From assembly GCA_016190585.1 (NCBI GenBank), contig JACPQH010000081.1, forward strand, positions 1-28,969: DNA of 28,969 nucleotides. Reading direction: 5' to 3'. Below are positions 1 through 28,969 of the stretch, piece after piece. Source of the stretch: Chloroflexota bacterium. Lineage in GTDB: Bacteria > Chloroflexota > Dehalococcoidia > Dehalococcoidales > RBG-16-60-22. Made by a program: the position numbers and the translations under genes. Position 1 is the stretch's first letter, and each line of letters begins with the position of its first letter. The notes beneath the pieces are model-generated. The model did no database searches and was not told where the DNA came from. It saw only the letters and a program-made list of their open reading frames with translations.

Positions 1-408
1 GCCGCCACCCGTTCGCTCGTCGACAACAACCTCAAAGACCGGAACATCAAAGCCCGGGTAAAGATAACCGGCCGGCCCAAACGGCTGGCCCCGCGCCTTG
101 AGGGCACCGCTTTCCGCGTCATCCAGGAAGCGGTCAACAACATCGCCCGGCACGCCGGGGCGCGGAACGCCAGCATCAGCCTGTCTTTTAAAAAGAGCGC
201 CATCCGGGTCACCATCAAGGATGACGGCGCCGGGTTCGATGTCAAGGAAGCTATCAGCTCGAAGGACCGGCCGCGCGGGCTGGGCCTGCTCGGTATGAAG
301 GAGCGGGTCGAGCTGGTCAATGGCAAACTGGATATTCGTTCCGACCCGATCGGGGGCGGAACTGAGATAGAAATCGATATTCCACTAAAGGAGACTGACC
401 ATGGATAA
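1..408 (+). CDS. Sensor histidine kinase, NarL/DegS type, C-terminal fragment
   Basis: This is the 3' end of a gene that begins outside the window. The open frame runs from base 1 to TAA at 406-408 (135 residues). It holds the ATPase (HATPase_c) domain of a HisKA_3-type kinase: the N box reads EAVNNIARHAGA (about residues 43-54 of the fragment), the G1 box DDGAGFD follows near residues 74-80, and the G2-type GLGLLGMKERV stretch is near 92-102. These motifs are typical of kinases that pair with NarL/LuxR-type regulators. The gene overlaps the downstream response regulator by 8 bases (401-408), so the two are probably translationally coupled partners. The sensing and dimerisation parts are not visible, so the signal is unknown. 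Confidence 0.9.
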   Translation, partial: AATRSLVDNNLKDRNIKARVKITGRPKRLAPRLEGTAFRVIQEAVNNIARHAGARNASISLSFKKSAIRVTIKDDGAGFDVKEAISSKDRPRGLGLLGMKERVELVNGKLDIRSDPIGGGTEIEIDIPLKETDHG

Positions 409-1048
409 GATCAAAATTCTTATCGCCGACGACCACGCCGTCCTGCGGGACGGCATCAGGGCGTTGCTCGGGCTGTATGAAGACATCGAAATCATCGGCG
501 AGGCCTCTGAGGGGAAGGAGGCGGTGGACAAGGCGCAGGAGCTTACGCCTGATGTCATCGTGATGGATATCACCATGCCGGGGATGGAGGGTCTGGAAGC
601 CACCCGCCGCATCACCAAGCGGAGCCCGCGGACAAAGGTCCTTATCCTGACACAGCACGACAACCGCGAGTACATCATCTCGTCCATCAAGGCCGGGGCC
701 TCGGGCTACGTACCCAAGAGAGCGCTCGGCTCGGAGCTGGTCTCCGCCATCAAGGCCGTGCACCGCGGTGATTCCTTCCTGTACCCCTCGGCCGCCACCG
801 CCCTGATCCAGGACTACCTTCACCAGTCCGAGCAGGAGCCCTATGACAACCTGACCGGCCGCGAGCGGGAGATCCTGTAGCTCATCGCCGAAGGGCGTAC
901 CAGCCGGGAGATCGCCGACCGGCTCTTCATCAGCCTCAAGACGGTGCTGGGTCACCGCACGAAGATAATGAAGAAGCTGGACCTGCACAACCGGACGGAG
1001 CTCATCAAGTACGCCATGCGCAAGGGCCTCGTGGTGATGGACAACTAG
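401..1048 (+). CDS. NarL/LuxR-family response regulator, interrupted by an in-frame TAG
   Basis: A two-component regulator of 215 codons that would be complete but for TAG at 878-880 (codon 160). The receiver domain (residues 1-120) has the acidic pair D10/D11, phospho-acceptor D56 in VMDITMPG, T84 and K106. Residues after about 150 form a LuxR-type HTH: LTGREREIL, then the TAG, then LIAEGRTSREIADRLFIS and a normal end at 1046-1048. Family members usually have Gln at the interrupted position (REREVLQLIAEG), so a single CAG to TAG change explains it. The frame is otherwise intact on both sides. Without readthrough the product is a 159-residue receiver with no DNA-binding domain. It could be a pseudogene, a sequencing error or a readthrough site; the sequence alone does not decide. 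Confidence 0.88.
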
Positions 1049-1052
1049 GCCC

Positions 1053-1105
1053 ATACCTGGCGCAGCCGCGGAGCCAGCCGGCCGGGCCTGGTATAGGGTG
1101 GTTTT
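1053..1105 (+). terminator. Weak hairpin after the response regulator
   Basis: Arms 1053-1061 (ATACCTGGC) and 1086-1094 (GCCTGGTAT) pair with one mismatch, and a short TTTT follows at 1102-1105 after a G-rich spacer. It lies just past the response regulator stop. The T tract is short and displaced, so intrinsic termination is only possible. Confidence 0.3.
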
Positions 1106-1154
1106 CCGGTAAAGTCAGTACGTTTTTGCCATCACAAAAGGATGATAGCTCTTA

Positions 1155-1183
1155 TTGTCACCCGGCATACCCGGCCGCATAAT
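1155..1183 (+). promoter_or_regulatory. Sigma70-type promoter of the small secreted protein gene
   Basis: The -35 box TTGTCA (1155-1160) and -10 box CATAAT (1178-1183) are separated by exactly 17 bases; each matches consensus at 5 of 6 positions. The predicted start of transcription, about 1190, falls at the first base of the left arm of the inverted repeat at 1191-1269. No experiment supports it. Confidence 0.6.
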
Positions 1184-1190
1184 GTAAATA

Positions 1191-1269
1191 CTTTACTGGA
1201 GGCAATTGAAGGTAAGGGGTAGGGGCTTTTCGGCTTAGTTCCATTCCTCCTCCTTGCCTCCAGTCAAAG
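1191..1269 (+). promoter_or_regulatory. Long hairpin in the 5' leader
   Basis: CTTTACTGGAGGCAA (1191-1205) pairs with TTGCCTCCAGTCAAAG (1254-1269): 15 base pairs with a single bulged G and no mismatch, closing a 48-base loop. It begins at the predicted transcription start and ends 13 bases before the ribosome-binding site at 1283-1290. No T tract follows, so it is not an intrinsic terminator. A role in mRNA stability or translational control is inferred from position only. Confidence 0.6.
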
Positions 1270-1295
1270 GAATACTCCCGCTGAGGAGGTGCGTT

Positions 1296-1484
1296 ATGAA
1301 GCGCTTTCTCAACTGCTTCATGGCTCTGGGTGTGGGGCTAGTTATGCCCGTGCTTATCTGGGTGGGCGCCGGCAGCGCCATGGTCCAGGCAAAAAGGATG
1401 AAGGCCTCACCTGCCTGCTCCCTTGACAGCGATTGCCCTCCCGGATTTGTCTGCGTCAACGGGCGCTGCGTGGCCCGGAGCTAG
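1296..1484 (+). CDS. Small secreted Cys-rich protein
   Basis: A 62-residue protein of unrecognised family. The N-terminus is a clear signal peptide: MKRF, then a hydrophobic stretch at about residues 8-27, then AMVQA as a likely signal peptidase I site, leaving a mature part of about 30 residues. The mature part has four cysteines in the pattern C41-x5-C47-x5-C53-x4-C58 (CSLDSDCPPGFVCVNGRC), which resembles small disulfide knots of EB or Dickkopf type and would form two disulfides outside the cell. The ATG at 1296 is chosen because GAGGAGGT at 1283-1290 is correctly spaced; an upstream in-frame start near 1254 would lie inside the leader hairpin. It is a single-gene unit with its own promoter and terminator. 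Function unknown. Confidence 0.75.
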   Translation: MKRFLNCFMALGVGLVMPVLIWVGAGSAMVQAKRMKASPACSLDSDCPPGFVCVNGRCVARS

Positions 1485-1485
1485 C

Positions 1486-1524
1486 GCCGGGTTCTAAGGC
1501 GGAGTTAGACCGGCGGCTTTTTTT
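1486..1524 (+). terminator. Intrinsic terminator after the small secreted protein gene
   Basis: The stem GCCGG-TCTAA (1486-1490 and 1493-1497, with a 2-base bulge) pairs with TTAGA-CCGGC (1505-1514) around a 7-base loop, and seven T residues follow at 1518-1524. It begins 2 bases after the stop codon. A second GC hairpin (1526-1539) lies between it and the convergent transaldolase gene. Confidence 0.7.
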
Positions 1525-1541
1525 ACCCCGGCTCCGGGGCT

Positions 1542-2657
1542 TCAGGCGCGGCTTATCGCCAGCTTCTTCTCCTCGATATGGGCCAATAGCGACCGGAACG
1601 AGTCCGAGAAAGCCGTAACCCCGTCGGCCAGCAGCTTGTCGGCGACCTGTTTCATATCTATGCCGGCTTCCCGCAGACCCGCCAGCGCCTGCCTGGCCTC
1701 AGGAATGTCCCGCTCCAGGGACGCTTCGGTCCGGCCGTGGTCCAGAAAAGCCTCTAAGGTGGCCACGGGCAGGGTATTGACCGTGTCCGGGCCGATAAGG
1801 GACTCGACATACCGGACGTCGCCGTAGGCGGGGTTCTTGGTGCCGGTGCTGGCCCACAGGGGGCGCTGTACCCGGGCGCCCAGCGCGCTGAGCCGGCGGA
1901 AACCCTTGCCGTAAAACTCGTCTTTGAAGTCCTGGTAGGCCAGCCGCGCCGAGGCGATGGCCGCCTTGCCCAGCAGCCCCCGCACCTCATCGTGCCCCCG
2001 CCGTATCCTTTCCTCCAGCAGGCTGTCGACCAGGGTGTCAATCCGGCTCAGGAAGAAAGAGGCCATCGAGGCCACCCCGCCCATTCGCCGCGCCCCGCCG
2101 TGCAGCGCCTCTTCCAGACCATAGAAGTAGGCCTTCCTGACCTCGGCGTAGGCCTCCAGCGAGAAAATGAGCGTCACGTTGACGTTCACGCCCCCCGCGG
2201 TCAGGGTACGGATGGCGGGCAGGCCTTCGGGCGTGGCCGGGACCTTGACCATCACGTTGGGCCGGTCCAGCGCCCGGAAGAGCCGCCGTCCCTCGGCGAC
2301 CGTCGTGCCGGTGTCGTAGGCCACCAGGGGATTGATCTCCAGGCAGGGATAGCCGTGTAAGCCCCGGGTCTCATCCCAGACCGGCCGCATCAGGTCGGCG
2401 GCGGCCCGGATATCCTCGACGGCCATGCTCTCGTAAATTTCCGCCGGGTTTTTACCTTCACGGGCCAGCCGGGCGATGGCTTCGTCATAGTCGTGGCTCT
2501 CCACGATGGCCCGCTCCATGATGGTGGGGTTGGCCGTCAGGCCGGTTATGCCCAGGTCTACCAGGCGTTTCAGCTCGCCGGACTTGAGCCATGCGCGCCG
2601 GAAATCATCAACCCAGATGGCCTGACCGATCTGGTGAGCTTGCTGAATCGAGTTCAT
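1542..2657 (-). CDS. tal: Transaldolase
   Basis: Transfers a dihydroxyacetone unit between sedoheptulose 7-phosphate and glyceraldehyde 3-phosphate in the non-oxidative pentose phosphate pathway; cytoplasmic. The 371-residue length fits the long transaldolase subfamily of actinobacteria and cyanobacteria. The Schiff-base lysine is K138 in VMVKVPAT. Other family landmarks are WVDD (15-18), TANPT (41-45), SRIDTLVD (204-211) and WASTGTKNPAYGD (268-280). ATG at 2657 is preceded by AGGAGG. It lies 42 bases downstream of the cyclase gene on the same strand, so the two may be co-transcribed. Stop is TGA. Confidence 0.95.
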   Translation of the reverse strand: MNSIQQAHQIGQAIWVDDFRRAWLKSGELKRLVDLGITGLTANPTIMERAIVESHDYDEAIARLAREGKNPAEIYESMAVEDIRAAADLMRPVWDETRGLHGYPCLEINPLVAYDTGTTVAEGRRLFRALDRPNVMVKVPATPEGLPAIRTLTAGGVNVNVTLIFSLEAYAEVRKAYFYGLEEALHGGARRMGGVASMASFFLSRIDTLVDSLLEERIRRGHDEVRGLLGKAAIASARLAYQDFKDEFYGKGFRRLSALGARVQRPLWASTGTKNPAYGDVRYVESLIGPDTVNTLPVATLEAFLDHGRTEASLERDIPEARQALAGLREAGIDMKQVADKLLADGVTAFSDSFRSLLAHIEEKKLAISRA

Positions 2658-2699
2658 CGCCGCCTCCTGTGTCCTGAAAGAACTTTATGTCAATCTTGC

Positions 2700-3458
2700 T
2701 CAGAACCTTACCGCGCGGGGCCGCACTATCGCCCGGGCGGGCGCGCCGTCGCCGTCCTGGATCTTCAGCGGCAGGCAGATAAGCTCGTATCTTCCCGCGC
2801 TCACCCGCGCCAGGTCCAGCCCCTCCACCACCCAGATACCAGCCTCGAGCAGGATGCTGTGCACCATCTCGCCTTCCTGGAAGCTCCCCACCGACAGGTA
2901 GTCGACCCCGACGAGCCTTATCTTGCGCTGCACCAGGAACTGCGCCGCCTCGCTGGTGATATAAACATAGCTCTCGCTAAAGGCATCGCTTCGCCACAGG
3001 CGCGCCGAGTTCTCGGTTTTTAATAATATCCGCTCGCCGGGCCGTATCCGAAAACGGACCAGCTCCTCGGGCTTGATGGATTCCCTGTCTCTTATCTCGA
3101 TGACCCTCGCCCGGCCCATCATCATATCCAGGGGCATCCGGTCGATAGCGGCCCCGCTCCGGATAAAGTGCCGGGGCGCATCAACGTGCGTCCCGGTGTG
3201 GGAGCTAATCTCGATGCCGGTCAGGGTGTGCCGGTCGCCCTGGGCCACGTCAAGCAGGCGTTTTATCTTCACCTGCGGGTCGCCGGGCCACTGGGGCATG
3301 CCCTCGCGGACGGGCACGGAAATATCCGTCCACCTGGCCCGCACCGGATCGCCGGGAAGAGCGCTGGTTTCAGGGTTGCGGACTTCTTCCATATTCAAGA
3401 AAGCGAATCTCCGGCTCCCTGCGGCGCCCGCCGGGAACGGCGAAGGTTTCTGTTCCAA
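2700..3458 (-). CDS. Cyclase / kynurenine-formamidase-like metal-dependent hydrolase
   Basis: Member of the cyclase family (PF04199), which includes bacterial kynurenine formamidase and isatin hydrolase. The signature SSHTGTHVDAPRHF (residues 85-98) supplies the metal ligands H87, H91 and D93. Later ligands are likely the His and Glu in VHSILLEAGIWVVEGLDL. The substrate cannot be read from sequence, and no tryptophan-degradation genes are nearby. The start is uncertain. TTG at 3458 has AAGG five bases upstream, whereas ATG at 3392 has no ribosome-binding site but gives a length (230 residues) closer to relatives, which usually begin near WTDISVPV (residue 43 here). The first 22 residues should be treated as provisional. 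Confidence 0.85.
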   Translation of the reverse strand: MEQKPSPFPAGAAGSRRFAFLNMEEVRNPETSALPGDPVRARWTDISVPVREGMPQWPGDPQVKIKRLLDVAQGDRHTLTGIEISSHTGTHVDAPRHFIRSGAAIDRMPLDMMMGRARVIEIRDRESIKPEELVRFRIRPGERILLKTENSARLWRSDAFSESYVYITSEAAQFLVQRKIRLVGVDYLSVGSFQEGEMVHSILLEAGIWVVEGLDLARVSAGRYELICLPLKIQDGDGAPARAIVRPRAVRF

Positions 3459-3555
3459 GCCAGCCTTAATTGTATATCCCGGGACTATCTTTAAATATCC
3501 GTAACGCTACCTAAATTGCTCTCAGGATTGCCTTAGTTTTACCTGGTCCGGCAAA

Positions 3556-3584
3556 TTGACGGGACTCCGCGGTAAAAGTATGAT
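3556..3584 (+). promoter_or_regulatory. Sigma70-type promoter of the DUF6125-like gene
   Basis: TTGACG (3556-3561) and TATGAT (3579-3584) are separated by 17 bases, each one mismatch from consensus. The predicted start is near 3591, ten bases before ATG at 3601, so the leader is little more than the ribosome-binding site. This argues against a translation start at 3556. Confidence 0.65.
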
Positions 3585-3600
3585 TAAACAGGAGAAAGTC

Positions 3601-4161
3601 ATGACCGATAAAAACACGACCGACAACCTCACGCTCATGCCGCACCTGCCCGTAGATGACCTGCCTCGTGAAAAGCTCCTGGAGCTGCTGAAGCTTTACG
3701 GCAGGCTTTACCTGGCCATGGACGGATTCTGGTTCCTTTCCGTGAGACAGCACCTCGGCAACCAGGCGGCGCTGGACTGCGATATCGCCACCTGGGCCCG
3801 GATGAGCGCCTATGAGATGAGCCGCATCACCCGGCTCATGGACATCAAGGGCCAGGGTCTCAGCGCCCTGCTGCAGGCCCTGCGGCTGGCGCCCTGGTTC
3901 CTTAATCTCGGCCACCAGGTGCACATCGACGGGGATAACAGGGCGGTGCTCTCGGTAAACTCGTGTCCGACCCTTATCGCGCTGGAGAAAGAGGGGGAGG
4001 GGCGGGAGAAAGAGATCTGCCGTGTCATCGAGCCGATAATCCTGAAAAGCTATGCCTCTTTTTTCGACCCCGGCATCGTGATAAACTGCCTGAAATGCCC
4101 GCCCCGGTCCGACAGGGAAGATGGTACCTGCTGCCAGTGGGAGTTCATCAAGGGCCGGTAA
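3601..4161 (+). CDS. DUF6125-like Cys-rich protein
   Basis: A 186-residue cytoplasmic protein that looks like the DUF6125 group (related to L-2-amino-thiazoline-4-carboxylate hydrolase-like proteins); its function is not established. Family-like features are the SCPT motif (C122), C140, and a C-terminal cluster C163-x2-C166 followed by C177-C178-QW-EF, which could bind a metal. The N-terminal half is predicted to be helical (LPREKLLELLKLYGRLYLAMDGFWF). ATG at 3601 is chosen because AGGAG lies at 3590-3594 and the promoter at 3556-3584 covers any earlier start. The next gene begins 18 bases downstream. The family name is recalled from pattern and is moderately secure. Confidence 0.75.
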   Translation: MTDKNTTDNLTLMPHLPVDDLPREKLLELLKLYGRLYLAMDGFWFLSVRQHLGNQAALDCDIATWARMSAYEMSRITRLMDIKGQGLSALLQALRLAPWFLNLGHQVHIDGDNRAVLSVNSCPTLIALEKEGEGREKEICRVIEPIILKSYASFFDPGIVINCLKCPPRSDREDGTCCQWEFIKGR

Positions 4162-4179
4162 ACCCCGGAAGGAGGTCAG

Positions 4180-4695
4180 ATGACGCCGCGCAAAGCTGAT
4201 ACGGGACCGCAGCTCCTGCAAATGCCCCCCCGGAAGATGGCCGTGATGTCCGCCCGGGGAGCCCCGGACAGGGTGTTTACCGAAGTGATGCCGCTGCTTT
4301 ACGGGGCGGTGTACACTTACAAGTTCGCCCTTAAAAAGAAGGGGCTGCCGACCTTTAAGGTGGAGCCGCCCCGGGCGCGCTACCCCGACGCGCACCTCGT
4401 CCCCAAGGACCAGTGGACAATCGTACTGGGGCTGCCGGTACCGGATGATACCACCGAGCTGCCGGACGCGGGCCGGCCGGTCAAAGTCGAGACGTGGGAA
4501 TACGGGACGGTGGCCCAGATACTCCATACCGGCGCTTATGACCGGGAGACCAGCAACATCCAGAGACTGCGCGAGTTTATCGAAGAGAACGGCTACGAAA
4601 TCGCCGGGGACCACGAGGAAGAGTACCTGACGCGCCCCGGCGCCAAGGCGCCGAAGACCATTATCCGCTACCCGGTGAGGAAGAAACCGGGCTGA
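4180..4695 (+). CDS. GyrI-like small-molecule-binding domain protein
   Basis: A 171-residue protein of the GyrI-like / SOUL effector-binding fold, with no DNA-binding domain attached. The C-terminal half shows the family's repeated pattern: VKVETWEYGTVAQILHTGAYDRETSNIQRLREFIEENGYEIAGDHEEEYL, where the late acidic residues (EEEYL) fall where many members bind cationic or amphipathic ligands. Stand-alone members bind or hydrolyse small hydrophobic compounds; the ligand here is unknown. A strong site AAGGAGGT (4169-4176) precedes the ATG. It sits between the DUF6125-like gene and rubrerythrin with gaps of 18 and 33 bases, consistent with one transcript. Confidence 0.8.
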   Translation: MTPRKADTGPQLLQMPPRKMAVMSARGAPDRVFTEVMPLLYGAVYTYKFALKKKGLPTFKVEPPRARYPDAHLVPKDQWTIVLGLPVPDDTTELPDAGRPVKVETWEYGTVAQILHTGAYDRETSNIQRLREFIEENGYEIAGDHEEEYLTRPGAKAPKTIIRYPVRKKPG

Positions 4696-4728
4696 CCGGC
4701 TGTCCAATATCTTAACGGAGGTAGGCGC

Positions 4729-5232
4729 ATGAGCCAGACGCAGGACAACCTCAAGGCGGCGTTTGCCGGAGAGAGCCAGGCCAACCGGCGCTATTTGTTC
4801 TTCGCGGAGGCCGCGGACAAGTCCGGCGACAAGCGTGTCGCCCGGCTCTTCCGGGCGGCGGCCGAGGCCGAGACCGTCCACGCCCGCAACCACCTCGGCG
4901 CCCTCGGCGAGATCAAAACCAGCCGGCAGAACCTGGAAGCCGCCGTCAGCGGCGAGCACTACGAGTTCACCAGCATGTACCCCGGGTTCATCCAGCAGGC
5001 TTCCGCCGAGAAGAACCAGGCCGCGGGAAGGAGCTTCGACCTGGCGAACAAGGTGGAGCGTATCCACTACGAGCTCTTTCAGAAGGCGCTGGCCGAGCTC
5101 GGCTCAGGCGGGTCCGGCAACGGCGAGCCCTACTTCGTCTGCCAGGTCTGCGGCAACACCGTGGAGAAAGAGGCCCCGGAGAAATGCCCGGTCTGCGCCT
5201 CGCCGCGCAGCGCGTTTAAAAGAATCGATTAG
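4729..5232 (+). CDS. Rubrerythrin
   Basis: A non-haem diiron peroxidase of anaerobes that reduces hydrogen peroxide using electrons from rubredoxin or NADH carriers; cytoplasmic. The 167-residue protein has the four-helix ferritin-like part with ligands E15, E48-x2-H51, E79, E94 and E110-x2-H113. A C-terminal rubredoxin-like Fe(Cys)4 knob follows, with C138-x2-C141 and C153-x2-C156. Length and order match classical rubrerythrin. GGAGG precedes the ATG. It is the last gene of a probable three-gene run with the GyrI-like and DUF6125-like genes and implies an oxygen-sensitive host. Stop is TAG. Confidence 0.95.
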   Translation: MSQTQDNLKAAFAGESQANRRYLFFAEAADKSGDKRVARLFRAAAEAETVHARNHLGALGEIKTSRQNLEAAVSGEHYEFTSMYPGFIQQASAEKNQAAGRSFDLANKVERIHYELFQKALAELGSGGSGNGEPYFVCQVCGNTVEKEAPEKCPVCASPRSAFKRID

Positions 5233-5358
5233 CGCTTTATGTCGTCAATTTCCTGTCCCGCCTGCGCCGGAGAGGGCTGAGGCGAGAGGACGCGGGTACC
5301 TGTTGCGTGGTTGACGGAACGATTTTCCTCGCCGAGCGGGAGAGGACTAAGGGCGACG

Positions 5359-5604
5359 CTAGATTATCCCGAAGCCGAGACTGAGCCTGAGAAGGGCCAC
5401 GGCCAGCACGACGAGGCTGATGACCAGCCCGCTGACGGCCGTCCGGCTGCCCGGCTGCCGCATCAGGCCGATGAGGGATAGTATCGCGGCTAAGGTCGCC
5501 GCGGGCAGGGTAGTAAACCAGTTAAACCAGCCGAGCAGGGGTACCAGCCCGACGAGCAGGAACAACACCGATACCAGGCTGACCAGCAGGCCGACTACTC
5601 CCAT
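5359..5604 (-). CDS. Small hydrophobic membrane protein
   Basis: An 81-residue protein with no recognised family. It consists of an N-terminal hydrophobic hairpin (about residues 3-26 and 30-48, broken by PLLGWFNWFTTLPA) and a C-terminal hydrophobic segment (about 56-78), so two or three membrane spans. The polar break LMRQPGSRTA (about 47-56) resembles the loop of DUF4190-type proteins, but the match is too weak to name it. The ribosome-binding site is poor (GGGGT before ATG). It is convergent with rubrerythrin and divergent from hpt. Confidence 0.55.
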   Translation of the reverse strand: MGVVGLLVSLVSVLFLLVGLVPLLGWFNWFTTLPAATLAAILSLIGLMRQPGSRTAVSGLVISLVVLAVALLRLSLGFGII

Positions 5605-5797
5605 ACCCCGGAAAATAGCATAAAGGGGCCGGAGACGTCAACCGGGCTAACGGGGCGTTTCACCTAAGCTCATCGGTGCCGGGATTCAGCCCGCGCTCGA
5701 TTATACTGGTATTTGAAAAGCGACGCGGGGGATGCTTCCTGTTGAGGGCGCTCAAGGTATCACAACCATGATTGAGCAGAACCCCTGCCCGGTTATC

Positions 5798-5826
5798 TGG
5801 ACACAGCCGGTGGATGGGAATATAAT
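5798..5826 (+). promoter_or_regulatory. Promoter of the purine salvage operon (near-leaderless)
   Basis: TGGACA (5798-5803), 17 bases, then a perfect TATAAT (5821-5826). The expected start is about 5832-5834, only three to five bases before the hpt ATG at 5837, and there is no ribosome-binding site between. The hpt mRNA should therefore be leaderless or nearly so. Confidence 0.7.
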
Positions 5827-5836
5827 TTAGAAGTTT

Positions 5837-6376
5837 ATGAGCACCGCCACTATGCCGCCTGTCCTTTTCTCCCGAGCCGAGGTACAAGCCGCCGTCAGCC
5901 GGCTGGCGGGCGAGATCTCCCGCGACTATCATGACCGGTGCCCGGTGCTCGTCGGGGTGCTCAAGGGCTCCTTCATGTTCCTGGGAGACCTGGTCCGGCA
6001 GCTCGATTTCCCGCTGGAAGTTGATTTCATCCGGGTAACGAGCTACGGCCCGCGCGGCGTGACCTCGGGCAGGGCTAAAATAGTCCACGGCCTGTGCTGT
6101 CCCGTCAGGGGAAAGGACGTCATCGTCGTCGAGGACATCATCGATACCGGCATCACCACCGCTTTCCTGCTGGACTACCTGGCCGGCAAAAAACCCGCTT
6201 CCCTGAAGCTCTGCGTCCTGATGGACAAACCGGCACGGCGCCAAAAACCGGTCAGGATTGATTACCTCGGTTTAGCCACCCCGGACAGGTTCCTGGTGGG
6301 CTACGGTATGGACTGGAACGAGAAATACCGCAACCTGCCCGATGTATGCTTCATCGAGACGGGTGACCGGTGCTAA
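5837..6376 (+). CDS. hpt: Hypoxanthine phosphoribosyltransferase
   Basis: Converts hypoxanthine (and guanine) plus PRPP to IMP or GMP in purine salvage; cytoplasmic. The 179-residue protein has the PRPP-binding motif VIVVEDIIDTGIT (about residues 95-107, acidic pair E99/D100), the pyrophosphate-binding KGSF turn (43-46), and the late DFPLEVDFIRVTSYG flap region. ATG at 5837 lacks a Shine-Dalgarno sequence, consistent with the promoter just upstream; an internal ATG at 5852 is possible but no better supported. Its stop overlaps the start of the adenine deaminase gene by 7 bases, so the two are coupled: deaminase produces hypoxanthine and this enzyme consumes it. Confidence 0.92.
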   Translation: MSTATMPPVLFSRAEVQAAVSRLAGEISRDYHDRCPVLVGVLKGSFMFLGDLVRQLDFPLEVDFIRVTSYGPRGVTSGRAKIVHGLCCPVRGKDVIVVEDIIDTGITTAFLLDYLAGKKPASLKLCVLMDKPARRQKPVRIDYLGLATPDRFLVGYGMDWNEKYRNLPDVCFIETGDRC

Positions 6377-8076
6377 GCAAGCCGCGCAGCCTGATCGCCG
6401 TCGCCCGGGGGAAGCTCCCGGCGGACCTTATCCTGGCCAATGCCCGGATCGTCAACACCTTGACCGGGCAGGTAGAGACGGGTAATGTCGCCATATATAA
6501 AGACACGATCGCCGGCGTCGGCGACTACCGGGAAGCCAGCGAGGTCATCGACCTCTCGGGCCGCTACCTGGCGCCCGGGCTTATCAACGGCCACACCCAC
6601 CTGGAAAGCTCGATGCTTGATATCGGCCAGTACGCGCGGGCGGTAGTGCCCCAGGGCACGCTGGCCGTCGTTACCGACCTGCATGAGATCGCCAATGTCG
6701 CCGGGCTTGACGGCATGAGGTATGTCCTGAACTTCGCGCGCCGCCTGCCTCTCTCTATCTTCCTCATGGCGCCGTCCTGCGTCCCCGCCTCCCGTTTCGA
6801 GACCTCGGGCGCGACCCTGAACGCGCGCGACCTCGACCAGGTTATGGCCTGGCCGGACTGCATCGGCCTGGGCGAGGTCATGAACTACCCCGCGGTAATC
6901 TCCGGGGACGCGGGCGTTATCGCCAAGATCAACCTCGCCGCCGGCAGGACGGTTGACGGCCACGCGCCCGGCCTGTCCGGGTCAGACCTGAACGCCTACC
7001 TGGCGGCGGGCATCATGTCCGACCACGAGTCCATCACCCTGGCGGAGGCCTCCGAGAAGCTGGCGCGGGGGATGCACATCATGATACGGGAAGGCTCCAC
7101 CGAGAAGAACCTGGCGACCTTGCTGCCCCTGGTTAACGACCGTACCTACCGGAGGTGCATGTTCGTGGTCGATGACCGGAGCTGCGCCGACCTTTTTCGT
7201 GACGGCGACATCGCGGCGGTGGTGCGCAAGGCCATCAAACTCGGCCTTGACCCGGTGCGCGCCATCCAGATGGCCACTATCAACCCCGCCGGCTACTTCC
7301 GCCTGGCCGGGCTCGGGGCTATCGGCCCCGGTTACCTGGCGGACATGGTCGTCTTCGATGACCTGTCCCGGCTCGATGCCGGCATGGTCTTCCACCGGGG
7401 CAAGCTCGTTTCCCGGCAGGGAGAGTGGCTCCCGCCCCCGCAAAAGCCGCACGGCCGGGGCCTGACCAACACGGTCAATGTCAGACCCTTTACTGCGGAT
7501 GAGCTTAGAATGCCCGTTCGTGAGGAGTTCCCGGTAATCGAGGTCGTTCCCGGGCAGATAGTCACCCGGAAGAAGGTATTGAAAGTAAAGTCGGGCGATG
7601 GCCTCGTGCTCGCGGATACCCGCCGCGATATTCTCAAGCTGGTCGTAGTGGAAAGGCACCGGGCTACCGGCAACATCGGCCTCGGGCTGGTCAAAGGCTT
7701 CGGTCTGAAGCGGGGCGCGCTGGCCTCGTCCATCGCCCACGATTCGCATAACATCATCGCCGTCGGCGTGAATGATGCCGATATCTATGCCGCCGTCCGG
7801 GCCGTGGAAAAGACGCGCGGCGGGCTGGCGGCCGCGGCGGGGGGCAAGGTCCTGGCCAGCCTGGCTTTGCCCGTGGCCGGCCTGCTCTCGGAAGAGCCGC
7901 TGGCTTCGGTCGTGGCGCAGTACGAGAAGCTGGAAGCGACCGCCCGCGAGCTCGGCGGGACGCTGCCCTCGGCCTTCGCGGCGCTGTCCTTCCTGGCCCT
8001 GCCGGTCATACCCGAGCTGCGGCTGACCGATCTGGGACTGGTGGACGTAATCCAGTTCAAGCTAATCACAAAGTAG
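6370..8076 (+). CDS. ade: Adenine deaminase
   Basis: Hydrolyses adenine to hypoxanthine and ammonia. It is a 568-residue amidohydrolase, the usual length of the Ade family. Metal-binding landmarks are GHTHLESS (residues 74-81), TDLHEIANV (102-110), GLGEVMNYP and DGHAPGL. The C-terminal domain has GLVKGFGLKRGALASSIAHDSHNIIAVG, typical of Ade rather than other amidohydrolases. The stretch VDDRSCADLFRDGDIAAVV differs from many relatives, which have His in a GH(I/L) sequence there; this is variable in the family. The start is GTG at 6370, inside the hpt stop region (7-base overlap). The next gene follows 12 bases after the stop. With Hpt it forms an adenine-to-IMP salvage pair. Confidence 0.93.
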   Translation: MLSKPRSLIAVARGKLPADLILANARIVNTLTGQVETGNVAIYKDTIAGVGDYREASEVIDLSGRYLAPGLINGHTHLESSMLDIGQYARAVVPQGTLAVVTDLHEIANVAGLDGMRYVLNFARRLPLSIFLMAPSCVPASRFETSGATLNARDLDQVMAWPDCIGLGEVMNYPAVISGDAGVIAKINLAAGRTVDGHAPGLSGSDLNAYLAAGIMSDHESITLAEASEKLARGMHIMIREGSTEKNLATLLPLVNDRTYRRCMFVVDDRSCADLFRDGDIAAVVRKAIKLGLDPVRAIQMATINPAGYFRLAGLGAIGPGYLADMVVFDDLSRLDAGMVFHRGKLVSRQGEWLPPPQKPHGRGLTNTVNVRPFTADELRMPVREEFPVIEVVPGQIVTRKKVLKVKSGDGLVLADTRRDILKLVVVERHRATGNIGLGLVKGFGLKRGALASSIAHDSHNIIAVGVNDADIYAAVRAVEKTRGGLAAAAGGKVLASLALPVAGLLSEEPLASVVAQYEKLEATARELGGTLPSAFAALSFLALPVIPELRLTDLGLVDVIQFKLITK

Positions 8077-8088
8077 AAGGAAAACCAT

Positions 8089-8817
8089 ATGCACCATTCG
8101 GGAATCACGGCCATGTTTGAAAACCGGTACGATGCCGGACGCCAGCTCGCGGACAAGCTCACCGACTACAAGGGTAAATCCGTCATCGTGCTCGCCATAC
8201 CTAACGGCGGGGTACCGGTGGCGCTGGGCATCGCCCTGGCCCTGGAAGCGAGCGAGTTCAACCTTATAATCTCCCGAAAAATCCCGCTGCCCCTTACCCC
8301 GGAAGCCGGCTTCGGCGCCGTAACCGACGACGGGGCCGTCATGCTGAACGAGGAGCTCGTCAGAGAGGCCGGGCTGACGGCGGCGCAGATAGGCTACCAG
8401 GTGGACAAGGTGCGGGCCAGCATCCTGCAGCGCAGTCTGGCCTACCGCAAGGAGTTACCGCCCCCCGTGATCGCGGGCAAGACGGTCGTCATCGTTGACG
8501 ACGGTCTGGCGTCCGGCTATACCATGATGGCGGCGGTCAAATCGGTGCGCGCCCGCCGCCCGCGCGAGGTCATCGCCGCGACGCCGGTGGCCTCAGGGCC
8601 GGCCGCCGGCAAGGTCGAGATAACGGCGAAGCTGGTCACCTGCGCCGTGGGCAACAGCAGCCGGTTCTACGTGGCCGATTATTACCGCCTGTGGAACGAG
8701 CCGAACGACGCCGAGGTGCTGCAGTGCTTCAAGGAGTGGCGTCTCCGGCGGCAGCCGGCCATCATTACCGGCCGGACGGCTAGAAACCAAGACCGGCCAT
8801 ACCCCCGTCAACGCTGA
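8089..8817 (+). CDS. Phosphoribosyltransferase-domain protein
   Basis: A 242-residue type I phosphoribosyltransferase fold (PF00156). The PRPP loop is VVIVDDGLASGYTM (residues 133-146) with the D137/D138 pair, and an N-terminal AIPNGGVPVALGIALAL segment is typical of the uncharacterised PRT group often met as stand-alone or hydrolase-fused proteins. The base substrate is unknown. Its place after hpt and ade suggests a link to purine salvage, but members of this group occur in many settings. ATG at 8089 has AAGG at 8077-8080; ATG at 8113 is a possible later start. The 3' end overlaps the convergent fabG gene by 38 bases. Confidence 0.85.
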   Translation: MHHSGITAMFENRYDAGRQLADKLTDYKGKSVIVLAIPNGGVPVALGIALALEASEFNLIISRKIPLPLTPEAGFGAVTDDGAVMLNEELVREAGLTAAQIGYQVDKVRASILQRSLAYRKELPPPVIAGKTVVIVDDGLASGYTMMAAVKSVRARRPREVIAATPVASGPAAGKVEITAKLVTCAVGNSSRFYVADYYRLWNEPNDAEVLQCFKEWRLRRQPAIITGRTARNQDRPYPRQR

Positions 8818-9523
8818 GCACCTGGCCGGTGATGTACCGGGCTTCCTCGGAGACCAGGAAGCCCACCGCGTCCGCCACGTCCCGCGCCGAGCCGATGTAG
8901 CCCAGGGGGATACGTTTCTTTATCTCTTCCTTCTGCCGGTCGTCCAGCTTCTGGGTCATGGCGGTATCGATGAAACCGGGGGCGACGGCGTTCACGGTGA
9001 TGCCGCGCGAGGCCACCTCTTTGGCGATGGTCCGCGTGAAGCCGATAACACCCGCCTTGGCCGAGGCGTAGTTCGCCTGCCCCGGGTTGCCGGTCAGCCC
9101 CACGATGCTGGCGATGCTGACGATGCGTCCCCAGCGCTGTTTGAGCATCGAGCGCAGCGCCGCCCTGGTGCACAGGAAGGCGCTCTTGAGATTGACCCGC
9201 AATACATTATCCCAGTCGTCGTCCGACATGCGCAGGATTATCTGGTCGCGGGTGATGCCGGCGTTGTTAACGAGGATGTCCACCCGGCCGAACGCCGCGA
9301 TGGTTTCGTCCACCAGGCGAGTCACGTCCGGCGCCGAGCTGACGTCCGCCGTTACGGCCAGGCCCGGGCATCCCAGGGCTTTGACCTGCTCCGCCACCAG
9401 GCCCGGCTCATTAAGGTCCGCCACTACCACCGAGGCCTTTGCCTCAGCCAGTTTCAGGGCGATGGCCGCCCCGATACCCCGCGCGCTGCCCGTGACAATG
9501 GCGACCCGGTCCTTCAAGTCCAT
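8780..9523 (-). CDS. fabG: 3-oxoacyl-ACP reductase FabG
   Basis: NADPH-dependent reduction of beta-ketoacyl-ACP in fatty acid synthesis. The 247-residue short-chain dehydrogenase has the cofactor loop TGSARGIG (11-18), NNAG (86-89), and the catalytic set N111, S139, Y152 and K156 (NYASAKAG). The C-terminus ITGQVLSVDGGMAGLGF is typical of FabG. ATG at 9523 is preceded by AAGGAG. It lies 15 bases after fabD on the same strand, so the two are one transcript. Many SDRs resemble FabG; the fabD and rpmF context makes the assignment strong. Confidence 0.93.
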   Translation of the reverse strand: MDLKDRVAIVTGSARGIGAAIALKLAEAKASVVVADLNEPGLVAEQVKALGCPGLAVTADVSSAPDVTRLVDETIAAFGRVDILVNNAGITRDQIILRMSDDDWDNVLRVNLKSAFLCTRAALRSMLKQRWGRIVSIASIVGLTGNPGQANYASAKAGVIGFTRTIAKEVASRGITVNAVAPGFIDTAMTQKLDDRQKEEIKKRIPLGYIGSARDVADAVGFLVSEEARYITGQVLSVDGGMAGLGF

Positions 9524-9538
9524 ACCGCTCTCCTTTCC

Positions 9539-10462
9539 CTAGCTCCCGGCGAAGCTGTTAACAGACGGTAGATCGCCCAGGTTCACCGTCCGCGAATCCT
9601 TGCTTATCCTCTTGATAAGACCGGCCAGCACCTTACCCGGTCCGATCTCGACGAAGGTGGTTACGCCCTGTGCCGTCATGTACTCCACGGAACGCTGCCA
9701 CTGGACGCAGTGACAGAGCTGCTCGAGCAGCTCCGCCCTGACGGACGCAACCGTGGTCAGCGGCGCCGCGGTGGTGTTCCCGATGACCGGTATGCCGGGA
9801 TCCCGGAAGGCCAGCCGGCTGATATGCGCCGACATCCCTTCCGAGGCCGGCAGCATCAGCGGGGTGTGAAAGGCCCCGCTCACCGGCAGGGGGATAGCCC
9901 GGGCGCCGCGCGCTTTGACCAGCTCGACGGTGCGGTCTACTTCCGCGGTGCCGCCGCTGATGACAAGCTGCCCCGGGCAGTTGATGTTGGCGATCCAGGT
10001 GCCGCCTTGCCGGCAGATCGCGGACAGGACGGATTCATCCATGCCGATCACGGCGGCCATGCCGCCGGGCCGGGACAGACCGACCTCGTACATCAGCCGG
10101 CCCCGCTCCCGGGCCAGGTAGAGCGTGGTGGCAAAATCAAGCACGCCGGCGGCGCCCAGGGCGGTGTACTCGCCGAGGCTGTGCCCGGCGACAAAATCCG
10201 GCTTCGGGAAAGCCTCACCGGCCGTCTCCTCGGCCGCCCGCAGGCACGCGAAGCTGGCGGCGACGAGGGCGGGCTGGGCGTTGACGGTCTTTCTTAGCTC
10301 ATCCTCGGGCCCCTCGAAGCAGAGACGGGATAACGGGAAACCCAGCACTTCGTCCGACTGCTGGAAGACAGCCCTGGCCGAAGCGTAGCTGTCATAAAGG
10401 TCGCGCCCCATTCCCACGATCTGGGAGCCCTGACCGGGGAACACGTAAGCCGTCTTCGCCAT
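9539..10462 (-). CDS. fabD: Malonyl-CoA:ACP transacylase FabD
   Basis: Moves malonyl from CoA to acyl carrier protein, the entry step to chain extension. The 307-residue protein has the oxyanion glutamine Q11 in PGQGSQ, the nucleophile S95 in GHSLGEYTALGAAG, the malonate-binding arginine R120 (ARERG), and the catalytic H199 in VSGAFHTPLM. Length and motifs are those of stand-alone FabD. It sits between rpmF (11-base gap) and fabG (15-base gap), the common bacterial linkage of L32 with fatty acid genes. No plsX, fabH or acpP is present in this window. Stop is TAG. Confidence 0.95.
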   Translation of the reverse strand: MAKTAYVFPGQGSQIVGMGRDLYDSYASARAVFQQSDEVLGFPLSRLCFEGPEDELRKTVNAQPALVAASFACLRAAEETAGEAFPKPDFVAGHSLGEYTALGAAGVLDFATTLYLARERGRLMYEVGLSRPGGMAAVIGMDESVLSAICRQGGTWIANINCPGQLVISGGTAEVDRTVELVKARGARAIPLPVSGAFHTPLMLPASEGMSAHISRLAFRDPGIPVIGNTTAAPLTTVASVRAELLEQLCHCVQWQRSVEYMTAQGVTTFVEIGPGKVLAGLIKRISKDSRTVNLGDLPSVNSFAGS

Positions 10463-10473
10463 CTGGTTACAGG

Positions 10474-10671
10474 TCAGGCGGACTTCTTCGGCGTCTCTAC
10501 CTCGATAACCTGGCGGCCGTCATACGTGCCGCAGGTCGGGCAGACGCGGTGCGGCAGTTTGGGGCTGTGACACTGCGGGCAGCTCATCACGGCTTTCGGC
10601 TTGAGCGCCAGGTGGCTGCGCCGGTCTCCCTGCCGGGCGCGCGAGGTTTTCTTTTTAGGTAACGGTCCCAT
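10474..10671 (-). CDS. rpmF: Ribosomal protein bL32
   Basis: A 65-residue large-subunit protein. The basic start MGPLPKKKTSRARQGDRRSH is the family signature, followed by a zinc site C31-x2-C34 and C44-x2-C47 (CPQC...CPTC), so this is the zinc-binding (C+) form. It lies between yceD and fabD on the same strand, with a 20-base gap to yceD, the usual yceD-rpmF order. Confidence 0.96.
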   Translation of the reverse strand: MGPLPKKKTSRARQGDRRSHLALKPKAVMSCPQCHSPKLPHRVCPTCGTYDGRQVIEVETPKKSA

Positions 10672-10691
10672 CTTTCACTCCAAAATAATTA

Positions 10692-11195
10692 TTACGGCTG
10701 GGTCAAACCGGACCAGCGCGGGTCGATGCCTTCCCGGGCGCAGCGGCAGGCGCCGGTGTTCAGGTTCTGGCCGCACCCGGGGCAAATCCCCTCACACAGA
10801 TCGCGGCACAGGGGTTTCATCGGCACCGCCAGCAGCAGGTTCTGCCGGACGGCCTCCCGCAAGTCGAGGATGTGATGCTCGTCAATAACGAAGAGACTGG
10901 AGTCCTCCGGCGCGGGCAGCGCCACCCCGCTGGCAATGTCGATGGCCGGTACGTATTCCTCTTCAAATTCGACCATGACCGGGTATTCAAAAACGGCCAG
11001 GCAGCGGCTGCAGTTCAGCATCAGCACGGCGTTGAGCCGCGTCCTTGCCAGGACGCCGCGGTGCGTGCGGGTAAGCTCGACTTCGCCGGCAACACGGCGC
11101 GGCTCGCTGTCGTCAAGCCTGATGTCTTCGTCAATGTCATAGCTTCTCGTGGTGCCGATAGGTGATTTAAGAAGCTGCGCCACGTTGATCTGCAT
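10692..11195 (-). CDS. yceD: YceD family protein (DUF177)
   Basis: A 167-residue protein of the YceD/DUF177 family, nearly always encoded next to rpmF; homologues are linked to 23S rRNA accumulation. It shows the paired Cys motif C62-SR-C65 in the middle and the C-terminal CRDLCEGICPGCGQNLNTGACRC cluster, which probably binds zinc. ATG at 11195 has GGAG close upstream, and the promoter at 11213-11241 lies just before it, making this the first gene of yceD-rpmF-fabD-fabG. Confidence 0.9.
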   Translation of the reverse strand: MQINVAQLLKSPIGTTRSYDIDEDIRLDDSEPRRVAGEVELTRTHRGVLARTRLNAVLMLNCSRCLAVFEYPVMVEFEEEYVPAIDIASGVALPAPEDSSLFVIDEHHILDLREAVRQNLLLAVPMKPLCRDLCEGICPGCGQNLNTGACRCAREGIDPRWSGLTQP

Positions 11196-11212
11196 GATGT
11201 CTCCAACTTCTC

Positions 11213-11241
11213 AGTGTATCCCAAGGCCCTTTTAGCGTCAA
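11213..11241 (-). promoter_or_regulatory. Promoter of the yceD-rpmF-fabD-fabG operon
   Basis: On the minus strand, TTGACG (11241-11236) and TACACT (11218-11213) are 17 bases apart. The predicted start is near 11206, about ten bases before the yceD ATG. It lies in the short gap after etfA, so read-through from etfA may also feed this operon. Confidence 0.6.
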
Positions 11242-11251
11242 GTTGAAGAGG

Positions 11252-12427
11252 CTATCCCCGCTTCAGCCGGTCGATCATCAAGGGAACAATCCGGAAGAGA
11301 TCGCCGACGATACCGTAGGTGGCCACGTCAAAGATGGGGGCGCGGGGGTCGTCGTTAATCGCCACGATAACATCCGAGGTCTGCATCCCCGCCAGGTGCT
11401 GCACCGCCCCGGAGATGCCGCAGGCGATATACAGCTTCGGCGCCACCGTTTTGCCGGTCTGCCCCACCTGCCGGAAGTACGGCAGCCAGCCCTCGTCAAC
11501 CGGGGGCCGCGAACAGGCCAGCGCGCCGCCGAGCAGCTTCGCCAGCTCTTCCAGCAGCTTGAAGTTCTCGGGCTTGCCGAGGCCGCGCCCGCCGGCGATA
11601 ACGGCATCGGCCTATTCGATTTTCACCTTTTCCGCCAGGTCGTTGATAAAGCTGACCAGCTTCGTCCGCGAGGTGATGGTTCCGTGCTCGAAGTCCAGCC
11701 GGATGACCTGTCCCTGTCTGTGCGCGTCCGGCTCCGGGCGTTTGAAAACGCGGGGCCGCACGGTGGACATCTGGGGCTGCCGGCTGGGGCAGATAATCGT
11801 CGCCATGATATTGCCGCCGAAGGTCGGACGTGTTTGGAGCAGCAACCCCTTGTCGAGGTCTATCTCGAGCCCGGTGCAGTCGGCGGTGAGACCGGTCTGC
11901 AGGGCCGCCGCCACCCTCGGGATAAAGGAGCGGCCCAGCGGGGTGGCCCCGGCCAGGACTATCTCCGGCCGGTACTGCCGTATCAGGCGGGTAAGCTGCC
12001 CGGTGCAGGCGTCTTCCGACCCGTTGGTACCGGCGCTCGCCACCAGGTACACCTTGTCCGCCCCGGCGGCGATGAGGCTGGCGGCATTACCGGAGCCCTC
12101 CCCGAAGCAGACGGCGCAGAGCTCGGTCTTGAGCCTGTCTGCCAGCTCCCGGCCCTTGCCCAGGAGCTCGTAAGAGACGCTCCTGATGCCGCCCGGCCCT
12201 TGCTCGGCAAAGACCCAGACCCCCTGGCCCTTTTCCCCATTTTCAGAAGCGGGAATCGCCTCAAGGGTGATAGCCTCGAAGGCGCAGGACTCCAGGCAGG
12301 CGCCGCAGGCGTTACAGCCTTCGTTAACCCGCGCCCTGTCGTCCGCCAGGACGATAAGGCCGAAGGGGCAGGTGGCGGGACAACTGCCGCAGCCGGTGCA
12401 TTTTTCCGGGTCGATGACGATGCCCAT
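11252..12427 (-). CDS. etfA: Electron transfer flavoprotein alpha subunit with N-terminal 2[4Fe-4S] ferredoxin domain; in-frame TAG
   Basis: Alpha subunit of an electron transfer flavoprotein that takes electrons from acyl-CoA dehydrogenase. Residues 1-55 are a bacterial-type ferredoxin domain with two Cys sets (C10, C13, C16, C20 and C38, C41, C44, C48), as in CarE-like EtfA proteins of anaerobes. The ETF domain follows, and the C-terminal FAD-binding part ([58 protein letters not shown]) is fully conserved. TAG at 11614-11612 (codon 272 of 392) separates KVKIE from [12 protein letters not shown]. Relatives usually have Glu there, so a single GAG to TAG change would explain it. Truncation would remove the FAD-binding domain. 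The start overlaps the etfB stop by one base. Confidence 0.9.
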
Positions 12428-13212
12428 CAGATGACCCCCGCTTGCTTGAGCCTGGCGAGCAGCCCGTCGACCTGTTTGTCCGGCTCCCCCTGGAGCACCT
12501 CGGCGCGGGACGTCCGCTGCGGCACGAACACCTTGATAACCCGCGTGACCGAGCCGGCCAGCCCCACCAGGCTTCTGTCAACATCAAGCTCGTTGCCGCT
12601 CCAGACGGCCGGCTTGTAGCCCCGGGCGCGGGCGATACCGCGCAGGGAGGGGAGGCGGGGCGTGTTAATCTCCTTTACCACGGTGATGACCGCCGGCAGC
12701 GGCGACTCCACCACTTCGTGGCCGTCCTCGACCATCCTCCGGGCGCGTATCATGCCCGCGTTCGCCTCCTCGATCCGGCTGACGTAGCTCACCAGTGGCA
12801 GGCCCAGCGCCTCGGCAAGCCCCGGCCCCACCTGCCCGGTGTCGCCGTCGAGCGTCTGCCGCCCGCAGATTATCAGGTCGTAGCCGCCAATTTTCAAAAT
12901 AGCCCGGCTGAGGGTGTAGCTGGTGGCCAGGGTGTCGGCCCCGGCGAAATCGCGGTCGCTCAGCAGGACGGCGTCGTCGGCGCCCAGGGAGATGGCTTCC
13001 TTCAGCGCCTCTTCCGCCTGGGGCGGCCCCATGGTGAGCACGGTCACGCGGCCGCCATACCTCTCTTTGAGGCGCACCCCTTCCTCGAGGGCGTAGGTAT
13101 CGAAGGGGTTAATGATGTTCTTGATGCCCTGCCTGACGAGGGTATTGGTCGCGGGCTCGATCTTGACCTGGGTGGTACCGGGGACCTGCTTCAGGCAGAC
13201 AACAACGTTCAC
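12427..13212 (-). CDS. etfB: Electron transfer flavoprotein beta subunit
   Basis: A 261-residue beta subunit that binds AMP or a second flavin and pairs with EtfA. Features are the N-terminal MNVVVCLKQVPGTTQVKI, the NPFDTYALEEGVRLKE segment, and the nucleotide-binding loop ICGRQTLDGDTGQVGPGLAEALGLP. The start is GTG at 13212, overlapping the acyl-CoA dehydrogenase stop by 4 bases, and its own TGA shares a base with the etfA ATG, so the three genes are translationally coupled. Whether the complex bifurcates electrons cannot be decided from these motifs alone. Confidence 0.94.
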   Translation of the reverse strand: MNVVVCLKQVPGTTQVKIEPATNTLVRQGIKNIINPFDTYALEEGVRLKERYGGRVTVLTMGPPQAEEALKEAISLGADDAVLLSDRDFAGADTLATSYTLSRAILKIGGYDLIICGRQTLDGDTGQVGPGLAEALGLPLVSYVSRIEEANAGMIRARRMVEDGHEVVESPLPAVITVVKEINTPRLPSLRGIARARGYKPAVWSGNELDVDRSLVGLAGSVTRVIKVFVPQRTSRAEVLQGEPDKQVDGLLARLKQAGVI

Positions 13213-14366
13213 GAAGTCCGGGCCTTCCTCTTGCGCAGCTCCACGGCGATGGCGTTGCGCAGCACCTGATTCGAGCCTTCGTAAATCTGGGTAATCTTGG
13301 CGTCACGCATCATCTTCTCGACCGGGTAGTCCTTCATGTAGCCGGCGCCGCCGCATATCTGGACGGCGTCGGTGGCTATCTTCATGGCGGCGTCCGAGGC
13401 AAACACCTTGCACATGGCCGATTCCTCGGTGAAGCTCCTGGCGCCGCTGTCGATCATGCGCGCCGTGGCGTAGATGAGCGCCCGGCCGGCCTCCACCCGT
13501 ATGGCCATCTCGGCGAGCATGTCCTGGACCACCCCGATCGATATGATGGGATGGCCGAACTGCACGCGCTGCCGCGCGTAGTCCACCGCCGCCTCCAGGG
13601 CGCCCTGGGCCAGCCCGATGGCCTGCGCGCCGATGCCGGGACGGGAGCGGTCCAGCAGCTTCAGCGTCATCAGGAAGCCCATACCCGGCTTGCCGATGAT
13701 ATTCTCCTCCGGCACCAGGCAGTTCTTGAAGACCAGCTCCCGGGTTGCCGAAGAGCGGATACCCATCTTTTTTTCTTTTTTGCCGAAGGAGAAGCCTGGC
13801 GTCCCTTTTTCAACGAGGAAGGAGCTGGCGCCGCGGATCCCCTTGGACTTATCGGTCAGCGCGACCACCGTGTAAATCTCGGCCTCGCCGCCGTTGGTGA
13901 TATACTGCTTGGCGCCGTTTATCAGGTAGCCGCCGTCAACCTTTTCCGCCGTCGTCCGGATGGCGCTCACGTCGCTGCCCGCCCCCGGTTCCGTCAGGGC
14001 GAAGGCGGAGAGCCGCTTGCCGGCGGCGATATCAGGCAGAAACTTCCGTTTCTGAGCCTCCGTGCCGTAGTCGAGCAGGGTAAAGCAGCCCAGCGCGTTG
14101 GCGGCGTAGCTGACCGCCACCCCGCTGCACACCCGGCTAATCTCCTCCACCGCCAGGCACAGCTCCAGGCAGCCGCCCCCCAGCCCCTCGTACTCCGCCG
14201 GGATAAAGACCCGCAGCAGGTCGGCGTTGGCCAGCTCCCGGATAATATCCCAGGGGAACTCCTCGGTCTCATCGAGCTCGGCCCTCACGGGCAAGACCTT
14301 CTCCTCGGCGACCCGCCGCGCCAGGTCTTTGATCGTTTTCTGCTCTTCAGTTAATAAATAGTCCAA
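13209..14366 (-). CDS. Acyl-CoA dehydrogenase
   Basis: An FAD enzyme that makes the alpha,beta double bond in acyl-CoA. The 385-residue protein has the usual N-terminal helical, middle beta and C-terminal helical domains. Motifs are ALTEPGAGSD (123-132), YITNGG (155-160), QICGGAGYMKDYPVE (336-350), and catalytic E363 in IYEGSNQVLRN, the position used by short- and medium-chain enzymes. Chain length preference is not readable. The start is TTG at 14366, supported by GAGGAG at proper spacing. It leads the operon with etfB and ferredoxin-etfA, whose products accept its electrons, and a consensus promoter lies about 100 bases upstream. Confidence 0.94.
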   Translation of the reverse strand: MDYLLTEEQKTIKDLARRVAEEKVLPVRAELDETEEFPWDIIRELANADLLRVFIPAEYEGLGGGCLELCLAVEEISRVCSGVAVSYAANALGCFTLLDYGTEAQKRKFLPDIAAGKRLSAFALTEPGAGSDVSAIRTTAEKVDGGYLINGAKQYITNGGEAEIYTVVALTDKSKGIRGASSFLVEKGTPGFSFGKKEKKMGIRSSATRELVFKNCLVPEENIIGKPGMGFLMTLKLLDRSRPGIGAQAIGLAQGALEAAVDYARQRVQFGHPIISIGVVQDMLAEMAIRVEAGRALIYATARMIDSGARSFTEESAMCKVFASDAAMKIATDAVQICGGAGYMKDYPVEKMMRDAKITQIYEGSNQVLRNAIAVELRKRKARTS

Positions 14367-14471
14367 GTAAAGCTCCTCTCTAATGGATTAACCGGCGGGG
14401 GTGCTGGTCAAAGAATTGGTTTATCCGGTAACAGGCATCTTCTCGAAGACAACGTTTAAAAAGTTAATCTG

Positions 14472-14500
14472 ATTATAGTCAGCCCCGGCGGGACTGTCAA
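14472..14500 (-). promoter_or_regulatory. Perfect consensus promoter of the acyl-CoA dehydrogenase-etfBA operon
   Basis: On the minus strand, TTGACA (14500-14495), a 17-base spacer, and TATAAT (14477-14472): both boxes match the sigma70 consensus at every position. The predicted start near 14465 leaves a leader of about 98 bases before the TTG start at 14366. The leader has no hairpin-plus-T-tract that I can see. Confidence 0.75.
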
Positions 14501-14551
14501 GGCGTGCGTGAAACTTCCGGCCAAGGGTTCGTAATCCGGTACTAATAAAGG

Positions 14552-14557
14552 TATAAT
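14552..14557 (+). promoter_or_regulatory. -10 box of the NYN - radical SAM - PFK run
   Basis: TATAAT at 14552-14557 lies 27 bases before ATG at 14585. The -35 region is weak (TTCGTA at 14528-14533, 18 bases upstream). The predicted start near 14564 leaves a 20-base leader containing the ribosome-binding site GAGGAG (14575-14580). Confidence 0.5.
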
Positions 14558-14584
14558 ACCCATGTGACGACCACGAGGAGTAGT

Positions 14585-15178
14585 ATGACAGACAGAGTGA
14601 TGATCTTTATTGACGGGAGTAACCTGTACCACTCCCTGAAGAACATCTTCGGGCGGACCGACCTGGACATGGGCAAGTTCGCGCGCAAGCTGTTGGGACG
14701 CCGTTACCTCACCCGGATATACTATTATAATGCCAAGGTCGGCCAGCGCGAGGAGCCCGAGCGCTACCGCTCTCAGCAGGAGTTCTTCCGGAGCCTGAAA
14801 AACATCCCCTACCTGGAGCTGCGGCTGGGCCGGCTGGTCTATAACAACTGGCCGAGCTCCCCGCCTTACGAGAAGGGCATCGACATCCAGCTAGCGACCG
14901 ACATGATAACACACGCCTTCAAGAACACCTACGACGTCGCTATCCTCGTCGCCGGCGATAACGATTACGTGGGCGCGATCCAGGCGGTGAAGGACTACGG
15001 CAAGCACTTCGAGGTGGCCCTGTTCGGCCGGCAGGGCACATCGAGAGAGCTCAGGCAGGTGGCCGACCGGGTGATACAGGTCAACTCGCGGACCCTGCAT
15101 GACTGCTGGAAGTCTTCACAGGCGCGGCAGCAGCAGCCGCACCCCGAGCCAGCGCATGGTGTACAGGCTCAAGCTTAA
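14585..15178 (+). CDS. NYN (PIN-like) domain protein, LabA/DUF88 group
   Basis: A 197-residue protein with the NYN domain, a PIN-like metal-dependent nuclease fold found in RNA-processing enzymes. The acidic site residues visible are D10 in MIFIDGSNLYHS, D100 and D106 in EKGIDIQLATDM, and D125/D127 in VAGDNDYVG. The C-terminal tail (after about residue 175) is Gln/Ser-rich and not conserved-looking. ATG at 14585 is chosen for GAGGAG at 14575-14580 over a GTG at 14564. The 3' end overlaps the radical SAM gene by 23 bases, so the two are probably coupled. The substrate is unknown; RNA cleavage is a family-level inference. Confidence 0.85.
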   Translation: MTDRVMIFIDGSNLYHSLKNIFGRTDLDMGKFARKLLGRRYLTRIYYYNAKVGQREEPERYRSQQEFFRSLKNIPYLELRLGRLVYNNWPSSPPYEKGIDIQLATDMITHAFKNTYDVAILVAGDNDYVGAIQAVKDYGKHFEVALFGRQGTSRELRQVADRVIQVNSRTLHDCWKSSQARQQQPHPEPAHGVQAQA

Positions 15179-16730
15179 AGAGAGGCTGCCTCGCGAGCAG
15201 GGAACAATATTCAAAGACTGGGGCGGCAAGCTGCCAATCGCGCTTATCTACCCCAACTCTTACTACGTCGGGATGTCCAACCTGGGCGTCCAGGCCATCT
15301 ACGGTCTCCTGAACCGGCACAGCCGGGTGGTCTGCGAGAGGGTATTCTGGGACGGCGAGCTGCCGCTGGCCGTCGAGTCGGGCCGGCCCCTCACCGACTT
15401 CTCGGTGCTGGCGTTCTCCATATCTTACGAGCTCGACTACTTTAACGCCCTCCAGACGCTCCGGGCGGCCGGTATCCCGCTCCATGCCGCACAGCGTACC
15501 GACAAGCACCCGCTGGTCATCGCCGGCGGCCCCTGCATCATTTCCAACCCCGCCCCCCTGGCGCCGTTCTTCGACCTGTTCGGCATCGGGGAGGCCGAGG
15601 TCCTGACGCCGCCCCTGCTGGCGGCCCTCCTCGAAGAGGCCCCCGGCGACCGGGCGGCGCTCCTGGCGTCGCTTGGCCGTGTGCCCGGCATTTACGCACC
15701 CGGTTATACTCAGGGCAAGGTGGTCCGGCAGTGGGTTAAGAAGCTTGACGACCATGATGTAAGCTCGGTGGTGCTGACACCCGATACCGAGCTGGGCGAC
15801 CTCTACCTGGTGGAGGCGGAGCGGGGCTGCGCCCAGGGGTGCCGCTTCTGCCTGGTATGCGCGGCCTTCAACCCGATGCGCCTCCACTCCACGGCGCGCA
15901 TCCTGGAGCAGGCCGCGCGGGGACTGGCCTTCCGCCGGCGCATCGGCCTGGTGGGGCCGTCCGTCTCCGACCACCCTGATTTTGAGAACATCCTGGCCGG
16001 AGTGCGCGGCCTGGGCGCCGAGCTGGCCGTAAGCTCGCTGAGGCTGAGCGGCCTGACACCGGGCATCCTCGGCGAGCTGGTCAAAGGCGGCATCCGCAGC
16101 ATCGCCATCGCCCCCGAAGCCGGCTCGCAGCGCCTTCGCGACGTCATCCGGAAGGGCATCACCGAATCCGATATCCTGGGAGCCATCGGGCGGGCAGCGG
16201 CGTACGGCATGAAGCAGCTCAAGCTCTACTTCATGATCGGGCTGCCATCGGAGTCGGACGATGACATCGAGCAGATAATCAGGCTTACCCTGGCGGCCAA
16301 AGAGGTTGTCGACCGGAGCCGCGCCGGCACCCGGCTCGGACTAAATATTTCGCCCTTCGTGCCCAAAGCGGGCACGCCCTTCCAGTGGCTGCCGATGGCC
16401 CCGGTCAGGGTGTTGAACGAGCGCATCACCCGTTTGAAGAAAAGCCTGGCCGCCAGGGGGGTCGAGGCGAAATACGAAAGCCCGTCCTGGAGCGAGGTCC
16501 AGGCGGTGCTGGCGCGCGGTGATGAGCAAGTGGCCGGCGTCCTGACAGATATGCCGGAGTTCACCCTGGCCGCCTGGCGGGCGGCCCTGGCCCGGCGGGG
16601 GATGGACAACGATTACTACGCTCACCAGGCATGGTCTACTGACGCGGTGCTGCCCTGGTCCTTTATCGACCAGGGGGTGCGCGGCGCCCGGCTCGAGTCT
16701 GAGCTCGGCAAGGCCCTGGCGGGCGCCTGA
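15156..16730 (+). CDS. Radical SAM protein with B12-binding-like N-terminal domain
   Basis: A 524-residue enzyme with a radical SAM core. The cluster motif C225-x3-C229-x2-C232 (ERGCAQGCRFCLV) binds a [4Fe-4S] cluster that cleaves S-adenosylmethionine. The N-terminal 200 residues (IALIYPNSYYVGMSNLGVQAIYGLLN, VIAGGPCIISNPAPLAPFFDLFGIGEAE) look like the cobalamin-binding-like domain of the TIGR03960-type group, though I see no clear DxHxxG ligand motif. The core continues with APEAGSQRLRDVIRKGI and LKLYFMIGLPSE. The reaction is unknown; relatives are linked to RNA or tRNA modification and are sometimes fused to a TIGR03936 domain, absent here. ATG at 15156 lies inside the end of the NYN gene. 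PFK follows after 26 bases. Confidence 0.85.
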   Translation: MVYRLKLKERLPREQGTIFKDWGGKLPIALIYPNSYYVGMSNLGVQAIYGLLNRHSRVVCERVFWDGELPLAVESGRPLTDFSVLAFSISYELDYFNALQTLRAAGIPLHAAQRTDKHPLVIAGGPCIISNPAPLAPFFDLFGIGEAEVLTPPLLAALLEEAPGDRAALLASLGRVPGIYAPGYTQGKVVRQWVKKLDDHDVSSVVLTPDTELGDLYLVEAERGCAQGCRFCLVCAAFNPMRLHSTARILEQAARGLAFRRRIGLVGPSVSDHPDFENILAGVRGLGAELAVSSLRLSGLTPGILGELVKGGIRSIAIAPEAGSQRLRDVIRKGITESDILGAIGRAAAYGMKQLKLYFMIGLPSESDDDIEQIIRLTLAAKEVVDRSRAGTRLGLNISPFVPKAGTPFQWLPMAPVRVLNERITRLKKSLAARGVEAKYESPSWSEVQAVLARGDEQVAGVLTDMPEFTLAAWRAALARRGMDNDYYAHQAWSTDAVLPWSFIDQGVRGARLESELGKALAGA

Positions 16731-16756
16731 CCGACAACCAAGCGGGAGGTACGCCT

Positions 16757-17869
16757 TTGGCGAAGAAGAACAGGATAGGTATACTTACCGGGGGCGGCGA
16801 CTGCCCCGGGATCAACGCCGTCATCCGGGCGATTACCAAGAAAGCCATCATCGACCACGGCTGCGAGATTATCGGCATCGAGGACGGTTTTGAGGGCGTG
16901 ATCCACAATCGCTGCCGCAAGCTGTCTTATGATGATGTCTCCGGTATCATCAACCTGGGCGGCACGATACTCGGCGCCTCGAACGTGTCCAACCCGTACC
17001 GGTACGCCGTCACCAGGAACGGCGGGGTGGAATTCGTTGACATGTCCCCCCGGGTCATCGCCAACGTGAAGGAGCTGGCTCTCGATTGCCTGATGTGCAT
17101 CGGCGGCGACGGCACGCTGAGCATCGCCAGCCGGCTCGCCTGCGACGGTGTTCCGGTCATCGGCTTGCCCAAAACAATAGACAACGATCTCAAGGAGACT
17201 GATATCACCTTCGGCTTCGATTCCGCCGTCTGCATCGCCACCGAGGGCATCGACCGCGTGCATACCACGGCGCAGTCCCACCACCGTATCATGGTGGTCG
17301 AGGTCATGGGGCGTCAAGCCGGCTGGATAGCCCTGCACGCCGGCGTGGCCGGGGGCGGCGACATTATCCTTATCCCCGAAATCCCCTATGACATCAGCGT
17401 GGTTGCCGACAAGATTACGGAGAGGAACCAGAAAGGCAAGCGGTTCACCATCGTGGTGGTCGCCGAAGGCGCCCGCCCGCAGGGCGGCGAGGTGGTGATA
17501 CAGCGGATCGTAAAAGAAAGCACGGAACCGGTCCGTCTCGGCGGCATCGGGTTCGTCCTGGGCTCGCAGATAGAACAGGCCACCGGCATCGAGACCCGCA
17601 CGGTGGTCATGGGGCACCTGCTGAGGGGCGGCGGGCCGACGCCTTTCGACCGGGTGCTGGCGACCAGGCTGGGCGTGACCGCGGTCGACATGTTGTTCCG
17701 GGGACAGCTCGGACAGATGGCGGCGGTTAAAGGCCCCGCCATCGAGGGCGTACCCCTGGACGAGGTGGCCCGGGGACCCCGCACCGTCCCGCGAAACGAC
17801 CCCCTTATCGCCGCCGCCCGGTCGGTCGGCACGTGCTTCGGCGACCGGATGGTATGCGCCCCTGGGTAA
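16757..17869 (+). CDS. pfkA: 6-phosphofructokinase, group III-like
   Basis: Phosphorylates fructose 6-phosphate at C1 in glycolysis. The 370-residue protein has TGGGDCPGINAVIR (11-24), GGDGT (116-120), PKTIDND (138-144, catalytic D142) and MGRQAGW. At the two positions that mark the phosphate donor, it has Gly (G119, matching G104 of the E. coli enzyme, ATP type) and Lys (K139, matching G124, commonly Lys in PPi or mixed enzymes). That pair is usual in mixed-substrate group III PFKs, which mostly use ATP. The donor is therefore probably ATP but untested. The start is TTG at 16757, supported by GGGAGGT at 16744-16750. It is the last gene of the NYN-radical SAM run. Confidence 0.92.
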   Translation: MAKKNRIGILTGGGDCPGINAVIRAITKKAIIDHGCEIIGIEDGFEGVIHNRCRKLSYDDVSGIINLGGTILGASNVSNPYRYAVTRNGGVEFVDMSPRVIANVKELALDCLMCIGGDGTLSIASRLACDGVPVIGLPKTIDNDLKETDITFGFDSAVCIATEGIDRVHTTAQSHHRIMVVEVMGRQAGWIALHAGVAGGGDIILIPEIPYDISVVADKITERNQKGKRFTIVVVAEGARPQGGEVVIQRIVKESTEPVRLGGIGFVLGSQIEQATGIETRTVVMGHLLRGGGPTPFDRVLATRLGVTAVDMLFRGQLGQMAAVKGPAIEGVPLDEVARGPRTVPRNDPLIAAARSVGTCFGDRMVCAPG

Positions 17870-18265
17870 ACGGGGCGCTGGTGTTATGCTGGTAACCAAG
17901 TGTTCGATGCTATATGACGACGAGAATCCTTCCCCGGCTGGATGGATGCGGAATCGGGTCATTCCCCCCATTAGAACACGAAAGAGACACCATAAAGTAT
18001 GAAATTTTATATTTTCCTTCTCGTGAGCACCTCACCCCCTTGTATCCCCCAATCCTGGCAGGCGAGGGGGAAGAGATTTTAGAGAGGGGCAAGCCCCTCT
18101 ACTACGTTACACCCCCTTCCCTGAGGGAAGGGGGATGGGCTCGAAAGATAACGCAAAACGTCTATTTTCGAAGTAATGCCAATAACGAACAGTTCGATGT
18201 GATAATCCCGCCAGGATGCGGATTCCTCGCTGCATCTCGGAATGACAATAACGAAGTGTGCCGCG
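17870..18265 (+). repeat. Non-coding stretch with hairpins and dispersed intergenic repeat units
   Basis: No gene is supported in these 396 bases. It contains a perfect hairpin AGAGGGGC-AA-GCCCCTCT (18083-18100), a 10-base-pair hairpin with a 3-base loop (18112-18134), CCTGGCAGGCGAGGGGGA at 18054-18071 (identical at 24407-24424), and on the minus strand GTCATTCCGAGATGCAGCGA (18246-18227), which continues to 18220 and has a diverged copy at 24279-24305. Such units recur between genes in many genomes. An open frame through this stretch has no coding character. Confidence 0.6.
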
Positions 18266-19060
18266 CTAGCTTGCCGCGGCGCGCCGGGCGTGGCGCAGGT
18301 GGCGAAAAACAAAGTACAGGCCGACCGCCCCGATGAGGAAGGTCGCTGGAAAGGTGATGACGGGCTGCCTGGTGGCGGCGGCCAGGTTCCAGAGGGCATG
18401 GAGAGCCACCGCCAGCATGAAGTAGGCGGTGGTCATCACGGCCAGCTTCATCACCCCCTGACGGCGGTAGTGCCACATGGCGCCGCAGACCAGCCCAGTC
18501 CAGGCGGCATGGCCTAGCGGGGAGAGCAAACCGCGCACCACCAGCACGCTTTGCAGTTCGGTGAAATCTCCGGAAGACCTTATCAGGCTCACCAGGCCGT
18601 AGCCCATCGTCTCGAAGGCGGCAAAGCCCATGCCGGTAGCGACGCCGAACAACAGGCCGTCAGCTTCGGAACGGTACCGAGCCTGTAGAAAGACGATTAC
18701 CGGGAAAATCAGCTTGGCGCCCTCCTCGATAACAGACGCACCCGTGAGGTCCAGCAGCCCCGCCTGGTCGAAGGTGTATTCCAGCACCCCCGCGATGAAC
18801 GTACCGGCCACGCCGCCTACCAGGAACATGAGGGTGGCCTGGACGAGGGGAATCCCGCCGTGGACCTGACGGTCAAGCAGGTGCTCCTGCCGGTAAAAAT
18901 AGGCGGCGAAGGAGACCGGGACCACGAAAGCCCCCAGCAAGATAAGGGACGGCAGGAAATTGGGATTGCCGGTAAGCCGGAAGGCCTCGCCGCCGAGAAC
19001 GAAGAGCGTGACACCGCCCAGGGCTATCTGGAGCCAGCTTCGCGTGACAATAAAACGCAT
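18266..19060 (-). CDS. PrsW-family intramembrane metalloprotease
   Basis: A 264-residue polytopic membrane protein of the PrsW family (CPBP-related glutamic or metal peptidases that cut membrane proteins such as anti-sigma factors). It shows about seven hydrophobic segments and the family's active-site elements: EEGAK (E112, E113, K116), the FAAFE motif (E150), SPLGHAAWTG (H184) and ALHALWN (H221). The last helix ends in a basic tail (FRHLRHARRAAAS). The substrate is unknown and no anti-sigma gene is in the window. A purine-rich site (GGGGGA) precedes the ATG. It lies 59 bases downstream of the UspA gene on the same strand. Confidence 0.9.
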   Translation of the reverse strand: MRFIVTRSWLQIALGGVTLFVLGGEAFRLTGNPNFLPSLILLGAFVVPVSFAAYFYRQEHLLDRQVHGGIPLVQATLMFLVGGVAGTFIAGVLEYTFDQAGLLDLTGASVIEEGAKLIFPVIVFLQARYRSEADGLLFGVATGMGFAAFETMGYGLVSLIRSSGDFTELQSVLVVRGLLSPLGHAAWTGLVCGAMWHYRRQGVMKLAVMTTAYFMLAVALHALWNLAAATRQPVITFPATFLIGAVGLYFVFRHLRHARRAAAS

Positions 19061-19119
19061 CGTCCCCCGCCGGGAAACGCGAAATCCCGTTGCCGCCGGT
19101 CCGTCCGGCAGAGAGGCAC

Positions 19120-19599
19120 TCAGCCGGATATGCCGGGGACGCAGCCGGGCGCCCGGATCATGAACACCGGCACGCAGGAAGAACGCAGGACGCGGTCGGC
19201 GACGCTGCCCCAGACCCAGCGGCTGACCCCGGAACGCCCGTGGGTGGCCAGTATTATCAGGTCCACCTCATTCTTCACCGCGAAATCGGCGATGGCGTCG
19301 GCGGCCTTGCCGACCGTTACGACCGAGTGCACGCTGGCCCCATCGTACTTCCTGTCCTGCATTATCTTGCGCAGATAGTCCTTGGCGTTCTCCCTGGACT
19401 GGTCCTCCATCCGCTTGGCGTCTTCTTCGTTGTAGGTATAGCCTTCGCCCCCGGTGATACCCGGCGTCATCACCGGCTCCACCACCCGCATGAAGACCAC
19501 GTTCGACGTCCCGCACCCGCGCGCGATGGCGTCCAGGTGAGGCAGCACGCATTCGGCAAGCTCCGAACCGTCCAGCGGTACCAGAATCTTATTGTACAT
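19120..19599 (-). CDS. Universal stress protein, UspA family
   Basis: A 159-residue single Usp domain, cytoplasmic. The start MYNKILVPLDGSELAECVLPH is typical, and the nucleotide-binding motif G-x2-G-x9-GS is complete in THGRSGVSRWVWGSVADRVL, so it is an ATP-binding member. A central acidic helical insert (NEEDAKRMEDQSRENAKDYLRK) is common in this subgroup. AAGGAGG lies just upstream of the ATG. It sits between the molybdopterin oxidoreductase and PrsW genes; the 91-base gap upstream contains short GC hairpins. Confidence 0.93.
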   Translation of the reverse strand: MYNKILVPLDGSELAECVLPHLDAIARGCGTSNVVFMRVVEPVMTPGITGGEGYTYNEEDAKRMEDQSRENAKDYLRKIMQDRKYDGASVHSVVTVGKAADAIADFAVKNEVDLIILATHGRSGVSRWVWGSVADRVLRSSCVPVFMIRAPGCVPGISG

Positions 19600-19690
19600 C
19601 TCTTCTCCTCCTTATCTCCCGGCGCGGAATATCCAAATGGTCCTCCCTTCGGGGAGAGTCCCGCGTCTTTCCCGCAAGGGGCGAGAGCGG

Positions 19691-20281
19691 TTAGCTGAAC
19701 CTTTCCTCTTGCCAGGGATCGCCGTGAATGTGGTAGCCATGAGACTCCCAGAAACCGGCCTGGTCTGACTCCAGGAACTCGACCCGCTCCACCCATTTGA
19801 CGCTCTTCCAGAGGTAAAGGGCAGGGACGACCAGCCGCAGGGGGTAGCCGTGCTCCGGCTTCAGGGTCTCGTTGTCCAGCCGGTGTGCGAACAGGACGTC
19901 AACCGCAAAAAATTCGTCAACCGGCAGATTGGCGCTGTAGCCGCCGGGGGCGTGCACCATCACGAAACGAGCGCGCGGGAGCACCTCGGTAACGTCCCGG
20001 ATGGTGCGGGAGCTGACCCCTTCCCAGAGATTATTCAGGCGCGACCAACTGGTGACGCAATGGACATCAGAGAGCACCTTCACCTGGGGCAGGGAGATGA
20101 ACTCATTGTAGCTCAGTTTCCGCTCCGGCCGGACCAGGCCGGATATGGTGAGGCTCCACTTGCCGAGGTCTACCGGCGGGACACCGCCGTAATGGAGGAC
20201 AGGAAACTTCGTGGTCAGCCTCTGGCCGGGGGGAAGCCTGTTCTCGCGTTCAGTATCCGGGCTGCGTATGATGTCTGCCAT
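19691..20281 (-). CDS. Molybdopterin-binding oxidoreductase (sulfite oxidase / MsrP-like), cytoplasmic
   Basis: A 196-residue protein of the sulfite oxidase molybdopterin domain family (PF00174). The Mo-ligating cysteine is C75 in SDVHCVTSWSRLNN, and the fold-typical segments GKWSLTISGLVRPERKLSYNEF and HGYPLRLVVPALYLWKSVKWVERVEF are present. Unlike MsrP (YedY) it has no twin-arginine or other signal peptide and lacks the dimerisation domain, so it should be cytoplasmic. The substrate is unknown. ATG at 20281 is chosen because GGAGG lies five bases before it; the GTG codons at 20287 and 20284 would overlap that site. It is 35 bases downstream of galT. Confidence 0.88.
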   Translation of the reverse strand: MADIIRSPDTERENRLPPGQRLTTKFPVLHYGGVPPVDLGKWSLTISGLVRPERKLSYNEFISLPQVKVLSDVHCVTSWSRLNNLWEGVSSRTIRDVTEVLPRARFVMVHAPGGYSANLPVDEFFAVDVLFAHRLDNETLKPEHGYPLRLVVPALYLWKSVKWVERVEFLESDQAGFWESHGYHIHGDPWQEERFS

Positions 20282-20316
20282 CACCACCTCCGCGGGATGA
20301 ACCGGTAATAAGAATA

Positions 20317-21339
20317 TTAAGGCGCTGCCTGGCGACTGTCAAGCCCGCCCGCGCGGCAGCCCCTGATGCGTTTTGCCGTCTCTTCAGGCAGGGCGATGTT
20401 GATGTAGATGCCGGAGCCGATCTCGAAACCGGCCGCCGTGGTCAGCCGCGGCACGATCCTGATATGCCAGTGATAATACGGGTCGCTTTCGAAGTCGGTA
20501 GTCGAGGTGTCGATGGCGAAGTTGAAGGCCGGGTCATTCAGCTCCGTGTAAAGGCAATACAGGCTCTCCCGGAGCACCCCGGCAAGCTCGGCGAGGCCGG
20601 CGCCGGGGAACAGCCCGAACGAGGCATAGTGCTTCCTGGGGACGATCCAGGTCTCGTAAGGCGCCCGCGAAGCGAACGGGTGAAGAACGACGAACTGCCC
20701 GGTAGCGGCGACGATCCTTTCCCCGCCCGCCAGCTCCTTGTCCAGCAGGTCGCAGTAGAGACAGCGGCCGGTATCGCTGTAGTAATCGTAGGCCACGCCA
20801 GACTTGCGCCGGTAGTAGGTGGCCATGATGGGCGTGGCCACGAGCTGCGAGTGGGGGTGCGCCAGCGATGTCCCGGAGCCCCAGCCGTGGTTCTTGAATA
20901 TGGTGATGAATTTCAGTCGCCGGTCGACCTTGAGGGCGTTGTAGCGGCGCTGGTAGGCTTGCAGCACCTTTGCGATTGCCGCCGGGGCCATCAGGGCCAT
21001 CATCGCGTTGTGCCGCGGGTCCTCGATGATGACCTCGTGGACGCCGTAGCCGGGCCGCCGGCGAAAAAACAGGTCGCCCCCGGCCACGCCGCCGGCGCCG
21101 TCCGGATTAAGGGCGGGAAAGCGATTGGGCACCACCCGGACCGCCCATTCGTCCGGCCCGCCAATCCGGCAGACCTCGGGCGGGGTGCGCGACTCGTTTC
21201 CGGGACAAAAAGGGCATGAAGCGTCCCATTCCGGCACGGGTTCGGGGTCACGGCGCGGCGCTTCGAGGGGCCGGCTTCCCCGCTCCGGAGCCATGATCAC
21301 CCACTCATGGGTCGTCGGGTCCTGCCTTAACTCTGACAT
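20317..21339 (-). CDS. galT: Galactose-1-phosphate uridylyltransferase
   Basis: Swaps UMP between UDP-glucose and galactose 1-phosphate (Leloir pathway). The 340-residue HIT-superfamily protein has the active site HPHSQ (H161, nucleophile H163), the zinc-type pair C42-x2-C45 (SCPFCPGNE), a second CLYC pair, and HWHIRIVPR near the C-terminus. Some bacterial relatives act on other sugar phosphates, so substrate breadth is open; no galK or galE is in the window. ATG at 21339 (MSELRQDPTTHEW) is preferred to a GTG at 21360. It has no Shine-Dalgarno site, and TATATT lies six bases upstream, so the mRNA may be leaderless. Confidence 0.9.
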   Translation of the reverse strand: MSELRQDPTTHEWVIMAPERGSRPLEAPRRDPEPVPEWDASCPFCPGNESRTPPEVCRIGGPDEWAVRVVPNRFPALNPDGAGGVAGGDLFFRRRPGYGVHEVIIEDPRHNAMMALMAPAAIAKVLQAYQRRYNALKVDRRLKFITIFKNHGWGSGTSLAHPHSQLVATPIMATYYRRKSGVAYDYYSDTGRCLYCDLLDKELAGGERIVAATGQFVVLHPFASRAPYETWIVPRKHYASFGLFPGAGLAELAGVLRESLYCLYTELNDPAFNFAIDTSTTDFESDPYYHWHIRIVPRLTTAAGFEIGSGIYINIALPEETAKRIRGCRAGGLDSRQAAP

Positions 21340-21345
21340 GGATTT

Positions 21346-21376
21346 AATATATTGTAACACATCAGATAAACATCAA
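21346..21376 (-). promoter_or_regulatory. Possible leaderless promoter of galT
   Basis: On the minus strand, TTGATG (21376-21371) and TATATT (21351-21346) are 19 bases apart, longer than ideal. The -10 box ends six bases before the ATG, so transcription would start at or next to the start codon. Confidence 0.45.
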
Positions 21377-21402
21377 CCGCGCCGCATGAATAGTACAAGC
21401 CA

Positions 21403-21431
21403 TTGACCGGCCCGGGGAAACTTGTTAGAAT
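21403..21431 (+). promoter_or_regulatory. Promoter of nrpR - glutamate synthase
   Basis: TTGACC (21403-21408) and TAGAAT (21426-21431) are separated by 17 bases, each one mismatch from consensus. The predicted start is near 21438, the first base of the GGAA-N6-TTCC operator. Confidence 0.7.
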
Positions 21432-21437
21432 ACCAGG

Positions 21438-21451
21438 GGAAAAAGGTTTCC
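21438..21451 (+). promoter_or_regulatory. NrpR-type operator GGAA-N6-TTCC
   Basis: The 14-base sequence GGAAAAAGGTTTCC fits the NrpR operator described in methanogens (GGAA, six bases, TTCC). It begins six bases after the -10 box and covers the predicted start of the gene that encodes the NrpR homologue itself, a position suited to repression. Confidence 0.7.
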
Positions 21452-21461
21452 TATTGCCACC

Positions 21462-22508
21462 ATGTTCGATAACGCCGACGTAGAACGCAAGGTCCTGGCC
21501 GTCATGAGAATCCTGGGCTCTTCGCAGGAGCCTCTGGGCGCGCGGGTCATCGCCGGCCGGCTCAAGGAGCGCGGCATCGAGCTGGGCGAGCGGGCCGTCC
21601 GCTACCACCTGAAACTGATGGATGAGCGCGGCCTGACCCGGCTTATCGGCCGGCGTGACGGGCGCGTCCTCACCGAAAGAGGCATCGACGAGATAGGCTC
21701 GGCCCGCGTCAAGGACAAGGTCGGCCTGGTCATTTCCAAGATTGAACTCCTGTCGTTCCGCACCAATTTCGACTACCGCAAGCGGGCGGGCTGGGTGCCG
21801 GTCAATATCTCGCTCTTCCCCAGGGAGTCTTTCGGCGAGGCCCTGAAAAAGATGAAGCCGGCGTTCGACGCCGGGCTCTGCGTCAGCAGCCTGGTGGCCG
21901 CCGCCGACGAAGGGGAGAGGCTCGGCGAGCTGGTCGTCCCCCGGGGCAAGAAGGCGCTGGGCACGGTGTGCTCAATCATCATCAACGGCACCCTGCTCAA
22001 GGCTGGCGTGCCCATGGACTCCCGTTTCGGCGGCATCCTCCAGATACGTAACCGGGTGCCCATGCGCTTCGTCGAGCTCATCCATTATTCCGGCTGCTCG
22101 CTGGACCCTTCGGAGATTTTCATCCGCGCCGGTATGACCTCGGTATGCGAGGTGGCGGAAAAAGGGGAAGGCAGGGTGCTGGGCAACTTCCGGGAGATCC
22201 CGGCCATGTGCCGTCCCCTGGCGCAGGATATTATCGAAGGCCTGGGCCAGGCCGGGTTCCGCGGGCTGCTCCTCATGGGCGAGACCAGCGCCAACGTCTG
22301 CGAGGTCACCGTCGAACCGAACAAGGTCGGCCTCGTTCTCCTCGGCGGCCTTAACCCGGTGGCGGCGGCCCGGGAGGCGGGCATCGAAGCGGAGAACCGC
22401 GCCATGAGCACCATCGTTGATTACCGCAGCCTGGTCCGGTTCGAGGAGCTGGCCGGCCTGCCCGGCCTTCCGGTCTCAACGGGCGCCGGCTACTCAAGCG
22501 GAATTTGA
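21462..22508 (+). CDS. nrpR: NrpR-family nitrogen regulator (winged helix plus one NrpR domain)
   Basis: A 348-residue transcription regulator. Residues 1-75 are a winged helix of the NrpR/RNase R type (VERKVLAVMRILGSSQEPLGARVIAGRLKERGIELGERAVRYHLKLMDERGLTRLI). Residues from about 85 to 340 form one NrpR (DUF128) domain, with FDAGLCVSS, GTVCSIIINGTLLKAGVPMDSRFGG and the late VTVEPNKVGLVLLGGLNPVAAAREAGI. In methanogens NrpR represses nitrogen fixation and glutamine synthetase genes and is released by 2-oxoglutarate. Here a matching operator lies on its own promoter, so autoregulation is likely. The downstream glutamate synthase (47-base gap) fits a nitrogen role. The ribosome-binding site is weak. 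Confidence 0.9.
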   Translation: MFDNADVERKVLAVMRILGSSQEPLGARVIAGRLKERGIELGERAVRYHLKLMDERGLTRLIGRRDGRVLTERGIDEIGSARVKDKVGLVISKIELLSFRTNFDYRKRAGWVPVNISLFPRESFGEALKKMKPAFDAGLCVSSLVAAADEGERLGELVVPRGKKALGTVCSIIINGTLLKAGVPMDSRFGGILQIRNRVPMRFVELIHYSGCSLDPSEIFIRAGMTSVCEVAEKGEGRVLGNFREIPAMCRPLAQDIIEGLGQAGFRGLLLMGETSANVCEVTVEPNKVGLVLLGGLNPVAAAREAGIEAENRAMSTIVDYRSLVRFEELAGLPGLPVSTGAGYSSGI

Positions 22509-22555
22509 TTTGAGCCATACCTGAGAAGTCTTAATCCGGTAAGGAGAGGAAAAGA

Positions 22556-24175
22556 ATGAACCTACAGCGACCCAACTCGAATGACGCCACCAGAACGACC
22601 AACCGTTCCAAGAGCATCGTCCCGGGGAGCGGCCTGTGCAGCCGCTGCCTTGACGGATGCACCGGGAACTGCGAGGTGTTCAAGGCGACCTTCCGCGGCC
22701 GGGAGCTCATCTATCCCGGACCGTTCGGCGAAATCACCGCCGGCGGCGATAAAGAGTACCCGGTAGACTACTCGCACCTCAATATCCAGGGCTACGCCCT
22801 CGGCGCCCGCGGCCTGCCGGCAGGCGTCCAGGGGAACCCGGACAGCGCCATCTTCCCCGCCGTCAACACCGAGACCGAGTACGGCTGGACCCAGAAGGTC
22901 AAAATGAGGGCGCCGGTCTTCACCGGCGCGCTGGGCTCCACCGAGATCGCCCGCAAGAACTGGGAGCATTTCGCGGTAGGCGCGGCCATCGGCGGCGTGA
23001 CGCTGGTCTGCGGCGAGAACGTCTGCGGCATCGACCCCCAGCTCAAGCTCGACGCCAGCGGCAAGGTGGCGGCCTCTCCGGACATGGACCGGCGTATCGA
23101 TGTCTACCGGCGCTATCACCGGGGCTACGGCGAGATACTCGTCCAGATGAATGTCGAGGATACCCGGCTCGGCGTGGCCGAATATGTCAACAAGAAACAC
23201 GGGCTGGAGACCATCGAGCTCAAGTGGGGACAGGGCGCGAAGTGCATCGGCGGCGAGATCAAGGTCAGCAGCCTGGAGCGGGCGCTGGAGCTGCAGCGGC
23301 GCGGCTACATCGTCACCCCGGACCCGTCCAACCCCATCAACCAGTCCTCCTTTAAAGACGGCGCCATCAAGGAGTTCGAGCGGCACAGCCGTCTCGGCTT
23401 CATCGACGAAGACAGCTTCTACGCCGAGGTACAGCGTCTCCGGCGGATCGGCTTCAAGAGGATCACCCTGAAGACCGGCGCCTACAGCCTGCGCGAGCTG
23501 GCCATGGCCATCAAGTGGGGCTCCCAGGCCAATATCGACCTCCTGACGATTGACGGGTCTTCCGGCGGCACCGGCATGAGCCCGTGGCGCATGATGGAGG
23601 AGTGGGGCATCCCCAGCCTTTACCTGCACGCCGCGGCTTACGACTTCTGCCACCGGCTGGCCCAGCGCGGCGAGCGCCCGCCCGATATCGCCTTCGCCGG
23701 CGGCTTCAGCAGCGAGGACGGCGTCTTCAAGGCGCTGGCTCTCGGCGCGCCCTATACCAAAGCGGTGTGCATGGGTCGCGCCCTGATGATACCGGGCATG
23801 GTGGGCAAGAACATCCAGCAGTGGCTCAAGGAAGGCAAGCTGCCCAACACCGTCGGCCAGTTCGGTTCCACGGCCGAGGAGATATTCGTCTGCTGGGAAG
23901 ATGTCAAGGACATCGTCGGGGCGGAGGAGATAAAGAAGCTGCCGCTGGGCGCCATCGGCATCTACAGCTACGTCGAGAAGCTCCGCGTCGGTTTGCAGCA
24001 GCTTATGGCCGGCGCCCGGTGTTTCAGCGTGCCGGTTATCGGCCGCCACGAGCTGATGTCGCTCACCGAGGAGTGCGCCAAGGTCACCGGCATACCCTAC
24101 CTCATGGACGCCTATCGCAAAGAGGCGATAGACATCCTTGACGGGACCACCAGCCGGCGCCTGGCGACGACATAG
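22556..24175 (+). CDS. FMN-binding glutamate synthase-family protein
   Basis: A 539-residue protein built around the FMN-binding synthase domain of GltB (PF01645), which makes glutamate from 2-oxoglutarate and ammonia delivered from glutamine. It has an N-terminal Cys set C28-x2-C31-x3-C35-x3-C39, probably for an Fe-S cluster. The synthase core shows ELKWGQGAKCIGGEIKVSSLERALELQ and the FMN/substrate loop LTIDGSSGGTGMSPWRMMEEWGIPSL. The glutaminase and GXGXG parts of full GltB are absent, as in archaeal-type split enzymes; no separate subunit is in the window, so activity may need partners elsewhere. AAGGAG (22541-22546) precedes the ATG. It is in one transcript with nrpR and ends at a strong terminator. 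Confidence 0.9.
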   Translation: MNLQRPNSNDATRTTNRSKSIVPGSGLCSRCLDGCTGNCEVFKATFRGRELIYPGPFGEITAGGDKEYPVDYSHLNIQGYALGARGLPAGVQGNPDSAIFPAVNTETEYGWTQKVKMRAPVFTGALGSTEIARKNWEHFAVGAAIGGVTLVCGENVCGIDPQLKLDASGKVAASPDMDRRIDVYRRYHRGYGEILVQMNVEDTRLGVAEYVNKKHGLETIELKWGQGAKCIGGEIKVSSLERALELQRRGYIVTPDPSNPINQSSFKDGAIKEFERHSRLGFIDEDSFYAEVQRLRRIGFKRITLKTGAYSLRELAMAIKWGSQANIDLLTIDGSSGGTGMSPWRMMEEWGIPSLYLHAAAYDFCHRLAQRGERPPDIAFAGGFSSEDGVFKALALGAPYTKAVCMGRALMIPGMVGKNIQQWLKEGKLPNTVGQFGSTAEEIFVCWEDVKDIVGAEEIKKLPLGAIGIYSYVEKLRVGLQQLMAGARCFSVPVIGRHELMSLTEECAKVTGIPYLMDAYRKEAIDILDGTTSRRLATT

Positions 24176-24197
24176 AAGAAATCGAACAACCCAGAGT

Positions 24198-24231
24198 GGG
24201 GCCCCGGTCTCAAACCCGGGGCCTCTTTTTT
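24198..24231 (+). terminator. Intrinsic terminator of the nrpR - glutamate synthase operon
   Basis: GGCCCCGG (24200-24207) pairs perfectly with CCGGGGCC (24216-24223) around an 8-base loop, followed by TC and six T residues (24226-24231). It starts 22 bases after the stop codon. Confidence 0.85.
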
Positions 24232-24278
24232 CCCCGTTCCCCATGCCGGCGCCGTTGCCAGCAAAAAATTACGTACGT

Positions 24279-24424
24279 GTCATTCCGGAACGCAGTGAGG
24301 AAACCGTCCATCCGATTCCCCGTCGGCCTTGGAACCGTCCAGGCCGCTTGCCGGCGGTGCTATTTATCACTTTCCCGCCATTCCGCCGGGAGCCTGGTCC
24401 CCATCCCCTGGCAGGCGAGGGGGA
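24279..24424 (+). repeat. Non-coding stretch with second copies of dispersed repeat units
   Basis: GTCATTCCGGAACGCAGTGA begins at 24279; the unit runs to 24305 and matches the minus-strand copy at 18246-18220 at 22 of 27 positions. CCTGGCAGGCGAGGGGGA at 24407-24424 is identical to 18054-18071. The stretch between the terminator and the GH13 gene has no convincing gene. Confidence 0.55.
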
Positions 24425-24427
24425 GAG

Positions 24428-25900
24428 CTAGCGCAAGTTTGCGGCAAGGACATGGGTGCGGTACGGCCCGAGAGCGATGTAAAGCCCGCGGGAAGCCAGC
24501 TCCTTTCCTGACCGGGTATAGCTCACCCCGTTAAGCTCGTCGAGCAGGATAATCTCGCCGGTCAGTCCCAGGGGGAACTTCAGCCAGCCCCGGGCGCTTT
24601 CCGGCGAGTAGTTCACCACGACTATTTTCAGGTTCCCGTCATAAAGCCAGCGCCAGGCCAGTACGCGACGGTAGCTCTCATCAGTTGCCGCCGCCTCGCC
24701 GACCTCGACCAGCGCCCAGTCGCCTTCATGGAACGTGTCCCCGTTGACCACCCGTAATAATGTCCGGTAAAACATGGCGACTTCGGTGTCGGTGGGCTCG
24801 TCCTGCTGCCGGATGAGCTGGATGGGGACGCGGACCCGGCGGCCTTCCATCTGTCCTTCATGGAGCAGGCGCATTCCGGGAGTGGTCATGATAGCAACCG
24901 CCGCCGCCAGGGAACGCTCCCGGCCGAAAGCCGCGAGGGCGCGGTCCTCATCGTGGTTCTCGATAAAGTGCACCGAGCGCCGGTGCTGCCGGGTATCGGA
25001 CAGGATATAGTCCCGTATCGCCGGCGACTCCGCGTATCGCAGCTTGTCGTAAAGCACCTTGTCATAGGTAAAGTCGAAACCCAGCTCGCGCAGCCGGCCC
25101 TCCAGCCCCCAGTACGCTTCCGCCAGGAAGAGAAAGCCGGGTTTCCGGGCCTTCACCGCCGGGATTATCTCGTTCCAGAACTCGGCCGGCGGCGGCTCAT
25201 TCCTGACAATTTCCCCCCAGATCTGCTGAAAGACCTCGTTGAGCGCCAGCATGGCCATGTCGCAGCGCACCCCGTCAGCGACCTCGGTAATCCTGGCGAG
25301 CTCGGCGGCCAGGGCCTCTCTCGTTTCCGCGGCGAACAGGTTGAGCTGGGCGGTATCCGTCCAGGCGGGGAAATACCGCTCCCGGCCGTGCGCCAGAAAC
25401 AGCCCCTTCTCCGCGGAGTAGAACCAGTCGGGGTGCCGGGCGGCGTCCGCTGCCAGCCCGCGGACCAACCTCCCCGGATGGCTGGATACCCAGGGGTGGT
25501 CGAGGGCGACGTGGTTCACGACGAAGTCCAGAATGAGCCCGAGCCCGGCGCTGTTCAGCCGTTTTTTTATCTCGGGCAGGTCATCGGGCTGGCCCAGGGC
25601 GGGGTCGAGGCGATAGTCGTAGACGGCGTAAGGCGACCCGGCGACGTCATCCTGGGTCCAGTCGGGCAGCGCCCGGTCGTATTCGAGCTGAAGGCCGGGG
25701 TATCTGAGAGCCTCGCCCCGGGCGCCCGGGCTGCGCCGCCACACGCCCATCAGCCAGACCAGGTCAAAGCCTTGCCGCTTGAGCGCCGCCCACTCGTGCT
25801 CCGGTACCTGCACCAGCGACATTTCCTTCCGGTACTTCCGGCGGTTCCGGTTCAGGAACAGGCGGGCGTTGGTCTCGAACAGGTGTGGATGATGCCGCAT
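24428..25900 (-). CDS. GH13 alpha-amylase-family glycosidase
   Basis: A 490-residue TIM-barrel enzyme of family GH13. All four conserved regions are present: DFVVNH (125-130), GVRCDMAML with nucleophile D214, LFLAEAYW with acid/base E261, and FIENHDED with transition-state D317. No signal peptide is seen, so it is probably cytoplasmic and acts on stored glucan or maltodextrin-like substrates; exact specificity is unknown. The C-terminal beta domain (NLKIVVVNYSPESARGWLKFPL) fits. The ATG has AGGAG about ten bases upstream and TATAAT on the minus strand at 25928-25923. It may act with GlgC, encoded about 1.4 kb away, in glycogen turnover. Stop is TAG. Confidence 0.9.
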   Translation of the reverse strand: MRHHPHLFETNARLFLNRNRRKYRKEMSLVQVPEHEWAALKRQGFDLVWLMGVWRRSPGARGEALRYPGLQLEYDRALPDWTQDDVAGSPYAVYDYRLDPALGQPDDLPEIKKRLNSAGLGLILDFVVNHVALDHPWVSSHPGRLVRGLAADAARHPDWFYSAEKGLFLAHGRERYFPAWTDTAQLNLFAAETREALAAELARITEVADGVRCDMAMLALNEVFQQIWGEIVRNEPPPAEFWNEIIPAVKARKPGFLFLAEAYWGLEGRLRELGFDFTYDKVLYDKLRYAESPAIRDYILSDTRQHRRSVHFIENHDEDRALAAFGRERSLAAAVAIMTTPGMRLLHEGQMEGRRVRVPIQLIRQQDEPTDTEVAMFYRTLLRVVNGDTFHEGDWALVEVGEAAATDESYRRVLAWRWLYDGNLKIVVVNYSPESARGWLKFPLGLTGEIILLDELNGVSYTRSGKELASRGLYIALGPYRTHVLAANLR

Positions 25901-25922
25901 CTATACGAAGCTCCTGGCTTGT

Positions 25923-25930
25923 ATTATAAT
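25923..25930. promoter_or_regulatory. Overlapping divergent -10 boxes
   Basis: ATTATAAT at 25923-25930 contains TATAAT on both strands (minus 25928-25923 for the GH13 gene, plus 25925-25930 for the permease). The -35 regions on both sides are weak. If both are used, only one polymerase could bind at a time. Confidence 0.4.
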
Positions 25931-26040
25931 CAGAATAATTTTACAGGGAAAGACAGAGCAAGACCAGTGGTCAACACCGCAATCCCCGCCGGGCTTCAGG
26001 CAATTTCGGCCGGCAAAGGCGGCCTTGCCGTCCGGGACTG

Positions 26041-27279
26041 ATGTTATCCGTCGCCGTACTTATCGGTGTTTTCATACTAATCGCGTCCCGGAGGCTGGGC
26101 AGCCTCAAGCTCCACATATGGGTGGTGATGCTGTCAGGCGGTCTGGCCGTCCTGGTCACCGGCCAGATCTCCCCGGCAGCGGCGGTCAGGGCCGTCAATC
26201 TCGATGTCATCCTGTTCCTGTTCGGGATGTTCGTCATCGGGGAGGGACTGGAGGCGAGCGGCTACCTGGCCCATCTCTCCCACCGGCTTTTCCGCGGCGC
26301 GCGTTCGCTGGACGGCCTGGTCCTGCTGGTGCTCTTCGGCGCGGGCTTGCTGGCTGCCGTGCTGATGAACGATACCGTGGCTGTAATCGGTACGCCCATC
26401 GTCCTGATGCTGTCCCGCCAGACCACCGTGCCCGCCAGGATATTACTGCTCAGCCTGGCTTTCGCCGTGACCATCGGCAGCGTCATGAGCCCTATCGGCA
26501 ACCCCCAGAACCTGCTCATCGCCGTGGACAGCCGCGTGGCGAGTCCCTTCATCACCTTCGGCCGGTTCCTGCTCGTTCCTACCATGCTCAACCTCCTGAT
26601 TACCTACGTGCTCTTCCGGCTGGTCTACCGCAGGTACTTCGCCATCAGGATCATCGCTCAGCCGGAAACGCCCTTGAGAGACCCCCGCCTGGCCCGCCTC
26701 TCCCGGCTTTGCCTTATCCTGCTCGCCGGTCTCATCCTTGTTAAGATAGGCTTCGCGCTCTTCCAGGCCGAGGACAACCTGCGGTTGACCTACATCGCCC
26801 TGACGGCCATGCTGCCGCTGCTGCTCTTCAGCCCCAAACGGTTTGACATCATCAGGAACATGGACTGGCCGACCCTGGTCTTTTTCGCCGCGATGTTTGT
26901 CCTCATGCAGAGCGTTTGGGACTCCGGCATCTTCCAGGGCCTCATGCGAGGCCTGCAGCTCGAGATGGGCTCAACCAGCGCCATCATGGGCATCAGCGTA
27001 TTCCTGAGCCAGATAATCTCCAACGTGCCCCTGGTAGCTTTATACCTGCCCGTCCTGGTCCAGCTCGGCGCCTCGACCCAGGGCATGATGGCTCTGGCCG
27101 CCGGTAGCACCATCGCCGGGAACCTGACTATCCTGGGCGCCGCCAGTAACGTCATCATCATCCAGAACGCCGAGAGAAAGAGCCGGGAGACCTTGACCTT
27201 TTTCGAGTTCGCCAGGATGGGGCTGCCGCTGACCGCGCTTAACGCCGCCGTGTACTGGGCCTTCCTGTCGCTGGCCTGA
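26041..27279 (+). CDS. SLC13/ArsB-type anion permease
   Basis: A 412-residue inner-membrane transporter of the ion transporter superfamily (CitM/ArsB/SLC13-like). About ten to twelve hydrophobic segments are visible. The two pseudo-symmetric substrate loops carry the family's signatures: MNDTVAVIGTPIVL with SPIGNPQN in the first half, and SNVPLVALYLP with AGNLTILGAASNVIIIQNAE in the second. The substrate (dicarboxylate, sulfate, arsenite or other) is not readable; no arsenic genes are adjacent. The ATG lacks a clear ribosome-binding site, and a small GC hairpin (26011-26030) lies just before it. It is convergent with glgC with a 35-base gap and no obvious terminator. Confidence 0.87.
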   Translation: MLSVAVLIGVFILIASRRLGSLKLHIWVVMLSGGLAVLVTGQISPAAAVRAVNLDVILFLFGMFVIGEGLEASGYLAHLSHRLFRGARSLDGLVLLVLFGAGLLAAVLMNDTVAVIGTPIVLMLSRQTTVPARILLLSLAFAVTIGSVMSPIGNPQNLLIAVDSRVASPFITFGRFLLVPTMLNLLITYVLFRLVYRRYFAIRIIAQPETPLRDPRLARLSRLCLILLAGLILVKIGFALFQAEDNLRLTYIALTAMLPLLLFSPKRFDIIRNMDWPTLVFFAAMFVLMQSVWDSGIFQGLMRGLQLEMGSTSAIMGISVFLSQIISNVPLVALYLPVLVQLGASTQGMMALAAGSTIAGNLTILGAASNVIIIQNAERKSRETLTFFEFARMGLPLTALNAAVYWAFLSLA

Positions 27280-27314
27280 CCGCCACTGGAAAAGCGGCCG
27301 GAGGAGGGTCCGAG

Positions 27315-28571
27315 CTAAGCCGACTCGACCTCTATCGACCGCGGCACGACCACGATACCCGATTCCGAGACGGTGTAGCCGCGCCGCCTGTCGGCCTCGA
27401 TATCATAGCCTATCGTCGTCCCGGCCCGGATGACGCACTCCTTGTCAATGATGGCGCGCCTGATCCTGGCGCCCGGCTCGATGGTGACGTCATCGAAGAT
27501 AATCGACTCCTCGACCAGGGCGTCACGCTCCACCACCACGCCCGGCGAAAGCACCGAGCGCCAGACCGTGGCGCCGCTGATGATGCAGCCGTCGCAGACC
27601 AGGGACTCGAGGGCCTTGCCGTCGAGCACGGTCTTGCTGGGACCGAGCGGCCGCTGGTAGGTGCGTAGCTGCCATTTTTCGCCGTAGAGGTTAAAGTAGG
27701 GGTCAACGCCGACCAGGTCCATGCTGGCCTCGTAATAGGCTTCGAGCGTGCCCACGTCCCGCCAGTAGTTCGAGTCCCGCGTCCGGTCCACCAGGGTCTT
27801 GGTCCGCTTGCCGTCCCTTACCTCGACGGCGTAATCCGAGATGCGGTTCTCCCCGGCGAAATCATAGGCGAAGACCCTTACCCCCTGGCTGACAAGCTTC
27901 GGGATAAGCTGGCTGCCGAAATCATCTTCCTCGCCCCGGAGCGACTCTATAAGAGCCCGGGCGGAGAAGATATAGACGCCCAGCGAGGCCAGGACGTACT
28001 CCGCGGAGCCGGGCATCGTCCGGGGCTCCCGCGGCTTTTCCTCGAAACCGATGATGCGGTAATCACGGTCCACCTCGAGGACGCCGAGCTTCCGGGCGGC
28101 TTCCTCCTTGCGGGCGCGGCAGGTGGCCACCGTCAGGGCGGCGTCATTTTTCCGGTGGAAGTCCACCAGGAGGTTATAGTCCATCTTGTAAACGTGGTCG
28201 CCGGCGAGGATCAGGGTATGGTCGTAGTCCTTACCCTTGAAAAGGTCCAGGTTCTGCCGGATGGCGTCCGCCGTGCCCCGGTACCAGTCGGTGCCGATCT
28301 TCTGCTGGGCGGGCATACAGTAGATGAAATCGCCCAGCCCCGAGCTCGAGATGCCCCACCCTTCCTGGATGTGCTTCTGCAGGGAGGCCGATTTGTACTG
28401 GGTCAGCACGAATATCCGCCGCATCCCGGAGTTGACGCAGTTGCTCAGCGTGAAGTCTATCAGGCGGAACTTGCCGCCGAAGGGCACGGCCGACTTCGCC
28501 CGCATGCGTGTCAGCGGCTGCAGCCTGTCGCCGGCGCCGCCGGCCAGAATCACGGATATTACCTTGCTCAT
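27315..28571 (-). CDS. glgC: Glucose-1-phosphate adenylyltransferase
   Basis: Makes ADP-glucose from glucose 1-phosphate and ATP, the committed step of bacterial glycogen synthesis. The 418-residue protein has the nucleotidyltransferase start [27 protein letters not shown], the ATP/sugar-binding WYRGTADAI (96-104), [10 protein letters not shown] (123-132), FEEKP (176-180), and a C-terminal left-handed beta-helix with hexapeptide-like repeats (from about residue 330). Length is usual for GlgC. ATG at 28571 has no ribosome-binding site, and an extended -10 box ends eight bases before it, so the message is probably leaderless. No glgA or glgB is in the window; the GH13 enzyme at 24428 is the only other glucan gene. 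Stop is TAG. Confidence 0.94.
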
Positions 28572-28579
28572 ACGTAAGC

Positions 28580-28588
28580 ATTATAGCA
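28580..28588 (-). promoter_or_regulatory. Extended -10 promoter of glgC
   Basis: On the minus strand TGCTATAAT (28588-28580) is an extended -10 element with a perfect TATAAT. Eight bases separate it from the ATG, so transcription should begin one or two bases before the start codon. No good -35 box lies at 17 bases, which extended -10 promoters do not require. Confidence 0.6.
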
Positions 28589-28969
28589 AAAAACGTCAAT
28601 AGGTATCACCGCGCGCCGCTCCGGGCGAACCGACAAAAGGTGCTTGCACCGTGAGGTGATGGAAAGCCAGGGTGATATTCGTTCTGGTACCGGGCATGCC
28701 GGGCATTCAGCGGGCGAGATGGAGGCGAGCGCCGGAGAAGGTCAGGAACCAGCGTGTTTCCGAATCCCCTCAGCTCCATTTAGCTTCAAACAAACCGACC
28801 TAAGGCATCAATAGGTGGTACCGAGCTTCAAGTATGTAATACACCCCGAATGTCCATCGCTGCGTTTCCAGTGCCGCAAACCACGTTAGAATCGGACTAT
28901 CTACATAAGTTCCCAGAGATAAAATTCATTCCCTTTTTGAAAGCTCATTTACTATCAATACTTTTGAGA
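28589..28969. other. Gene-free right end
   Basis: No open frame with coding character is seen on either strand across these 381 bases. The first part holds a small perfect hairpin GGTGC-TT-GCACC (28639-28650) and a short direct repeat around 28700. The last 190 bases are AT-rich with stop codons in all frames. No tRNA is recognised. Confidence 0.5.
28757..28778 (+). other. tmRNA-3'-end-like sequence, possible attachment-site remnant
   Basis: The sequence ending CGAATCCCCTCAGCTCCA closely resembles the 3' end of tmRNA (T-loop/T-stem then CAGCTCCA), but with an extra C in the T-loop (TTCC GAAT instead of TTCGAAT) and no matching 5' half in the window. It is not a functional tmRNA. From about 28780 the sequence becomes markedly richer in A+T than the rest. 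Integrases often use tmRNA 3' ends, so it could be an att remnant; this is inference. Confidence 0.35.

Follow-up and report, generated by a model that had tools for sequence, protein, structure and literature searches.

In archaea such as Methanosarcina mazei, NrpR is described as a 2-oxoglutarate-released repressor of nitrogen genes (PMC11957540, PMC9765008, PMC3087415), which leaves its operator upon binding of 2-oxoglutarate (PMC11957540). Archaeal NrpR binds GGAAN6TTCC, and the list of Methanococcus maripaludis genes with this site in PMC2723118 comprises nif, glnK-amtB and glnA together with two molybdate transporters and an alanine symporter; nrpR is absent from it. The expression of NrpR is not regulated by nitrogen supply, according to PMC9765008. 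The existence of NrpR homologues in 'certain Bacteria' is already in print (PMC2723118), and no operator or regulon of a bacterial NrpR was found among the literature matches listed, subscription papers being mostly outside their scope. Further literature cited comprises PMC8809328, PMC1852104, PMC9295151, PMC8143581, PMC6801745 and PMC6429469.

The window analyzed here is a stretch of 28,969 nucleotides from a Chloroflexota bacterium, in which an NrpR homologue is encoded behind such a palindrome. The NrpR of M. maripaludis belongs to the NRD1_2 family and has an N-terminal HTH, like the protein of the window, and contains two NRD domains, whereas the window protein has one, a layout that resembles NrpRI. 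M. mazei NrpRII is said to contact general transcription factors. The window site shares the inverted GGAA/TTCC half-sites with M. maripaludis and fits the archaeal consensus, as quoted above, exactly. In contrast to M. maripaludis, where nrpR is missing from the list quoted (PMC2723118), and to the archaeal NrpR that is described as unregulated by nitrogen supply (PMC9765008), the predicted operator lies on nrpR in the window and in many of its relatives; they also differ from M. maripaludis in the predicted targets (nrpR, glutamate synthase or glutamate dehydrogenase (GDH), and hisF/hisH), in the sigma70-type promoter and in the presence of a third half-site. We consider it very probable that positions 21438-21458 serve as operator for an NrpR-family repressor, the one whose gene follows directly, which would repress nrpR-glutamate synthase and be released by 2-oxoglutarate. 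The original prediction of this site was right in essence; its motif was too narrow and the regulon that it expected was wrong.

In bacteria, the GS-GOGAT node is controlled at sigma70 promoters by regulators such as NtcA, GlnR, TnrA and GltC, which act on the same metabolic node and belong to other protein families with other DNA motifs. To our knowledge, little work has been done on how Dehalococcoidia and related uncultured anaerobes control their nitrogen metabolism. For such scarcely studied microbes, the analysis provides a predicted regulator together with its DNA site, a regulon of two operons (in relatives) and a simple feedback loop, and thus offers a testable nitrogen control circuit in bacteria.

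The promoter and the palindrome in front of nrpR

A GGAA-N6-TTCC palindrome six bases past a TTGACC-17-TAGAAT promoter had been claimed for 21438-21451, and direct reading bears this out (Table 1). A scan of 1.2 kb for TTGACA/TATAAT-like hexamers 16-18 bases apart yielded this one promoter, with 10 of 12 matches, compared with 0.2 in shuffles. The transcription start would lie at about 21438, some seven bases past the -10 hexamer. The motif had also been placed on the predicted start of the gene, which is correct for this predicted transcription start; the ATG follows ten bases beyond the operator.

It should be noted that the bare GGAA-N6-TTCC string is no evidence by itself, because it occurs in the window at chance level (one found, 0.55 expected, at least one in 43 of 100 shuffles). 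The site is nevertheless above chance, since a profile of 71 sites from relatives, from which the window was left out, singles out the place at 21438: its score of 19.69 corresponds to a p value of 1.6e-7 per position (at 63% GC), 0.009 sites this good are expected over the whole window on both strands, and the next best place other than this site scores 8.3.

Table 1. Features of the nrpR region of the window, which reads TTGACC-17-TAGAAT-ACCAGG-GGAAAAAGGTTTCC-TATTGCC-ACC-ATG at 21403-21476 (direct reading)
Feature	Position	Strand	Remarks
-35 hexamer TTGACC	21403-21408	+	direct reading
-10 hexamer TAGAAT	21426-21431	+	17-base spacer from TTGACC, TG before TAGAAT
sigma70-type promoter TTGACC-17-TG-TAGAAT	21403..21431	+	10/12 consensus matches
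ACCAGG between -10 and operator core	21432-21437	+	direct reading
operator core GGAAAAAGGTTTCC, inverted half-sites GGAAA and TTTCC around AAGG	21438..21451	+	predicted transcription start
TATTGCC after operator core	21452-21458	+	followed by ACC, then ATG at 21462
third half-site TTGCC, direct repeat of right half-site, 7 bases downstream	21454..21458	+	
nrpR homologue, 348 aa	21462..22508	+	HTH_12 (13-78), single NRD1_2 (87-324)
glutamate synthase central-domain-like protein, 539 aa	22556..24175	+	Glu_synthase E 3e-14

The genes that follow had been named as an NrpR homologue and a glutamate synthase, and domain searches agree with both names. The first protein has the two features by which the NrpR family is recognized, an NRD1_2 domain (PF01995, E 8.1e-80, one copy) and an N-terminal winged helix (HTH_12, E 5.5e-20), and it has a relative in the PDB, 3nek (MJ0159, E 8e-22). 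Residue F2, next to the start, is the same in all 26 sequences that were aligned, and the relatives, where named, belong mostly to Dehalococcoidia and other Chloroflexota. NCBIfam gives no family for this protein. An AlphaFold model (mean pLDDT 70-87 in blocks of residues 11-80) was not used as evidence because its mean pLDDT is 56 overall. The second gene follows after a gap of 47 bases and probably forms one operon with nrpR; it was settled as a gene by tblastn, and its product is 84% identical to that of the gene at the same place in a related locus (L007). Antisense to it runs an open frame of 560 codons (22562-24244, minus strand), which looks like a GC-rich shadow frame and not like a gene.

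Recurrence of the site at bacterial nrpR genes

The original prediction equated the motif with the methanogen NrpR operator and expected it to be conserved at orthologous nrpR genes. Upstream DNA was read at the best 80 of the 166 orthologous loci found (L001-L080). The exact GGAA-N6-TTCC form is present in 10 of 81 nrpR upstream regions (window included; two of the 81 lack usable upstream DNA), so the equation holds for the window itself and not for most relatives, which follow GGNAA-N4-TTNCC with a third half-site. The eight defined positions of this form, GGNAANNNNTTNCC, are matched exactly within 150 bp in 65 of 79 regions (window included; L051 and L067, at contig edges, left out) versus 0.3 in dinucleotide shuffles, and at seven of eight positions in nine further regions, where shuffles give 6.1; these comparisons overstate independence because the sequences are related. 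In the window and in the other regions among the 65, the operator is thus positioned on the promoter of the regulator's own gene. The logo derived from 71 sites is GG[CAT]AAACGGTT[GT]CC. In one locus (L010), a better site is located 195 bases upstream, beyond the 150-base limit.

The expectation of conservation was borne out in Chloroflexota and deltaproteobacterial genomes and failed at more distant genes, as the site was found in 2 of 19 mostly more distant NrpR genes; three of these 19 (L350, L354 and L355) were already among the class loci, leaving 1 of 16 new ones with a site. An exact site is present at the gene in 15 of the 30 class NrpR loci kept, several of which duplicate genes of the L001-L080 set. 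In L281 (ferredoxin-nrpR) and L285, a site and a promoter-like pair are found further upstream. L001, the sister of the window in the tree, has a degenerate copy (seven of eight positions) 19 bases past its -10 hexamer. In a tree of 100 NrpR proteins, the 74 with a site are clustered (16 changes compared with 23.2 after shuffling, and none of 500 shuffles as low); they span Chloroflexota as well as 11 Syntrophaceae and other deltaproteobacterial MAGs that form a nested group, the site recurring at NrpR genes of Chloroflexota, Syntrophaceae, Smithella and other deltaproteobacterial MAGs. Because of the degenerate copy in L001, the counts for the class loci and the distant genes and the clustering in the tree, the autoregulation predicted from this site would be a property of a part of the bacterial NrpR family.

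The claim of a sigma70-type promoter under an NrpR-like operator of the regulator's own gene extends to the relatives: a -35/-10 pair with at least 10 of 12 matches lies in the 60 bases before the operator at 55 of 72 sites (window included), compared with 0.8 in shuffles. The gap between -10 and operator is 1-2 bases at 34 of 69 sites, and six bases in the window, so that the operator covers the predicted transcription start. Additional half-sites are found at fixed distances. A CC at +20/+21, which repeats the right half-site in the same orientation seven bases further on, is present at 45 of 71 nrpR sites and at 17 of 21 sites of a second, ferredoxin-headed operon (no more than 9 and 2, respectively, at any other offset between +15 and +24), and a GG at -6/-5 at 14 of 71 and 10 of 21 sites (other offsets: at most 6 and 1). 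The window contains the right-hand and lacks the left-hand extra half-site. This spacing of seven bases suggests an array that could accommodate more than one NrpR dimer.

Genes with and without the operator

Among 76 loci with enough DNA, the 3.6 kb that follow nrpR encode, on the nrpR strand, glutamate synthase in 37, GDH in 31 and either enzyme in 68; hisF lies there in 42. Families were assigned by Pfam; the names HisF (PF00977) and HisH (class I amidotransferase) are our reading of the sequences. A scan of the loci revealed the same operator before a ferredoxin-like gene in L004, L022 and L046, and a degenerate one in L005. In L004 and L022 this gene heads an operon ferredoxin-hisH-FAD reductase-class II glutaminase (GATase II), the products of which seem to be the remaining components of a glutamate synthase that is split. 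A ferredoxin match was found in 30 of 50 NrpR genomes, the other 20 having no match at E 1e-20; six genomes with only weaker matches (E 1e-21 to 1e-38) were left out, and in 21 of the 24 strong cases an exact operator is present within 160 bases, versus 0.09 in shuffles. The predicted targets would thus be nrpR itself, glutamate synthase or GDH, and HisF/HisH.

In a class sample of 197 genomes, 70 encode NrpR. The site precedes the reductase operon in 14 of 25 usable loci of genomes with NrpR and in 1 of 10 usable loci (of 12) of genomes without it (one-sided Fisher 0.015, kinship not corrected for). Loci of the former kind were fetched from 26 of 35 such genomes, the other nine, eight with a site, having been seen earlier; 10 of the 25 lack the site and one has seven of eight positions. 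In the latter kind, an exact but intragenic match in L310 (score 11.3) was not counted. L315, L316 and L341 were left out as too short. The one genome with a site in which NrpR was not detected (G118, L314) has a perfect GGCAAACGGTTGCC before its ferredoxin operon, perhaps owing to an incomplete assembly, perhaps to another binder.

The predicted enrichment before glnA, amtB and nif did not materialize in 30 NrpR genomes, which are relatives of the window's own genome. None of 19 amt loci has a site near the start, two sites (11.9 and 13.4) falling downstream. For glnA, 30 loci of 40 matches were examined, and no promoter among them has an operator of its own: sites of at least 13.5 are those of neighboring nrpR or ferredoxin operons (L163, L169, L171 and L189), with the exception of a 14.6 site beyond the end of the glnA match in L181, and none of the weaker sites (10-13.4) is upstream. 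In L169 and L171, where the two genes are divergent, the nrpR operator might act on glnA as well. Loci were available for four of five strong nifH-like matches; they have no site close to the promoter, the best site (13.9) lying about 0.85 kb upstream (L192). An archaeal-type nif/glnA/amt regulon is therefore not supported, and the target list familiar from archaea does not apply to these relatives. Amt and glnA may be under a separate regulator.

Two side observations concern amt. The amt promoters of L142, L143, L146, L150, L155 and L157, all from NrpR genomes, lack an NrpR site and contain repeated TGTAACA/TTAACA-like boxes, which we take to resemble PhoB or GlnR-type (OmpR family) sites. 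Further NrpR copies are encoded within a few kb of amt or amt-glnA, on one contig with them, in G003:C26, G004:C118, G005:C41 and G010:C2.

As a means of finding the regulon, the motif led to the second operon. Whole-genome counts gave no clear excess over the control; the evidence thus lies in the position of the sites and not in their number. The core GGNAAACRGTTNCC had 62 sites in 50 genomes compared with 73 for the reversed control, 24 of them in G228 (summed from the table). Of 40 regions fetched around core sites, 17 are nrpR or ferredoxin-operon promoters, 18 lie inside ORFs, and the other five are intergenic (L208, which is terminator-like, L209, L216, L221 and L223). A third-half-site pattern matched in 57 of 197 class genomes (about 80 places listed compared with about 53 in the control), and few of these places look like nrpR operators. 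The pattern GGNAANCNGTTNCC, with 102 matches in 12 genomes compared with 72 for the reversed control (summed from the table), was rejected as too noisy.

Several loci have other genes next to nrpR or under a similar site. In L057 (6001-9844) and L074, an nrpR gene that has a GGCAATAGGTTTCC operator precedes MvhD-like, MetF-like and 4Fe-4S (ferredoxin-)glutamate synthase-like genes, MvhD and MetF being our reading of the sequences, and this NrpR copy is perhaps tied to one-carbon metabolism. In L052, L058 and L068, nrpR-hisF precedes NuoE/NuoF-like genes and a third iron-sulfur gene, after which a glutamate synthase follows in L052 and L068, which may indicate that this operator serves a larger, NAD-linked enzyme. 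In L221 (G232), GGTAAACGGTTTCC is found at about 2380 on the minus strand, after a TTGACT/TATAAT-like pair and before an ORF of about 158 aa, which might be one more target.

A glutamate switch and its alternatives

According to the proposed mechanism, NrpR bound to the operator would cover the transcription start and block sigma70 RNA polymerase, and would thereby repress its own operon, nrpR-(hisF)-glutamate synthase (with GDH in other species), and, in relatives, also the ferredoxin-hisH-FAD reductase-class II glutaminase operon. A rise in 2-oxoglutarate, as expected when nitrogen is scarce, would make NrpR leave the operator and thereby induce glutamate formation, and as the enzyme consumes 2-oxoglutarate, a negative feedback loop would result. 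The sequence, its conservation, the geometry of the promoters, the make-up of the operons, the second target of the relatives and the association of the site with NrpR were observed here, while binding, repression, 2-oxoglutarate as the ligand and occupancy by more than one dimer over half-sites seven bases apart are inferred.

Could a 14-base palindrome have fallen near the start by chance? The frequency of the bare string, the low number of exact GGAA-N6-TTCC forms and the lack of an excess of the core over whole genomes would fit this view. It is strongly contradicted by the conservation in orthologous regions, and the profile, the promoter geometry shared among the sites and the operator at the second operon also speak against it, so that we give it next to no credence. 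A role of the palindrome in RNA, as a leader hairpin, attenuator or translational operator, is highly improbable: although it lies within the predicted leader and a five-pair stem is possible, the 43 nt leader of the window folds with -3.9 kcal/mol (z +0.94, equaled or bettered by 167 of 200 shuffles) and a 63 nt leader with z +0.32 (equaled or bettered by 116 of 200), these two window folds alone bearing on the question because the other three of five stretches were cut inside the operator. In addition, the flanking half-site that is conserved has the orientation of a direct repeat, and 10 of 21 ferredoxin promoters have a half-site before the core, in the -10 region.

The site might also be the operator of another regulator of glutamate synthesis, with NrpR as a mere neighbor gene. 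Binding of NrpR is a prediction, many NrpR genes lack the site, and L314 has it in a genome without detected NrpR; against this, the half-sites are similar to GGAAN6TTCC, the operator of archaeal NrpR, the site accompanies nrpR whatever the partner (glutamate synthase, GDH, NuoEF-like or MvhD-MetF-like), and it tracks the presence of NrpR at the reductase operon, which makes such a regulator quite improbable. It is likewise unlikely that NrpR and its operator are real and that the signal is a redox or other carbon cue instead of nitrogen and 2-oxoglutarate. The NuoE/F-like genes of L052, L058 and L068, the genes behind nrpR in L057 and L074 and the examined glnA, amt and nifH promoters, with no independent operator, would be in accord with such a cue, but the glutamate synthase or GDH found downstream in most loci are users of 2-oxoglutarate by family, and 2-oxoglutarate is the known ligand of archaeal NrpR.

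An NrpR switch released by 2-oxoglutarate would suggest how an archaeal repressor, which faces TBP/TFB promoters in archaea, works over sigma70 promoters with different targets. The balance tips slightly towards a broader evolutionary reading, in which NrpR of two bacterial groups would have given up nitrogen fixation and glutamine synthetase as targets and become a self-limiting switch of glutamate formation (by a split glutamate synthase or GDH) and of the glutamine user HisF/HisH, with arrays of three to four half-sites seven bases apart, two dimers or a tetramer over the sigma70 start, and amt and glnA left to another regulator.

Finally, an FAD oxidoreductase (PF01266) is encoded in or near the nrpR operon of L002, L003, L020, L056 and L066. 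It resembles L-2-hydroxyglutarate oxidase, and a protein of this kind would make 2-oxoglutarate, the presumed ligand of NrpR.
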